From assembly GCF_036099295.1 (NCBI RefSeq), contig NZ_CP107976.1, positions 2,604,001 through 2,668,000 of the forward strand: DNA of 64,000 nucleotides, read 5' to 3'. A program made the translations under genes and the position numbers. A model generated the notes under the pieces. That model searched no databases, was not told the DNA's origin, and saw only the letters and a program-made list of their open reading frames with translations. This stretch comes from Streptomyces sp. NBC_00358 (GTDB taxonomy: Bacteria > Actinomycetota > Actinomycetes > Streptomycetales > Streptomycetaceae). Shown here piece by piece: positions 1-64,000 of the stretch. Position 1 is the stretch's first letter. Each line of letters begins with the position of its first letter.

Positions 1-27
1 GACTCGCTGAAGTACCGGTACGAGTAA
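1..27 (+). CDS. possible 3' end of an upstream gene (partial)
   Basis: The first 27 bases read in frame 1 as DSLKYRYE followed by TAA. The peptide is a plausible C-terminus of a plus-strand gene that begins before the window, but eight residues cannot identify a family. Nothing else supports it, and the call is tentative. Confidence 0.3.
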   Translation, partial: DSLKYRYE

Positions 28-347
28 CGGGCCGACCAGCGACTGCTGAACCACCGGCTCCGCCGAACCCCGGACCGGTACACCCCAGGATCAATCGCGG
101 GGCATCCGTCTATGGGGAATGGCGTATCAGGGTCAAGGACGACAGCGGGAGTCCGGGACGCCCGCGTCGCTCACTCGGCCCGACCGCGCAGCAGGCGGGT
201 GTTCCTCGGCGGCGAGGATCGTCCCTGCCCGATGCACCTGTCGGCACATCACCTGCACCATGTTCGAATCACCGGACACCCTCTCGGCCTCGTTCCATGA
301 CCCGGTGAGGCCGCCGGCCCGGATTGCCGGCGGCCCTCCGCGGTCGA
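28..347. other. non-coding stretch, nothing recognised
   Basis: About 320 bases with no open frame that shows a ribosome-binding site or familiar protein sequence. A short match to a tRNA T-loop near 262 does not form a T-stem. I see no clear repeat or promoter here. Confidence 0.4.
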
Positions 348-833
<486 letters not shown>

Positions 834-1048
834 TCAACAGGTACCTGTCCGGAGCCCCGAGGGCGGTGATCATCACCCCTTTGGTGGCGAGTTGGCACCG
901 TCCGTCTTGGGGACGTCCGAGAGTTGTCCTCGTGTTGTCACGCTTCACGGCCGGCTGTTCCGATCGGCTCGCCGCGCGCGCATGGTCTCTTCATGAGGGG
1001 CGACGACAACGCCGCCGACACTCCTCGCATCCCCTGTGGAGGCGCACC

Positions 1049-1243
1049 ATGTGTTCACACCGGTCCTCGTGCCCGTCCGCGGACACCGCCGCCCCGCACA
1101 TCGTCTCGGCCCACCCCGAGCAGGGCTGGAACCTCCTGTGCAACGGCGCGATCGTCTTCGACGACAGTGGCGAACTGCTCCCCGACGGGAGCGTGATCGC
1201 TCCGCACCGGGTGTTCGTCGGGCGGCTGGCCGTCGCGGCCTGA
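1049..1243 (+). CDS. DUF5999 family small protein
   Basis: A 64-residue protein containing two cysteines near the N-terminus (MCSHRSSC), a His-Pro-Glu-Gln-Gly-Trp segment, then an acidic stretch and VIAPHR. This pattern is typical of the DUF5999 family of small actinomycete proteins of unknown role. The ATG follows GTGGAGG at proper spacing, which decides the start over longer upstream frames. The Cys/His-rich N-terminus might bind metal, which is inference. It stands alone, convergent with the Rid gene 24 bp downstream. Confidence 0.75.
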   Translation: MCSHRSSCPSADTAAPHIVSAHPEQGWNLLCNGAIVFDDSGELLPDGSVIAPHRVFVGRLAVAA

Positions 1244-1267
1244 ACTCCGGCCGCTCTCCCCGCGGCC

Positions 1268-1666
1268 CTACGCCAGCACGGCGAAGCCGTCGAGTTCGAC
1301 CAGCGCCTGTTCGTCCCACAGGCGCGTGGCGCCGATGACGGCCATCGCGGGGTAGTCGCGGCCCGCCAGCCGGCGCCAGATGCGGCCCAGTTCGGGAGCG
1401 TGGACCCGGTAGTCGGCGATGTCCGTGGCGTAGACCGTGACCCGGGCGAGGTCCGACGGTTCTCCGCCCGCGGCGCGCAGCGCGGTCAGCAGGTTGGTCA
1501 GCGCCCGCTCGAACTGCAGGGGCAGGGTCTCCCCCACCACCTTCCCGTCCACGTCGAGCGCGGTCTGGCCGGCGAGGAAGACAACCCGGGAGCCGGTGGC
1601 CACGACGGCGTGGGAGAACCCCGCGGGCGGGGAGAGTTCGGGCGGGTTGACGCGATCGGCGGTCAT
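1268..1666 (-). CDS. RidA/YjgF/UK114 family protein
   Basis: A 132-residue Rid-family protein; the length matches the one-domain trimeric family, whose best-known members hydrolyse enamine/imine intermediates. The middle (ALTNLLTALRAAGGEPSDL) and the YPA segment are typical. However, the Arg that follows Pro-Ala in active RidA enzymes is Met108 here, so canonical imine deaminase activity is doubtful. It is the last gene of the run that begins with the acyl-CoA dehydrogenase, and its ATG overlaps the stop of a 12-codon ORF (see the 35-bp repeat). A role in handling enamine products of aminobenzoyl-CoA breakdown is inference from context. Confidence 0.85.
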   Translation of the reverse strand: MTADRVNPPELSPPAGFSHAVVATGSRVVFLAGQTALDVDGKVVGETLPLQFERALTNLLTALRAAGGEPSDLARVTVYATDIADYRVHAPELGRIWRRLAGRDYPAMAVIGATRLWDEQALVELDGFAVLA

Positions 1667-1785
1667 TCGCCCCTCGCTTCAGGTGTCTGTCCGGCGGTCA
1701 TGCGCGCCCCGCTTCTGGTCTCTGTCCGGCGGTCATGCGGACCCCGTTCCCTGTGCTCGGTGGACGGTCACGCGGGCCCCGTTTC
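1657..1785 (-). repeat. 35-bp tandem repeat carrying start/stop overlaps
   Basis: Minus-strand start codons occur exactly 35 bp apart at 1771 (GTG), 1736, 1701 and 1666 (ATG, the Rid start). Each is followed by ACCG(C/T)C and preceded by a purine-rich GAA(A/G)CGGGG-like box that could act as a ribosome-binding site. The first box lies inside the last codons of the acyl-CoA dehydrogenase gene and the last start belongs to the Rid gene. The array therefore looks like successive duplication of one gene junction. Confidence 0.9.
1663..1771 (-). other. relay of three 12-codon ORFs coupled by 4-bp overlaps
   Basis: Within the 35-bp repeat, three minus-strand ORFs of 12 sense codons follow each other: 1771-1733, 1736-1698 and 1701-1663. 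The acyl-CoA dehydrogenase stop overlaps the first start (GTGA), and each ORF's TGA overlaps the next ATG (ATGA). The last stop overlaps the Rid ATG. The second and third peptides both begin MTAGQ (third: MTAGQTPEARGE). Because 12 codons plus a stop minus a 4-nt overlap equals 35, the period itself preserves termination-reinitiation coupling. Whether the peptides accumulate is unknown. Confidence 0.75.
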
Positions 1786-2925
1786 CCTCGTCGGCTCGGT
1801 CCGCCGGTACAACTCCTTCGCGATGACGGCCCGTTGAACCTCGCTGGCCCCCTCGTAGATGCGCGGCGCGCGCACCTCGCGGTAGAGGTGTTCGAGGAGA
1901 TGGCCGCGGCGCAGGGCGCGGGCGCCGTGCAGCTGGACGGCCGCGTCGACGACGTACTGGGCCGTCTCGGTCGCGAGCAGCTTCGCCATCGCCGCCCGCC
2001 GGGGAACGTCCGATGCCCCCTCGTCGTAGGCCGCCGCGGCCGCGTACACCATGAGGCGGGCCGCCTCGGTGCGCAGCGCCATCTCGGCGACCTGGTGGGC
2101 CACGGTCTGGAGGTCCTTCAGCGGGCCGCCGAACGCCTCGCGCCGGGCCGTGTGCGCGAGGGTCGCGTCGAGCGCCGCCTGTGCCATGCCGACGGCGAAG
2201 GCTCCGACGCTCGGCCGGAAGAGGTTGAGGGTGTTCATGGCCACCCGGAAGCCCTGGCCGGGTTCGCCGAGGACGTCGTCCGCCGTGACGGGTACGGCGT
2301 CGAAGGCGAGTGCGCCGATGGGGTGCGGGGAGAGCATGTCGAGCGGACTGCCGGTGAGGCCGGGGCGGTCGGCCGGGACGAGGAAGGCGGTGACGCCGCG
2401 GGCTCCCGCGTCGGGCGCGGTCCGGGCGAAGACGGTGTAGAAGTCGGCCTCGGGGGCGTTGGAGATCCAGCACTTCTCGCCGGTGAGCCGCCAGCCGCCG
2501 GTACCGGTACCGGTGCCGTCCTCGTCCGCCCGGAGCGCCAGCGCGGCCGCGTCCGAACCCGCGCCCGGTTCGCTCAGCGCGAAGGCGGCCACGGCGCCGC
2601 CGTCCGCGACCCGGGGCAGCCAGTGCTCACGCTGCGCCGCGGTGCCGTACGCGTGGACCGGGTGGGCGCCGAGCCCCTGGAGGGCCAGTGCCGTCTCGGC
2701 CTCGGTGCAGACCTGGGCCAGCGACTCGCGCATCAGGCAGAGGTCCAGGGCTCCGGAGGTGAACAGGCGGGAGAGCAGGCCGAGTCGGCCGAGTTCGGCG
2801 ACCAGCGGACGGTTGACGTGGCCCGGCTCGCCCTTGTCGGCCAGTGGGCGCAGGTGTTGCGCGGCCAGCGTGCGCAGCTCGGCACACCAGGCGATCTGCC
2901 CCGGATCAAGCGAGAATGCGGTCAT
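1768..2925 (-). CDS. acyl-CoA dehydrogenase
   Basis: A 385-residue FAD enzyme expected to desaturate an acyl-CoA thioester. The family's ALSEPGAGSDA segment (flavin and substrate contact) lies mid-protein, and the C-terminal YEGASEVQ holds the usual catalytic glutamate. The start is the ATG at 2925, preceded by GGAGAG; a frame reaching 3129 would run through the divergent promoter and is rejected. The gene is divergent from the CoA ligase and followed by the 35-bp relay and Rid gene. In this cluster it probably oxidises the alicyclic CoA-ester produced by the monooxygenase/reductase; that assignment is inference. Confidence 0.88.
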   Translation of the reverse strand: MTAFSLDPGQIAWCAELRTLAAQHLRPLADKGEPGHVNRPLVAELGRLGLLSRLFTSGALDLCLMRESLAQVCTEAETALALQGLGAHPVHAYGTAAQREHWLPRVADGGAVAAFALSEPGAGSDAAALALRADEDGTGTGTGGWRLTGEKCWISNAPEADFYTVFARTAPDAGARGVTAFLVPADRPGLTGSPLDMLSPHPIGALAFDAVPVTADDVLGEPGQGFRVAMNTLNLFRPSVGAFAVGMAQAALDATLAHTARREAFGGPLKDLQTVAHQVAEMALRTEAARLMVYAAAAAYDEGASDVPRRAAMAKLLATETAQYVVDAAVQLHGARALRRGHLLEHLYREVRAPRIYEGASEVQRAVIAKELYRRTEPTRETGPA

Positions 2926-2957
2926 TGCCCGTCCTCTCTCCCCGTCGGACGCCTCCC

Positions 2958-2986
2958 ACACTATCGCGAACCGTTGACTGTCGTCA
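2958..2986 (-). promoter_or_regulatory. promoter of the acyl-CoA dehydrogenase with conserved box
   Basis: On the minus strand, TGACGA (2986-2981) is followed after 17 nt by TAGTGT (2963-2958), a good -35/-10 pair about 30 bp from the start codon. The block TGACGACAGTCA and GATAG recur with identical spacing at 8972-9000, upstream of the enoyl-CoA hydratase. The shared block extends past the -35 hexamer, so it may also be an operator for the adjacent PaaX-type regulator; that is inference. Confidence 0.6.
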
Positions 2987-3001
2987 CCAACACGATACGC
3001 T
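2974..3001 (+). promoter_or_regulatory. divergent promoter of the CoA ligase
   Basis: TTGACT (2974-2979), a 16-nt spacer and TACGCT (2996-3001) point toward the ligase start at 3053. The -35 overlaps the shared TGACTGTCGTCA block of the opposing promoter, so one protein bound here could control both directions. Confidence 0.5.
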
Positions 3002-3052
3002 CCTTGTGCGAGCCCACCACGACGCCCACCCAGGCAAGGGGGCGAACCCTCC

Positions 3053-4900
3053 ATGGACCCTGTGGACCCTGTGGATCCCGTCGATCCCGCGGGCACCCCG
3101 GGGCCGGCACTCTCGGCCCACGTCGACACCTTCCCGCGCGACCATCTCCCGCCCCCCGAACAGTGGCCCGAGCTCCGCTTCGAGCTTCCCGGGCTGCGCT
3201 ACCCCGACCGGCTGAACTGCGCCGTCGAACTCCTCGCGGACACCGGCCCCCAACGCCCGGCGTTCCGCACCCCGTCCGGCGCCCCGTGGACGTACGGACA
3301 ACTGCGCGCCCGGGTCGACCGCATCGCCCATGTGCTCACCGGTGAACTGGGCGTCGTCCCGGGCAACCGGGTGCTGCTGCGCGGCCCGACCACCCCGTGG
3401 CTGGCCGCCTGCTGGCTGGCGGTGCTGAAGGCGGGCGCGGTCGCCGTCACGGTGCTCGCCCAGCAGCGGCCGCACGAACTCGGCACCATGTGCGGGATCG
3501 CCCGGGTGACCCATGCCCTGTGCGACATCCGCTCGGTCGACGACCTGGTCAAGGCGGAGATCCCCGGGCTGCGGGTGACGACGTACGGCGGTGACGCGCC
3601 CGACGATCTGCTGCTGCGCATCACCGGCGCTCCCGACGAGCCCTTCGACGCGGTGGACACCGCCGCCGACGACGTGGCGCTGATCGCGTTCACCTCGGGA
3701 ACCACCGGACGGCCCAAGGGCTGCATGCATTTCCACCGCGATGTGCTGGCGATAGCGGACACCTTCTCGAAGCATGTGCTGCAGCCCCATGAGGACGATG
3801 TCTTCGCGGGCAGCCCTCCTCTGGGGTTCACCTTCGGGCTCGGCGGTCTCGTCGTCTTCCCCCTGCGCGCCGGCGCCTGCTCCCTGCTGCTCGAACAGGC
3901 GGGCCCCAAGCAGTTGTTGCCCGCGATCGCCGAGCACCGGGTCTCCGTGCTGTTCACCGCGCCGACCGCCTACCGGGCGATGCTGGCGGAACTGGCGGAA
4001 CCGGACGCGCACGACATCGGGTCGCTGCGGCGCTGCGTCTCCGCGGGCGAGAACCTGCCCGCGGCCACCTGGCGGGACTGGCACGCGCGGACCGGGCTCG
4101 GCATCATCAACGGCATCGGCGCCACCGAGCTGCTGCACATCTTCATCTCGGCCGCCGACGGGGACATCCGCCCCGGTACGACGGGGGTACCGGTGCCGGG
4201 CTGGCAGGCGCGCGTGGTCGACGCCGACGGGACCCCGGTGCCGGACGGTGAGCCCGGGCTGCTCGCCGTACGCGGACCGGTCGGCTGCCGGTATCTCGCG
4301 GACCCCCGGCAGCGGGAGTACGTGCGCGACGGCTGGAACATCACCGGCGACACCTACGTCCGCGACCCCGACGGCTACTTCCGCTACGTGGCCCGCGCCG
4401 ACGACATGATCATCTCGGCCGGGTACAACATCGCGGGCCCCGAGGTCGAGGACGCGCTGCTGCGGCACCCGGACGTCGTCGAGACGGCGGTCGTCGGGCG
4501 GGCCGACGAGGCACGCGGGCAGATCGTGGTGGCCTACACGGTGGTCAAGGAGGGCGCCCGCCGGGACGCCGAGGCGCTGCGCTCCTTCCTCAAGTCCGAG
4601 CTGGCACCGTACAAATGCCCCCGCGAGATCGTCTTCCTGGACGCGCTGCCGCGCACCGCCACGGGCAAGCTCCAGCGGTTCCGGCTGCGGGAGGGAACCG
4701 GTGCCGACACCGGTGGTGGTTCCGATGCCGATACCGGTGGTGGTTCCGATGCCGATACCGGTGACGGTTCCGGTGGTGGGACCCCTGGTGATTCCGGTGG
4801 TGAGGGCCCGTCGGCCGCCGCGTCCGGGGTGCCGGTCCCGGCACCCCAGGGCGACTTGTCCACGGTCGGCGATCCAAGTGATCTTCGCGCACTAGAGTGA
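3053..4900 (+). CDS. AMP-forming CoA ligase, 2-aminobenzoate/benzoate type
   Basis: A 615-residue adenylate-forming enzyme. The ATP-binding motif FTSGTTGRPKG lies near residue 215, an INGIGATE motif near 355, and the GD...RADDMIISAGYNI hinge region near 430-450. PRTATGK, near residue 537, carries the catalytic lysine. The overall pattern matches aryl-CoA ligases of the benzoate/2-aminobenzoate type, and the neighbours point to anthranilate, but substrate is not provable here. Two oddities are a DPV-repeat N-terminus (MDPVDPVDPVDP) and a Gly/Asp/Ser-rich tail of about 60 residues after the catalytic domain, built from 24-bp DNA repeats. Its stop overlaps the PaaX start (GTGA). Confidence 0.85.
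   Translation: MDPVDPVDPVDPAGTPGPALSAHVDTFPRDHLPPPEQWPELRFELPGLRYPDRLNCAVELLADTGPQRPAFRTPSGAPWTYGQLRARVDRIAHVLTGELGVVPGNRVLLRGPTTPWLAACWLAVLKAGAVAVTVLAQQRPHELGTMCGIARVTHALCDIRSVDDLVKAEIPGLRVTTYGGDAPDDLLLRITGAPDEPFDAVDTAADDVALIAFTSGTTGRPKGCMHFHRDVLAIADTFSKHVLQPHEDDVFAGSPPLGFTFGLGGLVVFPLRAGACSLLLEQAGPKQLLPAIAEHRVSVLFTAPTAYRAMLAELAEPDAHDIGSLRRCVSAGENLPAATWRDWHARTGLGIINGIGATELLHIFISAADGDIRPGTTGVPVPGWQARVVDADGTPVPDGEPGLLAVRGPVGCRYLADPRQREYVRDGWNITGDTYVRDPDGYFRYVARADDMIISAGYNIAGPEVEDALLRHPDVVETAVVGRADEARGQIVVAYTVVKEGARRDAEALRSFLKSELAPYKCPREIVFLDALPRTATGKLQRFRLREGTGADTGGGSDADTGGGSDADTGDGSGGGTPGDSGGEGPSAAASGVPVPAPQGDLSTVGDPSDLRALE
4703..4774 (+). repeat. three in-frame 24-bp repeats in ligase tail
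   Basis: Three copies of a 24-bp unit (4703-4726, 4727-4750, 4751-4774) encode an eight-residue A-D-T-G-G-G-S-D type repeat in the C-terminal extension of the CoA ligase. Copies 1 and 2 differ at one base. The unit is in frame, so copy number could change without breaking the gene. Confidence 0.85.
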
Positions 4901-5739
4901 CCGACGTGTCAGAGCAACACGCCCCCCGGTCCCTCATCGTCACCTTCTACGGCGCGTACGGCCGGTTCACGCCCGGCCCGGTGCCGGTGGCCGAGTTGAT
5001 CCGGCTCCTCGCCGCGGTCGGTGTCGACGCGCCCTCGGTGCGGTCGTCGGTGTCACGGCTCAAGCGCCGCGGGCTGCTTGAGCCGGCGCGCACCGCGGCG
5101 GGCGCGGCCGGATACGCGCTGTCGCCGGACGCGCGGCAGTTGCTCGACGACGGCGACCGCAGGGTGTACGCGTCGGCGCCTCCGGAGGACGAGGGCTGGG
5201 TGCTCGCCGTCTTCTCCGTGCCCGAGTCGGAGCGGCAGAAGCGGCATGTCCTGCGCTCGCGGCTCGCCGGGCTCGGTTTCGGCACGGCCGCCCCCGGGGT
5301 GTGGCTCGCCCCGGCACGGTTGTACGAGGAGACCCGGCACACCCTGGAACGGCTGCGGCTCGGCCCGTACGTGGAGCTGTTCCGCGGCGAGCATCTGGGG
5401 TACGCCGCGACGGCCGACGCGGTGGCGCGCTGGTGGGATCTGGCCGCGATCGCCAAGGAGCACGAGGCGTTCCTCGGCCGGCACGCGCGCGTGCTGCACA
5501 CGTGGGAGGGGCGCACGGACACCCCGCCCGAAGAGGCCTACCGCGACTATCTGCTCGCCCTCGACTCCTGGCGCCATCTCCCGTACACCGATCCGGGGTT
5601 GCCCGCCGCGCTGCTGCCCGGGGACTGGCCCGGCGCCCGCTCGGCCGACGTGTTCCGGGCGCTGCACGAGCGACTTCGGGACGCGGGAGCCCAGTTCGCC
5701 GGGGTACCCCCGTGGTCAGGGCGGTCCGGCGCCATGTGA
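4897..5739 (+). CDS. PaaX family transcriptional regulator
   Basis: A 280-residue DNA-binding protein of the PaaX type, a family that represses aryl-CoA (phenylacetyl-CoA) catabolic genes and responds to the CoA-ester. The N-terminal winged helix (about 15-75) includes VRSSVSRLKRRGLL. The middle and C-terminal parts have the family's WVLAVFSVPESERQKRH and GVWLAP segments. The GTG start overlaps the ligase stop by 4 nt, so ligase and regulator are co-translated. It converges on the monooxygenase/reductase gene with a 5-bp gap. The likely sites of action are the two matching promoters near 2.97 and 8.99 kb (inference). Confidence 0.88.
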   Translation: MTDVSEQHAPRSLIVTFYGAYGRFTPGPVPVAELIRLLAAVGVDAPSVRSSVSRLKRRGLLEPARTAAGAAGYALSPDARQLLDDGDRRVYASAPPEDEGWVLAVFSVPESERQKRHVLRSRLAGLGFGTAAPGVWLAPARLYEETRHTLERLRLGPYVELFRGEHLGYAATADAVARWWDLAAIAKEHEAFLGRHARVLHTWEGRTDTPPEEAYRDYLLALDSWRHLPYTDPGLPAALLPGDWPGARSADVFRALHERLRDAGAQFAGVPPWSGRSGAM

Positions 5740-5744
5740 TCTCC

Positions 5745-8087
5745 TCAAGTCCCCAGGGTGAGGCGGGGTTTGGGGGCGTCGGTGCGGCCGGTCTGCGGGG
5801 GACGGCTGCCCGCGCGGTAGGGCATCGGCCAGCCGGCGCCGGGCCCCTCGTAGCCCTGTTCGGCCGCCGCGTGCAGCGTCCAGTTGGGATCGTAGAGATG
5901 CGGCCTGGCGAGTGCGCACAGGTCCGTACGCCCTGCCAGGATCAGGGAGTTGACGTCGTCCCAGGAGGAGATCGCGCCGACGGCGATCACCGGGAGCCCG
6001 GTCTCGTGGCGGATCCGGTCGGCGTACGGCGTCTGGTAGGAACGGCCGTACTCGGGGTGTTCGTCGGCCACGACCTGGCCGGTCGACACGTCGACGGCGT
6101 CGGCTCCGTGCGCGGCGAAGGCCCGCGCGATGGCCACCGCGTCGTCCCCGGTGGTGCCGCCTTCCGCCCAGTCGGTGGCGGAGATGCGTACGGTCATGGG
6201 CCGTTCCGGCGGCCACACCGCCCGTACCGCGTCGAACACCTCAAGCGGGAAACGCAGCCGCTTCTCCAGTGGTCCGCCGTACGCGTCGGTGCGCAGGTTG
6301 GTCAGCGGCGAGAGGAATCCGGAGAGCAAGTAGCCGTGCGCACAGTGCAGTTCGAGGAGGTCGAAGCCGCAGCGGGCGGCGCGCAGGGCGGCCGAGGTGA
6401 ACTGCTCGCGCAGATCGGTGAGCTGGGCGCGGGACAGCTCGCGGGGGGTCTGGCTGTCCGGCTTGTACGGAAGCGGGGAGGCGGCCACGAGCGGCCAGTT
6501 GCCGTCCGGCAGGGGTTCGTCGATGCCCTCCCACATCAGCCGGGTGGAGCCCTTGCGGCCGGCGTGGCCGAGCTGGAGGCCGATCGCGGTGCCCGGCGCC
6601 TGCCGGTGCGTGAAGTCGACGATCCGCCGCCAGGAGTCGGCCTGTCGGGCGGTGTAGATGCCCGCGCAGCCCGGTGTGATGCGGCCCTCCGCGCTGACGC
6701 ACACCATCTCGGTCATCACCAGTCCGGCGCCGCCGAGAGCCCGCGCGCCCAGGTGGACGAGATGGAAGTCGCCGGGGACGCCGTCCACGGCCGAGTACAT
6801 GTCCATCGGTGATACGACGACGCGGTTGCGCAGGGTCAGGCCGCGCAGCCGCAGCGGGGTGAACATCGGCGGGGTGCCGGGCGGGCAGCGGAACTCCCGC
6901 TCGACCGCGGCCACGAAGTGCGGATCGCGCAGCCGCAGGTTGTCGTGGGTGACCCGGCGGCTGCGGGTGAGGAGGTTGAACGCGAACTGCCGGGTGGGCT
7001 GGCCGAGATAGCGGCCGAGGTTTTCGAACCAGTCCAGGCTGGCGCGGGCGGCCCGCTGGGTGGAGGCGACGACCGGGCGTCGCTCCTCCTCGTAGGCCGT
7101 CAACGCCCTCTCCAGTGAAGGCTGTTCCTCCAGACAGGCGGCCAGTGCGAGCGCGTCCTCGACGGCGAGCTTGGTGCCCGAGCCGATGGAGAAGTGGGCG
7201 GTGTGGGCCGCGTCGCCGAGCAGGACCAGATTGCCGTGCGACCAGCGGTCGTTGACGATCGTCCGGAAGTTCGTCCACGCCGACTTGTTGGCGCGCAGCG
7301 GGCGTCCGCCGAGGGCGTCCGCGAAGGTCTTGCCGCACCGTTCGACGGACTCCAGCTCGTCGAGGTCCGCGAATCCCGAGGCGCGCCAGACCTCTTCGCG
7401 CATCTCGACGATGACGGTGGAGGCGCCGCATTGATCCTGTGGCCCGGAGGGCCTCGTTGAGGGGTGGTGGTCGGGCGACGGGCGGGAGTACGGGTAGCCG
7501 TGCAGTTGCATCACGCCGTGTTCGGTCTCGGCGATCTCGAAGCGGAAGGCGTCGAAGGCGAAGTCGGCGGCCAGCCAGATGTAGCGGCAGCGGTGCTCCT
7601 CGACGGTCGGCCGGAACACCTCCGCGTGGGCCTCGCGGGCGAGGCTGTGCACTCCGTCGGCGGCGACGACGAGGTCGTACGCCGCCATGAGTTCGTCCAC
7701 GGGCGGGGCCTCGGCCGTGAAGCGCAGGTCGACGCCCAGCGAACGGCAGCGGTCGTGCAGGATCTCCAGGAGCCGGCGTCGCCCGAGCGCGGCGAAGCCG
7801 TGGCCGCCGGAGGTGTGGCACACCCCGCGGTGCACGATGTCGATGTCGTCCCAGCGGACGAACTCGGCCTGGAGCGCCGCGTACACGACCGGGTCGGCGT
7901 GCTCGATGCCGCCGAGGGTCTCGTCGGAAAGGACGACGCCGAAACCGAAGGTGTCGTCGGGCGCGTTGCGTTCCCAGAGGGTGATCTCGCGGGCCGGGTC
8001 GAGGCGTTTGAGGAGAGCCGCGGCGTAGAGCCCGCCGGGGCCGCCGCCGATCACCGCGACGCGCAGCGCACCGCCGTTCACGCGCAT
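5745..8087 (-). CDS. fused FAD monooxygenase / OYE-type reductase (2-aminobenzoyl-CoA monooxygenase/reductase-like)
   Basis: A 780-residue two-domain flavoprotein. Residues 1-380 are a class A FAD monooxygenase: VIGGGPGGLYAA near residue 11 and GDAAHTAHFSIGSG near 300. Residues 400-780 are an old-yellow-enzyme-like NADH:flavin oxidoreductase with FTPLRLRGLTLRNRVVVSPM, HCAHGYLLSGFLSP and DAYGGPLEKR. This fusion is the hallmark of 2-aminobenzoyl-CoA monooxygenase/reductase and related salicylyl-CoA 5-hydroxylase annotations. The first ATG sits only 3 nt from GAGGGGG, so the in-frame GTG at 8081 is a good alternative start. It lies 7 nt after the enoyl-CoA hydratase stop, in the same operon. Confidence 0.88.
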   Translation of the reverse strand: MRVNGGALRVAVIGGGPGGLYAAALLKRLDPAREITLWERNAPDDTFGFGVVLSDETLGGIEHADPVVYAALQAEFVRWDDIDIVHRGVCHTSGGHGFAALGRRRLLEILHDRCRSLGVDLRFTAEAPPVDELMAAYDLVVAADGVHSLAREAHAEVFRPTVEEHRCRYIWLAADFAFDAFRFEIAETEHGVMQLHGYPYSRPSPDHHPSTRPSGPQDQCGASTVIVEMREEVWRASGFADLDELESVERCGKTFADALGGRPLRANKSAWTNFRTIVNDRWSHGNLVLLGDAAHTAHFSIGSGTKLAVEDALALAACLEEQPSLERALTAYEEERRPVVASTQRAARASLDWFENLGRYLGQPTRQFAFNLLTRSRRVTHDNLRLRDPHFVAAVEREFRCPPGTPPMFTPLRLRGLTLRNRVVVSPMDMYSAVDGVPGDFHLVHLGARALGGAGLVMTEMVCVSAEGRITPGCAGIYTARQADSWRRIVDFTHRQAPGTAIGLQLGHAGRKGSTRLMWEGIDEPLPDGNWPLVAASPLPYKPDSQTPRELSRAQLTDLREQFTSAALRAARCGFDLLELHCAHGYLLSGFLSPLTNLRTDAYGGPLEKRLRFPLEVFDAVRAVWPPERPMTVRISATDWAEGGTTGDDAVAIARAFAAHGADAVDVSTGQVVADEHPEYGRSYQTPYADRIRHETGLPVIAVGAISSWDDVNSLILAGRTDLCALARPHLYDPNWTLHAAAEQGYEGPGAGWPMPYRAGSRPPQTGRTDAPKPRLTLGT

Positions 8088-8094
8088 CCCCCTC

Positions 8095-8922
8095 TCACCG
8101 CCCCCGCCACTTCGGGGCCCGCTTCTCCGAGAAGGCCGCGTGGAACTCCGCGTAGTCCTCGCCGTTCATCAGCAGGGCCTGGGTGGCGGCGTCCAGTTCG
8201 ACGGCGGCGGCGAGCGGCATGTCCAGTTCGGCGGTGAGCAGGGCCTTGGTCTGGGCGTACGCCAGGGCGGGGCCGTCGGCGAGGCGGCGGGCCAGCGCCT
8301 GCGCGCCCTCGTCGGCGTGCCCTTCTTCGGTGAGTTCGCTGATCAGGCCGATGCGTTCGGCCTCGGGCGCCCGGACCGGTTCGCCGAGCATCAGCAGCCT
8401 GGTCGCGTGGCCGAGCCCGACCACCCGGGGCAGCAGATAGGCCGCGCCCATGTCGCCGCCGGACAGGCCGACGCGGGTGAAGAGGAAGGCGAAGCGGGCG
8501 CTGGGGTCGGCCACCCGGAAGTCGGCGGCCAGCGCCAGCACGGCTCCGGCGCCCGCCGCGACCCCGTGCACGGCCGCGATCACCGGGAACGGGCATTCCC
8601 GTACGGCCCGGACGACCTGCCCGGTCATCCGGTTGAAGTCGAGGAGCTGGGCGGTGTCCATGGAGAGGGTCGCGCCGATGATCTCGTCGACGTCGCCTCC
8701 GGAGCAGAATCCGCGGCCCTCGCCGGCGAGCACCAGGGCCCGGACGGACCGCTCGCGGGACAGCTCGGCGAGCAGGTCGCGCAGGTCGGCGTAGGCGCCG
8801 AAGGTGAGCGCGTTGAGTTTCTCGGGGCGGGCCAGTGTGACCGTGGCGACGCCGTCGGTGAGCTCGTACCTCAGATGCTGCCAGTCGGGGGTGCGGGCGG
8901 CGGAGCCGGTGAAGGGACTCAT
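8095..8922 (-). CDS. enoyl-CoA hydratase/isomerase family protein
   Basis: A 275-residue crotonase-fold protein. The oxyanion-hole segments LVLAGEGRGFCSGGD and AAVHGVAAGAGAVLALAADF are intact; the usual active-site Glu region reads LSGGDMGAAYLLPR. The start is the ATG at 8922, preceded by GAGGAGG; an upstream ATG at 8985 would lie upstream of the predicted transcription start and is rejected. It is the first gene of the operon with the fused monooxygenase/reductase. The expected role is hydration or isomerisation of the ring-reduced CoA-ester before beta-oxidation-like cleavage. Confidence 0.85.
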   Translation of the reverse strand: MSPFTGSAARTPDWQHLRYELTDGVATVTLARPEKLNALTFGAYADLRDLLAELSRERSVRALVLAGEGRGFCSGGDVDEIIGATLSMDTAQLLDFNRMTGQVVRAVRECPFPVIAAVHGVAAGAGAVLALAADFRVADPSARFAFLFTRVGLSGGDMGAAYLLPRVVGLGHATRLLMLGEPVRAPEAERIGLISELTEEGHADEGAQALARRLADGPALAYAQTKALLTAELDMPLAAAVELDAATQALLMNGEDYAEFHAAFSEKRAPKWRGR

Positions 8923-8971
8923 GACGGGCGGCCTCCTCGGGCGGGGGGCGACGCGATGCGGCTGTACCACC

Positions 8972-9000
8972 AAGCTATCACTCATCTGTGACTGTCGTCA
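8972..9000 (-). promoter_or_regulatory. promoter of the enoyl-CoA hydratase operon with conserved box
   Basis: TGACGA (9000-8995), 17-nt spacer, TAGCTT (8977-8972) on the minus strand. The 12-bp TGACGACAGTCA and the GATAG nine bases further on are identical in sequence and spacing to the block at 2961-2986. Flanking bases form a loose inverted repeat: CTATC/GATAG and ACTCAT/ATGAGT around the core. Confidence 0.6.
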
Positions 9001-9460
9001 TGAGTGCGCGATAGAGTGATTCCGGTGTCCTGAATTCGCCGGTCGCATCACCTTTCGGCACACGCCGACCCGCCAGCATTGTCACAGGATGTGATGTGAC
9101 ATGACTCGACGTGATGCCTGCGACTTGTGAAGGGGCTGCCGGGGCTCACGAGGAGGCGGCGCCACCTCGTGAAGGGGCGGTCCCTCGCCGTGGAGGCGGC
9201 GGCCCCGCGGCGGCCCGCGGCCCGTCATCACGTCACGGATCATCGATAGCCGTGTAACGGTGGGAGCGGAGGCGGGAGACGGGCCGTTCGTCCGGGTACA
9301 CAGCCCTGTATCGGACCGAACGTCCCGAAAGAGCAGGGTGACACCCCTGGGGACACAACGGCCGATGTCCCGAGAAAGCCCGCCGAGCGCGTTCGCCCGG
9401 TGGAGCCGTACCATTCCTTAGGTTGTAAGCAGGACAGCCTGCTCCACGAACGGACCCGAC
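9001..9460. other. long intergenic region with palindromes
   Basis: No gene is visible. It contains nested inverted repeats at 9080-9101 (TGTCACA, 8 nt, TGTGACA, with inner TCACAGGATGTGA). Next to the following start codon is AGCAGG-ACAG-CCTGCT at 9428-9443. The first looks like a dimeric regulator site; the second lies 17 nt before the ATPase start. No regulator can be assigned. Confidence 0.5.
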
Positions 9461-9901
9461 TTGCACGACACCCCAGCACCCGCCTCCTGGCGCATCGCGC
9501 TGCCGCACACCGTCGCGGCCGTGCCCGTCGCCCGTGCGCTGGTCCGCACGGCACTCGCGGAGCGGGAGCACGCGGCCGACAGCGACACCGCCGAGCTGCT
9601 CACCGCGGAGCTGGTCGCCAACGCCGTCGAGCACACCGCGGGCGACGGGCCGATAGAGCTGGTCGTCGAGCTGATGCCGACCGGCTGCCGGGTCGAGGTC
9701 CACGACCCCGACCCCGTGCCGCCCGTCGACCTCACGCTCCCCCACCCGCCCGGAGAGCCCGACCCGTGGCAGGAGCACGGGCGCGGACTGCTGCTGCTGC
9801 GCGCCCTCAGCTCGGCCTGCGGGCACCGCCCCACCGACTCCGGCAAGGCCGTCTGGTTCAGACTGCCTGTGGTTCCCGCTCAGCGGCGTCCGGCGCTGTG
9901 A
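9461..9901 (+). CDS. anti-sigma-like ATP-binding protein (HATPase_c_2)
   Basis: A 146-residue single-domain GHKL ATPase related to RsbW/SpoIIAB-type serine kinases and anti-sigma factors, abundant in streptomycetes. The N-box is ELVANAVEHT near residues 50-59, followed by VEVHDPDPVPP (G1 region) and HGRGLLLLRAL (G2 region). TTG at 9461 is the only usable start because an in-frame TAG lies at 9419 and no ATG or GTG lies between. No strong ribosome-binding site is seen. Its last 44 bp overlap the 3' end of the convergent permease gene. Its partner sigma or antagonist is not in the window. Confidence 0.75.
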   Translation: MHDTPAPASWRIALPHTVAAVPVARALVRTALAEREHAADSDTAELLTAELVANAVEHTAGDGPIELVVELMPTGCRVEVHDPDPVPPVDLTLPHPPGEPDPWQEHGRGLLLLRALSSACGHRPTDSGKAVWFRLPVVPAQRRPAL

Positions 9902-11327
9902 CGGCGTCCGCGCCGCCTCCGGCGCGGGTGTCCGTCCGGGCCAGCCGCGAGTTGCGGCGCCCGTAGAGGACGTACACGAGGAATCCGGCCGCGAGGAAGG
10001 CGGCGAACTGGATCCAGGTGGTCCAGCCGGTCTCGTACATCAGATAGAGGCAGAAGCCGACACCGAGCAGCGGCACCACGGGGTAGAGCGGTACCCGGAA
10101 GGTGCGGGCGAGGCCCGGCTCGCGGCGGCGCAGCGCGATCACCGCGACATTGACGGCGGCCATCACGGCGAGCGTGCCGATGGTGCACAGGTTGACCACG
10201 GAGTCCAGGGACGCGAAGGCCGCGGGCAGCGCGAAGACGAGCGCGACGATCAGTGTGCCGGCGACCGGAGTCGAGGTCTTCGGCGAGACCTTCTCGAAGA
10301 CCCGCGGGACCAGGCCGTCGCGGGACATCGACATCAGGATGCGGGTCTGGCCGTACATCACCGCGAGGACGACCGAGGCGATGGCGACGACCGCGCCGAA
10401 GGCGATCACTCCGCCGCCGACGGTGGAGCCGGTGACCTCGTTGACGACGTAGGACAGCGCGGCCGGCCGGCCGCCGACCTTGTCGCCGCCGATGGCCCCG
10501 ATCGCGGCCAGGGCGACGGCGCAGTAGAGCACCGTGACCAGGCCGAGGCAGACCAGGATGGCGACGGGGATGTCACGGCGGGGGTTCTTGGCCTCCTCGC
10601 CGGCCGTGGTGATCGCGTCGAAGCCGATGTACGAGAAGAACGCGGCCGTGGTGCCGGCGCCGATGCCGCCGAGTCCGGCCGGGGAGAACGGCGTGAGGTT
10701 GCCGTCCTTGAAGGCGCTGAACCCGATCCCGCAGAACAGCACGAGGACGACGAGCTTCAGCACGGCCATCGCGGCGGTCGCGCGGGCGCTCTCGCGCACA
10801 CCGCGCACCAGCAGTACCGAGGCCAGCGCGATCACGATGACGGCCGGGAGGTTGATGATCCCGCCGTCGGAGGGGCCGGCGGAGAGCGCGGCGGGCAGCT
10901 GCGTACCGGTGAGGCTCGCGAGCAGTTCGTTGACGTACTGGCTCCAGCCGACGGCCACGGCCGACACGGAGACGCCGTACTCCAGGAGCAGGCACCAGCC
11001 GACCAGGAAGGCCGTGCCCTCACCGAGTCCGGCGTAGGCGAAGGAGTAGGAGGATCCCGAGACGGGGATCGCGCCGCCCAGCTCGGCGAACGCGAAGGCC
11101 GTGAAGACGCAGGTGACGGCGGCCAGGACGAAGGAGACGACCACGGCGGGGCCGGCCTGGGCGACCGAGTCGGAGAGTCCGACGAAGATTCCGGTGCCGA
11201 CGATGGCACCGACGCCGAAACAGATGAGCTGGAAGAGCCCCATCGTGCGCTTGAGTCCGTTGCCTTCGAGGTCGGCACCGGAGTCGGCGATCAGTTGAGC
11301 GGGGGACTTGACGCGTGGAGCGGGCAT
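9858..11327 (-). CDS. APC family amino acid permease
   Basis: A 489-residue membrane protein with about 12 hydrophobic helices, beginning in the family manner with LFQLICFGVGAIVGTGIFVG (residues about 31-50), the unwound TM1 signature of amino acid/polyamine transporters. FSYIGFDAITTAGEEAKNP near residue 240 is another family signature. It is downstream of ornithine carbamoyltransferase and arginine deiminase on the same strand, so arginine/ornithine exchange is a reasonable guess, although its sequence is closer to cationic amino acid permeases than to classical ArcD. Its 3' end overlaps the convergent ATPase gene. Confidence 0.85.
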   Translation of the reverse strand: MPAPRVKSPAQLIADSGADLEGNGLKRTMGLFQLICFGVGAIVGTGIFVGLSDSVAQAGPAVVVSFVLAAVTCVFTAFAFAELGGAIPVSGSSYSFAYAGLGEGTAFLVGWCLLLEYGVSVSAVAVGWSQYVNELLASLTGTQLPAALSAGPSDGGIINLPAVIVIALASVLLVRGVRESARATAAMAVLKLVVLVLFCGIGFSAFKDGNLTPFSPAGLGGIGAGTTAAFFSYIGFDAITTAGEEAKNPRRDIPVAILVCLGLVTVLYCAVALAAIGAIGGDKVGGRPAALSYVVNEVTGSTVGGGVIAFGAVVAIASVVLAVMYGQTRILMSMSRDGLVPRVFEKVSPKTSTPVAGTLIVALVFALPAAFASLDSVVNLCTIGTLAVMAAVNVAVIALRRREPGLARTFRVPLYPVVPLLGVGFCLYLMYETGWTTWIQFAAFLAAGFLVYVLYGRRNSRLARTDTRAGGGADAVTAPDAAEREPQAV

Positions 11328-11414
11328 GCGGGTGGTGCTCGTTTCTGGTGGTGCGGGTGCGACCGTGGGGGTGCCCCCGCCCGACCGCGGTCGGGGATTC
11401 GGGGAGGGTCGCGC

Positions 11415-11448
11415 GGCGGCCCCCGGAAGGGATGGCTCCGGGGCCGCC
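11415..11448 (-). terminator. hairpin terminator after ornithine carbamoyltransferase
   Basis: GGCGGCCCCCGGA (11415-11427) pairs with TCCGGGGCCGCC (11437-11448) with one bulged C and a 9-nt loop. It lies just beyond the stop of the carbamoyltransferase and upstream of the permease. There is no T-run, as is usual in Streptomyces. Confidence 0.55.
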
Positions 11449-11466
11449 GGACATCGTACGGAGAAA

Positions 11467-12474
11467 TCAGGCCAGCGTGGCGACCATGATCGCCTTGATC
11501 GTGTGCAGCCGGTTCTCGGCCTGGTCGAAGACGACCGAGTGCGCCGACTCGAAGACCTCGTCGGTGACCTCCAGCGAGTCCAGGCCGTAGGTCGCGTGGA
11601 TGTCCCGGCCGACCTTGGTCCCCAGGTCGTGGAAGGCCGGGAGGCAGTGCAGGAACTTGACGTCCGGGTTGCCGGTCGCGCGCAGCACGTCCATGGTCAC
11701 GGCGTACGGGGAGAGGGCGCCGATGCGCTCGGCCCACACCTCCTTGGGCTCCCCCATGGAGACCCAGACGTCGGTGGCCACGAAGTCGGCGCCCCGCACG
11801 CCCTCGGCGACGTGCTCAGTGAGCGTGATGCGCCCGCCGCTCTTGTCGGCGAGCTCCCGGGCCCGCGCGACGATCCCGTCGGCCGGCCAGTAGGCCCGCG
11901 GAGCGACTATCCGCACGTCCATGCCGAGCAGCGCGCCGGTCACCAGGTACGAGTTGCCCATGTTGAAGCGGGCGTCGCCGAGATAGGCGAAGGCGATGTC
12001 GGCCACCGGCCTGGCACAGTGCTCGGTCATCGTCAGGACGTCGGCCAGCATCTGGGTGGGGTGCCAGTCGTCGGTGAGGCCGTTGTAGACCGGCACTCCG
12101 GCGTGGGCCGCCAGTTCCTCCACCGAGGCCTGGCTGTCGCCGCGGAACTCGATGGCATCGAACATACGGCCGAGCACGCGGGCGGTGTCCTTCACGGACT
12201 CCTTGTGGCCGATCTGCGAACCGAACGGGTCCAGATACGTCGTCGACGCGCCCTGGTCCGCGGCCGCGACCTCGAAGGCGCAGCGGGTGCGCGTCGAGGT
12301 CTTCTCGAAGATCAGCGCGATGTTCACGCCCGTGAGGTACCGGGTCTCCGCCCCGAGCCTCTTGTCCGCCTTGAGTCCGGCGGCCAGCTCGACCAGGCCG
12401 AGGAACTCCTCCTCGGTGAAGTCCAGCTCCTTGAGGAAGTGGCGGCCGGCGAGGGCGGTCGGGACTGTCGCCAT
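11467..12474 (-). CDS. argF/arcB: ornithine carbamoyltransferase
   Basis: A 335-residue enzyme interconverting ornithine plus carbamoyl phosphate with citrulline. The carbamoyl-phosphate loop [13 protein letters not shown] is near residues 53-65, HPTQMLAD near 135, the ornithine-binding D-x-W-x-SMGE near 230, and the HCLP loop near 270. The ATG at 12474 follows TTGGAG. It sits 98 bp downstream of arginine deiminase, on the same strand, which favours a catabolic (arcB) role in the deiminase pathway; a biosynthetic role cannot be excluded. No carbamate kinase gene is in the window. Confidence 0.9.
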
Positions 12475-12526
12475 GAGGGCGCTCCAAGGATGACGGGGGG
12501 CGTGGACGGGGAGGGACGCCTGAAAT

Positions 12527-12553
12527 TCTATACGATGCTCGGCATTTATATGC
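12527..12553 (-). promoter_or_regulatory. AT-rich promoter with ARG-box-like palindrome
   Basis: Between deiminase and carbamoyltransferase the sequence turns AT-rich. TATAGA (12532-12527) is a good -10 for the carbamoyltransferase. Ten bases upstream lies GCATTTATATGC (12542-12553), matching the GCAT-N4-ATGC core expected of streptomycete ArgR boxes, at about the -35 position. ArgR control of this gene is inferred from that placement. Confidence 0.5.
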
Positions 12554-12572
12554 GGCCTCCCGTTCGACCCCG

Positions 12573-13796
12573 CTATACCGGGTCCCTTTCCACGGGGCAG
12601 CTCATGCAGCGCGGGCCGCCGCGGCCCCGGCCCAGCTCGCTGCCCGGGATCTCGATCACCTCGATACCCTGCTTGCGCAGATGGGTGTTGGTGGTGGAGT
12701 TCCGCTCGTAGGCGATGACGACGCCCGGCTCGACGGCGAGGACGTTGCAGCCGTCGTCCCACTGCTCCCGCTCGGCCGCGTGCACGTCCTGGGTGGCGGT
12801 CAGGACGCGGATCTCGTTGAGGCCGAGGGCCGCCGCGATGGCGCGGTGCATGTGCTCCGGGGGATGGTCGGTGACCTTCAGCTCCTTGTCCCCCGCGCCC
12901 GGCTCGATCGTGTAGGAGCGGAGCATGCCGAGCCCGGCGTACTGCGTGAAGATGTCGCCGTCGACCATCGTCATCACCGTGTCGAGGTGCATGAGCGCCC
13001 GCCGCTTGGGCATGTCGAGCGCCACGATCGTGCGCGCCGAGCCCGCCGCGAACAGCTTGTGCGCGAGCATCTCGACGGCCTGCGGCGTCGTCCGCTCACT
13101 CATGCCGATGAGCACGGCGCCGTTGCCGATGACGAGGACGTCGCCGCCCTCGATGGTGGAGGGATAGTCCGCCTGCCCCTCCGACCAGAGGTTGAAGCCC
13201 TCCTCACGGAAGAGCGGGTGGTGGCGGTAGATCGCCTCGAAGTGCACGGTCTCGCGCTGCCGGGCCGGCCAGCGCATGGCGTTGATGGAGACCCCGTCGT
13301 AGATCCAGGCGGAGGTGTCCCGGGTGAAGAGGTGGTTCGGGAGCGGCCGCAGGAGGAAGTCGTCGAGGTCCATGACGTGGAAGCGCACGGAGGTGGGTTC
13401 CGCGTGCGCTTCGAGGAACTCGCGCTTGGTCATGCCGCCGACGAGCACGGACGCCAGCTCCTCGGCGGGCAGGGTCTCGAACGCGGCCCGGAGATGGTCG
13501 GTGGCGAGCGGGCCGTACTCCTTCTCGTCGAAGACCCGGTCCAGGACGAGCGCTCTGGCCGCCCCGATCGCCACAGTCTCGGCGAGCAGGTCGCCGAAGA
13601 GGTGGACGGTGACCCCGCGGTCGCGCAGCACGTCGGCGAACCCGTCGTGTTCCGCGCGCGCCCGGCGCACCCACAGCACGTCGTCGAAGAGGAGCGCGTC
13701 CTTGTTGCTGGGGGTGAGCCTTTTGAGCTCAAGATCGGGCCGGTGCAGGATGACGCGGCGCAGCCGCCCGGCCTCGGAGTCGACATGGAATCCCAT
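12573..13796 (-). CDS. arcA: arginine deiminase
   Basis: A 407-residue enzyme hydrolysing arginine to citrulline and ammonia. Family landmarks are present: [34 protein letters not shown], and the C-terminal GPRCMSCP containing the catalytic cysteine. The length equals the family norm. ATG 13796 is chosen because GGAGG lies just upstream; a longer frame to 13856 has no support. It is followed by ornithine carbamoyltransferase and the permease, forming an incomplete deiminase pathway lacking carbamate kinase. Confidence 0.93.
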
Positions 13797-13870
13797 GCCT
13801 CCATCCTGACCATCCTGACCCGTGTTCACCCGTGGATCGCCGGAGCCGCGGCGCATTCATTTCGTCCCCT

Positions 13871-13917
13871 TGACGATAAGCAGGTCCGACCATTATCGTC
13901 TCACTGACGACAATAAG
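13871..13917. promoter_or_regulatory. repeated TTATCGTC/GACGATAA operator-like sites
   Basis: Three related half-sites sit in the divergent region between arginine deiminase and the SPFH gene. GACGATAA is at 13872-13879 and TTATCGTC at 13893-13900 (an inverted repeat with 13 nt between). Then comes GACGACAATAA at 13907-13917, which pairs with ATTATCGTC around a TCACT spacer to give a near-perfect 23-bp palindrome. This resembles a cooperative dimer site; the regulator is unknown. Confidence 0.55.
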
Positions 13918-13990
13918 CGCCGCCAAGCGCCGCCGAGCGGCAGCACGCGACGAGGAAGCGCCGGGACCGCCCGGCGCCGAGGGGGTACTC

Positions 13991-15070
13991 ATGGCCGACA
14001 TCACGCGACGCCTCGGCTGGCGCCATCTGCGCGGGGCGCCCACCGCCCATGTCCGGCACCACCGGTCGGGGCGCCTGCTCCACGACGGCCCCGGACTCAG
14101 CTTCTGGTACCGCTCACTCACCGCGGCTCTCTCCGAAGTCCCGGTCGACGACCGCGAGTTGGCGATGACGTTCCACGCGCGTACGTCCGACTTCCAGGAT
14201 GTCGCGGTGCAGGCGACCGTCACCTACCGGATCAGCGATCCCACCGTCGCGGCCTCCCGCATCGACTTCTCCATAGACCCCGACACCGGCGACTGGCGGG
14301 GCACCCCGCTGGAGCAGCTCGGGTCACTGCTGACCGAGACGGCCCAGCAGCACGCCCTCGACGTCCTCGCCCGTACGTCACTGGCGTCCGCCCTGGTCGA
14401 CGGTGTCGCGGCGGTACGGGAGCGGATCGCCGGCGGCCTCACCGCCGAACCCCGGCTGCCGGCGACCGGCATCGAGGTGGTCGCCGTGCGGGTCGTCGCA
14501 CTGCGCCCGGAGCCCGAGGTGGAACGGGCCCTGCGCACTCCCGCCCGCGAGCAGATCCAGCAGGACGCGGACAAGGCGACGTACGAACGCCGGGCGGTCG
14601 CCGTCGAGCGGGAGCGCGCCATCGCCGAGAACGAACTCGCCAGTCAGATCGAACTCGCCCGGCGCGAGGAGCAGTTGGTCGACCAACGGGGTACGAACGC
14701 GCGCCGCGAGGCCGAGGAGCTCGCGGCGGCGGACGCGGTACGCGCCGGGGCGGAGGCGGACCGCACGGTCCGGCTGGCCGAGGCCGAGGCCACCCGGTCG
14801 CTGCGGCTCGCCGAGGCGGAGGCCACGCGCAAGGTGCGGCTCGCGGGGGCCGAGGCGCAGGCGGCGCGCGAGGTCGGCGCGGCTCGGGCCGAGGCGCAGG
14901 CGGCCTGGCTGCGGGTCCACGGCGACGCCGATGTCGCCACGCTGCACGCGCTGACCGGCACCCGGCTCGCGGAGAACCTGCCGCGGATCGAGAACCTCAC
15001 CGTCTCGCCGGACGTCCTCACCGGGCTGCTCGCCAAGCTGGGCGGCGGGGCCGCCGGAGACCCGGCGTGA
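13991..15070 (+). CDS. SPFH/Band 7 domain protein
   Basis: A 359-residue protein with an N-terminal SPFH (stomatin/prohibitin-like) domain at about 40-185. A long Glu/Arg/Ala-rich helical stretch follows (about 185-310), including repeated RLAEAEATR units, as in flotillin-like coiled coils. No transmembrane helix or signal peptide is visible, which is unusual for membrane-organising SPFH proteins. The ATG follows GAGGGGG. Its stop overlaps the start of the NAD-kinase-like gene (GTGA), so the pair are probably partners. Its promoter region carries the TTATCGTC sites shared with arginine deiminase. Confidence 0.8.
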   Translation: MADITRRLGWRHLRGAPTAHVRHHRSGRLLHDGPGLSFWYRSLTAALSEVPVDDRELAMTFHARTSDFQDVAVQATVTYRISDPTVAASRIDFSIDPDTGDWRGTPLEQLGSLLTETAQQHALDVLARTSLASALVDGVAAVRERIAGGLTAEPRLPATGIEVVAVRVVALRPEPEVERALRTPAREQIQQDADKATYERRAVAVERERAIAENELASQIELARREEQLVDQRGTNARREAEELAAADAVRAGAEADRTVRLAEAEATRSLRLAEAEATRKVRLAGAEAQAAREVGAARAEAQAAWLRVHGDADVATLHALTGTRLAENLPRIENLTVSPDVLTGLLAKLGGGAAGDPA

Positions 15071-15960
15071 GTCTCGCGCCCCGGGTCGTCCTCGTCCACC
15101 GGACCACCGAGTACGAGGAGTTGGTGGCCCGGCACGGCACGCACGGGCAGGCGGCGTTCTTCCTGTCCTCGCGCGGCCGGGACATCGCGGAGGTGGCCGA
15201 ACGCCACCGGCGGGCCCGTGAGGCACTCGCCGCGGTGGTGTCGGCCATTCCGCTGACCTGGCGTCAGGCGCGCTTGGAGCGGGCGGACTTGGACCGCTTC
15301 CTGTTCGCGCCGGAGGACGTGGTGGTCGTGGTCGGACAGGACGGGCTGGTCGCGAACGTCGCCAAGTACCTCATGGGTCAGCCGGTGGTGGGGATCGACG
15401 CGGACCCCGGGCGCAATCCGGGTGTGCTGGTGCGGCACCGGCCCCAGGACGCGGGGGCGCTGCTCGCATCGGCGCACGGGGGCAGCGCCGACGAGCTGAC
15501 CATGGTCGAGGCGGTCGCGGACGACACCCAGCGGCTGGTCGCCCTCAACGAGATCTACCTGGGTGCCGCGGGCCATCAGACGGCCCGGTATCGGCTGGGG
15601 CTCGACGAGTACGGGGGTGCCGTCGAGCCCCAGGCCTCCTCCGGGGTGCTGGTGGGGACCGGGACCGGGGCGAGCGGCTGGCTCCGCTCCGTGTGGCAGG
15701 AGCGGGGCGGGGGGCTGTCGCTGCCGGGGCCCACGGACGAACGCCTGCTGTGGTTCGTCCGTGAGGCCTGGCCGTCGCCGGCCACGGGTACCTCGCTCGT
15801 GGCCGGCGAGCTCACCGCGTCCGGCCGGCTGTCCCTCACCGTGGAGTCGGACCGGCTCATCGCGTTCGGGGACGGGATGGAGGGGGACGCGGTGGAGTTG
15901 ATGTGGGGGCAGACCGTGCGGGTGGGGGTGGCTGGGGTTCGGCTCCGGCTGGTGGGCTGA
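15067..15960 (+). CDS. NAD kinase-like protein
   Basis: A 297-residue protein that resembles the NAD kinase/diacylglycerol-kinase fold: VVVVGQDGLVANVAKYL stands where GGDGT usually occurs. LVALNEIYLG corresponds to the NE motif, and GVLVGTGTGASGW to the glycine-rich loop. The Asp of GGDG is kept but the first motif Gly is Gln, so NAD kinase activity is uncertain. The GTG start overlaps the SPFH stop by 4 nt. The function of the SPFH/kinase-like pair is not known to me; NAD metabolism at a scaffold is speculation. Confidence 0.65.
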   Translation: MSLAPRVVLVHRTTEYEELVARHGTHGQAAFFLSSRGRDIAEVAERHRRAREALAAVVSAIPLTWRQARLERADLDRFLFAPEDVVVVVGQDGLVANVAKYLMGQPVVGIDADPGRNPGVLVRHRPQDAGALLASAHGGSADELTMVEAVADDTQRLVALNEIYLGAAGHQTARYRLGLDEYGGAVEPQASSGVLVGTGTGASGWLRSVWQERGGGLSLPGPTDERLLWFVREAWPSPATGTSLVAGELTASGRLSLTVESDRLIAFGDGMEGDAVELMWGQTVRVGVAGVRLRLVG

Positions 15961-16672
15961 GGGGCCTGGCGGCCCCCAGCCACCAGCCTGCGCCGCACCC
16001 CGCCGGGCCCCTTGGCCCCTCACCGGGGGCGGTCCCGGCCGGGCCCGCGACCCGGGCGTCGCCGACCCGGGCGTCGCCGACCCGACCGGAGTCCCGCTGC
16101 CCCGGGTGGGGCGGGCCGCGTATCCCCGGCCCGGGCCCATGGCCACGGGGCGCGGGCGGGGCTCGTCCGGCTGCGGCGCCGGTGGGGGCTGGGCGCGCAG
16201 TTCCCCGCGCCCCTTACCGGGCCCTCCGGGCCCGGCCGGGCCGGCGGTGCCCAGCCCGGGTGCGGAACCGAGGTATCCCCTCGGCCGCGGACGGGTGGGG
16301 GCGGGCCGCGCAGTTCCCCGCGCCCCTTACGGGGCCCACCGGACCGTGCACGTCCGCGCGGTGCCCCATGCCCGCGCACCGCGCGCGGGTATCCCCCTCA
16401 CCGCGGACATGTGGGGGTCGGGCGCGCCGTTCCCCGCGCCCCCTGGGGGGCCCACCGGACCGTGCACGTCCGTGCGGTGCCCCATGCCCAGGCACCGCGC
16501 GCGGGTATCACCTTCACCGCGGGCCGGTGGGGGGCGAGCGCGCCGTTCCCCGCGCACCTTGCGGGGCTCCCGCCGGGGCCGGCGACTACCAGTCCCGGTG
16601 GGGGCGCGGTTCGGATGTCGGTCCGGTGGGGGCTGGGCGCGCCGTTCTCCGCGCGCCTTCGGGGGCCACCCG
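15961..16672. repeat. GC-rich repeat array between convergent genes
   Basis: About 710 bp without a credible gene. A unit of about 115 bp recurs: a GGTATC(A/C)CC start recurs near 16273, 16387 and 16504 (a partial match lies near 16112). Each unit contains GGTGGGGG, then GCGC(A/C)GTTCCCCGCGC, then GGGGCCCACCGG-type sequence; five copies of the GTTCCCCGCGC core lie near 16200, 16313, 16427, 16545 and 16645. The last two are degenerate. Long open frames through it arise from the GC bias. It separates the NAD-kinase-like gene from the convergent pnkp gene and could serve as a folded terminator region. Confidence 0.75.
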
Positions 16673-19216
16673 CTACAAGCGGGGGTCCACCGGTTCGGAT
16701 TCCAGGGCCAGGGTGCCGAACACCGCCTCGTGGACTCGCCACAGGGGCTCGCCCTCGGCCAGGCGGTCCAGGGCTTCCAGGCCGAGTGCGTACTCGCGGA
16801 TGGCGAGGGACCGCTTGTGGTTGAGGAAGCGGCCGCGCAGCCTGGCGAGGTTCTCCGGGCGGGTGTACTCCGGACCGTAGATGATCCGCAGGTACTCCCG
16901 CCCCCGGCACTTGATGCCGGGCTGGACCAGTCGCCCGTGACCGCCGCGCACCACCGCGCCGACCGGCTTCACGACCATGCCCTCGCCACCCCTGCCGGTC
17001 ATCTCCAGCCACCAGTCGACACCGGCCCGCACCGACTCCGGGTCGCCGGTTTCGACGTAGAGCCGCCGCGTGGTGTGCAGCAGCCCGGTCCCGTCGTTCT
17101 CCACGAGCCGGTCGATCAGGCCGAGTTGTTCGTCGTGCGGCAGCGCGGCGAGGCTGCGGCCCTGGACGGCCAGGATCTGGAACGGTGCGAGGCGGACCCC
17201 TTCGAGGCCGTCCGTAGTCCAGCAGTAGCGGCGGTACGCGTCCGTGAACGCCTGGGCGTCCGCGGCCCGTTCACCCTGGCGCGCCAGCAGGTCACCGACC
17301 TCGACGCCCCGCGCCGCCGCCCCTTCGAGCGCGGTCAGCACTCCCGGGAACACCGCGCCGGACGCGGCGCCGACAGCGGCGTACTGACTGCGCAGCAGTC
17401 CGGACGCCTTCAGCGACCACGGCATCAACTCGGCGTCGAGCAGTATCCAGTCGGTGTCGAGCTCCTCCCAGAGTCCCGCCTCGGTCGCGGCGGCACGCAC
17501 CCGGCCGAGGATCTCCTCGGTGACGGCGGCGTCGTCGAAGAAGGGACGGCCGGTACGGGTGTACAGCGACCCCGTCGGACCGTCGACGCCGAACCGCTCA
17601 CGCGCCGCGCCCGCGTCCCGGCAGACCAGGGCCACCGCCCGCGACCCCATGTGCTTCTCCTCGCACACGACCCGGGCGACCCCGTCCTCCTGGTACTGGG
17701 CGAAGGCCTCGGCGGGGTGCTCCAGATAGCCCTCGACGTGCGAGGTCGCGGTCGGCGCCATGGTCGGCGGGAGGTACGGGAGCAGCCGCGGGTCCACCGC
17801 GAAGCGGCTCATGACCTCCAGGGCCGCCGCCGCGTTCTCCTCGCGGACGGCCACCCGGCCGGCGTGCCGGGTCTCGACGGCCCGGCGGCCGTGCACGTCA
17901 GCGAGGTCCAGCGGACGGCCCTCGTGACCGCCCGGCGCCTCGGTGGCCAGCGGCTTGGCCGGCTCGTACCAGACCCGCTCGGCCGGCACGTCGACGAGCT
18001 CGCGCTCCGGCCAGCGCAGCGCGCTGAGCTTGCCGCCGAACACCGCTCCGGTGTCCAGGCAGATGGTGTTGTTGAGCCAGGTGGCCGTGGGTACCGGGGT
18101 GTGCCCGTACACGACCGCCGCGCGCCCCCGGTAGTCCTCCGCCCACGGGTAGCGCACGGGCAGCCCGAACTCGTCGGTCTCCCCGGTCGTGTCGCCGTAC
18201 AGCGCGTGCGAGCGCACCCGGCCCGAGGTACGGCCGTGGTACTTCTCGGGCAGGCCGGCGTGGCAGACGACGAGCCGCCCGCCGTCGAGGACGTAGTGAC
18301 TGACCAGCCCGTCGACGAACTCCCTTACCGTGGCGCGGAATTCGTCGCTCTCCCGGTCCAACTGCTCGATCGTCTCGGCGAGTCCGTGACTGTGCTGGAC
18401 GTTGCGGCCCTTGAGCCAGCGGCCGAGCTTGTTCTCGTGGTTGCCGGGCACGCACAGGGCGTTGCCCGAGCCGACCATGGACATCACGCGGCGCAGCACG
18501 CCCGGCGAGTCCGGGCCGCGGTCCACGAGGTCGCCGACGAAGACGGCCGTACGGCCCTCGGGGTGCACCCCGTCGACGTAGCCGAGCTTGCCCAGCAGGG
18601 TCTCCAGCTCCGAGGCACAGCCGTGGATGTCGCCGACGATGTCGAACGGGCCGCTCAGGTGGGTCAGGTCGTTGAACCGCTTCTCGGTCACCACCGACGC
18701 GTTCTCGATGTCCGCGACCCCGCGCAGGACGTGCACCTTGCGGAATCCCTCGCGTTCCAAGTGGCGCAGCGAGCGGCGCAGTTCGCGGGTGTGACGCTGG
18801 ATGACCCGGCGCGGCATCTCGGCGCGGTCGGTGCGCGCGGCGTTGCGCTCGGCGCACACCTCCTCGGGCACGTCGAGCACGATGGCGATGGGCAGCACGT
18901 CGTACTTCCTGGCGAGGTCGATCAGCCCGCGGCGGCTGTCCGCCTGGACGCTGGTCGCGTCGACGACGGTCCGGCGGCCTGCCGCGAGCCGCTTGCCCGC
19001 GATGTAGTGCAGGACGTCGAAGGCGTCGCCGCTGGCGCTCTGGTCGTTCTCGTCGTCGGCGACCAGGCCGCGGCAGAAGTCGCTGGAGATGATCTCCGTC
19101 GGCTTGAAGTGCCGCCGGGCGAAGGTCGACTTGCCGGAACCCGACGCGCCGATCAGCACCACGAGGGAGAGGTCGGTGACGGGCAGGACTCGCCCCTGGT
19201 TCGTCTGCTCGCTCAT
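16673..19216 (-). CDS. pnkp: polynucleotide kinase-phosphatase, RNA repair
   Basis: An 847-residue three-domain RNA end-healing and sealing enzyme, close to the family length of about 870. The N-terminal kinase domain has the P-loop GASGSGKST at 23-31 for 5'-OH phosphorylation. The central metallophosphoesterase (GDIHG 195-199, GDLVDRG 228-234, GNHE 258-261, GHTP near 371) removes 2',3'-cyclic or 3' phosphates. The C-terminal adenylyltransferase/ligase domain has EEKHMG with the AMP-attacking Lys521, then EGMVVKP and KCRGREYLRIIYG. Its ATG overlaps the hen1 stop (ATGA), giving the classical Hen1/Pnkp pair that repairs ribotoxin-cut RNA. Confidence 0.95.
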   Translation of the reverse strand: MSEQTNQGRVLPVTDLSLVVLIGASGSGKSTFARRHFKPTEIISSDFCRGLVADDENDQSASGDAFDVLHYIAGKRLAAGRRTVVDATSVQADSRRGLIDLARKYDVLPIAIVLDVPEEVCAERNAARTDRAEMPRRVIQRHTRELRRSLRHLEREGFRKVHVLRGVADIENASVVTEKRFNDLTHLSGPFDIVGDIHGCASELETLLGKLGYVDGVHPEGRTAVFVGDLVDRGPDSPGVLRRVMSMVGSGNALCVPGNHENKLGRWLKGRNVQHSHGLAETIEQLDRESDEFRATVREFVDGLVSHYVLDGGRLVVCHAGLPEKYHGRTSGRVRSHALYGDTTGETDEFGLPVRYPWAEDYRGRAAVVYGHTPVPTATWLNNTICLDTGAVFGGKLSALRWPERELVDVPAERVWYEPAKPLATEAPGGHEGRPLDLADVHGRRAVETRHAGRVAVREENAAAALEVMSRFAVDPRLLPYLPPTMAPTATSHVEGYLEHPAEAFAQYQEDGVARVVCEEKHMGSRAVALVCRDAGAARERFGVDGPTGSLYTRTGRPFFDDAAVTEEILGRVRAAATEAGLWEELDTDWILLDAELMPWSLKASGLLRSQYAAVGAASGAVFPGVLTALEGAAARGVEVGDLLARQGERAADAQAFTDAYRRYCWTTDGLEGVRLAPFQILAVQGRSLAALPHDEQLGLIDRLVENDGTGLLHTTRRLYVETGDPESVRAGVDWWLEMTGRGGEGMVVKPVGAVVRGGHGRLVQPGIKCRGREYLRIIYGPEYTRPENLARLRGRFLNHKRSLAIREYALGLEALDRLAEGEPLWRVHEAVFGTLALESEPVDPRL

Positions 19217-20712
19217 GCTGCGTTCTCCTCCTTCGCGGTCGGGGTGGCGGTGTCGGTTTCGGTGGCGGTGGCCGTGGCCAGGGTGAAGACGGCCATCTGG
19301 GTGGGCGGGCCGACTTCGGGGTCGTCGAGGCCGACGGGGGTGAACTCCACGTCGTAGCCGTGCCGTTCGGCGACCTTGCGGGCCCAGGCGCGGAACTCCG
19401 CGCGGGTCCACTCGAAGCGGTGGTCGCCGTGCCGGGAGTGTCCGGCGGGCAGGGTCTCCCAGCGGACGTTGTACTCGACGTTCGGGGTGGTCACCAGGAC
19501 GGTCCGCGGGCGCGCCGAGCCGAACACGGCGTACTCCAGGGCGGGCAGACGGGGCAGGTCGAGGTGCTCGATCACCTCGCTGAGCACGGCGGCGTCGTAC
19601 CCCTTGAGCCGGCGGTCGGTGTAGGCGAGCGAGCCCTGGAGGAGCTGGACGCGCGCGGCCTGCCGCTCGCCCATGCGGTCCAGCTTGAGCCGGCGCGAGG
19701 CGATGGTGAGCGCGCGCATCGACACATCGACACCGACGATCCCGGTGAACCGGGTGTCCTTGAGCAGCGCCTGCACCAACTGGCCCTGCCCGCAGCCGAG
19801 GTCGAGGACCCGGCTCGCGCCGGACGCGTGCAGCGCGGCGAGGATCGCGTCCCTGCGCAGCACGGCGAGCGGCACCGGTTTCTCCTCGGTGTCGGTCTCC
19901 TCGTCGACCGCGTTGTCGATCGCCTCGACCTCGGTGTCGTCGGTCTCGGCGAGCCGGACGAGTTCGAGCCGCTCCATGGCCTCCCGGGTCAGCGACCAGC
20001 GCCGGGAGAGATAGCGGCTGGTGATCAGCTTGTGCTCCGGGTGGTCCGGCAGCCAGCCCTCGCCCGCCCGCAGCAGCTTGTCGACCTCGTCGGACGACAC
20101 CCAGTAGTGCTTGGCGTCGTCGAGGACCGGGAGCAGGACGTAGAGGTGACGCAGGGCCTCGGAGAGCGTCAGTCCCTCGGCCTCCAACTCCAGGCGTACG
20201 TAACGGGAGTCGCCCCACTCCGGGAAGCGGACGTCGAGCGGCACGGGCTCGGCCGTCACCGTCCAGCCCAGCGGTTCGAAGAGCCCGCGCACGAGGCCGG
20301 CGCCGCCTCGCGCGGGCAGCGCGGGCACCTCGACGCGCAGCGGCCGGGTCTCGGCCGGCAGCTCGGGACGAGCGGCGCACTGGCCCTTCATCGCGCTGGA
20401 GAAGACGGCGCTCAGCGCCACGGCGAGCAGCGAGGACGCGGCGTACGGGCGGTCGTTGACGTACTGCGCGAGGGCCGCGTCGGGCGCACCGCCGCGGCCC
20501 TTGCCCTTGCCCCGCCGGACCAGCGCCACCGCGTCGACCTCTAGCAGCAACGCGGCCGTGCACCGCTCCACGCTCGCCTCGGGGTACAGCACATGTGCCG
20601 TTCCGTACGAGGTCGAGAACGTCTGCGCCCTGTCGGGATGCTTGTGCAGCAGGAAGCCGAGATCGGTCGCCGGGCGCTCCGGGGTACCGGTGGTACTGAT
20701 CGTCAGGAACAC
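19213..20712 (-). CDS. hen1: bacterial Hen1 3'-terminal RNA ribose 2'-O-methyltransferase
   Basis: A 499-residue protein: an N-terminal domain (1-245) needed to activate Pnkp ligase, and a C-terminal SAM methyltransferase. The SAM loop VLDLGCGQG is at 302-310. The EVIEH motif at 379-383 and the His at about 431 (HRFEW) form the Mn-binding Glu-Glu-His-His set typical of Hen1. The GTG start at 20712 follows GAGGCAG; longer frames to 20961 are rejected because the family begins MFLTIS. It methylates the 2'-OH at the RNA break before ligation, marking repaired RNA against recleavage. It is the first gene of the operon with pnkp. Confidence 0.93.
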   Translation of the reverse strand: MFLTISTTGTPERPATDLGFLLHKHPDRAQTFSTSYGTAHVLYPEASVERCTAALLLEVDAVALVRRGKGKGRGGAPDAALAQYVNDRPYAASSLLAVALSAVFSSAMKGQCAARPELPAETRPLRVEVPALPARGGAGLVRGLFEPLGWTVTAEPVPLDVRFPEWGDSRYVRLELEAEGLTLSEALRHLYVLLPVLDDAKHYWVSSDEVDKLLRAGEGWLPDHPEHKLITSRYLSRRWSLTREAMERLELVRLAETDDTEVEAIDNAVDEETDTEEKPVPLAVLRRDAILAALHASGASRVLDLGCGQGQLVQALLKDTRFTGIVGVDVSMRALTIASRRLKLDRMGERQAARVQLLQGSLAYTDRRLKGYDAAVLSEVIEHLDLPRLPALEYAVFGSARPRTVLVTTPNVEYNVRWETLPAGHSRHGDHRFEWTRAEFRAWARKVAERHGYDVEFTPVGLDDPEVGPPTQMAVFTLATATATETDTATPTAKEENAA

Positions 20713-20995
20713 GGTGGATCTGCCTCGAAACGTCTTCTGGGCCGCGGAGACCCGGCGAACGACCCGACCCGTGCGCAGCGGAGCGCACCGGCCGGACGCC
20801 GGTGGGCCGCGGCGTGGGCGAGCGCGCCTCGGCTGTCGCCGCTCCCGGCTCTGCCCCGGCCCCCGCAGCCGTGGCCACGCCGCGCCGCGGCCGACCGCAG
20901 GGGCGACGCCGGTCCTCGGCGCGCCCCCACAACGTACAGCGAACACCGCAGGTGGACCCATGGTTTTTCGCCGCCCGGGAGAGGGTCCGGCGGGG

Positions 20996-21619
20996 TCAGC
21001 CGGAGGTCCCCGGCACCCGGGGCGAGGGCCGTCCGCCCTCGTCGAGGCCCGCGCTGTCGAGCAGGGTGGCGGCGGTCGCGAGGGCGAGGCCGTCGAGGCC
21101 CCGGCCCTGCATGACGGCCCGGACGCCCGATCCGTCGAAGACCACGGTCAGTTGGCGTGCGAGGATCTCGGGGTCCGGTGCTCCACCGCGCTCCGCCTCC
21201 TGCCGGAAGAACGCGGTCAGCGCGTCCTTGCAGCGGCGGGCCACCAGGCTCGCGGGGTGATCCGGCGCCTTCAGCTCAGCGGTCACGGCCACGAAGGGGC
21301 AGCCACGGAAGTCCGGGCGGGCGGCGAGTTCCTCAAGGCGCTCGAAGACGTGCAGGACGCGCTCACGCGGCGGCCGGTCGTCGTCGGGGGGCAGCAGGAA
21401 CGCCTGGTAGGCGGGCGCGCTGCGTTCCAGGCTCGCCGCCAGTACGCCGTCCTTGCTGTCGAAGAGCTGGTACATCGAGCGCTTGGACACCCCGGCCACC
21501 CGGCACAGCGCCTCCACGCCGACACCGACGCCCTCGCGGTAGAAGAGCTCGGCCGCGGCGTCGAGCAGTCGGTCGCGGGTCGAGGAGCCGGCGGTCGCGG
21601 TCGATGTCGCCTGTGTCAT
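20996..21619 (-). CDS. TetR family regulator
   Basis: A 207-residue repressor with an N-terminal TetR helix-turn-helix (about 14-60), including LLDAAAELFYREGVGVGVEAL and VSKRSMYQLFDSKDGVL; the C-terminal ligand domain is not informative. It is divergent from the SDR gene, and the shared region holds two copies of the same palindrome, so autoregulation plus repression of the SDR gene is very likely. It lies 283 bp upstream of hen1 on the same strand but has no overlap with it. Confidence 0.9.
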   Translation of the reverse strand: MTQATSTATAGSSTRDRLLDAAAELFYREGVGVGVEALCRVAGVSKRSMYQLFDSKDGVLAASLERSAPAYQAFLLPPDDDRPPRERVLHVFERLEELAARPDFRGCPFVAVTAELKAPDHPASLVARRCKDALTAFFRQEAERGGAPDPEILARQLTVVFDGSGVRAVMQGRGLDGLALATAATLLDSAGLDEGGRPSPRVPGTSG

Positions 21620-21650
21620 GGGCCCAGCCTACGTTCTCCGTTTGCGTTTC

Positions 21651-21668
21651 GGAAACCGATCGGTTTAC
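21651..21668. promoter_or_regulatory. TetR operator 1
   Basis: GGAAACCGATCGGTTTAC, a 14-bp perfect palindrome (AAACCGATCGGTTT, 21653-21666) with near-symmetric flanks, 32 bp upstream of the TetR start. Its centre is 33 bp from the centre of the second operator, about three helical turns. Confidence 0.85.
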
Positions 21669-21683
21669 TGTACGGACAACGCC

Positions 21684-21701
21684 GGAAACCGATCGGTTTC
21701 C
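21684..21701. promoter_or_regulatory. TetR operator 2
   Basis: GGAAACCGATCGGTTTCC is a perfect 18-bp palindrome, 60 bp upstream of the SDR start. The same core as operator 1 on the same face of the helix suggests two repressor dimers bind side by side and control both divergent promoters. Confidence 0.87.
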
Positions 21702-21761
21702 AGGTGATCCTCATTCCCCCAGTGGTCCCCACTTCCCGGCGCCCCTCAAGAGGAGAAGCTC

Positions 21762-22469
21762 ATGACCAGCATCGAAGGTTCGGTGGCGCTCGTGACGGGC
21801 GGCAGCCGCGGCATCGGCAAGACCCTCGTGGAGGCCCTCTACGAGCGCGGCGCCAAGAAGGTCTACGCGACCGCCCGAGACCCGCGGACCGTCTCCCACC
21901 CCGACGCCGTACCACTGGCGCTGGAGGTCACCGACCCGGCCTCGGTCACGGCGGCTGCCGCACAGGCCCAGGACGTCACCCTGCTGATCAACAACGCGGG
22001 CGCGACGGCCTCCACGTCCTTCCTCGACTCCCCGATCGAGGACGTGCGACGCGAATTCGACATCAACTTCTTCGGGCCGCTGCTCACCACCCGGGCGTTC
22101 GTCCCGGTCCTGGAGCGCAACGGCGGCGGGCACATACTCACCGTCCACTCGGTGCTGTCCTGGGTCACGGTGCCCGGGGCCGACGGCTACAGCGCCGCGA
22201 AGGCCGCCCTGTGGTCCCAGAGCAACGCCCTGCGGCTGGAACTCCAGCCACGCGGCATCAAGGTCACCGGACTGCACGTCGGCTACGTCGACACCGAGCT
22301 CACCGCGGGCCTCGACGTGCCCAAGGTCTCCGCGCACAGCGTCGCGGAGCAGGCCCTCGACGGCATCGAGACGGACGCCCACGAAGTCCTCGCGGACGCG
22401 CTCACCCGCCAGGTCAAGGCCGGCCTCTCCGGCGAGCTGAGCGCGCTGTACCCGCAGCTCGCCGGGTAG
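21762..22469 (+). CDS. SDR family oxidoreductase
   Basis: A 235-residue short-chain dehydrogenase/reductase. The NAD(P)-binding TGGSRGIG is at 12-19, NNAG near 74, and the active-site YSAAK near 144-148 preceded by the catalytic Ser region (HSVLS). The ATG follows AGAGGAG. It is divergent from the TetR regulator and is its probable target. The natural inducer and substrate are unknown; such TetR/SDR pairs often respond to reactive carbonyls, which is only a suggestion. Confidence 0.88.
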   Translation: MTSIEGSVALVTGGSRGIGKTLVEALYERGAKKVYATARDPRTVSHPDAVPLALEVTDPASVTAAAAQAQDVTLLINNAGATASTSFLDSPIEDVRREFDINFFGPLLTTRAFVPVLERNGGGHILTVHSVLSWVTVPGADGYSAAKAALWSQSNALRLELQPRGIKVTGLHVGYVDTELTAGLDVPKVSAHSVAEQALDGIETDAHEVLADALTRQVKAGLSGELSALYPQLAG

Positions 22470-22707
22470 CGGCGGCCCGCCGCGGGCTCGTGGGCACCGC
22501 CGCCCCCGCCGGGCGCGGGTTCCGCCCGCACCGCCGCCACCACCGGGCCGCTGGCCTCGCAGGCACGGTCGCCCCCGCTCCGCGGGCATCGCCTGCACGG
22601 TCGTCCCGCGTTCCGCGGGCATCGCGGGCGCGGCCTGTCCGGGATCGGGACAGGTGTGACAGCGGTTCGGCAGGGGGCGCCCGTTGTGACCGGTGCATGA
22701 TGGATAC

Positions 22708-23631
22708 ATGGATCTTCGAGTCTTCACAGAACCGCAGCAGGGCGCGACCTACGAGACGCTGCTCCGCGTCGCCAAGGCCGCCGAAGACCTCCATTACGGA
22801 GCCTTCTTCCGCTCTGATCACTATGTGCACATGGGGTCCGTCGACGGGCTCCCCGGTCCCACCGACGCCTGGATCACCCTGGCCGGCATCGCCCGCGAGA
22901 CGAAGCGCATCCGGCTGGGCACCCTGATGACCGCCGGAACCTTTCGCCTCCCCGGTGTCCTCGCCATTCAGGTCGCCCAGGTCGACCAGATGTCGGGCGG
23001 CCGGGTGGAACTCGGTCTGGGGGCCGGATGGTACGAGGCCGAGCACACGGCGTACGGCATTCCGTTCCCCAAGGAGAAGTTCGGCCGCCTGGAGGAGCAA
23101 CTGGCCGTCGTCACCGGGCTGTGGGGCACGCCGGTCGGCGAGCGCTTCAGTTTCGACGGGACCTACTACCAGCTCGAGGACTCACCCGCGCTGCCCAAGC
23201 CCGCGCAGTCGAAGGTGCCCGTCCTGATCGGCGGCCACGGGGCCAGGCGCACCCCGGCGCTCGCGGCACGCTTCGCCGACGAGTTCAACATTCCCTTCGC
23301 CTCGGTCGCGGACACGGAGCAGCAGTTCGGCCGGGTGCGCGCGGCTCTTCAGCAGGCCGGGCGCAAGACCGACGAACTCGTCTACTCCAACGCCCTGGTG
23401 GCCTGCGTGGGCCGGACCGACAGCGAGGTGCGGCGACGGGCCGACGCCATCGGCCGCGATGTCGACGAGCTGAAGGCCAACGGGCTCGCGGGCTCCCCCG
23501 CGGAGGTCGTCGAGCGGATCGCCGAGTATCAGGCGGTCGGTTCGCAGCGGATGTACCTCCAGATGCTCGACCTCGACGACCTGGACCAACTGGACCTGAT
23601 CGCCGCCGAGGTGACACCGCAGCTCGACTGA
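22708..23631 (+). CDS. LLM class F420-dependent oxidoreductase
   Basis: A 307-residue luciferase-like TIM-barrel protein. It begins MDLRVFTEPQQGATY, then FFRSDHYVHMG near 34-44, RIRLGTLMTAGTFR near 70, and GGRVELGLGAGWYEAEH near 97-113, all typical of actinomycete F420-dependent members. A C-terminal GSPAEVVERIAEY helix closes the barrel. The start at ATG 22708 is preferred over GTG 22693, though no strong ribosome-binding site helps. The 238-bp upstream gap contains two 34-bp GC-rich direct repeats near 22560-22626. Confidence 0.88.
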   Translation: MDLRVFTEPQQGATYETLLRVAKAAEDLHYGAFFRSDHYVHMGSVDGLPGPTDAWITLAGIARETKRIRLGTLMTAGTFRLPGVLAIQVAQVDQMSGGRVELGLGAGWYEAEHTAYGIPFPKEKFGRLEEQLAVVTGLWGTPVGERFSFDGTYYQLEDSPALPKPAQSKVPVLIGGHGARRTPALAARFADEFNIPFASVADTEQQFGRVRAALQQAGRKTDELVYSNALVACVGRTDSEVRRRADAIGRDVDELKANGLAGSPAEVVERIAEYQAVGSQRMYLQMLDLDDLDQLDLIAAEVTPQLD

Positions 23632-23696
23632 GCGCTTCGACGTCACGGCGGTGGTTCGGGACCGGCGGCGGCAGGGCCCGGTCCCGCGTCCCGCCC

Positions 23697-24176
23697 CTAC
23701 CCCGCGGCCGAATCCCGTTCCACCACGCGTTTCTCGTCCCGCACCGCGAGTCGTCTCAGCATCTCCAGGACGCGGTCCCGGGATTCGTCCGCCGCGTCGA
23801 TCGCCTCCATGCACTGCCAGTAGGTCCCCTCGTCGTCCGCCGCGCAGGCGATGCCGACCAGGGCTATGCCGACCTCGCCCAGGAGGGCACCGAGGCAGAG
23901 CAGTGCCTCGCGCGCGTCGCCCAACTCGGTGAGCTGGGCGGCGCGTAAGGCACCGACGCCGAGAGCGTGATCGCCGAGCACCCCGCAGCCACGACCGGCC
24001 AGCTCGGTCAGTCCGAGGGCCTCGCCCCGGAGTTCAGGGGGTCCTGACACCGCGAAGCGGCTGCCGATCCCCTGCGCCAGCGAATGCGCCTGCCAGGCTT
24101 CCGCCATCACCTCCGGGGTGTCACCGCTCTCCGCCAGTGCACGTCTGCTCGCCACGATGAGCCGCACCGCTTCCAT
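23697..24176 (-). CDS. DUF6099 family protein
   Basis: A 159-residue mostly helical cytosolic protein starting MEAVRLIVASRRALAE, with the pattern of the streptomycete DUF6099 family. There is no signal peptide, membrane segment or catalytic motif, and its function is unknown. It is convergent with the LLM gene and stands alone. A perfect 6-6-6 palindrome lies about 55 bp upstream of its start. Confidence 0.7.
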   Translation of the reverse strand: MEAVRLIVASRRALAESGDTPEVMAEAWQAHSLAQGIGSRFAVSGPPELRGEALGLTELAGRGCGVLGDHALGVGALRAAQLTELGDAREALLCLGALLGEVGIALVGIACAADDEGTYWQCMEAIDAADESRDRVLEMLRRLAVRDEKRVVERDSAAG

Positions 24177-24229
24177 GCGCTGCCCCCGTCTGTCCGACGC
24201 GCTCTCACGCGTCCGCCCGAACTCCCTTG

Positions 24230-24247
24230 TTCACTACCCAGAGTGAA
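24230..24247. promoter_or_regulatory. palindrome upstream of DUF6099 gene
   Basis: TTCACT-ACCCAG-AGTGAA is an exact inverted repeat with 6-nt arms and a 6-nt spacer, 54-71 bp upstream of the DUF6099 start. The right half (CAGAGTGA) resembles half of a BldD site but the spacing does not fit. No regulator is assigned. Confidence 0.45.
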
Positions 24248-24367
24248 GTCCCTTGAGACGGAAAGCCAGAGGAAGCCCGAAATCTGTGGACACGGAGTCG
24301 CATCGGAACAACTGGATAGCTACGGAGAGTGACGGATTCCCCTTTTGGTGACACGGGACGGCCACCC

Positions 24368-24697
24368 TCAGGGCTCCGGAACGGGAAACCTCCGCTCGTT
24401 CCGGTCGATCTTCGCGTCCAGGGCCGCGAGCGGGTCGACGCCCAGCACCTCGCAGAACTGGAGCAGATACGCGAGGACGTCCGCGACCTCGTCGGTGACA
24501 CGGTGCGCGGTGTCCGGGTCGTCCATGACCCGGGCCGACTCCTCCGGCGTCAACCACTGGAAGATCTCGACGAGTTCGGACGCCTCCACACTCAGGGCGG
24601 CGGCCAGGTTCTTGGGGGTGTGGTACGGCTGCCAGTTCCGCGCGGCCGCGAACTCGGCCAGTCTGCGCTGCAGCGTCGCTACGTCCAGTTCACTCAC
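24368..24697 (-). CDS. MazG-like nucleotide pyrophosphohydrolase
   Basis: A 109-residue all-alpha NTP pyrophosphohydrolase of the short MazG-like (dCTPase/iMazG) type. The metal-binding EASELVE motif is near residue 37 and DEVADVLAYLL near 68, giving the EExxE...ExxD ligand set. Such enzymes hydrolyse non-canonical (d)NTPs to the monophosphate. The GTG start at 24697 is supported by the family start MSELDVATLQ and by a 4-bp overlap with the upstream ATPase gene, so the two are co-translated. Confidence 0.85.
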   Translation of the reverse strand: MSELDVATLQRRLAEFAAARNWQPYHTPKNLAAALSVEASELVEIFQWLTPEESARVMDDPDTAHRVTDEVADVLAYLLQFCEVLGVDPLAALDAKIDRNERRFPVPEP

Positions 24698-25851
24698 GTC
24701 GTCAGGTCTACCACCGTGGCACCGGCCGTCCCGAACGCGTTCGCCCGGTCGCTCACCGCGCCCATCAGCCGGATGTGCCCGCGCTCGCACATCCGCGCCG
24801 CGAGCCGCACCAGTTCCCCGGTCTGCCGGGCGTCCAGCCCGCGGTCGAGGCCGTCGGCCAGCACCGTCAGCGACTGGAACGCCGCCGGGACCTCACCCGC
24901 CGGGTCGACCTCCAGCACGCCGGGCCCGGTGAGCAGCACCAGGGCCAGCGCGAGATACCTCAACTCGCCGTCCCCGAGCAGCTCCAGCGGCGTACGGACG
25001 CCGTCGGTGCGGTCGAGGAGCGCGCGGACGGTGCCGTCGCCGAGCACCTCGGCCAGGACGTCGGCGACCGTACCGGCACAGCCGGCGCGCACCGCGGCGA
25101 CCAGTTGGGCGTAGCGGTGGCCGCACTCCGAGCGGGTGCGCCACAGAACTTCGGCGAGGTTGTCGCAGCCGCGCAGCAGCCGCCCGGAGCCGAGCGGAAC
25201 AGGGGCCCGCATGGCGTCCGGGCTCGGATCGCAGACGTAGACGGAGCGCAGCGCGAGCACCATCTGCTCGGCGGCGGCGAGGACTTGGCACTCACCCGCG
25301 GTGCGGCCCGCGACGCGCAGCGGCAACAGCGCGGTGCCGAGGCGGTCGTCGGGGAGCGGGACCCGGGTCACCGCGGAGGCACCCCCGGTGTGCCAGGCCG
25401 CCTGGACGGACCGGCGGCCCGGGTCCCGCAGGGCCGTCTCCAGCAGGGTCAGCCCGCCCGCCGACAACCGCTCGCCCACGATGCGCAGTTCGGGTTCGGC
25501 CTGGACGGCGACGTCGAGCCGGACCGGGCCTTCGGGTCCGTCCACCGTGCAGCCGATACGGAAGCCGCGGCGATGCTGCGCGTCGGGCCTGGACCGCTCC
25601 GGCACACAGGTGACCGGGTCCGGGAACACCTCCGGGAGCCCCGCACCGGCACCGAGCCGCGCCAGCGCCTCGTAGGCCCGCAGGACGGCCGTCTTGCCGC
25701 TGCCGCTGGGGCCGGTGACGAGAGTGAACGGTCCGAGCGGGAGCCGGACGCGGCGATGGGTGGCGAAGGCGGCGAGCCGCAGCTCGGTGACGCCCGGACG
25801 GACCGGGCGCGCCTCCGCCGCCGTGGGGGCTTCCGGCGAGGACAGGGTCAT
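24694..25851 (-). CDS. AAA/ABC-type ATPase
   Basis: A 385-residue ATPase of the RecF/SMC-like family. Walker A is VTGPSGSGKTAVLRAYEAL near residue 47. LLGDGELRYLALALVLLTGPGVLEVDPA near 290-320 takes the place of the signature and Walker B, with Glu-Val-Asp where a Walker B Asp-Glu usually stands. The start at ATG 25851 is preferred because the family begins with MTLSSPEAP-type sequence; 25872 also possible. It overlaps the MazG-like gene by 4 bp. A joint role in nucleotide or DNA quality control is speculation. Confidence 0.7.
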   Translation of the reverse strand: MTLSSPEAPTAAEARPVRPGVTELRLAAFATHRRVRLPLGPFTLVTGPSGSGKTAVLRAYEALARLGAGAGLPEVFPDPVTCVPERSRPDAQHRRGFRIGCTVDGPEGPVRLDVAVQAEPELRIVGERLSAGGLTLLETALRDPGRRSVQAAWHTGGASAVTRVPLPDDRLGTALLPLRVAGRTAGECQVLAAAEQMVLALRSVYVCDPSPDAMRAPVPLGSGRLLRGCDNLAEVLWRTRSECGHRYAQLVAAVRAGCAGTVADVLAEVLGDGTVRALLDRTDGVRTPLELLGDGELRYLALALVLLTGPGVLEVDPAGEVPAAFQSLTVLADGLDRGLDARQTGELVRLAARMCERGHIRLMGAVSDRANAFGTAGATVVDLTT

Positions 25852-26070
25852 ATGCGGACGGTAGGCCTCCACCGCGAGGCGAATCGTTACTCCCGGGGGA
25901 CCTTCCTACGATCGGGGGACGAAAGCGCCCTTCCCGGGGCAGGAACCCCCCGGGTGCCCGGAGCCCGGCTCGGCTCCGCGCCCGGCTCGACCCGGCGTCC
26001 GGCACGGCTCGCCGCCTTCGCCGCCGATCGCCGCGCACCGCGCCGCACCGCGCCCCACCGCGCCCCACCG

Positions 26071-26460
26071 TCAGAGTCCGGGGACTCCCACCCCCTCCAT
26101 CAGCCCCCGCACCTCGGTCCCCGGGGGCGTCAGCAGGAACACGTTCCGGTCGACCCGGTGCATGCCGCTGGCGAGACCGAAGACCACGCCCGTACTGAAG
26201 TCCAGGACCCGCTTGGCGACATCGGTCTCCGCGCCCGTCAGGTCGAGGAGGACCGGGACGCCGGACATCAGCGTCTCGGCGACGTCGCGGGCGTCCGCGA
26301 AGACATTGACCCTCAGGACCACGAAGCGGCGCCGCGTCTCGGTCTCGGCCTCGGGAATCGACCGGTGGCGGACCGCCGAGGGCCATGCGTCCCGGCCGCG
26401 CAGCGGAACGACCTGGGCGAGCCCTTCCCACTGTTCATCGGTGACGTCGCGGCCGGTCAT
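26071..26460 (-). CDS. sflB: SepF-like cell division protein (SflB type)
   Basis: A 129-residue cytosolic protein with the SepF core: VVLRVNVFADARDVAETLMSGVPVLLDL, then a helix with KRVLDFSTGVVFGLASGMHRVDRNVFLL and the C-terminal PPGTEV. This is the FtsZ-binding fold. Streptomyces has three SepF homologues; the short N-terminus without the amphipathic membrane helix and the neighbourhood match SflB, described as affecting hyphal branching with SflA. The ATG at 26460 is chosen because family similarity begins there. It is divergent from the Mop-domain gene. Confidence 0.8.
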   Translation of the reverse strand: MTGRDVTDEQWEGLAQVVPLRGRDAWPSAVRHRSIPEAETETRRRFVVLRVNVFADARDVAETLMSGVPVLLDLTGAETDVAKRVLDFSTGVVFGLASGMHRVDRNVFLLTPPGTEVRGLMEGVGVPGL

Positions 26461-26636
26461 CGAACCACCCCGTCCTGGCTCGCACTCGTTGTCTGCACCG
26501 GGCAATTCTTACGCATGGTCACCCGTTCGGCCCAACAGCGACACGGTCCACGACCCGGACGGGGAGACGGCGGGTACGGCAAGCTACGCATATCTGTCCA
26601 TATTCATCACGCCGCACAGCAATCGAGGCCACCCCC
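26461..26636. promoter_or_regulatory. divergent promoter region of sflB and di-Mop gene
   Basis: The 176-bp region contains an AT-rich island near 26587-26606 with two CATAT repeats 10 bp apart (GCATAT-CTGTC-CATATT). They lie about 30-50 bp before the Mop gene start and could contain its -10 element or a regulator site. Confidence 0.35.
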
Positions 26637-27056
26637 ATGAGCCTGAGCATCCGCAACCAACTCCCCGGCACCGTCACATCCGTCACCCCGGGTGAGGTCA
26701 TGGCGACCGTGAAGGTCCGGCTCGACGCCGGTCAGGAGATCACCGCGGCCGTCACCCTGGAGGCGGTACGGGACCTCGGCCTGAATTCCGGCTCCACGGT
26801 GCGGGCCCTGATCAAATCGACCGAGGTGTCCCTGGCGACCGGTCCGGTCACCGGTCTGAGCATCCGCAACCAACTGCCGGGCACGGTCACCGACGTCGCC
26901 TCCGGCGGGGCCATGGCCCGGGTGAAGGTGCGGGTCGCGGGCGGCGAGCTGACCTCCGCCGTCACCAGGGACGCGGTGGCCGAACTGGGCCTGGCCGCGG
27001 GCACCGAGGTCGTCGCGCTCATCAAGTCGACCGAGGTGTCGCTGTCCAACGCCTGA
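26637..27056 (+). CDS. tandem Mop/TOBE domain molybdate-binding protein
   Basis: A 139-residue protein made of two near-identical Mop (TOBE) domains: SIRNQLPGTVTSVTPGEVMA at residues 3-22 and SIRNQLPGTVTDV at 75-87. Each ends in ALIKSTEVSL. Such di-Mop (molbindin-like) proteins bind molybdate or tungstate in the cytosol. The internal repeat is visible at DNA level too, pointing to a recent or conserved domain duplication. No molybdate transporter is adjacent. Confidence 0.9.
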   Translation: MSLSIRNQLPGTVTSVTPGEVMATVKVRLDAGQEITAAVTLEAVRDLGLNSGSTVRALIKSTEVSLATGPVTGLSIRNQLPGTVTDVASGGAMARVKVRVAGGELTSAVTRDAVAELGLAAGTEVVALIKSTEVSLSNA

Positions 27057-27152
27057 CGCTCCGGACGGTGACGAGTGCTCTTACTTGCCTCATACCGGAC
27101 TCTTCACGTCCCGTCGAGCGTCGCTCACCAGCGGGAATTAGCGTCTTACGGC

Positions 27153-28898
27153 GTGTACTCGGCAGAAATCAAGCCGGCGCCCACCCGCCGGCCGACCCCG
27201 ACGAAGGTCTCGCCCGGCGGGCTGTCCGCGCGGTGGAACCCGGACGAGGCGCCCGCGCAGTGGCACCGCGTCCTGACCCTGCTCGCCGACGTCAGCCTCT
27301 TCATCGGCATGCGCCCGCTGTGGTCGCAGGCCGCGAGCCACCGGCTGCTCGTGGCCGCCGTCGTCTCGCTCTGCTACGCCTCGATCCTGGCGACGGGCGT
27401 GCTGACCCTCGTGGTCCGCCGGGGCCGCTCGCTGGCGCGGCTCGACCTCTGCGTCCTCGTGACCGCGGTGACGCTCGTCGTCTGCGGACTGGTCATGAAC
27501 CACCAGGGCAGCGACGAGTCGGTCCTCACCACCCAGGCCGCCCACGAGTTCCTGGCCGGCCACCAGGTCTACGACCGGCCGTGGCCCTGGCTCTTCGGCC
27601 ACGGCGTCGCCCTCACCGCGACGATGAACGGCGGCTACGACTTCACGTACGGCTATCCGCCGCTCGCCCTGATGCTCACCGCGCCCCTGCTCTGGATCGG
27701 ACACGGCTCGACCCCCGCCACCATGGTCGGCACCGGGGCCGTGATCACGGGCGCGGTCGTCATGTGGCGGATGCTGCCGGTGCCGTGGCGGTCCGCGGCG
27801 ACGCTGGTCTGCCTCGGCCTCGGACTGCTGCCGACGTACGCGCGGCTCGGGTATCCGGCGATCCTCGCCTGCGCCCTGCTCATCCCCGTGGTGATCGGCT
27901 GGCCGCGGCTGGGGGGCGGCGGCCGGGGCGACATCGTGCGGGCGGCCTGCCTCGGGGCGGCCTGCGCGGCGCAGCAACTCCCGTGGTTCCTGGCGCCGTT
28001 CCTGCTGGCCGGGGTGTACGCGCTGCGCCGCGGCGATCTCGGCCCGCGCGCCGCGGCCCGCGCGGTGGGACGCATCGTGGGCGTCGCCGCCACCACCTGG
28101 CTGCTGATCAACGCGTACTTCATCGTGAGCGAGCCACGCGCCTGGCTCTCCGGCATCGCGCTCCCCCTCACCCAGGACGCGGACATCCACGGGCAGGGCC
28201 TGGTCGACATCTCGCTGTACTTCACCGACGGCAGCGACCGTCTCGCCTGGTACGCCCACGCGAGTCTGCTGCTGGCGGCCGCCCTGCTCGCGCTGTTCGT
28301 GCTGTTCGTACGGCGGCTGGGGCCGGCGGCGACCGTGCTGCCCTGGTGCGCCTTCTACGTGGCGACCCGCTCGCAGGACGGCTACTACCTGCTGATGACA
28401 CCGCTGTGGGTGGCCGCCGCGATCACCGCGCCGTGGCAGTCCTTCAGGACCGCGTGGCAGCCGCGGCCCGCCTTCCTGCGCGGCCTGCACCGGCGCGGGG
28501 CCCAGCTCGCCGCGGTCGCCCTGCTGCTGGCCCCGACGGCGGCGGCGGTGAGCCTGGCGGCCACCGGGTCACCGCCGCTGCGCATGCAGGTCGCCGACGC
28601 GCGCCGCGGCGCCCACACGGTGACCCGCCTCGTCGTCGACGTCACCAATCTCGGCGCCGCGTCCCTGAGTCCGCACTTCACGGTGACCACGGGCCAGGGC
28701 ATGAGCCGCTACTGGTCGGTGGTGTCCGGCCCGGCCACGCTGGCCGGGCACGCCTTCGGACGGTACGAACTCCGGCCCCCCGACGGCGCGTTCACTCTCC
28801 CGCGGGCGGGTGTCCGTATGCGGCTGCGAGCCGTGTCGGCGTCGCCGATGACCCTGTCGAGTACGGACCTGCACTTCACGACGACAACCCGGCCCTGA
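27153..28898 (+). CDS. polytopic membrane protein, glycosyltransferase-like topology
   Basis: About 581 residues with an N-terminal cytosolic segment, about 10 hydrophobic helices and a C-terminal extracellular beta-rich domain of roughly 120 residues (LRMQVADARRG to the end). The many-helix layout with a large loop containing NGGYDFTYGYPPLALML resembles GT-C/GT87-type transferases, but no catalytic motif is certain. GTG 27153 is chosen; a GTG at 27075 would add 26 residues and a rare TTA codon. No strong ribosome-binding site is present, and a TAGCGT -10 nearby allows a leaderless transcript. Confidence 0.6.
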   Translation: MYSAEIKPAPTRRPTPTKVSPGGLSARWNPDEAPAQWHRVLTLLADVSLFIGMRPLWSQAASHRLLVAAVVSLCYASILATGVLTLVVRRGRSLARLDLCVLVTAVTLVVCGLVMNHQGSDESVLTTQAAHEFLAGHQVYDRPWPWLFGHGVALTATMNGGYDFTYGYPPLALMLTAPLLWIGHGSTPATMVGTGAVITGAVVMWRMLPVPWRSAATLVCLGLGLLPTYARLGYPAILACALLIPVVIGWPRLGGGGRGDIVRAACLGAACAAQQLPWFLAPFLLAGVYALRRGDLGPRAAARAVGRIVGVAATTWLLINAYFIVSEPRAWLSGIALPLTQDADIHGQGLVDISLYFTDGSDRLAWYAHASLLLAAALLALFVLFVRRLGPAATVLPWCAFYVATRSQDGYYLLMTPLWVAAAITAPWQSFRTAWQPRPAFLRGLHRRGAQLAAVALLLAPTAAAVSLAATGSPPLRMQVADARRGAHTVTRLVVDVTNLGAASLSPHFTVTTGQGMSRYWSVVSGPATLAGHAFGRYELRPPDGAFTLPRAGVRMRLRAVSASPMTLSSTDLHFTTTTRP

Positions 28899-28974
28899 GC
28901 CCTCCGCCGCCCCTCCTCTCCTCTTCTCCCCGCCCTCCTGTCCGGTCCGCCCGGCTCCCCCGGCCTTCGGCGGG

Positions 28975-29232
28975 GTGCCTTTGCCGGGGGCCGCCCGGCT
29001 CGGTGAGGAGGGCACCACCTTCCGGAACGCGAGCCTCGCCGCGATGGCCGAAACCTTCCGCGCCGAGACACGGGCGCGTGCGGCGGATCCGTGCCCGCAA
29101 CTGTTCGGCGGGTACGGATCCATGCTGGAATACCCCATCGCCCGGCTCCACGCCGACGCGCGCGTCACCCGGCTCCACGTCGGGACCAGCGAGGTCATGA
29201 AGGTCATCGTCGCCGAATCCCTGGGACTGTGA
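28975..29232 (+). pseudogene. C-terminal relic of an acyl-CoA dehydrogenase
   Basis: The last 45 of 85 codons read QLFGGYGSMLEYPIARLHADARVTRLHVGTSEVMK-type sequence, the C-terminal helix pair of acyl-CoA dehydrogenases. The rest of the roughly 380-residue enzyme is missing. Sequence before it (FRAETRARAADPC) is diverged and there is no ribosome-binding site. Its TGA overlaps the ATG of the following SDR gene (TGATG). It was therefore once the upstream gene of an operon, and a deletion has brought it next to the membrane protein gene. Confidence 0.75.
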
Positions 29233-30029
29233 TGCCGATGCCGAAGACGTCCGATTTCTCACACCGTGAGGGTGTCGCGTTCGTCGCGGGCGGCACCGGC
29301 GGTATCGGCGCGGCGATCGTACGGATGCTCGCCGAGCGGGGCAGCGACGTGGCGTTCACGTATCGCTCCAACAAGGCAGCCGCCGACGCGCTCGCGGCGG
29401 AGATCACCGAGCGGTTCGCGGACCAGGGCCGCCATGTGACGCCCCTGCGGCTCGACTTGACGGAGGAGGAGGCCGTCGCCGCCGCCGTGTCCGAGACGGC
29501 CGGGGCGCTCGGCGGACTGCACACCCTCGTCCACGCGGCGGGCCCGCATGTACCCATGGTGCACCTGAGCAAGGTCGCGCCCAGCCGGTTCCGCGCCCAA
29601 CTCGACGCGGACGCGGGCGCGTTCTTCAACCTGGTGCATCCCGCGCTGCCCCTGCTGCGGGAGAGCCGGGGCAGCGTCGTCGCCGTCACCACCGTGGCCA
29701 CCCGCCGGTTCCCCGTCCGCGACGGGCTCTCCTCGGGCCCCAAGGGCGCGGTCGAGGCGGTCGCCCGCGCCCTGGCCGCCGAGGAGGGGCGCTACGGCGT
29801 CCGGGTGAACTGCGTCGGGCCCGGCATGCTGACCGACGGCATCGCCGCCCGCCTGATCAGTTCCGGTGAACTCGACGACAGGACCCTGGAGATCACCCGC
29901 CGCAACATCCCGCTGGGCCGTTTCGGCACCGCGCGGGATGTCGCCGAGGCCGTCGCGTTCCTGGCCTCGGACCGCGCGGGCTTCATCACCGGGCAGGCGC
30001 TGGGGGTCGACGGCGGGTACAGCGTGTAG
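29232..30029 (+). CDS. SDR family protein lacking the catalytic tyrosine
   Basis: A 265-residue FabG-like SDR. The cofactor loop FVAGGTGGIGAAI is at 17-29, the C-terminal NCVGPGMLTDGI and GFITGQALGVDGG are typical. The active-site YxxxK is replaced by S-S-G-P-K (GLSSGPKGAVEAVARA), so the catalytic Tyr is missing while Lys stays, and the usual Ser region reads VTTVAT. Ordinary oxidoreduction is doubtful. The start is coupled to the stop of the acyl-CoA dehydrogenase relic. A role as a non-enzymatic partner or a changed mechanism is possible. Confidence 0.8.
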   Translation: MPMPKTSDFSHREGVAFVAGGTGGIGAAIVRMLAERGSDVAFTYRSNKAAADALAAEITERFADQGRHVTPLRLDLTEEEAVAAAVSETAGALGGLHTLVHAAGPHVPMVHLSKVAPSRFRAQLDADAGAFFNLVHPALPLLRESRGSVVAVTTVATRRFPVRDGLSSGPKGAVEAVARALAAEEGRYGVRVNCVGPGMLTDGIAARLISSGELDDRTLEITRRNIPLGRFGTARDVAEAVAFLASDRAGFITGQALGVDGGYSV

Positions 30030-30065
30030 CGCCCCCGACGGGCCGTGGGCCCCGAGGACCTGTCT

Positions 30066-30240
30066 GCCCGGACGGTCGTACGACCGGATTCGCGCCCCCT
30101 CCCGACGGCCGTACGGCAAGAATCCCCCCCGCCCGACGGTCGTACGGCCGGAATCCCGTCCCCCTCCAGGTCCGGGTACGACCGGAAGCCCGCCCCCTCC
30201 CGGTCGGCGTACGACCGGAATCGCGCCCCCTCGCGGTCCC
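30066..30240. repeat. five tandem copies of a palindromic ~33-bp repeat
   Basis: CGTACG centres at 30077, 30110, 30141, 30175 (degenerate, GGTACG) and 30208 are spaced 31-34 bp. Consensus: GACGGTCGTACGACCGGAAT followed by CGCGCCCCCTCCC; the first copy contains the perfect 14-bp palindrome CGGTCGTACGACCG. The array lies between the convergent SDR and vWA genes, with no spacer-like variable sequence, so it is not CRISPR. Confidence 0.85.
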
Positions 30241-30265
30241 GGCGCCGACCCGGCCCGGCCCGGCC

Positions 30266-31525
30266 TCACCTGACCGAGGGAGCCGACCCGATCTCGACGA
30301 CGCGGGCCCAGGTAGGCGGCAGGTCGGGCACGTAGTCGGGATCGTCCTCGTTCCATGAGCCGTCCGACCGCCCGCGCGGAAAGAGACCCACGACCGTCCG
30401 GCACGGGGGCCGCGCATCCGGCCAGGGGGTCTGCCCGTCCGTCAGGACCACGACGACGTCGGGGTGCGGCCGTCGCCGGAGCGCCGCGGCGAACCCCGAG
30501 CGCAGGTCCGTACCGCCGCCGCCCACCAGCCGTATGCCCTCGGCCCGGCACACGGGGTCCGCGATCCGGGCCGCCGAGTCGCAGGACACCACGCTGATCA
30601 GGTCACGACGGCCGCCCACGGCACGGGAGATGGCGGTGACCTCCAGGAGCGCGCTGCCCAGTTCCGCGTCGCTGACGGACCCGGAGGTGTCGATGACCAC
30701 CGAGACCCGGGGCGGTCTGCGGCGCAGGCTCGGCAGGACGACGCCGGGCACTCCGGCGGAGCGCCGCGACGGCCGACCGTAGCTGTAGTCCTCAACCGCG
30801 CCGGGCGCCGAGGCCGCGGAGCGCACCGCGGCCCCCAGCAACTCCCGCCACGGCTGCGGCGGATGGAAGGCCTCCTCCGCCCACCGCTCCCAGCCGGCCG
30901 GGGTCTTCCCGGGGCGGCCCTTGATGCCCTGCGCGACCCGGAACCGCACCATGTCACGTTCCTGCGCATTGAGGCCGCGCGCCCCGTCCGGCCCCAGGTC
31001 CCACTCCCGTAGGCGTCCGTCGGCGCCGCTGCCGCAGTCCAGCCAGGCCAGGCTCTGCGTACGCGGCCCCAGTCGGAACCGGCGGAGATAGTCCTCCATG
31101 AGTTCCCCCGGGGGCAGGTGCAGGAGCTCCGGCGTGACGGCACCCTCGGGCCGGACGAGCCCCTCGCCGAACGCGTCGTCGTTGATCTCGCAGTCCGCGG
31201 CGATGTTCATCCGCAGCCGTTCCCCCGGACCGGTGAGTCCGCGCTCGCGGGCGACCCGTTCACTGCGGCCGTGATGGTCGCGGAGCAGATGCGACACCTC
31301 GTGCACCCAGACACCGGCCAGGTCCTCGACGGACATACGGTCCACGAACCCCGGGGAGACATAGCACCGCCAGTAGGGGTCGACGGCCATCGTCGGCACC
31401 CATCTCGACTCGACGGTGTGCAGGGCGAACAGGGCCGTCGCCAGGTAGGGCCTGACCCGAGCGGCGTGCAGCCGGGCCGCGAAGAGCTTTTCGAGGTCCA
31501 GGGCCCTCGGCGCGTCCGCCGTCAT
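30266..31525 (-). CDS. vWA-like protein with DUF2201 metallopeptidase-like domain
   Basis: A 419-residue cytosolic protein. The N-terminal half (DUF2201 type) contains WVHEVSHLLRDHH at about 73-85, a zinc-protease-like HExxH at 75-79, and later AADCEINDDAF. The C-terminal half is a von Willebrand A domain with the MIDAS motif DTSGSVSD near residue 282 and VLTDGQTPWP near 375. It is the last of an operon: its ATG overlaps the MoxR ATPase stop. MoxR/vWA pairs act as chaperones that load metals or remodel complexes; the target is unknown. Confidence 0.88.
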   Translation of the reverse strand: MTADAPRALDLEKLFAARLHAARVRPYLATALFALHTVESRWVPTMAVDPYWRCYVSPGFVDRMSVEDLAGVWVHEVSHLLRDHHGRSERVARERGLTGPGERLRMNIAADCEINDDAFGEGLVRPEGAVTPELLHLPPGELMEDYLRRFRLGPRTQSLAWLDCGSGADGRLREWDLGPDGARGLNAQERDMVRFRVAQGIKGRPGKTPAGWERWAEEAFHPPQPWRELLGAAVRSAASAPGAVEDYSYGRPSRRSAGVPGVVLPSLRRRPPRVSVVIDTSGSVSDAELGSALLEVTAISRAVGGRRDLISVVSCDSAARIADPVCRAEGIRLVGGGGTDLRSGFAAALRRRPHPDVVVVLTDGQTPWPDARPPCRTVVGLFPRGRSDGSWNEDDPDYVPDLPPTWARVVEIGSAPSVR

Positions 31526-32784
31526 CGTCCCGCCCTCGTGGCGACGGCGGCGCGGGCGGCCGCGTCGTCCGCCCGCCGGGACAGGGTCACCGCTCCGGCC
31601 AGCCGCTCGATGGACGCGGGGACGTCCCAGTCCTCCCGGCGCAGCGTGGCGAGCGTGGTCGCGGGCACGACCACCAGGTCCGGGGCGCCGGTGTCCAGCG
31701 CCCGGACCAGCAGGGCCCAGGCCGCGTCCCAGCGTGCCTTCTCCGGCCGCTCACGCACCGCGGCCACCACACCGTCGAGGACGGCCTGGCGCAGATCTCC
31801 CCGCTCGGGCAGGACGGCGGCCGCCGGGTCGGCGAGCAGGGTCTCGGGGTCGGGCAGGTCCATCCGGTCCAGGCTCGCCAGCAGCTCCAGCCCCGGGCCG
31901 TCCCCGACCGTGCCCCTGACCAGCAGGGAGAGCACTTCGCGGGAGGATCCGGCGGCGGTCGCGAAGGCGATCAGGCTCAGGGTCATGTCCCAGCTCCGCG
32001 GTGAGGGCCAGGCGCCGCCGCGGCGGGTCTCGCTGCTGGGCAGCCGGTGCACGAGTCCGGGACGGGCGGCGAGGAGCCCGCACACCGCGCGGCGGGCGAA
32101 GTCCACGGACTGACGCAGTTTCCGCGCGTCGAGCCGCGGCAGGGTCGCACGCGGCCAGGTGCCGCCGAGTCCGCGCAGGACGACCTCGTGGTCGTGGACC
32201 CACTGGAGGTGGACGAACCGGTTGGCCAGCGGCGGGCTCAGTTCCCAGCCGTCGGCCGCCGAGGAGCGCGGGTTCGCAGCGGCCACGATCCGTACGCCGG
32301 AGGGCAGTTGGAGGGTGCCGATGCGCCGCTCCAGGACGAGCCGGAGCAGGGCGGCCTGAACTGCCGGTGGCGCGGTGGACAGTTCATCCAGGAACAGCAG
32401 TCCCCGGCCCGCGCGGACGAGTCGTACGGCCCAGTCCGGCGGGGCCATGGGCACGCCCTGTTCTGCGGGATCGTCGCCGAGGACGGGCAGCCCCGAGAAG
32501 TCGGACGGTTCGTGGACGCTGGCGATCACCGTGGTCAGCGGCAGATCAAGGGTCTCGGCGAGCCGGGTCAGTGCCGCCGTCTTGCCGATCCCCGGCTCGC
32601 CCCACAGGAGTACGGGCAGGTCGGCGGCGACGGCGAGGGTCAGAGCCTCCAGTTGGCTGTCGGGGCGCGGCTCCGTGTCGGTGTCGCGGAGCAGGCTGGA
32701 CAGCGCGTCGGCGACACCGAGTTGATCGATGTGAACGGGGTCGAGGAGTGTGTCGGGTTCGGCGGACGGGGTGCGTGTGGACAT
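31522..32784 (-). CDS. MoxR-like AAA+ ATPase
   Basis: A 420-residue AAA+ ATPase: Walker A LLWGEPGIGKTAAL near residue 55, Walker B GLLFLDELSTAPPAVQAALL near 128, sensor-type AAANPRSSAADG near 165, as in the MoxR family. It partners the vWA protein encoded next (4-bp overlap). The start MSTRTPSAEP at 32784 is the first ATG in the conserved frame. The gene follows the 477-codon hypothetical by 189 bp. Confidence 0.9.
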   Translation of the reverse strand: MSTRTPSAEPDTLLDPVHIDQLGVADALSSLLRDTDTEPRPDSQLEALTLAVAADLPVLLWGEPGIGKTAALTRLAETLDLPLTTVIASVHEPSDFSGLPVLGDDPAEQGVPMAPPDWAVRLVRAGRGLLFLDELSTAPPAVQAALLRLVLERRIGTLQLPSGVRIVAAANPRSSAADGWELSPPLANRFVHLQWVHDHEVVLRGLGGTWPRATLPRLDARKLRQSVDFARRAVCGLLAARPGLVHRLPSSETRRGGAWPSPRSWDMTLSLIAFATAAGSSREVLSLLVRGTVGDGPGLELLASLDRMDLPDPETLLADPAAAVLPERGDLRQAVLDGVVAAVRERPEKARWDAAWALLVRALDTGAPDLVVVPATTLATLRREDWDVPASIERLAGAVTLSRRADDAAARAAVATRAGR

Positions 32785-32973
32785 GTCTGATCACCTTTGG
32801 GTTCGTGGCGGGACCGCCCGGACGCGGAGTCGGGGACTCTCGGGGCGGTCAACTGGCTGTCAGCGAAGGGCGAAGGATGCGAGGCGCGCGGAGGGCGCAG
32901 GATGTGGGCGCGAACGGTGCTTGATGTAAAGCCGAGTTGATGGAGAGTCAGCTCTCGTTGGGACGACGGACGT

Positions 32974-34401
32974 TCAGCGGTCCGTCGTGTCGCGCGGACG
33001 GGAGCGGTGACTACGGGGGCGGGCGGGCCCCGGGCGAAGGCGGTCGGGTCCGGGACCGGTCAGGCCCGCCCTGAACAGGCCGTAGGTGACGCGCCGCAGC
33101 GCGGCCGCCCTGAGTTCGTCCCGCAGGGGGCCGCTGCGCAGCACCGCCTCGGGACCCAGCAGCCCCTCGACGACGGCCAGCGCACCGGCGGTGTCGCCGT
33201 GGCGCAGCCGTTCGCGGACGCCGGAGAGAGCGTGCGGCCGACGGTGCGTCTCGTCGATGGCCTGGAGGCAGGGCAGCGGCGTACCGGTGAGCGCGACCAG
33301 CAGTTCCTCCCGGCGGATCTCGGCCGGGTCGTGGTCCAGGGGGGCCAGTACGCCGTCGACCAGGGCGATCCGGTGCCGGGCTCCCCGGCAGTCCACGAAG
33401 CGTGGCTGTCCCGGCGGGTCCCCGGTCCCGGTGGACACGGCAGCGGTGTGCTCCGGTACCAGGGCCGGGGCGACCAGCGGGTGCAGCCGCCCGGCCTCGA
33501 TCGCGCCGGCGCGGACCAGTGCCAGGTCGGGCAGTACCCACGTCGCGGCGTCGGGCAGGACCGGCACCGCGAGGGCACTTCCCTCGGCGGGCGTCGCGGC
33601 GCTCCGCAGCGTGGGCGGGCCGGCACCGGCCGGGTCCGCGACGAGTTCCAGGAAGAGCCGGTGCCCGGCCCCCAGCCGCACGGCGACCGCGCCGGTCGTC
33701 CGCCCCTCGTCGTGGAGCAGAACCGCCGCCTCGGCCGCCCACCGGTCGACGGCACAGCCGAGGTCCTGGGACACGGACCCCGGTGGATCCGGGTCCACGC
33801 GGCGTTCGTCGCCCGGCGGGCCGTCGGCACCGGAACGGACCCGCAGCTCACCGGTCCTGCGCGCGTCCCACAGATGGCGATGCAGGTCGAGGCGGTGGCG
33901 CCGGCTGGGACGGGGGTGCGGATGACGGCGGGCTCCGGTGTCGAAGGAGAACCCGTCGCGGGATCGGCCGGGGGACCCGTCCCACAGGGCGAGGCTGATC
34001 CGCTGGCCGCCGTCCGCCCAGGCCGGCGGGGTGCGGACCACGAGGTGCACCGGATGTACGCCATCCCGCCCCGCACGGTCGTACCGCGCCAGCGTAATGG
34101 TGAGGCCAGGGCGCAGCAGCCCGTCGGGGGCGATTCTCGGCAGGTGCCAGCGCAACAGGTCGGGAGCCAAGTGGCGTAGATCGGCCCGGACTTGGGCCGC
34201 GAGTTCGCGACCGTGGGTGCGTGCCAGAGAACGCGGATCGAGATCGAGGTCGAAACCTGCGGCGGCACACGCACCCGCCCAGTCCCCGCAACGGCGGCGG
34301 GCGGTCGCTGTCTCGATCATCGTGGGCGGCACGGCGAATTCCCGCACGCGCGGCCAGAAGGAGAGGAGGAGGGAATCCTCGTACGCGGTTCGAGTGAGCA
34401 T
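32974..34401 (-). CDS. hypothetical protein of the MoxR/vWA operon
   Basis: About 475 residues, Arg/Leu-rich, soluble, with no recognised catalytic motif. The N-terminus (LTRTAYEDSLLLSFWPRVREF) and several amphipathic helices are followed by a middle part with beta character and a C-terminal Arg/Pro-rich tail. It is on the same strand and immediately upstream of the MoxR ATPase, suggesting it is a client or adaptor. Start at 34401 or the ATG two codons upstream. Confidence 0.6.
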   Translation of the reverse strand: MLTRTAYEDSLLLSFWPRVREFAVPPTMIETATARRRCGDWAGACAAAGFDLDLDPRSLARTHGRELAAQVRADLRHLAPDLLRWHLPRIAPDGLLRPGLTITLARYDRAGRDGVHPVHLVVRTPPAWADGGQRISLALWDGSPGRSRDGFSFDTGARRHPHPRPSRRHRLDLHRHLWDARRTGELRVRSGADGPPGDERRVDPDPPGSVSQDLGCAVDRWAAEAAVLLHDEGRTTGAVAVRLGAGHRLFLELVADPAGAGPPTLRSAATPAEGSALAVPVLPDAATWVLPDLALVRAGAIEAGRLHPLVAPALVPEHTAAVSTGTGDPPGQPRFVDCRGARHRIALVDGVLAPLDHDPAEIRREELLVALTGTPLPCLQAIDETHRRPHALSGVRERLRHGDTAGALAVVEGLLGPEAVLRSGPLRDELRAAALRRVTYGLFRAGLTGPGPDRLRPGPARPRSHRSRPRDTTDR

Positions 34402-34591
34402 CAGCACTCACCTTGCGCGGACGGGTCCCCCGTTCTGATTTCGGAGGGAGTCGTCATCGCCGGGAGCATAGCCCGAGGCCGACTATCTGTCAGGTGCCTT
34501 TTCCCCGGCCGCGGGGACGGCCGATCCGGCGCCCACGCGCCGCTCTCCCTAGAGCTCACGCGGCAGCCCGTGCCGGCCGTCGAAGTATTGG

Positions 34592-34623
34592 TCGACCCCC
34601 TCGGCGGAGGCCGAGGGGGTCGA
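34592..34623 (-). terminator. strong perfect hairpin terminator
   Basis: TCGACCCCCTCGGC (34592-34605), loop GGAG, GCCGAGGGGGTCGA (34610-34623): a perfect 14-bp stem just beyond the stop of the membrane protein at 34673. A third GAGGGGGTCGA copy follows on the plus strand, up to about 34642. Confidence 0.75.
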
Positions 34624-34672
34624 GGGGGCCCGAGGGGGTCGAGCGCGACAGCGGTGGCGGCTGCGGGCCCGG

Positions 34673-36022
34673 TCAGGCCGGGCTGTGGAACGGTGGTCCC
34701 GTCGGTGGTCCCGCAGCCGGTCCGTCGATGGTGCCGGTCAGATGCGGGGTCCCGTCGTCGTCGAGGAACTCGACCACCGCCAGGGCCAGCAGGGCCAGCA
34801 CCGCGATCCAGATGGTGACGGCGGCCGTGGGATAGCTCCAGACCAGCAGGATGACGACGGCGACCGCGACCACGGTCCAGTTCAGCCACGTCCTGACCCG
34901 GTGGACCCACGCTCCGACCGCTCCCAGGTCGAACCCCGTCGCCGTACGGACCGCGCCGATACCGCCGGTCCAGGCGGCCAGGACCCGCGAGGCCGCCCGG
35001 CCGCTGCCCGTCAGCCAGGCCGCCAGGGCCACGACGATGCCGAGGGTGATCACCATGCGTACCGACGTCCGCAGGTAGCGCACCAGGGTGTCGAAGACCG
35101 ACCCCGCGGCGGCCTGGGAGACGTCCGCCGGCAGACCGTCGAGATAGAGCGCCCGGAAGATCCAGAGCGCGATCCCGAGGACGGCGGCCCCGGCTGCCAC
35201 GAGGAGTGCCGCCGTGACGAGGGCACGGCGCCTGCGTACGGCGAGCAGCACACCGCCGGCCGCCAGCAGGAGGGTGAGCACCGGCAGCCAGAACCCGACG
35301 AGTTCGAGCAGCCGGTAGATCTTCTTGGCCTTGCCGATGGACTTGGAGCTCATCACCGTGAAGTCGGTGTGCACCTCGGGGATCTTCGCGGCGACGCCGA
35401 GTCCCCTGTCGACGAGCGACTGCTTGACCTTGTCGATGACGGGCGCGAGGTCGATGACGACGGCGTCGTTGGTGAGTTTCACCGCTCCGCCGCCGCTTCC
35501 GGTCAACGCCTTGTCGACGGCTGAGTGGGCCTTCCTGTTCAGCTCGGTCCACAGGGTGGCGAACGCGTCGCTGCTGACGAACTTCAGGGCCACGCTGTGC
35601 ACGAAGTCGGTGAGCCCGCTGGTGATCGGACCACTCAGCGGACCGAGTGCCTTGGTCAGCCGGGGCCGGTCGGCGGGCGCGACCGACTCGAGCAGCGTCT
35701 TGACGTCGACACGCTGCATCACCGCTTTGGTCACCCGGTTCGCGACGGCGTTCTGGACGTCCGGGTCCGAGGCGAGCGGCTTCATGGTGGCCACATACCG
35801 GTCGGTGTTCCCGATCAGATCACTCGTCCAGGCCGACACGGCGCTCAACGGGGTGAGCAGGGCCGCCAGGATGACCAGCACGACCGCGAAGGAGGACCGG
35901 ACGCGGTGATGCTCGACCCTCGGCCGGGTCCGCTCCAGTTCGGCGACCCGGGCCCGCAGCTCGGCGATCTCCCGCGGGTCGCCGCCGTTCAGGCCGCCAC
36001 CGCTCACGTCGCCGGTACTCAC
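34673..36022 (-). CDS. multi-pass membrane protein with N-terminal coiled coil
   Basis: A 449-residue protein. The first 40 residues are cytosolic with a short coiled coil (EIAELRARVAELERTR), then one helix (AVVLVILAALLTPLSAVSAW). A helical extracytoplasmic domain of about 180 residues follows (TSDLIGNTDRYVATMKPLASDPDVQNAVANRV...), then five to six more helices. This layout is common in actinomycete membrane proteins of unknown function. The GTG at 36022 overlaps a TGA (GTGA) ending a possible 25-codon ORF beginning at 36096. Confidence 0.7.
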   Translation of the reverse strand: MSTGDVSGGGLNGGDPREIAELRARVAELERTRPRVEHHRVRSSFAVVLVILAALLTPLSAVSAWTSDLIGNTDRYVATMKPLASDPDVQNAVANRVTKAVMQRVDVKTLLESVAPADRPRLTKALGPLSGPITSGLTDFVHSVALKFVSSDAFATLWTELNRKAHSAVDKALTGSGGGAVKLTNDAVVIDLAPVIDKVKQSLVDRGLGVAAKIPEVHTDFTVMSSKSIGKAKKIYRLLELVGFWLPVLTLLLAAGGVLLAVRRRRALVTAALLVAAGAAVLGIALWIFRALYLDGLPADVSQAAAGSVFDTLVRYLRTSVRMVITLGIVVALAAWLTGSGRAASRVLAAWTGGIGAVRTATGFDLGAVGAWVHRVRTWLNWTVVAVAVVILLVWSYPTAAVTIWIAVLALLALAVVEFLDDDGTPHLTGTIDGPAAGPPTGPPFHSPA

Positions 36023-36301
36023 GTCGCCTCCGGATCGCTGATCGTGGCGACCAGGGCCGGGTGACCTGCCCGCGTCCGGTCGATCACGTCATCCATGGCA
36101 CGTCTCGTTCCGCTCGGTCCAGTGCGTGGGGTCGGTCCAGTGCGTGGGGTACGACGGCATACGACAGCCCTCTTCTCGGCGGCCCTTCTCGGCGGCCTTC
36201 TTGGCGGCCCTTCTCGATAGCCCTGTTCTCGGCGGCGGCTCGCTCGACGGCGGGATGAAGCGGCGCGTCGGCGCGGCTGCCGGGCGTCCGGCCGCAGCGC
36301 G
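36023..36301. other. intergenic region with simple repeats
   Basis: About 280 bp between two minus-strand genes. It contains two 16-bp copies of GGTCCAGTGCGTGGGG-like sequence near 36117-36150 and five near-copies of CTTCTCGGCGGCCC near 36172-36240. The only notable ORF is the 25-codon frame from 36096 to 36019 (starting MDDVIDRTRAGHP) that overlaps the next start; I cannot support it as a gene. Confidence 0.4.
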
Positions 36302-36835
36302 TCAGCGCGGCTGACGGGCGTCGGGCCGGTACGAGGCGAGGGCCCAGATGACGAAGACATCGATGGCGATCAGAATGACCGACCAGATCGGCGCGTACGG
36401 CAGGAACATGAACTGGAAGAGCATGCTCAGCGCGGCCAGCACGATACCGGTGATACGGGCCCACTTGGCGTCCTTGAGAATCCCCCAGCCGGTGACGACG
36501 GCGATCGCGCCGAGGATCAGCAGGATCCAGCCCCAGCCGGTGAGGTTGATGCGGTAGACGTAGTCGTTCACGCGCGCGTACACATCGTCCTTGGCTATCG
36601 CGGAGATGCCCTGGAGTATGTTGAGGCCGCCGTTCACCAGCAGCAGGACGCCCGCGAAGGTGACGCCGCCGGCCGCCCAGCCGCTGTTGCCCGTGGGCGG
36701 CGGTCCCATGCCTCCCGCGGCGGGCGCGGCTCCGGACCACTGGTCTCCCCACAGCGGCATGTCGCCGCCGCTCGGCTGGGCGCCCGTGCCACCGCCGGGC
36801 GGGGGCCCCGGAGGCTGCGAAGAGTCCTGGCTCAT
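36302..36835 (-). CDS. DUF7144-like small membrane protein
   Basis: A 177-residue protein: a Pro/Gly/Gln-rich cytosolic N-terminus of about 55 residues, then four hydrophobic helices separated by short loops, including NGGLNILQGISAI and GWGWILLILGAIAVVTGWGIL. This matches the DUF7144 membrane family of actinomycetes by recall. The ATG at 36835 is the first in a sensible position; a frame to 36931 lacks a site. Function unknown. Confidence 0.7.
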   Translation of the reverse strand: MSQDSSQPPGPPPGGGTGAQPSGGDMPLWGDQWSGAAPAAGGMGPPPTGNSGWAAGGVTFAGVLLLVNGGLNILQGISAIAKDDVYARVNDYVYRINLTGWGWILLILGAIAVVTGWGILKDAKWARITGIVLAALSMLFQFMFLPYAPIWSVILIAIDVFVIWALASYRPDARQPR

Positions 36836-37092
36836 GCTCGACCACCTCTGTGCGCTGTCGGCCGCTGGCCGTCCCCGTGCAGGAAGCACCGGGGAGTTCG
36901 AGCGTCCGCCCACCTCCCCCTCCCCCGCCACGGGGGCTCCGCCGACCGGGTGACGGCCCGTTTCCGCCCGGCCTGCCCCACAAGCGCCGCCGGGTCCTCA
37001 GGCTGCCGCCGAATCGCCCTCCACCGCCGGGCCGCCGTCCACCTCCGCATCACCGTCCAACGCCGCAACGCCGTCCATCACCGAGTCACCGT
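36836..37092. other. low-complexity intergenic region
   Basis: About 257 bp rich in CCGCCG and CACCGTC motifs, without a convincing gene. It contains the promoter side of the DUF7144-like gene and the end of the LLM transcript; no clear hairpin is seen. Confidence 0.35.
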
Positions 37093-38154
37093 CTACCGCC
37101 GAGCCGTCGGCCACTCGGCGGATACGAGGTCCAGTGCCCGCCCCAGGGTCGTGAGCCGTTCGTCGAGGGTCTCGCCTGCGGGGTAGAGGCGGACCGTGTC
37201 GACCCCGGCGGCGCGCCAGACGCGGAGCCGTTCGCGGACCATGTCCTCGGTGCCGATCAGGGTGGTGCCGAGAACCATCTCGTCGGTCACGAGCCCCGCG
37301 GCGCCGTCCCGGTCCCCGGACTGCCAGCGCTCATGGATCTCGGCGGCGATCTCCGCCCAACCCTGCCTGCTGTAGGCGGCGTTGTAGAAGTTGGTGGTGG
37401 CGGAGCCCATCCCGCCCAGGCTGAAGGCGAGTTCCTTCTTCCGGCCCGCGACCATGGCGCGCAGCGCGTCCTCGTCCTCGGCGAAGGCGACTTCGGCGCC
37501 CTGGCAGACATCGAGGTCGGCGCGGGTCCGGCCGCCCGCCGCGAGACCCGCGTCCAGGTGGTCGAAGTACGCCTCCTTGGCGCCCTCGGGTACGAAGCTG
37601 GTGCCGAGCCAGCCGTCCGCGACCTCCCCCGTCAGCCGCAGCATCTTCGGCGAGAGAGTGGCGAGATAGACGGGCAGGTCGTGCTCGGCTCGCATGGACA
37701 TCCGCATGGGCCGCGCCTCGCCGCCGGGCAGCGGGATCGTGAACTCCCGTCCCTCGTACGAGAGTTTCTCCCCGGCGGCCGCCTGCCGGACGATCTCCAC
37801 GGTCTCCCGCATCCGGGACAGCGGGCGCGCGAACGGTACGCCGTGCAGTCCCTCGATCACCTGGGGGCCGGACGGACCGAGGCCGAGCAGGAAGCGCCCG
37901 CCGGAGATGTTGGAGAGCGTGATCGCGGCGCGGGCGATGGCCGCCGGGGTGCGGGTCCCGAGCTGGATGATCCCCGAGCCGAGCAGCATCCGCTCGGTCC
38001 GCGCCGCCAAGTAGCCCAGCGGGGAAGGGGCTTCGGAGCCCCAGGCCTCCGCCACCCAGCAGATGTCCATCCCCAGCTTCTCGGCCTCGACCACGAAGTC
38101 GACGGTCTCCCGCCAGTCGCCCGTCGACGCCTCGATCGTCGTGGAGGTACGCAT
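37093..38154 (-). CDS. LLM class F420-dependent oxidoreductase
   Basis: A 353-residue luciferase-like protein starting MRTSTTIEASTGDWRETVDFVVEAEKLGMD. It contains WVAEAWGSEAPSPLGYLAARTERMLLGSGI and ISGGRFLLGLGPSGPQVIEGLHG, as in mycobacterial/streptomycete F420-dependent LLM enzymes of about 350 residues. Its ATG overlaps the stop of the SRPBCC gene (TGATG), so both are made from one transcript; the SRPBCC protein may bind or modify the same hydrophobic substrate. Confidence 0.87.
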   Translation of the reverse strand: MRTSTTIEASTGDWRETVDFVVEAEKLGMDICWVAEAWGSEAPSPLGYLAARTERMLLGSGIIQLGTRTPAAIARAAITLSNISGGRFLLGLGPSGPQVIEGLHGVPFARPLSRMRETVEIVRQAAAGEKLSYEGREFTIPLPGGEARPMRMSMRAEHDLPVYLATLSPKMLRLTGEVADGWLGTSFVPEGAKEAYFDHLDAGLAAGGRTRADLDVCQGAEVAFAEDEDALRAMVAGRKKELAFSLGGMGSATTNFYNAAYSRQGWAEIAAEIHERWQSGDRDGAAGLVTDEMVLGTTLIGTEDMVRERLRVWRAAGVDTVRLYPAGETLDERLTTLGRALDLVSAEWPTARR

Positions 38155-38678
38155 CACGCACCCGCCCCTTCCGCGCTCTCGGCGAGCTTCCCGATCGCGG
38201 CGACGGTGTCCGTCATGCTCCGCTCGAACTCCCGCAGCCGTACGAACACGATCTTCTGCTCCTTCTCCGGCATCCGGTCGATCGCGAAGGAGAGACCCGA
38301 CCGGCCGGGCCCCATCCGCATCCACTGGGTCAGCTCCGTGCCGCCGTCCGCCTCCTTCAGGTCGAACCGCCAGACCGCGCTGGGGTGTTCGGGGTCTCCC
38401 ACCGCCCAGGCGAACCTCCGAAGCGGCTCGCACTCCACCACGTACGAGGTGGTCTCCCACTCCCCCAGCGACTCGTGCCTGCTGCGCCCCACGAACCGGG
38501 CTCCGACGGCCGGTCCCGTCGCGCCGTCCAGCCACTCCACCGACTGGAGCTCGGCGCTCAGCTCCGGCATCAGAGCGACGTCGGACACGAGCTCCCACAC
38601 CCGCCACGGCGGAGCGTCGATCCGTACCCGCACATCGACCGTCGGCTGGTCCGCGTAGCGCGCGCCCGTCCACTCCAT
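38154..38678 (-). CDS. SRPBCC (START-like) family protein
   Basis: A 174-residue ligand-binding protein of the polyketide cyclase/dehydrase type. VDVRVRIDAPPWRVWELVSDVALMPEL at about 13-39, GARFVGRSRH and WMRMGPGRSGL are typical of the helix-grip fold. It is the first gene of a two-gene operon with the LLM oxidoreductase. A TTGACA-like element lies about 75 bp upstream on the minus strand, next to an imperfect GTAAGT/CTAC palindrome, but no matching -10 at proper spacing is clear. Confidence 0.82.
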   Translation of the reverse strand: MEWTGARYADQPTVDVRVRIDAPPWRVWELVSDVALMPELSAELQSVEWLDGATGPAVGARFVGRSRHESLGEWETTSYVVECEPLRRFAWAVGDPEHPSAVWRFDLKEADGGTELTQWMRMGPGRSGLSFAIDRMPEKEQKIVFVRLREFERSMTDTVAAIGKLAESAEGAGA

Positions 38679-38943
38679 GAGTCTCCGACCTTCCTCTCGC
38701 CTCCAGGGAACCCCTCAGGCAGGGCTCTGACCTTGAGAGTTGCGTAGATAGACTTACCTGTCAAGGAAAACCGCTCGCGGCACGCGGGCCGAGAGCGGAA
38801 GCCGAACGACGGCCGGAGGGATGCCGGACGGTGTCCGTGCAGCCGGCGGACGACGGCCGGACGGCGGCCGTGCGGAAGCCGGACCAGCCGGGACCCGTCC
38901 GTACCCGCCGGGACCCGTCCGTACCACCCGGCGCCAGGCGGGA

Positions 38944-39441
38944 TCAGGCGGTGAAGCGCTTGCGGATGTCCGGGCGCTCGGCGAGGTGCGGCGGATAGCC
39001 GGGGCCGAGCCGCGGATGGGTGTCCTCGGCCGTCATCGGCTCACCGCAGTCGGCGCACACCACCGCGGCCTCGCTCCGGTGCCCGCAGCGGTCGTGGTGG
39101 AAGACGACCGGCGGCCCCTGCTCACCGCTGAGCCAGCGGTTGCCCCAGCTGTTCATAGCGGCCAGAACACCGAAGAAGTCCCGGCCCATCTCGGTGAGCA
39201 CGTAGTCGTACCGCACGGGGTCCGTCTGATAGGCTCGCTTCTCCATGAGCCCTTCGTCGACGAGCCGACGGAGCCGGTCGGTCAGCGTGTTGCGCGCGAT
39301 ACCGAGCTCCTGCTGGAACGCGTCGAACCGCTTGATCCCGTAGAACGCCTCCCGCAGCACGAGCGGCGTCCACCAGTCGCCGAGCAGATCCATCGTGCGC
39401 GCGATGGAACACGGCCAGTTCGCAAAAGAAGTCCGCCTCAC
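38944..39441 (-). CDS. HxlR family regulator with C-terminal zinc-ribbon-like tail
   Basis: A 165-residue winged-helix regulator: CSIARTMDLLGDWWTPLVLREAF at 11-33 and RNTLTDRLRRLVDEGLMEKR at 50-70 are the HxlR signature, with the N-terminal Cys retained. Unlike minimal HxlR proteins of about 110 residues it has a 55-residue extension with HHDRCGH and CADCGEP, a His/Cys set that could bind zinc. It is divergent from the lipoprotein gene and lies 265 bp from the SRPBCC/LLM operon. It may regulate either. Confidence 0.85.
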   Translation of the reverse strand: MRRTSFANWPCSIARTMDLLGDWWTPLVLREAFYGIKRFDAFQQELGIARNTLTDRLRRLVDEGLMEKRAYQTDPVRYDYVLTEMGRDFFGVLAAMNSWGNRWLSGEQGPPVVFHHDRCGHRSEAAVVCADCGEPMTAEDTHPRLGPGYPPHLAERPDIRKRFTA

Positions 39442-39590
39442 ACGCCCAGCATACGAGGGTCTCGGAAATGGACCCAGCAGCTCGCGGCGGTACGGGCGTC
39501 CCGCACCCGCGTCCTTCTCCGGATTGAGCGCCCTCCTCGGCGACGACGGGTCATGCTGGTGGTCGTACGAGCGGGCCGGGAGGTACGGAC

Positions 39591-40166
39591 ATGCGGTGGT
39601 GGGCCGGAGGGTGGGTGGTCGCCGGAGTGCTCGTCCTGGCGGCCTGCGGCGCGGCGACAGGTGGTGGATCGGGGGACGGACCGTCCGGCGGCCGATCGGC
39701 GAGATCGCCGGGGCCGTCGTCGGGTGCGCCGACGCGCGCCTCCGGAGCCCCGTCCTCGGCCGCGCCGGCGAGCCCGGCCGGGCACGGCCCGGCCACGTCC
39801 GCCGTCCCGCCCTCCGCCTCCCCGGGGACCTGCGCCGCGGGCCGTACGAAGGTCGGCGTCACCCCCGGTGACGCGCCGGGACGGCACCTGTGCGTACGGC
39901 CCGGCACCGTCCTGTCCCTGGTCCTCGCTCCGCGTGACGACGACAAGCGGTGGACGGGCGCCCGGAGTTCCGCGCCGGTCTTCGTCCTCGTGTCCGGGTG
40001 GAAGGTGGCGGCGGACGGCACCGCGCGGGCCTCGGTGCGCTGCGCGGGGACAAGGGGAGGCACGGCGGACGTCACCGTGTCGGCGAAGGCGCCGGATGTG
40101 GCCGGCGCGCCGCGCGTCGCCTTCACCCTGCGCGTGACGGTGGTGCCCTACACGACGCGGGGGTGA
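39591..40166 (+). CDS. lipoprotein of unknown function
   Basis: A 191-residue exported lipoprotein. Its signal peptide (residues 1-18) ends in the lipobox LAAC with Cys19; a Ser/Gly/Pro/Ala linker of about 60 residues follows and then a beta-rich domain with two cysteines (TCAAGR, HLCVRPG) plus one later (RCAG). The ATG follows GGGAGG. It would be anchored to the outer face of the membrane. No enzymatic motif is seen. Confidence 0.75.
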   Translation: MRWWAGGWVVAGVLVLAACGAATGGGSGDGPSGGRSARSPGPSSGAPTRASGAPSSAAPASPAGHGPATSAVPPSASPGTCAAGRTKVGVTPGDAPGRHLCVRPGTVLSLVLAPRDDDKRWTGARSSAPVFVLVSGWKVAADGTARASVRCAGTRGGTADVTVSAKAPDVAGAPRVAFTLRVTVVPYTTRG

Positions 40167-40192
40167 CCCCGGAGAACCGGGATCACCCCCGC
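40157..40192. terminator. bidirectional terminator hairpin
   Basis: A 16-bp stem with one mismatch (40157-40172 with 40177-40192) around an AGAA loop. It overlaps the stop codon of the lipoprotein gene and lies 13 bp from the end of the convergent beta-propeller gene, so it can stop transcription from both sides. Confidence 0.75.
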
Positions 40193-40204
40193 GGCTCGGC
40201 CGCG

Positions 40205-42868
40205 TCAGCCGCAGTCGCGCACCTTGATCGTGTAGATGCCTCGGCCGTGCGTGGCCGCGTACAGGGTGGCGCCGTCCGGGCTCAGCTTCAGCTGGAGCAC
40301 GGCGACCGCCGGGAGCTGTCCGACGCGCTGCCACTTCGTACGGCCCGGCGCCCGGTACACCACGCCCAGATCGGTGGCGACGGCGAGACCGCCGTTCGGT
40401 GTGACGACGGCGGAGTTGGCCGGTACGTCGGGGAGGTCGGCGGAGATGTCCTTCCAGGTGGTTCCGCCGTCGGTCGACTCGAAGACGTGGCCGACTCCCG
40501 CGCCGGGTCCCTCGGTCCAGTGCCGGGAGAAGCCGTTGACCTCAAGGAACACGTGGTCGGCGTTCTTCGGGTCCACGGCGAAGCCGCTGAGGTAGCGGTT
40601 GGGCACCGCGCCGTCCGCACCGGTGGCCGGCAGGCTGATGTCGTGCCAGCCGGTACCGTCCGCGTTGCCGACGGAGATGCCGCGTGCGAAGCCCTGGTTG
40701 TTGCAGGGGCCGCACCACGCGGCGTACACCTTGCCACCCGACGCGGCGACGGCCGTCGCGGTGCGCCCGGCACCGAAGTCGTGGACGCTCGTCCACTCGT
40801 CGCCGCTGCGGATGGCGTAGCCGTGGGTCTGCACCCAGACGTGACGGCCGCCCGCGATCCAGGTCGAGCTGTTCTTCATGTCCGTCGCGAGCGGGGCGAT
40901 GAAGCGGGCCTCGCTCGTGGCGTTGTCGGCCGGGGCGACGTTGTACGACGTGACCTTGCTGGGGTCGGTGACCCAACCGCCGTCGTTGACCGCGCAGTTC
41001 TGGGTGACCTGGACGGAGAGGTAGACGTACTCCTCGGCGATGTTGCAGCCGTCGACCGGGTCGGTGAGGGTGTCACCGCCGTCACCGCCGAAGTTGGAGC
41101 CCATCACCTTGTCGTTGCTGCGCAGAATCGACTGCCCGTTGTCCTGCAGGCCGCCGGTGACGGAGACTCCCCCGTTCGTCCGGTCCTTGCCGATGCCCAC
41201 CGAGTAGTACTGGAGGGTGTCGATGGTGCCGTCGTTGAGGGACGTCCAGTCGGTGGCGTGGCCGGAGGAGTCCTGGGAACCGCTGACCGGGCGTTTGTAG
41301 GCGCCGCCGTCGTTGCCGACGTAGACGTAACTCTTGCCGTGGTAGATGCCGATGGCCACGCCGTGCTGGTCGGAGTGGGTGGTCTGGTTGCAGTCGCCGG
41401 TCTGCTTCGCCGGGTCGATGCTCCAGCAGGAGAAGCCGAAGTTCCAGTACGGGCCGACGGTCGACCAGTTGCTGCCGCCGTCCTTGGTCTCGTAGACCTC
41501 TTCGAGCCCGGCGTACACGTGCTCCGCGTTCGCCGGGTCGACCGTCAGGAACTGGTTGTACCAGGCCTGCACGCCCGGCATGTAACCGCTGGAGGTCAGC
41601 GCCGACCCGTCGGCCGCCAGTTGCTGGTAGTCGGCGATCTTCGTCCAAGGTCCGGCGGGAGAGCCGGACTTGGAGACGTAGAAGCCCTCCAGACCGCTGT
41701 CCGGGTTGGTGTTGAGCTGCTCCGGCGACTGGTCGATGGCGTAGTAGCGGGAGCCGTCGGCGGACCGGGCGAAGGTGACGTCGCCGATGTTGTCCGCGTC
41801 GGACGGCAGGTCGCCCAGGCCGCTGGTGATCCGCGTCCAGGTGCCGTCCGAGCCTTTGGAGTAGAAACCGTTGTAGTCGTCACCGCTGCGCCAGCCGACC
41901 GCGAGGACCACCTTGGCGGGGTTCTTCGGGTCGATCGCGATGTCGTTGGTGATGTTCTTGTACGGGGCCGAGGGGTCGTCGGCCAGCAAACCGCCCGGCA
42001 GGTAGTCGGGGTTGGGCGCGTATTCCAGCTTCCAGGCGCCGCCGAGGGTCTTCGTGGAGTGGCTCCAGACACCCTCGCTGGTCGCCGCCCACACCTTGCC
42101 GCCACCGAACCGCAGTTGGTGGATGGTGGTGCTCTCCAGCTCGTCACCGCCGACCCTGCTGCGGGAGGAGAACGTGCCGTGGTGCGGGTCGCTCAGCACG
42201 TACACCCCGCTGCCGAGGTAGGCGTCCGCGTTGGTGTTCGCCTCGCCGGTGCCCAGCCACAGCCGCCCGGACCCGTCCAGCGCGAGCGCGCCGGTCGACT
42301 GGGAGGACAGCTTGTCGCTGATGGGCTGCCAGTGCCCTCCGCCGGACCGGGACCGCCATACGCCACCGCCCGCGCTGCCGGCGTAGACATACCCCTGACC
42401 GTCGGCGGCCATCGCGGCCATCCGCCCGGTGACATTGCCCGAACCGCCGCTGGAGTTGGAGTCGTAGTCGCGGTAGCGCGCGTCGTCGGAGTTGTACGGC
42501 AGATCGGTGACGTTCCGCCAACTTCCTCCGGTCGACGACAGGTTGGCAAGACTCGTCCAGGCGGCGCCGTACGCGCCGGGGGCGACGACACCGGGCGAGG
42601 TGCGGGCCTCGGCGTACTGGTCGGCGCCCTCCGCTATCTCGTCGGCTTCGTTGCCGTCGTCGCCGCCGTCGTCGTCCGCCGTCACCTTGGGGGTGACAGC
42701 GCCCACCGACTGCGTGCGCTCGGCGGCGAGTTGCTTGAGGGTACGGGCCCCGAAGGGGCTGCTGCCGCCCCGACCGGGCGCCGCACCCGCGGGTATCGCG
42801 ACCAGAGCGGCGGAAGCGGTGATGGCACAGATCGTGAGCCATCGTCTCTTGCGGGTTGTTGCGGACAC
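40205..42868 (-). CDS. secreted BNR/sortilin-like beta-propeller protein
   Basis: An 887-residue secreted protein. Its signal peptide is about 31 residues (TRKRRW, hydrophobic core, AGAAP). The mature protein has repeated BNR/Asp-box blades such as SGGGHWQPI, SKGSDGTWTRI, TKDGGSNWSTV and STDGGTTWKDI, as in sialidase-like and Vps10-type propellers, with several cysteines near the middle and CGPCNNQG. Such proteins bind or cleave extracellular glycans, but no glycosidase catalytic set is certain. The GTG at 42868 has the excellent site GGGAGGAA upstream, which decides the start. Confidence 0.8.
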   Translation of the reverse strand: MSATTRKRRWLTICAITASAALVAIPAGAAPGRGGSSPFGARTLKQLAAERTQSVGAVTPKVTADDDGGDDGNEADEIAEGADQYAEARTSPGVVAPGAYGAAWTSLANLSSTGGSWRNVTDLPYNSDDARYRDYDSNSSGGSGNVTGRMAAMAADGQGYVYAGSAGGGVWRSRSGGGHWQPISDKLSSQSTGALALDGSGRLWLGTGEANTNADAYLGSGVYVLSDPHHGTFSSRSRVGGDELESTTIHQLRFGGGKVWAATSEGVWSHSTKTLGGAWKLEYAPNPDYLPGGLLADDPSAPYKNITNDIAIDPKNPAKVVLAVGWRSGDDYNGFYSKGSDGTWTRITSGLGDLPSDADNIGDVTFARSADGSRYYAIDQSPEQLNTNPDSGLEGFYVSKSGSPAGPWTKIADYQQLAADGSALTSSGYMPGVQAWYNQFLTVDPANAEHVYAGLEEVYETKDGGSNWSTVGPYWNFGFSCWSIDPAKQTGDCNQTTHSDQHGVAIGIYHGKSYVYVGNDGGAYKRPVSGSQDSSGHATDWTSLNDGTIDTLQYYSVGIGKDRTNGGVSVTGGLQDNGQSILRSNDKVMGSNFGGDGGDTLTDPVDGCNIAEEYVYLSVQVTQNCAVNDGGWVTDPSKVTSYNVAPADNATSEARFIAPLATDMKNSSTWIAGGRHVWVQTHGYAIRSGDEWTSVHDFGAGRTATAVAASGGKVYAAWCGPCNNQGFARGISVGNADGTGWHDISLPATGADGAVPNRYLSGFAVDPKNADHVFLEVNGFSRHWTEGPGAGVGHVFESTDGGTTWKDISADLPDVPANSAVVTPNGGLAVATDLGVVYRAPGRTKWQRVGQLPAVAVLQLKLSPDGATLYAATHGRGIYTIKVRDCG

Positions 42869-43373
42869 CAGTTCCTCCCGAACGAGCTTCGACAAAGCCG
42901 TCGCGGGAGACCCGACCACGCACACGGGACGACGTCCGGCGCTTGGCCAATCTTTGAGGAGAACCTGTCATTCATTGCTTGCGTGCGGGGTGCGGGGTGC
43001 GGGCCGTGCGGCACCCGAGGTCGCGCCAAGAGCTGCGCGCGTCCGGCGTCATCATCGAAGAGGGTTTGGCCGCCACTCTGACCACGGCGCGTCGGGAACC
43101 ACCCGCCCAAGCCAACTCCCACGGAGCAGCCCAAGTCCGCGTCGCATCTGTGCCCGTGGGCATCGCACGGACCGATACACAAGGGCAACTCGTTCTTGTA
43201 CTAGAGTTACTCCCCGCTGCGCACCTTCCCGGAGGGTACGTCGGCGGCGTTCAGGTGCCGATCCTCGACCGTGATTGACGAATGGTTTCCGCTGCGTATT
43301 GCACGCGGTGTGACTGCGGATGCCCGGTAGGGCTGTCCCTGCCATTCCCAGCTCACGCTCAGGAGTGGATACC
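42869..43373. other. intergenic region at the left edge of the accessory island
   Basis: About 505 bp without a convincing gene. A 99-codon plus-strand frame at 42979-43278 ends GVQVPILDRD and might be a relic, but it lacks a start site and family resemblance. GC content falls toward 43300. I see no tRNA or att-like repeat. Confidence 0.4.
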
Positions 43374-43502
43374 GTGAACCCCGTTGAGTACAAAACTGCA
43401 CGTCGTGACCGGCTTCGCGAGATTCTGGTCAACGTCGCAATGGGAGTCGTCATCAATCTCATGGTGGCGGCTCTGACCGCGGCAGCGCACCTGGTCTTCT
43501 GA
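43374..43502 (+). CDS. small single-pass membrane protein, DUF6408-like
   Basis: A 42-residue protein starting at GTG 43374, eight bases after AGGAG. Its cytosolic part MNPVEYKTARRDRLREIL is basic and the rest is a single hydrophobic helix. It resembles very small streptomycete proteins labelled DUF6408 (recall, tentative). Its location just before the DUF2075 gene and its toxin-like layout (short, charged, one helix) are notable, but no partner is evident. Confidence 0.55.
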   Translation: MNPVEYKTARRDRLREILVNVAMGVVINLMVAALTAAAHLVF

Positions 43503-43557
43503 CACAGGTAGGTGGCGGGCCCGGAGAGCCCGCCACTCCACATCCCATGACAGCCCG

Positions 43558-45678
43558 TCAGAACAGACGCAGCTCATTCGGATCCGAGCCCGTGTCCTGG
43601 CGCCTCTTCCGGGGGCGCCTCCCTCGTCGAGGCCGAGGCAGATGGGGTATGCGCGCCACTTCAGGCAAGTTCTCCCACGTAGGGCGCAACCCGTGGATCT
43701 GAGCCTGGCCGACGAGTTCCTTCAGGTAGACCCGGGTCTCCTCGTCCGTCGAGTAGAGCACTGTCGCACGGCTCGCTCGGGTGGCCAACACGTGGTAGGC
43801 ATGCCGGATAAGCCGGGCGAATTGCTGGTCGTCGACGCTGCCGGACTTCACCTTGGGGTCGAACGACCCGGGTACGGCAACACGCTTGACGCCCGCTTCC
43901 TTATCTTCCCGCTCCTTGCCCCGGCGAAATGTCCATCGGCCGTCCCGGCGCACCATGTCGTCGCCCATGATCACGCCACACCAGTCCCACTCGAGCCCCT
44001 GCGCCGTATACACACAGCCGATCTGGTCGAGGCCGTTCTCGTGGACGGACCAGATCTTGGAAGGTGGCGCCTCGTTCTCGCAGAAGGAGTCGCTGTACGC
44101 GTTCCACGGCCTGTGCCAGTCACCGATCCGTACGTCGGCCTCAAGGCGTCTCTCCTTGCCCAGCGGCTTGGTCCAAGGCCAGCAGTAGCCGGCGACCATC
44201 CGAGCAGACGCACCCGCCCGAGCCTCGCTTCGAATGATCTGTTCGAGTTCCTCAGGACTGTCCGCGACCTCGACGTGCATGAGTCCATCCGGCGTCCATC
44301 GCTCCGGCTCCTCGTCCGAGACCCCGAGCATGGCGCGTACCCAGCGGATGTAGGCGTCGCTACCGCCACAGCGAAACTGCTCTCGAAGCGGGTACTCGAC
44401 AAGAGCTGCGCCGTACCGCCGTGCGGCATCTTTCAGCAGACCGACAGAGCCGACCTCGTGGGGTCGTACGGACTGCCCTTCGTCGAGGAAGAACACCGTA
44501 AGCCGGGACGCGTCGAGAAGCTCGTCCACCTGGGCTTTCGTACCCTGGTTTTCGGGCTTCCAGAAGCGATTGGTCGACCGTGCCCGCAGACGGTGGGCTT
44601 CGTCGCAGATCAACACGTCCAGGGGCGGATCCGGCGGGGTGACGAAGTTGCTGAAGTAGGTGAAAGTCTCTCTGAACTCCCGGTCGCCGTAACCGACATG
44701 CTCCTGAATGGCACCATTGAATGCTCTGCTGCCGCTCGCGTACTTGACCACCCGCCCTTCGGCTTCCAGTTCCGCCTTGATCTGAAGACCGATGGCGCTC
44801 TTCCCGGTGCCGGCACCGCCCGTGACCAGAAAGATCGCACGCCGCTCGTCAGGTACGAGCGCGGGCCGCTGAGGATCCGGAAGGATCTTGGAAGCCCTGT
44901 CCAAAATATGGTCGGCGACCGTCCTCTGCTGGCCACGCAAGGTGAAGACCGTGTCTTCTCCGCGAGAGCGGATCATGGCGTCGAGGAGAGGTGTGTTGCG
45001 CAGCCCCAGGTTCCGCAGCAATATCTCAGCCGCCGAGGCAGCACCGTCGTGCGCGAAATGCGCCCGGAGGTCCGACATCAGCTGCTCGCGCCGGTCATTC
45101 GTATAGACGTGGGCGTAGGCACCGGTCGGCGCATCCACATCGAGCAACGGTCGCACCGAGGCGTCAGTGGCGTTGTGCAGGTAGGCGAAGCCGCCGCATT
45201 CGAATTTCAGTCCGTGCAGCGGTCCCTTGTCACTCGTGAACGCCTGGTAGTACTCCCGCAGTTGCAGAGCCGGGTGCTTCTTCCTTCCCAGGCCCGGTAC
45301 GTGAACCAGTTCCGCAGTGGCTCGCTCCACCCTGGTCACCATCGACCAGCGTTTCAACTCGACAAGTTGGACGGACAGCCCTCTCCCTTCTGGATGATTA
45401 CCGACAAGAACCACATCGATGAGCCGGGGTTCACCAGGGCGGTCGGTCTCATCGAGCGTGGCAGCGCACTCGACGATCATCTCCACGTTTCCCCGGTCTG
45501 CGGCGACCAGGTCTTCGGCAAGGCTCACGAGGCTCTCAGCCCAAGCGGAACGTTCCGTCAGCGACGCTTCGGCCCCACGGAAGTGCCGCCACCTGGCGGC
45601 CAGATGCGGAACCATACGGCGTCTTGAGTTCAGGGTCAGCAGATCCTGCGCTGCCAATTTCAGCAGGAGCATGGACAC
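43558..45678 (-). CDS. DUF2075 nuclease-NTPase (copy A)
   Basis: About 706 residues. The N-terminal part has a PD-(D/E)XK-like set: Asp88 in RLIDVVLVG and Glu107-Leu-Lys109 in VQLVELKRW. The middle is an SF1-like NTPase of the DUF2075 (Schlafen group 3-related) family: Walker A GGAGTGKS at 287-294, Walker B DVLICDEAHRLR, then REQFRCGGSDAY, TAQGLEWDW and a TRASRATVLYST end. Such proteins are suspected in nucleic acid defence. Copy B at 59.2 kb has the same domain order. GTG 45678 lies 9 nt after a GGGGG box buried in a hairpin; ATG 45672 and TTG 45753 are alternatives. Confidence 0.82.
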   Translation of the reverse strand: MSMLLLKLAAQDLLTLNSRRRMVPHLAARWRHFRGAEASLTERSAWAESLVSLAEDLVAADRGNVEMIVECAATLDETDRPGEPRLIDVVLVGNHPEGRGLSVQLVELKRWSMVTRVERATAELVHVPGLGRKKHPALQLREYYQAFTSDKGPLHGLKFECGGFAYLHNATDASVRPLLDVDAPTGAYAHVYTNDRREQLMSDLRAHFAHDGAASAAEILLRNLGLRNTPLLDAMIRSRGEDTVFTLRGQQRTVADHILDRASKILPDPQRPALVPDERRAIFLVTGGAGTGKSAIGLQIKAELEAEGRVVKYASGSRAFNGAIQEHVGYGDREFRETFTYFSNFVTPPDPPLDVLICDEAHRLRARSTNRFWKPENQGTKAQVDELLDASRLTVFFLDEGQSVRPHEVGSVGLLKDAARRYGAALVEYPLREQFRCGGSDAYIRWVRAMLGVSDEEPERWTPDGLMHVEVADSPEELEQIIRSEARAGASARMVAGYCWPWTKPLGKERRLEADVRIGDWHRPWNAYSDSFCENEAPPSKIWSVHENGLDQIGCVYTAQGLEWDWCGVIMGDDMVRRDGRWTFRRGKEREDKEAGVKRVAVPGSFDPKVKSGSVDDQQFARLIRHAYHVLATRASRATVLYSTDEETRVYLKELVGQAQIHGLRPTWENLPEVARIPHLPRPRRGRRPRKRRQDTGSDPNELRLF

Positions 45679-45687
45679 GAGGTGGTT

Positions 45688-45721
45688 CCCCCAGGGCACG
45701 AGTGATTCGTGCGGGTGGGGG
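45688..45721 (-). promoter_or_regulatory. hairpin sequestering the ribosome-binding site of DUF2075 copy A
   Basis: On the minus strand CCCCCA (45721-45716) pairs with TGGGGG (45693-45688), and GCACGA (45712-45707) with TCGTGC (45701-45696) around an ATCAC loop. TGGGGG is the only purine-rich box before the start codon, so the stem would hide the ribosome-binding site. The same two stems, and the upstream block CGACGGGCTTCCTG (45745-45732), recur before copy B. A TAAGAT -10-like hexamer lies about 70 nt upstream of the hairpin region in both. Confidence 0.7.
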
Positions 45722-46060
45722 CATGTCCTCGCAGGAAGCCCGTCGAGCCGCAATCGGTGACTGTGATCTTAAGGAAGCGGCCGTCCACCGCGGACCGCGG
45801 CGCCACTCTCGGCGCAAAGCACAGCCAAGATGGCCGGATCATGTGTTCGATGACGGAGGACTGGCCCGGCCGCCATCACGACTGCCCGCCCGAACGGGCC
45901 CCACGAGTCTTCACCGCTTGTTGCCTGACTTCGGATCCGTGCAACGTGACCGTTCCGACCATGTCGCTGGCCGGCGGCACTGCCTTCGTGAATGCCAGCG
46001 AGCTGGGCACCCCGTTTCGCCGGACCCGCGCGCCACGGTGCGTGGCGACCGGGCAGGACA
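45722..46060. other. intergenic region with leader of DUF2075 copy A
   Basis: About 340 bp between the kinase gene end (46061) and copy A. The first 50 bp hold the conserved leader block; the remainder has no credible gene, although several short frames are open. No repeat was noticed. Confidence 0.35.
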
Positions 46061-48247
46061 TCAGCGACCGGTGTAGAGAAACCGCATGTAGCGCGTGTAC
46101 GACAGCCCACGGTGCCGGAGCTTGGCGGCTTCCCTCGATGCGCTCAACGTTCCATGCAGCATACTGTTCTGTTGGAGCGCGACCGTACGTCGGCCGAACT
46201 CCTGACGCTGTTGCCGGGCCCGGTCTCCGGCAAGCGTGTTCTCCCGGGAGAGCCGTTCCTGGCCGTCCTCCAAATTCTTCCGCGCCAATTTGCGCGAGGC
46301 CTCGGTCCCGGACTCCACAGCCTTTCGCTGGTCGGCTAGTTGGGCCCGACGGCGGGTGCTGTCCCTCTCGATCGGCTGTCGTTCCGCGGCGCTGAGGAGG
46401 GCGGGTTGCTGGGCCACGGCGGACGCGTGCAGGTCTCTACGCCAGGTGTCGAGGGCGATGGCCTTGGCCTCGCCGATCCCCTGAACGTTGACGTGGCGGC
46501 CGTTGCTCAGCACCAGTACGGCGCCGATGCTGTTGTACGAGCTGTTCTGGACAGACTGGTAGCCGGTGAAATCGGCTGCTGTCCGGATGCCCTCCGCGGC
46601 GAGACGGGCGGCAAGCTTCGCGCCGATGCCGGACGGTGGGGACTGCGCGATCAGTCGACGGCTGAGCCGGTCCCGGACATAGGCGGACTGCTTGTCGGCG
46701 AGCGCTTTGGCCAAGCCCTTGCGGAGTTCCTCCGCAAGTCCGTTGATCTTCTTGTCGATCTCGCGCTGCTTACGGACCTTGCGCTGCTCGGCCTCCTTGA
46801 GTTCGGCGTGGTACTGCGCCGTGAGCTTGTCCTGAGCCTGTGGATAGGCGTTGGTCCGCTTCAGCTCCGCCGCGTCGAACTTCGCCTTGTCCTTGCGTAG
46901 CTTCTCGGCTGCCTTGGCAGGGTCCTCAAGCTTGGCCAATTCGTCCGTCAGCCCTGCCAGGACGGCCCGTGACCGAGCCCTCTCCACGCGGCGGCTCCAA
47001 GCGAAGGTGACTGCCACAGCGGCGACAATGACGGGCGCCACGGCTGCGATGAGGGGCTGTGGGAATCCGACCACAATCATCAAGGCGGTCGCGGCCAACA
47101 ACAGCGGCCAGAGCACGGCTGTGGCGACGTCCAACGGCGTCCGGCCGCTGAAGCTGTCCGGTGAAGTGGTGGAGGGCGTGGACGATGCCGGGGCGGTCTG
47201 CGGGGGAACGTGCCCTGTCATCCAGCCGGGCAGTCCGCCCGTGCCCGGAGCAACTGCCGTGGGGGTAGCCGACGCTGAAGCGCTCGTCGTCGCAGCGGTC
47301 CGCTGCTTGGGGATCGCGTTGGCGAGCGGGGGAAGCAGATCCAGCGGCTGGAAGGCCAAGGACCTCACCTGGTCGGCAAGGCCACTCACCGTCGGGTCGG
47401 GATGGGCGAGCAGCGTCTGGAGCCCGGTGGAGCCGCCCGGATTCTTGAAGTCTTCCTCGGTGAGCAGCAAGAACTCACCACTGGGCTCGTGCAGGCGATG
47501 CCACAGCGCCGGGTCGGCGGCGGTCGCCTTGAGCGACATGAAGATGACCCAGGCGGAGAACCGGTCGAGCGCCGCCCCGAAGTCATCGTTTCCGCGCAGG
47601 GGCGACTGGTAGTTGCGGTGGCCGCGCTCGGTGCCGCCTAGGCCCGACAGCGCCGGCACGTACATGCCGTCGTAGTCGACCAGGCGCAGGGTGTCATCGC
47701 TCGCGACAAGCAGGTTGCCGTGCTGGAGGTCACCGTGGGCGATCTCGTGCTGCGACAGATCGCGGGTCAGCGCCTCGAAACGGTCGGCCAGGCGGTCGAC
47801 GGCGAACCGGTCGGTGTGGTTGTCGTCGAGCCAGGAGGACAGAGTGACAGCGTCGATCCACTCCATCTTCAGGACCGGGTAGCGCTCCCGGCCGACGCCG
47901 ATCGCGTCAGGAAGGTACTCGAAGCCGACCTTCCAGGGCTGGGAGAGCTCGGCCGCGTCCAGTTGCCTAAGTCGGCTGCTGATGGCCTGGTAACGGCGTT
48001 CCTGGTCAGGGACGTGGCGGGTGAAGCATTTGACCGCGTACCGCCGACCCGACGCGGCCGAGGTGAGCGAGAACACGCTCGCGAAGGCGCCGGAGATGGC
48101 GCGGGGCAGGCCGAGCTTGGTCAGTTCCGGCCGTGCGCCCTTGAGTTCGGGATGCTCGAAGCACAACTGCGTGTGCTGCAAGGCCTCCGCGTAGTCGGCA
48201 CCGCTGGGGAACTGCCTCTGCTGACCGGTGGGCGAACCCACGTTCAC
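46061..48247 (-). CDS. YegI-like protein kinase with helix-hairpin-helix domain
   Basis: A 728-residue Ser/Thr kinase-like protein. The N-terminal domain (1-300) has Lys73 (YAVKCF), the catalytic loop HGDLQHGNLL at 171-180 and DYDG at 191-194 in place of DFG. After a Thr/Ser/Pro linker come two hydrophobic helices (about 380-425), a long charged coiled coil, and an HhH segment (VNVQGIGEAKAIALDTWRRDL). This is the layout of E. coli YegI, which works with a PP2C phosphatase (YegK) and a vWA protein (YegL). Its GTG overlaps the stop of a truncated PP2C gene; no vWA gene remains. Confidence 0.8.
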   Translation of the reverse strand: MNVGSPTGQQRQFPSGADYAEALQHTQLCFEHPELKGARPELTKLGLPRAISGAFASVFSLTSAASGRRYAVKCFTRHVPDQERRYQAISSRLRQLDAAELSQPWKVGFEYLPDAIGVGRERYPVLKMEWIDAVTLSSWLDDNHTDRFAVDRLADRFEALTRDLSQHEIAHGDLQHGNLLVASDDTLRLVDYDGMYVPALSGLGGTERGHRNYQSPLRGNDDFGAALDRFSAWVIFMSLKATAADPALWHRLHEPSGEFLLLTEEDFKNPGGSTGLQTLLAHPDPTVSGLADQVRSLAFQPLDLLPPLANAIPKQRTAATTSASASATPTAVAPGTGGLPGWMTGHVPPQTAPASSTPSTTSPDSFSGRTPLDVATAVLWPLLLAATALMIVVGFPQPLIAAVAPVIVAAVAVTFAWSRRVERARSRAVLAGLTDELAKLEDPAKAAEKLRKDKAKFDAAELKRTNAYPQAQDKLTAQYHAELKEAEQRKVRKQREIDKKINGLAEELRKGLAKALADKQSAYVRDRLSRRLIAQSPPSGIGAKLAARLAAEGIRTAADFTGYQSVQNSSYNSIGAVLVLSNGRHVNVQGIGEAKAIALDTWRRDLHASAVAQQPALLSAAERQPIERDSTRRRAQLADQRKAVESGTEASRKLARKNLEDGQERLSRENTLAGDRARQQRQEFGRRTVALQQNSMLHGTLSASREAAKLRHRGLSYTRYMRFLYTGR

Positions 48248-48432
48248 CGTCCTTCGAAATCGATCCGTACGACGGCCACGTCGTCGTTGCGCAGTTGCCG
48301 GCTGTCCCGGAGCCCGTTCAGCCAGTCCACGAACCCGCTCAGGTCGTCGGGCCCGGAGAACTCCAGCAACTGGCTGACCGCGACGTCTTGGTCAGGGGCC
48401 CTGAGGAGAACGGCCAGAGCAGTACCGCCGAC
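48244..48432 (-). pseudogene. 3' remnant of a PP2C-type phosphatase gene
   Basis: Sixty-two codons remain open after an in-frame TGA at 48435-48433: VGGTALAVLLRAPDQD, then a WLNGLRDSRQLRNDDVAVVRI segment, the C-terminal end of a PP2C-family phosphatase with the metal-binding RNDD. The other 200 or so residues are absent. The stop overlaps the kinase start (GTGA), as in phosphatase-kinase operons. On its 5' side the sequence switches to a plus-strand gene, so a deletion or rearrangement junction lies near 48430. Confidence 0.7.
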
Positions 48433-48522
48433 TCACCTGGTGCGGAGGATCCGGCACCCGACCCGGACATCGACTCCGCGACCGCATCGACGGTCATAGC
48501 GGAGGTGCTTCCAGGGGTCGCC

Positions 48523-50136
48523 ATGGTCTTCGGTGAGGTCCCGGCGGAACTCAAGCCAGATCTGCTCGACTTCGGGTTCGTGTCGGCCGCCGACCGCAAG
48601 CAGATCTCCACGGTCCTCGCCTCGATCGGAAACACGGCGACCGTCGTCGGCAACCTCGGAACCGCCTTCGCCAGCGCGCAGGGGCTCTACAGGATCAGCA
48701 GCGCAACACAGGCCCTCCTGAAGGCTGGCGCAACACTCGCGGTCAAGGACGGCGCGAACCTCGGAACAGTGATGCTTCGGGGCCGCATCATCGCTCAGTC
48801 CCGTTTCATCCCCGTGAATGCGGTGAGCGCGGCGCGGAACTCGGCCTCGATCGGACCGGCGCTGGCCATGGTCGCCCTTCAGATGCAACTGAGTGAGGTC
48901 GAGGGCCTTGTCAGAACCAACATCGCGCTGACCAGTCAGGTACTCGCGACTCTCCGCCACGGACAGTGGGCAGAGCTGACGGCGCTCGTCGCCACCGTCG
49001 ATCACGTAGTCGTCCAGGCGCGAGAGGTCGGCTCGGTCCCGACGTCCCTGTGGGACACCGTCGCAGGCAAGAAAGCGGACCTGCGTACGCAGCGTGACCT
49101 GTACCGACTGAACGTCGGCAATCACATCCGGCAGATCCATCAGCTCGCCGGACATGCCCGCCGTGAATATCTCGAGACGAACGCCGAGGCGATCCTCTTT
49201 GACGCGAACGCCCTCCTGTCCTCCGTCAAGGCATGGACCGGATATCAGGCGCTCCACGCCGCGCGAGCGAGAGCCGCCGGCCCCGAGGACGCGGGCGAGG
49301 CCCGGCTCGTCGACTCCATCGCACGCGACACCCGCACGGAGCTCGACGCCGCTCTGGCCGAAACGACGAGCCTCGTCGACGCGTTGACGCGGGAACTGCG
49401 GATCATCGCCGAGCTCCCCGGACCCGATGTATGGCCCCTGCTGGGGAAACGGAAGGACGTGAAGGCAGCCCGCGGAATCTCCGCCCGCCTTCTGGAGGCG
49501 ATCGAGCCTCTTGCCGATGCTCTCCATCCGCCGGCCCTTCCGCTCGAGGCTCCGGGCGTCGTCTGCGCACCCACATCGCTGGATCTCGAGCCGTACCTTC
49601 GCATCCTGCGATGGTTCCTCGAGGGCGGGGAGACCCTACGTGTCCTCGGCTTCCCCGAGCAGCTCGATGCCCCCGATCCAATTTCTGCGATTCTCGGCGG
49701 AGCGAAGGAGATGTTGGCGGCAGCGATGGACAAGGCTGCGGCAAAAACACTGGTCGCCGTCACGGATCGCCGCATCATCATGGCCAAGACGAACGCATTC
49801 CTCGAGCAAGGCGAGATCTTTCAAGACATCCCGATCGACCAGGTGCGATACGTCCGAGCGGCGACCACACCGGACGAGAGCACGCGCTTGGCGATCGACC
49901 TCATCACACGCGACGAGAACATCCGGTGGCTCTTCCACACCGACATCGACAACACTCACGTGGACGCGCTCGCCGCCGTGCTCGCCGAGTCGATGACGAT
50001 CCCGGACCTTGAACGCGACGACCTTCGAAGGCGGCACCACGCCCCCATCGAGGCGGACAGGAACAGCGAGATCACCGACACGACGCAGTCTGCGAAACCG
50101 GATGGATCCGAGGTCACGACCGGCGATGCCGAGTAG
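48523..50136 (+). CDS. hypothetical protein with bacterial PH-like domain, probably 5'-truncated
   Basis: A 537-residue soluble protein, mostly helical. The C-terminal region (about 400-500) has the bPH pattern: LVAVTDRRIIMAKTNAFLEQ then IPIDQVRYVRA and IRWLFHTDI. The middle is long alpha-helix with no motif. Conserved-looking sequence (SPGAEDPAPDPDID) extends upstream of the ATG at 48523 to about 48440, where it meets the PP2C remnant on the other strand. The native start and promoter therefore may be lost. ATG 48523 has AGGGG 7 nt upstream and could still serve. Confidence 0.55.
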   Translation: MVFGEVPAELKPDLLDFGFVSAADRKQISTVLASIGNTATVVGNLGTAFASAQGLYRISSATQALLKAGATLAVKDGANLGTVMLRGRIIAQSRFIPVNAVSAARNSASIGPALAMVALQMQLSEVEGLVRTNIALTSQVLATLRHGQWAELTALVATVDHVVVQAREVGSVPTSLWDTVAGKKADLRTQRDLYRLNVGNHIRQIHQLAGHARREYLETNAEAILFDANALLSSVKAWTGYQALHAARARAAGPEDAGEARLVDSIARDTRTELDAALAETTSLVDALTRELRIIAELPGPDVWPLLGKRKDVKAARGISARLLEAIEPLADALHPPALPLEAPGVVCAPTSLDLEPYLRILRWFLEGGETLRVLGFPEQLDAPDPISAILGGAKEMLAAAMDKAAAKTLVAVTDRRIIMAKTNAFLEQGEIFQDIPIDQVRYVRAATTPDESTRLAIDLITRDENIRWLFHTDIDNTHVDALAAVLAESMTIPDLERDDLRRRHHAPIEADRNSEITDTTQSAKPDGSEVTTGDAE

Positions 50137-50333
50137 GCCTCGAGCCGATCGGCGCGAATCACGAAGGCCCGGGCCAGGGACCGCCGTCACCTGTGGCAGC
50201 CACCGCACCTGCGGCCCGAGGTTCGTACGCGGCGCGTTCGGGGCACGCTAACGGCGTGTACGGCCCGGCGACCGATCAGGAGCAGCCGCCGCTCGGTTCA
50301 GACATTCGGCCACCACCCGAGAGTTCAGCCCGC

Positions 50334-51017
50334 TCACCTGGCGAAGGCGAGGTTGTGCATCCGAGCGATGCCGAGCATGGCGTGGTGAACGCCATCGCCT
50401 TTGAGCCGGCAGTCTCGGAGGATCTTCCAGGTCTTCATTCGCGCGAAGACGTGCTCGACGCGGGCGCGGACCTGCTTGTGGGACTTGTTGTGTGCTTCCT
50501 TCGATTCCGGAAGATCTTGGCCCTTCCGTCGGCGGTGGGGCATGACGAGCCCGGTGCCGGGATAGCCGCCGTCGGCGATCGTCGTGGTCCTGCCGACGGC
50601 GGCTTTGGCGCCGGATTCCGCCCATGCCTTGCCGTCGTTGCGGTTCCCGGCGAGAGGTCGGCCCACCACGACGACCAGGCAGGTGTCGGCGTCGATGACG
50701 ACCCGGTGGTTGGTCGAGTACCGGTAGTTCTTGGACTGTTCCGCCACTGTCTGGTCCCGGGTCGGAACCGCCGACTTGGACACGCCGAAGAGCGGGGTGA
50801 TCTGATGCATCGTCACGTTTGTTCGCCAGTAGGCCGCGACCAGCAGGGCCCAGTCCTCCAGCGGAAGCCTCCAGGGACGGCCCCTGCGGATCGCATCCGC
50901 TCCCTCACGCCGCAGTACAGTCACCAGCCGGCCGAACAGGCGAGGACTCAGCCCGGAGAACGGGGCTATCCAAGACGGCGCCGACGCCGTGATCACACCT
51001 GCCACGGAAAAGATCAT
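50334..51017 (-). mobile_element. IS5-family transposase with internal deletion
   Basis: A 227-codon frame. N-terminal IAPFSGLSPRLFGRLVTVLRR and C-terminal RVRARVEHVFARMKTWKILRD are typical of streptomycete IS5-group transposases. Intact relatives have about 30 more codons between PLFGVSKSA and PTRDQTVAEQSKNYRYS, ending in VDGTL with the first DDE aspartate. Here the two segments are joined directly and in frame, so the first catalytic Asp is gone and the protein should be inactive. The second Asp region (ADGGYPGTG) and the Glu (RVEHVF) remain. Terminal inverted repeats were not found by eye. Confidence 0.8.
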
Positions 51018-51046
51018 CCCTCGACAACGCTGCCGCGGGGTAAGCG

Positions 51047-51301
51047 TCAGTCGCTCAGCAGCTCGTCCAGGCGCTGGACAGACCTCGGGGTGTCCATTTC
51101 GTCTGCCAGTGCCACCAGTCGAGCGTGGTACTGCCGGGTGATGGGCAAGGCGTCTTCATAGATCCACGAGCACATCGTGTCGAAGGCCAAGACCTCCTCA
51201 CCATGCGAGAGCAGGTGGCGAACGTCCGTGATGACAGCCTCCGCGGTGAGCGGCGACTCCTCCAGAAGCTCAACCACACGTGCTCGATGCAACAGGCTCA
51301 C
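51047..51301 (-). CDS. MafI-like immunity protein, orphan
   Basis: An 84-residue helical acidic protein: VVELLEESPLTAEAVITDVRHLLSHGEEVLAFDTMCSW and LPITRQYHARLVALADEMD. The helix pattern, the HGE...LAFDTMC segment and the size match MafI-type immunity proteins that neutralise polymorphic toxins. No cognate toxin gene adjoins it; the neighbours are the IS5 remnant and decayed sequence. Start at 51301; family identification is by recall and moderate. Confidence 0.5.
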   Translation of the reverse strand: MSLLHRARVVELLEESPLTAEAVITDVRHLLSHGEEVLAFDTMCSWIYEDALPITRQYHARLVALADEMDTPRSVQRLDELLSD

Positions 51302-52532
51302 GAGCTCTCCCCCTTGCCAGAACTCAACGGACCGATGAGATTCGGCATCCTCGCCTCCAGCCAGGGAGTTGTCGACTCACCCGCCCATAGCGGGACAACG
51401 CTTAGCCGTAATGCACTTCAACGTCGAGAGGCCCCTGTTGCCTGTCCTGCGGGCTCTGGCCGGACGGCGACAGAACTTCCTCCGACTACCCTCTGACCGG
51501 ACCGTTCGACCCGGCCGGGCTTCTCGTCGGCATAGCTGACGTATTCGGCTCCGGCACACCATTCGCCATCGCCCGGCCTACTCCATCGCCTTCATGGCGC
51601 CGACCGCGTGATTCTCGGCCTGCCGCTCGGCACCGCCCTCGGCGTCCTTCAGGTCCTCGACGACCACTCCGCGGCGCATCTGCTCCTCGCCATCGGACTT
51701 TCCGCCGTCGCCACGGCGGCAGTCCTCACCACGCGGTACGGGCGACTGGTCGTGTCGTCGTTGCGGGGCGTCACCAGAAGGGCGTAACCGTCCGGCCCCA
51801 GGCCCAAGGAACGATCTCCACGAAGCCGGCACTCGACATTGACATCGACCGGCTGATCCGCAACACCTACAATGTGCTGCTCACGCGGGGCATGGTCGGT
51901 CCAGCGCCTGGACGACCTCCGGTCTCCCCAGCGTCTCGCCCTTCTCCATCTCGCCGAACAACGACCAGTCCCAGCACAGTCGTTCACCGAGCGCCCTCAG
52001 GTCGCCTCGCTCCCGGCGCGTAGCGTCCGCAACTCCTCGGCGAACCGCCGGCGTGGCTCCTGGCTGCGGCCGGTGACGACACGTCGCTGCGACACACGAC
52101 CGCCTCCCCTCCAAGCGGCTGGCCCGTGGTCGACGCGAAGAAGGCATGGGGTCGGCTCCGTACGACGGGAAGCGCAGCTCCTCCACAACTCGGTGGGGCG
52201 ACCATCCTGGCCGCATTCTCGTAACATTCGCACCTAGCAGACGAATTCACCCCGTATGGCCGGGGTGTGAAATCAGGCAGGTCCGCACGGACCAGCACCC
52301 CGACGCCTCCCACCGCGCGAGCTGTGACCCACACACATCGGGAGTGTCGTCGATCACTTGAAGCACGGCAGCGGGACGCAACAGGGCATGAGGCGGCAGG
52401 GTTGGAGCGTCCCAAGCGATCCCAAGTGAGCACCAGATGTCTGTTCCTGACGGGATCTCAACTGGTGTCACCACATGTCCCACGGATAGCGTTGCTTTAC
52501 TCGCGCAACCCCCACCTCAACAGGAGTCCCAA
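51302..52532. other. decayed region with gene fragments, no intact gene
   Basis: About 1.2 kb of sequence with broken frames. One hydrophobic frame at about 51594-51786 (VILGLPLGTALGVLQVL..., ending RRA stop) looks like the C-terminus of a small membrane protein. The DUF2075 fragment at 51806-51899 follows. The segment 52168-52231 resembles 58293-58352, including the shared CATTCTCGTAACA. The start of the downstream operon's promoter must lie between 52300 and 52520, but no clear -35/-10 pair stands out. Confidence 0.45.
51806..51899 (+). pseudogene. C-terminal fragment of a third DUF2075 gene
   Basis: About 50 bp reading DIDRLIRNTYNVLLTRGMVG match copy B at 60936-60995 almost base for base (K to N is one of few changes). 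The preceding 45 bp align with small gaps (AAGGA, CGATCT, ACGAAG). After 51899 the similarity stops. No other part of the gene is present nearby, so this is a relic of a third copy. Confidence 0.8.
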
Positions 52533-53189
52533 GTGAACCGCCCCGCCCGGCTCGCCGTAGTCGCGCTCACCGCATCCACGGCCCTGCTGCTGACCGCCTG
52601 CAGCTCGGGAGGGGGCGACGGCTCCTCCTCGGACAAGATCAAGGGTGCTGACACCGGTGGTGAGAAGACCTCAGCGAGCGCGAGTGCTTCCGCTCGGGCG
52701 GGGCAGGACGGAGCCGGGCGACCGAAGATCACACTCTCCAAGGGCTTCCAGGCGAACTTCGAAGGCTGGACGAACAGCGATCCGAAGCTCCAGGCGATCC
52801 TGAACGACGGCCGGGAGGAACTGAGGTCGAAGTACGCGGCGATCATCAAGTCGAACCCGGACTCGGACGCAGTGGCGTTCTACAACTCTGGGACTTCCCT
52901 TGCCTCCGCCCGCGAGTGGATCAAAAGCTTCACCGACACCGACGACGGTCTGATCGGCAAGGTCACGGTCTACAACCCGCAGGTCCACATCAACGACAGC
53001 GGTTCGGGCGTGCTCTTCTACTGCGTCGACGAACGCAAGGCGTCCACGAAGAACCGCAAGACCGGCAAGGTCACGACCACCCCCGACAAGCCCGAGTCCG
53101 TGCTCCAGTACCGCGCGAGGCTGGACAAGACCTCACAGGGCGTCTGGAAGAACGTATCCCTGACGACCGTCGCCGGGGGCTGCAACTGA
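52533..53189 (+). CDS. lipoprotein, first gene of WXG operon
   Basis: A 218-residue lipoprotein: basic start, hydrophobic core and lipobox LLTAC, then a Ser/Gly/Asp/Ala linker to about residue 75 and a globular domain (ITLSKGFQANFEGW ... FYCVDERKAS). GTG 52533 lies seven bases after AGGAG; a longer frame to 52437 is unsupported. Its TGA overlaps the next ATG (TGATG). It opens a seven-gene coupled operon with WXG100-like proteins and would be anchored outside the membrane. Confidence 0.75.
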   Translation: MNRPARLAVVALTASTALLLTACSSGGGDGSSSDKIKGADTGGEKTSASASASARAGQDGAGRPKITLSKGFQANFEGWTNSDPKLQAILNDGREELRSKYAAIIKSNPDSDAVAFYNSGTSLASAREWIKSFTDTDDGLIGKVTVYNPQVHINDSGSGVLFYCVDERKASTKNRKTGKVTTTPDKPESVLQYRARLDKTSQGVWKNVSLTTVAGGCN

Positions 53190-54265
53190 TGCCGTCCACA
53201 GCGAGGGCCTGCGGCCTCGTCGTCGTATCCGTTTCCGCTCTGCTCCTCGCCTCCCCGTCGGCCTTCGCGATCGGCGACAAGAAGGGTCAGGCTCCCCCGC
53301 CTTCGGGTCCGACCGGCGATTCGTCCGGCAGCACACTGACGGCCAAGGCCACCCACACCGGCATCAAGGTCACGCAGGTGAGCGGTGGCGCCTCGGGGAC
53401 CTCGCCCAAGGCCCTCGCCCCCGTGGACCCCAACTGGAAGCCCCCGGCGTGCTGGTACGAACCGGTGGCCACGCCGCAGGCACTCAAGGCGGCGGTGGCC
53501 CGCCTCAAGAAGAACCCCAACACGGACCTGGTGCCAGTCACGCCCACGCTGAGTTGGGGCGAGGACCTGATGGTGGACCACTACGAGAAGGGCAAGGCGG
53601 AGAACGGCAGCGGGGACGGCTACGAGAACTACAACCTCGGCAAGGACGGCATGTTCTGGCGTGGGGTGATCAATCAGGACAGGGCGAACGACCCGGAGTC
53701 GTACGACTGCGAGGACACCCTGTTCTGGCAGAACGCCAGGACACTCCCCGCCAACAAGCACGCCCCCACCCCTGACATCCTCGCCGCCTACGCCTACAAC
53801 AAGATCAAGGTTCCGGAGACGGAGATCGAGGCGAAGCCGGCCACCAAGTCCACGGTCAACGTGCCGACTTGGGTATGGCTGGACAAGGGCACCTTCAAGC
53901 CGGTCAAGGTCCGCGCCGAGCTGGCGGCCGCGGGAGTGTGGGCGGAGACGACGGCGAAGCCGATCGCCCTCCACCTGAACGCGGGCACGGGCGACTCCGA
54001 GACCTACCCCGCCTCCGGTGACTGCGCGATCAACGACGACGGCTCCATCGGCACCCCGTACACCAAGGGCGACGCCGGCAGGACCCCGCCGTGCGGCATC
54101 ACCTACCTGCGGGCCACGGACGGCAAGCCGTACCGGCTGAGCGCGTCCATCACCTGGCAGATCTCCTGGCGGGGCAGCGGCGGCGCCGCGGGCGACCTGC
54201 CGGACGGCACGTTCGGGACCACCCAGGACATGAACGTCCAGGAGATCCAGTCCGTCAACCGCTAG
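53189..54265 (+). CDS. secreted protein of unknown function
   Basis: A 358-residue protein with a signal peptide of about 27 residues (LVVVSVSALLLASPSAFA). The mature protein has a linker, a CWYEPVATPQALKAAVARL segment, WGEDLMVDHYEKGKAENG and a C-terminal beta-rich part with three cysteines (SGDCAIN, TPPCGIT). No known catalytic motif. It is coupled to the lipoprotein by TGATG and followed, after a 19-nt gap with GGGGGAA, by the WXG-like gene. It probably acts on the outer face together with the lipoprotein. Confidence 0.7.
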   Translation: MPSTARACGLVVVSVSALLLASPSAFAIGDKKGQAPPPSGPTGDSSGSTLTAKATHTGIKVTQVSGGASGTSPKALAPVDPNWKPPACWYEPVATPQALKAAVARLKKNPNTDLVPVTPTLSWGEDLMVDHYEKGKAENGSGDGYENYNLGKDGMFWRGVINQDRANDPESYDCEDTLFWQNARTLPANKHAPTPDILAAYAYNKIKVPETEIEAKPATKSTVNVPTWVWLDKGTFKPVKVRAELAAAGVWAETTAKPIALHLNAGTGDSETYPASGDCAINDDGSIGTPYTKGDAGRTPPCGITYLRATDGKPYRLSASITWQISWRGSGGAAGDLPDGTFGTTQDMNVQEIQSVNR

Positions 54266-54284
54266 ACGATCACACGGGGGAACA

Positions 54285-54587
54285 ATGAGTGACATTCGCA
54301 TCGACTTCGATGTGCTTGATCGGGTCCGCCGGGACATCAAGCACATCGGCGAGCTCATGGAGGGTCCTGGCAAGGAGATGGACGAGGTGGACGGCGACTC
54401 CATGGGCGTGAGCATGCTGGCCGCGCGCATGAACGACTTCGGGGACGAGTGGTCGTACGGGATCAAGCAGATCAAGAAGTTCTCCGGTGCGGCGGTCAAA
54501 GAACTCGACAAGATAAAGAGGGCTTTCGAGCAACTCGACGACAAGCTGGACGAAGAACTGCGGAAGTCACGGGAGAAGCACGCGTGA
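54285..54587 (+). CDS. WXG100-like helical hairpin protein
   Basis: A 100-residue all-helical protein (MSDIRIDFDVLDRVRRDIKH). The centre reads NDFGDEWSYGIKQIKK, with a Trp between two helices like the WXG turn of ESAT-6 family proteins, here W-S-Y-G. Size equals the family norm. It has its own site GGGGGAA. It overlaps the next gene by GTGA, the usual pairing for small and large T7SS substrates. No ESX secretion core (EccC etc.) is in the window. Confidence 0.7.
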   Translation: MSDIRIDFDVLDRVRRDIKHIGELMEGPGKEMDEVDGDSMGVSMLAARMNDFGDEWSYGIKQIKKFSGAAVKELDKIKRAFEQLDDKLDEELRKSREKHA

Positions 54588-55858
54588 GCGACCTGTTCTC
54601 GTGGACGTCTCCGACGCAGACCTCACCGCTGAAAGACCGGTTCCCTGCCGTGGGATTCGTCCCCTGCCCGGGTGAACCCAACACCGCCAAGCACGTGGCG
54701 GGCATCGTGCAGCGCACCGCCAAGGCGCTGACCGAGATATCCGACGTCCTGCGCGGCACAGGCGAGGGGGACTGGGAAGGTCGCCACGCCGAGGCGTTCC
54801 GGGCGCAGTTCGACGACGACTTCCTGCCCAAGGTCGACAGGGCGAAACGATCATTCAGCAAGGCCGCCACGGCGCTGGACGACTGGGCCGACGCGATGCC
54901 GGGGTGGCAGCGCAAGGCAGAGGTCCTGGAGACACGGGCACAGGACGCCCAGGACGCGCTGCACGCCGCGAAAGAGAAGCTCGCCGGACTGCCGCCCAAG
55001 CCGCTGCTCGACCTGCCGCCGAAGGACGACACCGAGGCGCGCAAGCAGGACAAGACCGAGAAGGACAGATCCGCGGCGGAGTTGGCGGCGACCACGGCCG
55101 AGTCGGATCTCGATCGGATACGCGCCGAGGCGCGCAAGCTGGCCGACGACTACGACGTGGACGGCCGGGCCGTCGCAAGACGTCTCGACAAGGCGATGAA
55201 CATCGCGCCGAACGAGCCCGGCGCCCTCCACAGACTGGGCGATGCCCTCCTCGATATCGGCAAGGCGATGAACGGGCTCGACGAGATCGTCGCCCGGACC
55301 GTGGACGCGGCCGTGGCCGACGCCGTCAAATGGCTCGCACAACACGCCAACTCCATCGCGGCTCTCGGCGACGTCCTCGCGACCGTGAGCGCAGTTCTGG
55401 GCGCGATATCGCTCGCCATCCTCCTCGTCGCGCCGGTCACCGGCCCGCTGGCCCCCGCGTTCGCGGCGGCGGCCGCGACCGTCGGGGTCACGTCAGGTGC
55501 CTTCGCACTCGGCGCACTGGGATTGCACGCCACCGCACGAGCTGTCGGCGGCGACTCCGTGGTCTCCAACCGGACACTGGCCGAGGACGCCCTCGGCGTG
55601 CTGCCGTTCGGGGGCGCGTTCAAGGGCATCTCGAAGGTCGTCGCAGCCAGTCGCGCGGCGGATGCGGCGGCCAACTTCGGCCTGGTGGACACGGTCGCCG
55701 CCTTCATCGCCGACCCGACCGCACTGGGATACTTCGCTCCCAAGGACGACCGGCAGACCATCGAGGCAGCTCTGCCAGGCGGCGATCTGCTCGTAGCATT
55801 CGAGAACGCCTGGAAGACCGGCAGCGACAAGGACAGAGCAGCCAGGCAGGAGAAGTGA
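54584..55858 (+). CDS. putative T7SS-secreted large WXG-type protein
   Basis: A 424-residue protein. The N-terminal 100 residues hold a W-E-G turn (EGDWEGRHAEAFRAQFDDDFLP) between helices, like large WXG/LXG-type substrates. A charged helical stretch (AARAE/KDR-rich, 120-220) follows, then a hydrophobic region (about 245-310) with two or three membrane-like helices, ending in a short hydrophilic tail without a recognisable toxin domain. GTGA overlap upstream and downstream. It may be a secreted scaffold or pore-type effector; that is inference. Confidence 0.7.
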   Translation: MSDLFSWTSPTQTSPLKDRFPAVGFVPCPGEPNTAKHVAGIVQRTAKALTEISDVLRGTGEGDWEGRHAEAFRAQFDDDFLPKVDRAKRSFSKAATALDDWADAMPGWQRKAEVLETRAQDAQDALHAAKEKLAGLPPKPLLDLPPKDDTEARKQDKTEKDRSAAELAATTAESDLDRIRAEARKLADDYDVDGRAVARRLDKAMNIAPNEPGALHRLGDALLDIGKAMNGLDEIVARTVDAAVADAVKWLAQHANSIAALGDVLATVSAVLGAISLAILLVAPVTGPLAPAFAAAAATVGVTSGAFALGALGLHATARAVGGDSVVSNRTLAEDALGVLPFGGAFKGISKVVAASRAADAAANFGLVDTVAAFIADPTALGYFAPKDDRQTIEAALPGGDLLVAFENAWKTGSDKDRAARQEK

Positions 55859-55866
55859 GCCGCACG

Positions 55867-56502
55867 ATGAAAGACCCGGAAATACTGTCCCGATTCGACG
55901 GGCGAGGCCACGTCGAGTTCCTCCTCGGCGGCTTCGAAGGCAGCCAATCCAACAAGATCACGGCGATCGGCTTCGAGTTCGGCTACGACCTCCAGGTAAC
56001 CGAGATGCCCAGCAAGAGCACCATCCGCCTGGTCTTCGTGCGAAACGATTCCCCGACAGCTCGACAGCGTGCCCAGCAGACTCAGGACCGACTCGGCGCG
56101 GGAGGCCCACTCCTGCCGACGTGGGACGCTCCCGCCGCACGGCCGGGCACGACCCGGCCCGTCACGGCCGAAGAGATGACGTCGGCGCGCCGGGGTGTGA
56201 CCGCCTACGAAGCCAACGGGACAAAGAGATTTGCCCTCGTCGTCGCACTGCTCAGTCTCGGGTGCTTCGTCGTCGCAGGAATGCTGCGGGACCGGCCGGG
56301 CGCGGCGCTCGCTGTGCTGGTGGTGTTCGCCATCCCGTTGGCCGTGACCGCGGCATTGATCCCTCGATGGATGAAGCGCTGGTACGAGAAGAACCGGCGG
56401 CTGGTGGATCTCTACGACCAGCAGCGGATCGGCCAGGTCGGGCCCCCGCCGCCACCGCCCGGCCCCTCCGACCGGCATCCTGGCACAGGGAACGGACAGT
56501 GA
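55867..56502 (+). CDS. membrane protein of WXG operon
   Basis: A 211-residue protein: soluble N-terminal domain (DPEILSRFDGRGHVEFLLGG ... IRLVFVRND), then two hydrophobic helices (FALVVALLSLGCFVVAG and AALAVLVVFAIPLAVTAAL) and a Pro-rich tail. GTG 55855 overlaps the preceding stop and would add four residues; ATG 55867 is preferred for its spacing to AGGAG, though neither is ideal. Its TGA overlaps the next ATG. Function unknown. Confidence 0.65.
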   Translation: MKDPEILSRFDGRGHVEFLLGGFEGSQSNKITAIGFEFGYDLQVTEMPSKSTIRLVFVRNDSPTARQRAQQTQDRLGAGGPLLPTWDAPAARPGTTRPVTAEEMTSARRGVTAYEANGTKRFALVVALLSLGCFVVAGMLRDRPGAALAVLVVFAIPLAVTAALIPRWMKRWYEKNRRLVDLYDQQRIGQVGPPPPPPGPSDRHPGTGNGQ

Positions 56503-57194
56503 TGCGGATCGACTTCTCGGTACCGGCCGAGTTCGAGGAAGTGCCGCTGGGCATGGACTTCGACGCGGCTTGGGCCGAGGTGAACGCCCGAAGCGCGTAC
56601 GGATCCCTGACAGCCGCGAGGGACGAGCAGCGGCTGACGGAGATGGCGCGGGCACTGCAGCGGATATCGCGTTTCCTCGACGACAGCGGGGTGGTGTATG
56701 CCGCCAACTGCCTGCACTCCTTCGAGGGCGAGCTCTCCTTGGGCTCGCTCGCTGTCGCGCTCGTGGACTATCCCTACGGCGACGACGCCGCCACAGCAGC
56801 CCGAGGGAGTCTGCGAGGCGTCCTGGCAACGCGGGGGGAAGGCTGGACCGGAACGGTGATCGACGCTCCGTGCGGCAAGGCCGCCGTCTTCACCGGTGGC
56901 CAGAGCCATGTCCTTCCTCCGACGTTCTCGCCTACCGGTGAGGAGATCGAGGTACTCACCGCCGAGTTCCACGCGATGATCCCGGTCGTCTCCGAGGGCG
57001 GAGGCGAACAGCGCATGTGCCTGATCGCCTTCTCCACACCCCAGATCACTCACTGGGAGCGGTGCTACGCACCGGTCATGGCCGACGTGCTGCGAAGCCT
57101 CCGCTTCATCGAGTTCGAGCAGTACAGCGCCGGCACCGACGCCGCCCCACCCACGAAGTCCGCGGAGGCTTCAGGGCAGTCGGTTCGCTCGTGA
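56502..57194 (+). CDS. hypothetical soluble protein of WXG operon
   Basis: A 230-residue protein with no signal peptide or membrane helix: MRIDFSVPAEFEEVPLGMDFDAAWAEV at the start and an ERCYAPVMADVLRSLRF helix near the end. The size and character suggest a chaperone- or adaptor-like factor (EspG-like roles exist in T7SS operons), but no sequence motif supports this. Coupled at both ends by TGATG. Its last 30 codons were duplicated downstream (see 58147-58240). Confidence 0.6.
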   Translation: MRIDFSVPAEFEEVPLGMDFDAAWAEVNARSAYGSLTAARDEQRLTEMARALQRISRFLDDSGVVYAANCLHSFEGELSLGSLAVALVDYPYGDDAATAARGSLRGVLATRGEGWTGTVIDAPCGKAAVFTGGQSHVLPPTFSPTGEEIEVLTAEFHAMIPVVSEGGGEQRMCLIAFSTPQITHWERCYAPVMADVLRSLRFIEFEQYSAGTDAAPPTKSAEASGQSVRS

Positions 57195-58129
57195 TGGCAG
57201 CTGTGGAGCCGGGCGCCGAAGCAGGCATGAGCGGTGCCGCCGAGGATGAGTCGTTGAAGAGGCGTACGCGTCACCCCGTCCCGCTCGCGGTCAGCATCGG
57301 CTGCTACGTGCTCGCGGCGATCGCGGGGCTGTTCCTCCTGGCGGACGACTTCGGTCCTGCCCTGTTGGTGCCCCTGTGGATCGTGCACGGCGTGCTGCTC
57401 ATCCTGCTGATCCGGAAGCTGGGCGCCAAGGAGTCCAGCACGTGCACGGCGCTGTTCGTCGTGATCACCTCGCTGATGTCCGTGTACGTTGCCACCATGG
57501 CACGCGACGATCTCACGCTGCAGCAGCGCGGGGAGAAGGTCACGGCCACCGTCGTGAAGAAGTGGCGCGACCCGGCCCAAGGGCGCAAGGGCCGCGACTA
57601 CAACTACACACTGGAACATCAGGACCGCACCAAGGTACCGGGACCAGCCATGAAGACGACGTCCGACCGCTACGACATCGGCCAGAAACTGACCGTGCTC
57701 GAGGACCCGCGGGGCGAACTCCGCCCCCAGACACCGGGCCAGGTGGACGCAACGGGCGAGTCGCTCGGATCAGGTGCGCTCGCGCTTGCCGCACTCGGCG
57801 CCGTCGGCTGGATGACCTGGCGGGGGTCGGACACCGCGAGACGGCGGGACCATGGAATGCCGTCGGCCGGCATGCGCAAGGCGTACAAGGCCGTCACCGG
57901 CAACCACACCACGGGGGAAGAGCAGGAGGAGAAGCTCCGCGAAGCCCTATGCACGTACCCCGCCGACCGCCGTGGCTACATCAAGGTCCAGCCCGAGGAC
58001 TACCCCGACCTGCCGCAGCAACGAGCCGCCCGGATCGCCTGGGAGATGGGCCTGCGCGCGGAGGCCATAGGCAACCGGGGTTCGTGGCGCTTCAAGGAAA
58101 CCGTGATCGAGGAAGTCCCGCACGACTGA
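57194..58129 (+). CDS. membrane protein, DUF3592-like, of WXG operon
   Basis: A 311-residue protein. Three hydrophobic helices lie at about 32-52, 58-75 and 82-101, followed by a beta-rich domain (EKVTATVVKKWRD ... YTLEHQD) like DUF3592, and a further helix (ALALAALGAVGWMTW). The C-terminal 110 residues contain YKAVTGNHTTGEEQEEKLREAL and YIKVQPEDYPDLPQQRAARIAWEMG. Coupled upstream by TGATG; last gene of the operon. Function unknown. Confidence 0.65.
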   Translation: MAAVEPGAEAGMSGAAEDESLKRRTRHPVPLAVSIGCYVLAAIAGLFLLADDFGPALLVPLWIVHGVLLILLIRKLGAKESSTCTALFVVITSLMSVYVATMARDDLTLQQRGEKVTATVVKKWRDPAQGRKGRDYNYTLEHQDRTKVPGPAMKTTSDRYDIGQKLTVLEDPRGELRPQTPGQVDATGESLGSGALALAALGAVGWMTWRGSDTARRRDHGMPSAGMRKAYKAVTGNHTTGEEQEEKLREALCTYPADRRGYIKVQPEDYPDLPQQRAARIAWEMGLRAEAIGNRGSWRFKETVIEEVPHD

Positions 58130-58146
58130 GCCGGGCACACGACGCT

Positions 58147-58240
58147 CCGTGCGGCGAGGCCACTCACGAAGTCCACGGAGGCTTCCGAGCAGTCGCTCCA
58201 CTCGTAAAGGCAGTCGTGGGATCGGGCGCGGATGCCGCAC
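58147..58240 (+). repeat. decayed duplicate of the 57.1-57.2 kb gene junction
   Basis: About 90 bp align with 57140-57235: CACGAAGTCC(A/G)CGGAGGCTTC, GCAGTCG, CTCGT, GGCAG and CGGGCGC occur in the same order and spacing. In the downstream copy the junction GTGATGG has become GTAAAGG, so the ATG is gone. The operon once had at least a partial second copy of its last genes, now lost. Confidence 0.7.
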
Positions 58241-58429
58241 CGTGTTCGAAAGGCTCGCCGCCGGTGTGGAAGGTGTGGAACGACCTCCGTGCCACGGGGA
58301 AGCACAGCCCCATCCACAGCTTGGCCGTCCGCATCCGAGCTCATTCTCGTAACACCCGGACTACGCGGCGCAGTTCGTCCAGCGCACCCAGGTGACGGAT
58401 TCCGCAGGACCGAACGGACGAGGATGCAG
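58241..58429. other. intergenic region before two small genes
   Basis: No gene. Contains the segment 58293-58352 resembling 52168-52231 with CATTCTCGTAACA in common, possibly a shared promoter-proximal block. The site GGACGAGG lies before the next gene. Confidence 0.35.
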
Positions 58430-58720
58430 ATGCCCCCCACGCCCCGACACCCGGACCACGTGACGACGCCTCACCCCGCAACCGCCCAGTACCCCCCGCC
58501 GACCCCCGCCCCGAAGATCCAGGAAGCCCTCGATGCCCGCGACGCCCTCGCCGACCCCCTTTCCCAGGCCGGCATCCAGCTTTCCGCGATGGACATCCGC
58601 ACCCCCTGGGCGGACGACCGCAAGGCCGAAGCCCGGTACGCACTCGTCCACCTCGGCGTGTGCTCGGCCCCCATCGCCCTCCTGCTCGCGGACGTGATCA
58701 CGAAGGGGATCGCCGGGTGA
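58430..58720 (+). CDS. small hypothetical protein
   Basis: A 96-residue protein: a Pro/Thr-rich N-terminal third, then IQEALDARDALADPLSQAGIQLSAMD and WADDRKAEARYALVHLGVCSAPIALLLADVI, a pattern I associate with small streptomycete proteins of unknown role. ATG 58430 sits 7 nt after GAGG; ATG 58424 is possible. It overlaps the next gene by GTGA, so the two are a unit. Confidence 0.6.
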   Translation: MPPTPRHPDHVTTPHPATAQYPPPTPAPKIQEALDARDALADPLSQAGIQLSAMDIRTPWADDRKAEARYALVHLGVCSAPIALLLADVITKGIAG

Positions 58721-58947
58721 CAGAGGACGCCGACGGGATCCCCTCCGTCGGTGCGACCGTCCACGACACCGCCCGCGACCGCGTCGGACGAGTCATGGGC
58801 CATATCGGCCCGTACGTCCAACTCCGCCCCCTCGCAGGTGGCATCGAATGGGACGCCGACCCGAACCACCTCCGCCCTCTCACCCCGGCCGAATTGCTGA
58901 GCGCCCGGGTCGCCGAAGCGAACGCCCGCAGCAGACAGCACAGATGA
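58717..58947 (+). CDS. small hypothetical protein, beta-rich
   Basis: A 76-residue protein: GATVHDTARDRVGRVMGHIGPYVQLRPL resembles a small SH3/PRC-barrel-like strand pattern, and the C-terminal half is helical (AELLSARVAEANARS). GTG 58717 overlaps the previous stop. It probably acts with its partner; function unknown. Confidence 0.6.
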   Translation: MTEDADGIPSVGATVHDTARDRVGRVMGHIGPYVQLRPLAGGIEWDADPNHLRPLTPAELLSARVAEANARSRQHR

Positions 58948-59095
58948 CCGGACAGTGAGGCGACAGGGGCCAGCGCCCCAGCCATCCGAAGCCGGTCCCC
59001 TGGCACCCGCCCACCGCCGACCAGCCCGACTCCGTACCGATCCCCGCCCGTGATCGACACCCTCACCTAGGATGGCGAGAACCATCTCAGCGGCC

Positions 59096-59190
59096 CGACG
59101 GGCTTCCTGATCCGCCTCGCGAAAGGCGTTCGGCGGACATCGAAGGACATGCCCCCACCCGCACGAGTCTTCTTCGTGCTGTCTGGGGGC
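59096..59190 (+). promoter_or_regulatory. leader and hairpin sequestering the ribosome-binding site of DUF2075 copy B
   Basis: GCCCCCA (59151-59157) pairs with TGGGGGC (59184-59190), and GCACGA (59161-59166) with TCGTGC (59174-59179) around a 7-nt loop. TGGGGG is the apparent ribosome-binding box before TTG 59197. The 22 bases from GGACATG through the first arms are identical to copy A. CGACGGGCTTCCTG at 59096-59109 is also shared; copy B has about 33 more bases between the two blocks. A TAGGAT -10-like hexamer lies near 59069. Confidence 0.72.
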
Positions 59191-59196
59191 ATTTCC

Positions 59197-61089
59197 TTGC
59201 TGTTCCGTGAGTCCGCGGCGTCCGTGGCCGCCCGCATCCTCGAAGGGTCGCTGGCACTGCATCTGACCGAGAACTTCCGTCACCAGCACGGCCGAGGCGC
59301 CGGGCAGGCGGAGGTCCGGTCCTGGGAACGCAGCCTCCCGGCTCTCGTCAACGCCCTCATGGAGGCTGGGCTCGGCGACGTCGAGGTCCTCATCGAGTAC
59401 AGCCTGCCCCTCACCAGCAAGCGCGCGGACGCGGTCCTCGCGGGCGTACACCCCACCACGGGTGAACCGTCGTACGTCGTGGTCGAACTGAAGCAGTGGA
59501 GTGAGGCACATCCGGAGGAGGACGAGCCGCTGCTGTGTCGGATCCCCTCGTACCGGGATGCCGTCCTCAACCCGATCGAGCAGGTCCGCGGCTACTGCGA
59601 ATACCTGCTGTCGTTCAACGGAGCGCTGGAGCGAATGCCGAAGTCACTGACCGGGGTGGCGTTCCTGCACAACGCGACCGAGTTCGGCGTCGCGGGGTTG
59701 CGGAGTGTCAAGGAGGACCAGCACGGGCGGATGTACACCGGCCAAGAGCGCGGCGCCTTCCTTGACTTCCTGCGCTCGCGGCTCGCGGCGAAGCCCGGCG
59801 CAGAGGTGGCCGATGTACTGCTCGGAGGCAGGATCCGGCCGTCCAAGCAACTGATGGCCGTCGCGGCGGCCGAGATCCGCGACCGCGAGCAGTTCGTCCT
59901 CCTCGCCGAACAGCGGGTGGCCTACGAGCAGGTGATGTCCGCCGTCCGCAAGGCGAAACGGTCCAACGACAAGCAGGTCGTCGTGGTGACCGGTGGTCCC
60001 GGCTCCGGCAAGAGCGTCGTCGCCCTGTCGCTTCTCGGTGAGCTGTACCGGCGCGGGGTGACCGCCCTGCACGCGACCGGCTCCGCCTCGTTCACCAAGA
60101 CCATGCGCAAGGTCGCAGGGGCGCAGAAGCCGGCCGTGCAGAAGCTGTTCATGTACTTCAACAGCTTCATGGACGCCGAGCCGAACGACCTCGACGTACT
60201 GATCTGCGATGAGGCCCACCGGCTCCGCAAGACCTCCGCCAACCGCTACACCAAGGCGGAACTGCGCACCGGCCGTCCCCAGGTGGCCGAGCTGATCGAC
60301 GCGGCCCGGGTGCCGGTGTTCCTCCTCGACCAGCACCAGGTGGTGCGCCCCGGCGAGATGGGGACGAAGGAGGAGATCAAGCGGGCCGCCGCCGAACAGG
60401 GCCTCGACTGCACGGTCGTGGAGCTCGACGGCCAGTTCCGGTGCGGCGGGAGTGACGCGTACGAGAAGTGGGTCGTCGACCTGCTCGGTCTTGAGGGCGG
60501 TACGCCTGGTGTGTGGGAGCCGGACGGCAAGCTGGAACTGAGGACGGCCGGGAGCCCGCAGGAACTCGAGGACTTCCTCGCGGCGCGGCGGGGGGCCGGC
60601 TACGGTGCGCGCATGTCGGCCGGCTACTGCTGGAAGTGGACCACCAAGGTCACGCCGAACATGACAGCGCTTCCCACCGACGTCGTCATCGGCGACTGGG
60701 AGCGGCCCTGGAACGTGTACGGCGACCGGTCCGTGCTCGGCGCACCGCCCGCACCCCTGTGGGCCACCGACCCGGCCGGTTTCGGGCAGGTCGGCTGCGT
60801 CTACACGGCACAGGGATTCGAGTACGACTGGTCGGGCGTGATCATCGGCCCCGACCTGGTGTGGCGTACGGACCGCTGGGTCGTGGACCGGTCGGCGTCG
60901 AAGGACCCGATCTTCACCAAAGCGACGCCGGACAGCGACATCGACCGGCTGATCCGCAACACCTACAAGGTGCTGCTGACGCGGGGCATGGTCGGCACGA
61001 TCATCTACTCGACGGACCCGGAGACGCGTGAGAAGCTGCGCTCGCTGGTGCATCCGACATCGGGGGTGGAGGCACCGGTTCTCGTGTAG
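59197..61089 (+). CDS. DUF2075 nuclease-NTPase (copy B)
   Basis: About 630 residues with the same order as copy A. The PD-(D/E)XK-like set is Asp78 (KRADAVLAG) and Glu97-Leu-Lys99 (VVVELKQW). Walker A is GGPGSGKS at 266-273 and Walker B DVLICDEAHRLR. FLLDQHQVVRPGEMG, LDGQFRCGGSDAY, TAQGFEYDWSGVIIG and RNTYKVLLTRGMVGTIIYSTD follow. TTG 59197 is 7 nt after GGGGG and its downstream residues align with copy A's start; an ATG at 59149 would lie inside the leader hairpin. The gene is intact and directly precedes the decayed pglY. Confidence 0.83.
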   Translation: MLFRESAASVAARILEGSLALHLTENFRHQHGRGAGQAEVRSWERSLPALVNALMEAGLGDVEVLIEYSLPLTSKRADAVLAGVHPTTGEPSYVVVELKQWSEAHPEEDEPLLCRIPSYRDAVLNPIEQVRGYCEYLLSFNGALERMPKSLTGVAFLHNATEFGVAGLRSVKEDQHGRMYTGQERGAFLDFLRSRLAAKPGAEVADVLLGGRIRPSKQLMAVAAAEIRDREQFVLLAEQRVAYEQVMSAVRKAKRSNDKQVVVVTGGPGSGKSVVALSLLGELYRRGVTALHATGSASFTKTMRKVAGAQKPAVQKLFMYFNSFMDAEPNDLDVLICDEAHRLRKTSANRYTKAELRTGRPQVAELIDAARVPVFLLDQHQVVRPGEMGTKEEIKRAAAEQGLDCTVVELDGQFRCGGSDAYEKWVVDLLGLEGGTPGVWEPDGKLELRTAGSPQELEDFLAARRGAGYGARMSAGYCWKWTTKVTPNMTALPTDVVIGDWERPWNVYGDRSVLGAPPAPLWATDPAGFGQVGCVYTAQGFEYDWSGVIIGPDLVWRTDRWVVDRSASKDPIFTKATPDSDIDRLIRNTYKVLLTRGMVGTIIYSTDPETREKLRSLVHPTSGVEAPVLV

Positions 61090-61142
61090 TCGGGCATGTA
61101 CGACAAGCGGTCATCCGTTGTCAGTGGTACGCCATACGATCG

Positions 61143-62255
61143 GATGAACCCGCGCAGCCGCCCCTGCTCCGCGATGTCATCGACATCAAGGAGTCCATCT
61201 CCACGTCGGACTTCGTCCTCCAGCTCTCGGAGGCGACGACTCCGGAGGGTGCCGAGCGCGCGCTGCGGGACTACGTAGTCACGGAACGGCTGCTGGAGAA
61301 CGTCGACGAGGCACTCGGCCTGATCCGGGCCGCGCTCGACGGGCACACGTCGAAGGCGGCCTATCTGCACGGGTCGTTCGGTTCCGGTAAGTCGCACTTC
61401 ATGGCGGTGCTGCACGCCCTGCTCAGCGGGGCTCCGGCGGCCCGCGCGCGGACGGACCTGGACCCGGTCCTGACCAAGCACGAGTGGCTCGGCGCGGAGG
61501 GCAAGCGGTTTCTGCTCGTGCCGTACCACATGCGCGGGGCGAAGGCCTGGAGCAGCGGGTCCTCGGCGGGTACGTCAGCCACGTCAAGAAGCTGCACCCC
61601 GACGCGCCGACGCCGCAGGTGTACCGGACGGACGCCCTGTTCGAGGACATCCGGTCGATGCGGTCCCGCATGGGTGACCATGCTGTCATCGGCGGCCTCA
61701 CCGCGATGGACAGCGGCGCCGGCACGGCGGACGAGGAGGACGAGTGGGGCGAGGCGTTCGGCTGGACGCCTCAACTGCTCGACACCGCCCTCGCCGCCGA
61801 GGAGGTCCACGAGGGCGGTCAGGCCCTCAACCTGGTCAGCCCGTCGACGCCGGCCGAACTGCGGGCGCGGCTGGTCCAGGACGCGAGCACACACCTGCTG
61901 CCCGGCTTCGCGAAGAACGCCGCCGAGGACGAGCACGGGTTCGTCTCGCTCGATGCCGGCCTGTCCGTGATCGCCGAGCACGCCAAGTCGCTCGGCTACG
62001 ACGGCCTGATCCTCTTCATGGACGAGCTGATCCTGTGGCTCGCCACCCTCATCCACGACCCGAAGTTCGTGGCTCGGGAAGCCGGCAAGATCACCAACTT
62101 CGTGGAGGGCGGCGACGCCCGCCGTGCCGTGCCGGTGATCTCGTTCATCGCCCGCCAACGTGACCTGCGCGAGCTGGTCGGCGCGGAGGTGTCGGGGGCG
62201 GCCGAGTCGTCCATCCAGGACACCCTCAGCCTGGCCTCCGGCCGGTTGTCGCGGC
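61143..62255 (+). pseudogene. pglY: 5' fragment of BREX type 2 ATPase gene pglY, frameshifted
   Basis: The frame starting near 61143 reads LLRDVIDIKESISTSDFVLQL..., with P-loop [23 protein letters not shown], as in PglY/BrxC ATPases of Pgl/BREX-2 phage defence. The frame shifts by one base near 61544 and continues as [21 protein letters not shown] and [17 protein letters not shown] (Walker B). It ends near 62255 after [10 protein letters not shown], about one third of the usual 1,200 or more residues. No in-frame ATG, GTG or TTG start is seen. It is certainly non-functional as a full PglY. Confidence 0.8.
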
Positions 62256-63244
62256 TGGGTCGAACCGGTCGTCCCACCACCCGAACCGCGCCACCTCGTC
62301 GCGCAGCAACTACTGGCCGCCACGCTTCAAGAACACAAACTGGGCGACCAGATGTGGCCCGAGCAGTGGAACGGACTGGCGCCCTTTGACCGGTCAGCCG
62401 CTCCGATCCTGCGTCATCTGACCGACCAGGGCTTCCTGGACACCGACGGAGGCATGCTGTTCATCGGACCTGAGGCGGAACACCGTTTCGGGCGAAGGCA
62501 CTTCATCGAGCTGACCGCGTCGTTCACCGCACCGCCCCAGTTCACCGTCCTGTCCGGGCGCACCGAGATCGGTCGGATGGACCCGTCCGTACTCACCGAG
62601 GAACGCCCGGGCCCACGACGCCTGTTGCTGGCCGGCCGCAGTTGGCAGGTGACCTTCATCGACTGGGGGCGGAAAAGGGTCTTCGTCGAACCGGTCGACA
62701 GCGGCGGGGTCGCCAAATGGTCCGGGGGACACTCATCGGCCTGTCGTACGCCCTGACCCGTGCGATGCGGGAAATCCTCCTCGGCGCCGATCCGCCAGTG
62801 TCTCTCACCCGGCGAGCCGAGGTCTCCCTCCGGGAATGGCGTGACGAGGAGGCGCCGCACCTGGTCGACCCCGGAGGGGCGCTAGTAGCACGGCTGGGCA
62901 ACGACGTGCGCTGGTGGACATGGGCGGGCTATCGTGCCAACGCGACGCTCGGCGCGACCCTGTCGTCGATCGCCGACCCGGTGCAGCGCCCGACGGACTG
63001 CTACCTGCGGCTGCGGGAGGATCTGACCCAGGACATGTGGCGCGGCGCCCACGATGCCGCCCGGGCAGCACCATCCCTGGTCCTCCCCGATGTCGACCCT
63101 CGGGCGGTGCGCGGACTGAAGTTCTCGGTGGCACTCCCCCAGCGACTGGCCGTAGCCACGGTGTCGGCGAGGCTCGCCGACTTCGACGGCGCACGCGCTG
63201 CTCTCTCGGAGCCGAAGCGCTTCGTCACCGAGTCTGCGACCTGA
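62256..63244 (+). pseudogene. brxHI: 3' fragment of Lhr-like helicase gene (BREX brxHI type), frameshifted
   Basis: Joined to the pglY fragment without a start. Reads [68 protein letters not shown] and RSWQVTFIDWGRKRVFVEP, the C-terminal region of Lhr-type DEAD helicases. A one-base loss in the G5 run at 62724-62728 shifts frame before LIGLSYALTRAMREILLGADPP; the gene ends at TGA 63244. The helicase motifs themselves are absent. Lhr-like helicase is a component of BREX type 2 loci, so a large deletion fused the two ends of the locus. Confidence 0.78.
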
Positions 63245-63553
63245 ACGGCTCACTCCGCAGCATCGTTCCGGAAAGATCGGGTGTTGCCCGCCGGGTGAGG
63301 CAGGTCCTATGGACCTCGCTGGCGGCGACGCCGAGGACCTCGCCCTGTACCAGGAATGGTTCCGGCGGCGCCTGACCGAGTCGCCGAACGATCTGCACAG
63401 CCCCATCCAGGGGATTGGCCACCCGTCGACGACGCCTGAAGATCCGCGTCACCGGCCGACTGCGTCAACGGGCCGGCGAGTGGGCCGGCACCGTCGAACG
63501 GCTCCTCGTACCGCCCGGAACGGCCACACCGCACAGGCCCCCGAACCTGCAGG
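63245..63553. other. right edge of island, short gene fragments
   Basis: About 310 bp. A frame from 63309 (MDLAGGDAEDLALYQEWFRRRLTESPNDL) looks protein-like for 30 codons then degenerates; another frame (LRQRAGEWAGTVERLLVPP) is open later. Both may be relics of the same decayed defence locus, but I cannot name them. Core sequence resumes at 63554. Confidence 0.4.
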
Positions 63554-64000
63554 TCAGGCGCTCTTCTTCACCGGTTCCAGGATCACAACGCACTCCACGT
63601 GATGCGTCATCGGGAAAAGATCGAACGCCCGCAGCGTCCGCACCTTGTAGCCGCCGTCGCGGAAGTACGCGATGTCCCGTGCCAGTGCCGCCGGGTCGCA
63701 GGCCACGTAGGCGATCTTTCGTGCGCCCAGCGACGACAGGTGCTCGACCGTCTTCTTGCCGGCGCCCGCGCGGGGCGGGTCCAGGACGATCAGGTCGACG
63801 CCGGTGATCCCGGTGCGCGGGAGGACCGCCTCGACCTTGCCCTGTTCGATGCGGACGCGGTCGAAGCCCGCGAGGTTGTGCCGGGCGTCCTCCACCGCGC
63901 GCTTGCCCGACTCGATGCCGAGGACCGCGCCCTGGTCGCCGATCCGGTCCGCGAGCGCGCCCGCGAAGAGGCCGACGCCGCAGTACAGGTCGAGCGCCAT
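63554..64000 (-). CDS. class I SAM-dependent RNA methyltransferase, TRAM/RlmD-TrmA type (partial)
   Basis: The C-terminal 148 residues of a uracil-C5 RNA methyltransferase; the N-terminal TRAM part lies beyond the window edge. Visible motifs: LDLYCGVGLFAG (SAM loop), GIESGKRAVEDARHNL, DLIVLDPPRAGAGKKTVEHL with the DPPR motif, and IAYVACDPAALARDI with the catalytic Cys in VACDP. The end FPMTHHVECVVILEP is the family's conserved C-terminus. It acts on rRNA or tRNA in the cytosol. It marks the right border of the accessory region. Confidence 0.9.
   Translation of the reverse strand: MALDLYCGVGLFAGALADRIGDQGAVLGIESGKRAVEDARHNLAGFDRVRIEQGKVEAVLPRTGITGVDLIVLDPPRAGAGKKTVEHLSSLGARKIAYVACDPAALARDIAYFRDGGYKVRTLRAFDLFPMTHHVECVVILEPVKKSA

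Follow-up and report, generated by a model that had tools for sequence, protein, structure and literature searches.

Why should the stop codon of one gene be joined to the start codon of the next by a chain of 12-codon open reading frames (ORFs), where annotation pipelines would show just an intergenic gap? The chain lies between an acyl-CoA dehydrogenase (ACD) gene and a Rid/YjgF-family gene, presumably transcribed together, of Streptomyces sp. NBC_00358. Coordinates are positions in the window, the 64,000-nt stretch of DNA that was analysed (NZ_CP107976.1, 2,604,001–2,668,000, forward strand). The features of the locus are as follows, with duplex energies given for the Shine-Dalgarno (SD) sequence of each start.

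1768..3129, minus strand: ACD gene, longest ORF, with PF00441, PF02770 and PF02771 (Pfam); the true start is probably further inside
about 1806–1772, minus strand: degenerate unit 0 in the ACD 3′ tail (CGGCGGACCGAGCCGACGAGGGAAACGGGGCCCGC), carrying the SD of the first rung
1667..1771, minus strand: array of three 35-nt tandem units (TRF), single copy in the genome
1733..1771, minus strand: mini-ORF 1, VTVHRAQGTGSA then stop; GTG start within the GTGA of the ACD stop; SD duplex −8.9 kcal/mol
1698..1736, minus strand: mini-ORF 2, MTAGQRPEAGRA then stop; ATGA overlap; SD duplex −9.5 kcal/mol
1663..1701, minus strand: mini-ORF 3, MTAGQTPEARGE then stop; ATGA overlap, with its stop inside the Rid start; SD duplex −8.5 kcal/mol
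1268..1666, minus strand: Rid/YjgF-family protein, 132 aa, PF01042 Ribonuc_L-PSP (Pfam); last cistron of the relay; SD −9.2 kcal/mol

The ACD gene ends in ...GGG CCC GCG TGA, and its TGA stop (1770–1768) is the entry to the relay, giving GTGA at 1771. On the minus strand, 12 codons lead from GTG 1771 to the TGA at 1735–1733 within ATGA 1736, 12 from ATG 1736 to a TGA within ATGA 1701, and 12 from ATG 1701 to a TGA within ATGA 1666, which is the Rid start. The ACD stop and the Rid start are joined in this way by four 4-nt GTGA/ATGA overlaps (1771, 1736, 1701 and 1666) with spacings of 35, 35 and 35 nt. A sequence-only reading had described these starts, 12-codon ORFs and 4-nt overlaps, and the description is exact, both by direct reading of the sequence and by TRF, which gives a period of 35, 2.6 copies, 87% matches and a score of 131 at 1657–1746. 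The identities among array units are 24/34, 22/34 and 30/35 (24/34 for unit 1 versus unit 2, and 30/35 for unit 2 versus unit 3), and unit 1 is more diverged than units 2 and 3. Unit 0 is a fourth, degenerate copy in the ACD tail that is closest to the array units in its SD half. A search of the whole genome (9.3 Mb) found the array at one place only.

Short overlapping ORFs can arise by chance, and in 1.26 Mb of the host genome we counted 31 chains of at least three of them, compared with ~59 expected from an equal-sized Markov-3 sequence. Because high-GC DNA yields so many by chance, we dropped the raw count of ORF chains as a significance test. A sharper comparison is the 12 nt that follow each start, which match at 12/12 positions between two successive starts of the window array, while null chains of at least two steps never exceed 8/12. 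This repetition is not explained by chance, and the equal spacing and the two real flanking genes add weight. The SD match at each rung start is almost as strong as at typical Rid starts, with rung duplexes of −8.5 to −9.5 kcal/mol versus medians of −10.3 for directly coupled Rid starts and −3.7 for background RTGs, and at each coupled step the SD lies inside the terminal part of the upstream ORF. These energies were computed with an assumed anti-SD tail. A structured RNA element was ruled out, since the array strand folds worse than shuffled sequences (z of +2.4, less structured). A frameshift fusion of ACD and Rid was also rejected, as the ribosome would have to slip several times and the sequence shows no evident slippery heptamer. 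Scans for sigma-70 promoters and terminators, which span some of the Streptomyces promoter types, detected neither a promoter nor a terminator in the array.

The explanation that we favor, with a probability of about 0.74, is that tandem duplication at a translationally coupled junction produced the ladder incidentally, and that the ladder was retained since it left the coupling unbroken. ACD and Rid have an ATGA or GTGA in common in most Streptomyces, and given this overlap and its SD, Rid is probably translated by termination-reinitiation. A 35-nt segment with an SD, an RTGA and a few codons was duplicated and then duplicated again, as the sequence and the sister species described below show. 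Since 35 leaves a remainder of 2 on division by 3, every copy forms an ORF of 12 codons whose start lies in one overlap and whose stop lies in the following one, and a ribosome leaving ACD would be handed on rung by rung, each with its own SD, instead of meeting a 104-nt untranslated gap. Duplications of 1 mod 3 would break the coupling and disappear, those of 0 mod 3 would give an N-terminal extension, and the number of rungs would drift between species. In native E. coli gene pairs, reinitiation is down by 40–80% at +14 nt and is nearly abolished at +38 nt, gaps of about 20 nt nearly abolish coupling in both E. coli and H. volcanii, and the final 15 nt of the upstream gene are enough for coupling (PMC10666635). 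Thus, a 104-nt untranslated gap would probably uncouple Rid, and rungs of 12 codons would be long enough to pass the ribosome on.

To follow the junction across the genus, we drew Rid relatives from 393 Streptomyces genomes and from genome contigs, with one genome per species, and parsed 189 distinct ACD-Rid junctions, for which the gene calls are approximate. Coupling is direct in 170 of the 189: 162 have a direct 4-nt overlap (18 of these lengthen Rid by 3–6 nt), and 8 have a direct overlap together with an in-frame Rid extension of 18–42 nt. Another 11 are complete relays, so that coupling is kept in 181/189. The remaining 8 are uncoupled or were not parsed, and five of them (L029, L072, L198, L206 and L212) are true gaps, which means that coupling is not an absolute requirement. 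The spacings of the relays, in nt, are 35, 35, 35 in the window (L001); 41, 35 in L002; 35 in each of L003 and L006; 26 in each of L009, L013 and L017; 35, 35, 38 in L020; 41 in L068; 11, 38 in L050; and 146 in L189. Beyond the KELY of ACD, the tail of that protein varies, from just 1–2 codons up to degenerate repeats tens of codons long (e.g., L090, L102 and L086). The ACD-Rid junction looks like an expansion hotspot.

A DNA tree built without the junction, with SH-aLRT as its only support measure, groups the window with L002, L003, L006, L031 and L004 (SH-aLRT 88, inside a clade of 100). Comparing related genomes for junction copy number, as the sequence-only reading had proposed, gives 3 rungs in L001, 2 in L002, 1 each in L003 and L006, and 0 each in L031 and L004. 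This variation among sister species, and the simulation described below, support that reading's claim that a coupled junction was duplicated repeatedly. The aligned ACD tail of L031 is unit-like, ATGGCCGAGCAG...TCCGTATGA (also given as ATGGCCGAGCAG...TCCGT), and lies 12 codons ahead of its TGA; it may be a homologous unit, consistent with a rung that became fused into ACD. The three-rung ladder of L020 sits in a separate clade and its unit sequence differs from that of the window, so it arose independently. The spacers of the sisters L068 and L074 differ by 1 nt in length: 41 nt give a relay in the former, and 42 nt give an in-frame N-terminal Rid extension in the latter. This pair shows both coupled outcomes next to each other.

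The same range of 0–3 rungs among sister species could instead reflect a tuned rheostat, akin to the tunable reinitiation ladder that the sequence-only reading inferred, in which each hand-over loses some ribosomes and the number of rungs sets the Rid:ACD ratio, either under selection or adjustable by slippage. The overlap and SD are kept on all rungs, and losses would plausibly compound geometrically if fewer than 100% of ribosomes reinitiate. However, rung number is not conserved, and its variation among sisters disfavors a strict set point; the relay geometry is automatic for any duplication of 2 mod 3, and the SDs of the rungs could recruit new ribosomes that cancel the loss. We consider a rheostat unlikely. 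We are similarly doubtful of the wider proposal that serial mini-ORF ladders at actinobacterial coupled junctions gain and lose rungs by slippage and serve as a heritable dial for the ratio of neighboring products, the translational equivalent of phase variation through promoter repeats. The natural series of 0–3 rungs between one gene pair lends itself to determining how much is lost at each reinitiation step, a value that is in dispute.

The 12-mers might also have been selected as leader or signalling peptides, in that every rung is open and most start with M/V-T or M/V-S. But codon 2 is largely set by the TGACC overlap, there is no conservation past it among L001, L002, L003, L006 and L020, and codon usage in the window's rungs is not coding-like. 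We regard selection on the peptides as highly improbable, and the 12-mers are probably without function of their own.

Similar ladders occur at other gene pairs. In the 1.26 Mb of host genome surveyed for chains, there are two more tandem relays at coupled starts. The one at 4.12 Mb (L282:18710-18878, G000:C1, plus strand) has spacings of 104, 32 and 32 and links an ORF of 971 codons to a DUF4913 gene; its units are 32 nt, and its 104-nt ORF holds older fused units. The one at 5.71 Mb (L312, G000:C1:5707191-5707411, minus strand) has 2.4 copies of a 92-nt tandem unit between two ABC-transporter permease genes. Its two full units are each a coupled mini-ORF and are 99–100% identical, so they are recent, and the 92-nt unit is found only at this site, save for one weak partial match.

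We also ran pattern scans for doubled start motifs over about 300–390 Streptomyces genomes and read the context of the fetched loci. The scans gave six relays in which the first RTGA holds the stop of the upstream gene and the second holds the start of a gene, with periods of 23, 29, 32, 32, 35 and 35 nt; the relay at L345 joins a MarR-family gene to an ABC ATPase gene. They also gave seven in-frame cases, three of which are one locus (about five independent). Among the fetched loci, no doubled coupled start had a period of 1 mod 3. The doublets at L323, L327, L386 and L390 (and by eye L347 and L349) were set aside as ordinary overlaps in which the first ATG is within the upstream gene's own frame. 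At a contig start (L351:1-150, G084:C180), 35-nt tandem units ATGACCGCCGGGGAGCCGCCGGGCG(T/C)CTCGGCCGC lie ahead of a 263-aa ORF.

What duplication alone would produce was simulated by placing random tandem duplications of 20–60 nt across the RTGA of 144 real direct junctions. A perfect one-rung relay resulted from 99% of the duplications of 2 mod 3, an in-frame extension of the downstream protein from 99% of those of 0 mod 3, and uncoupled genes from 98% of those of 1 mod 3. Thus, a relay follows automatically when an ATGA/GTGA junction is duplicated by a length of 2 mod 3, without any special design. The sequence-only reading had noted that a 35-nt period preserves coupling, and its arithmetic turns out to be a case of a general rule, as the surviving duplications are 2 or 0 mod 3 and never 1.

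This automatic geometry is also what one would expect of a neutral tandem repeat, with the ORF chain an unused consequence of the 35-nt period and Rid initiating independently. The SD of Rid is reasonable by itself (−9.2 kcal/mol) and could serve for initiation with no relay at all. In addition, GC3 in the window's mini-ORFs is low (0.55–0.64), and chance makes short ORF chains common in the host genome. For a neutral repeat, however, periods of 1 mod 3 and of 2 mod 3 should be equally frequent at coupled starts, and we see 0 of the former versus about 12 independent cases of the latter (four at ACD-Rid, six elsewhere and two in the host genome). The two-sided p is about 5e-4, to be read with care because the hypothesis was sharpened during data collection, and with a count of independent events that comes from one tree (SH-aLRT only) and a handful of motif searches. 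Retention of coupling at 181 of the 189 ACD-Rid junctions also speaks against neutrality, which we think improbable. Neutral-decay probabilities based on the observed divergence multiply to about 0.03 if independence is assumed, which weakly suggests constraint on unbroken rungs. Under our preferred explanation of duplication at a coupled junction, the lack of 1 mod 3 periods among survivors would be the mark of selection for coupling. The rule is simple, that tandem duplications at coupled starts survive at 2 or 0 mod 3 and not at 1 mod 3, and it would allow selection for translational coupling to be read straight from genome sequence.

The sequence-only reading knew of no described example of such a ladder, which is wrong in view of mycobacterial MIRUs, a precedent for the coupling architecture even though they are dispersed (PMC12548453, PMC7884335). 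MIRUs are short repeats at start codons whose ORF is coupled to the following gene at −4 nt (PMC12548453), and several lie between senX3 and regX3 in mycobacteria (PMC7884335). The ORFs of the window array are likewise coupled to a flanking gene through overlapping stop and start codons, and this shared architecture would fit insertion of a dispersed, mobile MIRU-like element at the junction (PMC12548453). Unlike the interspersed and apparently mobile MIRU family, however, the array occupies one genomic locus, and we do not class it as a MIRU; its units resemble the adjoining ACD tail and Rid start, which points to local origin from its own junction. Insertion of a mobile element is thus very hard to credit. 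Our literature search on tandem repeats and translational coupling, mostly outside subscription papers, returned nothing beyond MIRUs.

The array has the same 4-nt overlap at all four steps as known ATGA/GTGA termination-reinitiation pairs (PMC6728339, PMC10666635), but those make one step between two genes, whereas the array has three successive 12-codon rungs. Bicistronic designs and short "nonsense" uORFs with an internal RBS similarly use an ORF with a functionless peptide to feed ribosomes to the next start (PMC13255528, PMC12548453), but these are engineered and usually have one ORF, whereas the array is natural and serial. By its sequence features, the array is best called a putative locally generated, serial variant of termination-reinitiation coupling.

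Three other repeats occur in the window. At 4698–4803, 24-nt tandem repeats make up coding sequence in the 3′ part of an AMP-ligase gene (3053–4900, plus strand), with a period divisible by 3. A 116-bp repeat is present in 3.4 copies at 16181–16567, where a crude gene finder places no gene within 600 bp, and five 33-bp units with GTACG cores lie between two convergent genes at 30068–30265.
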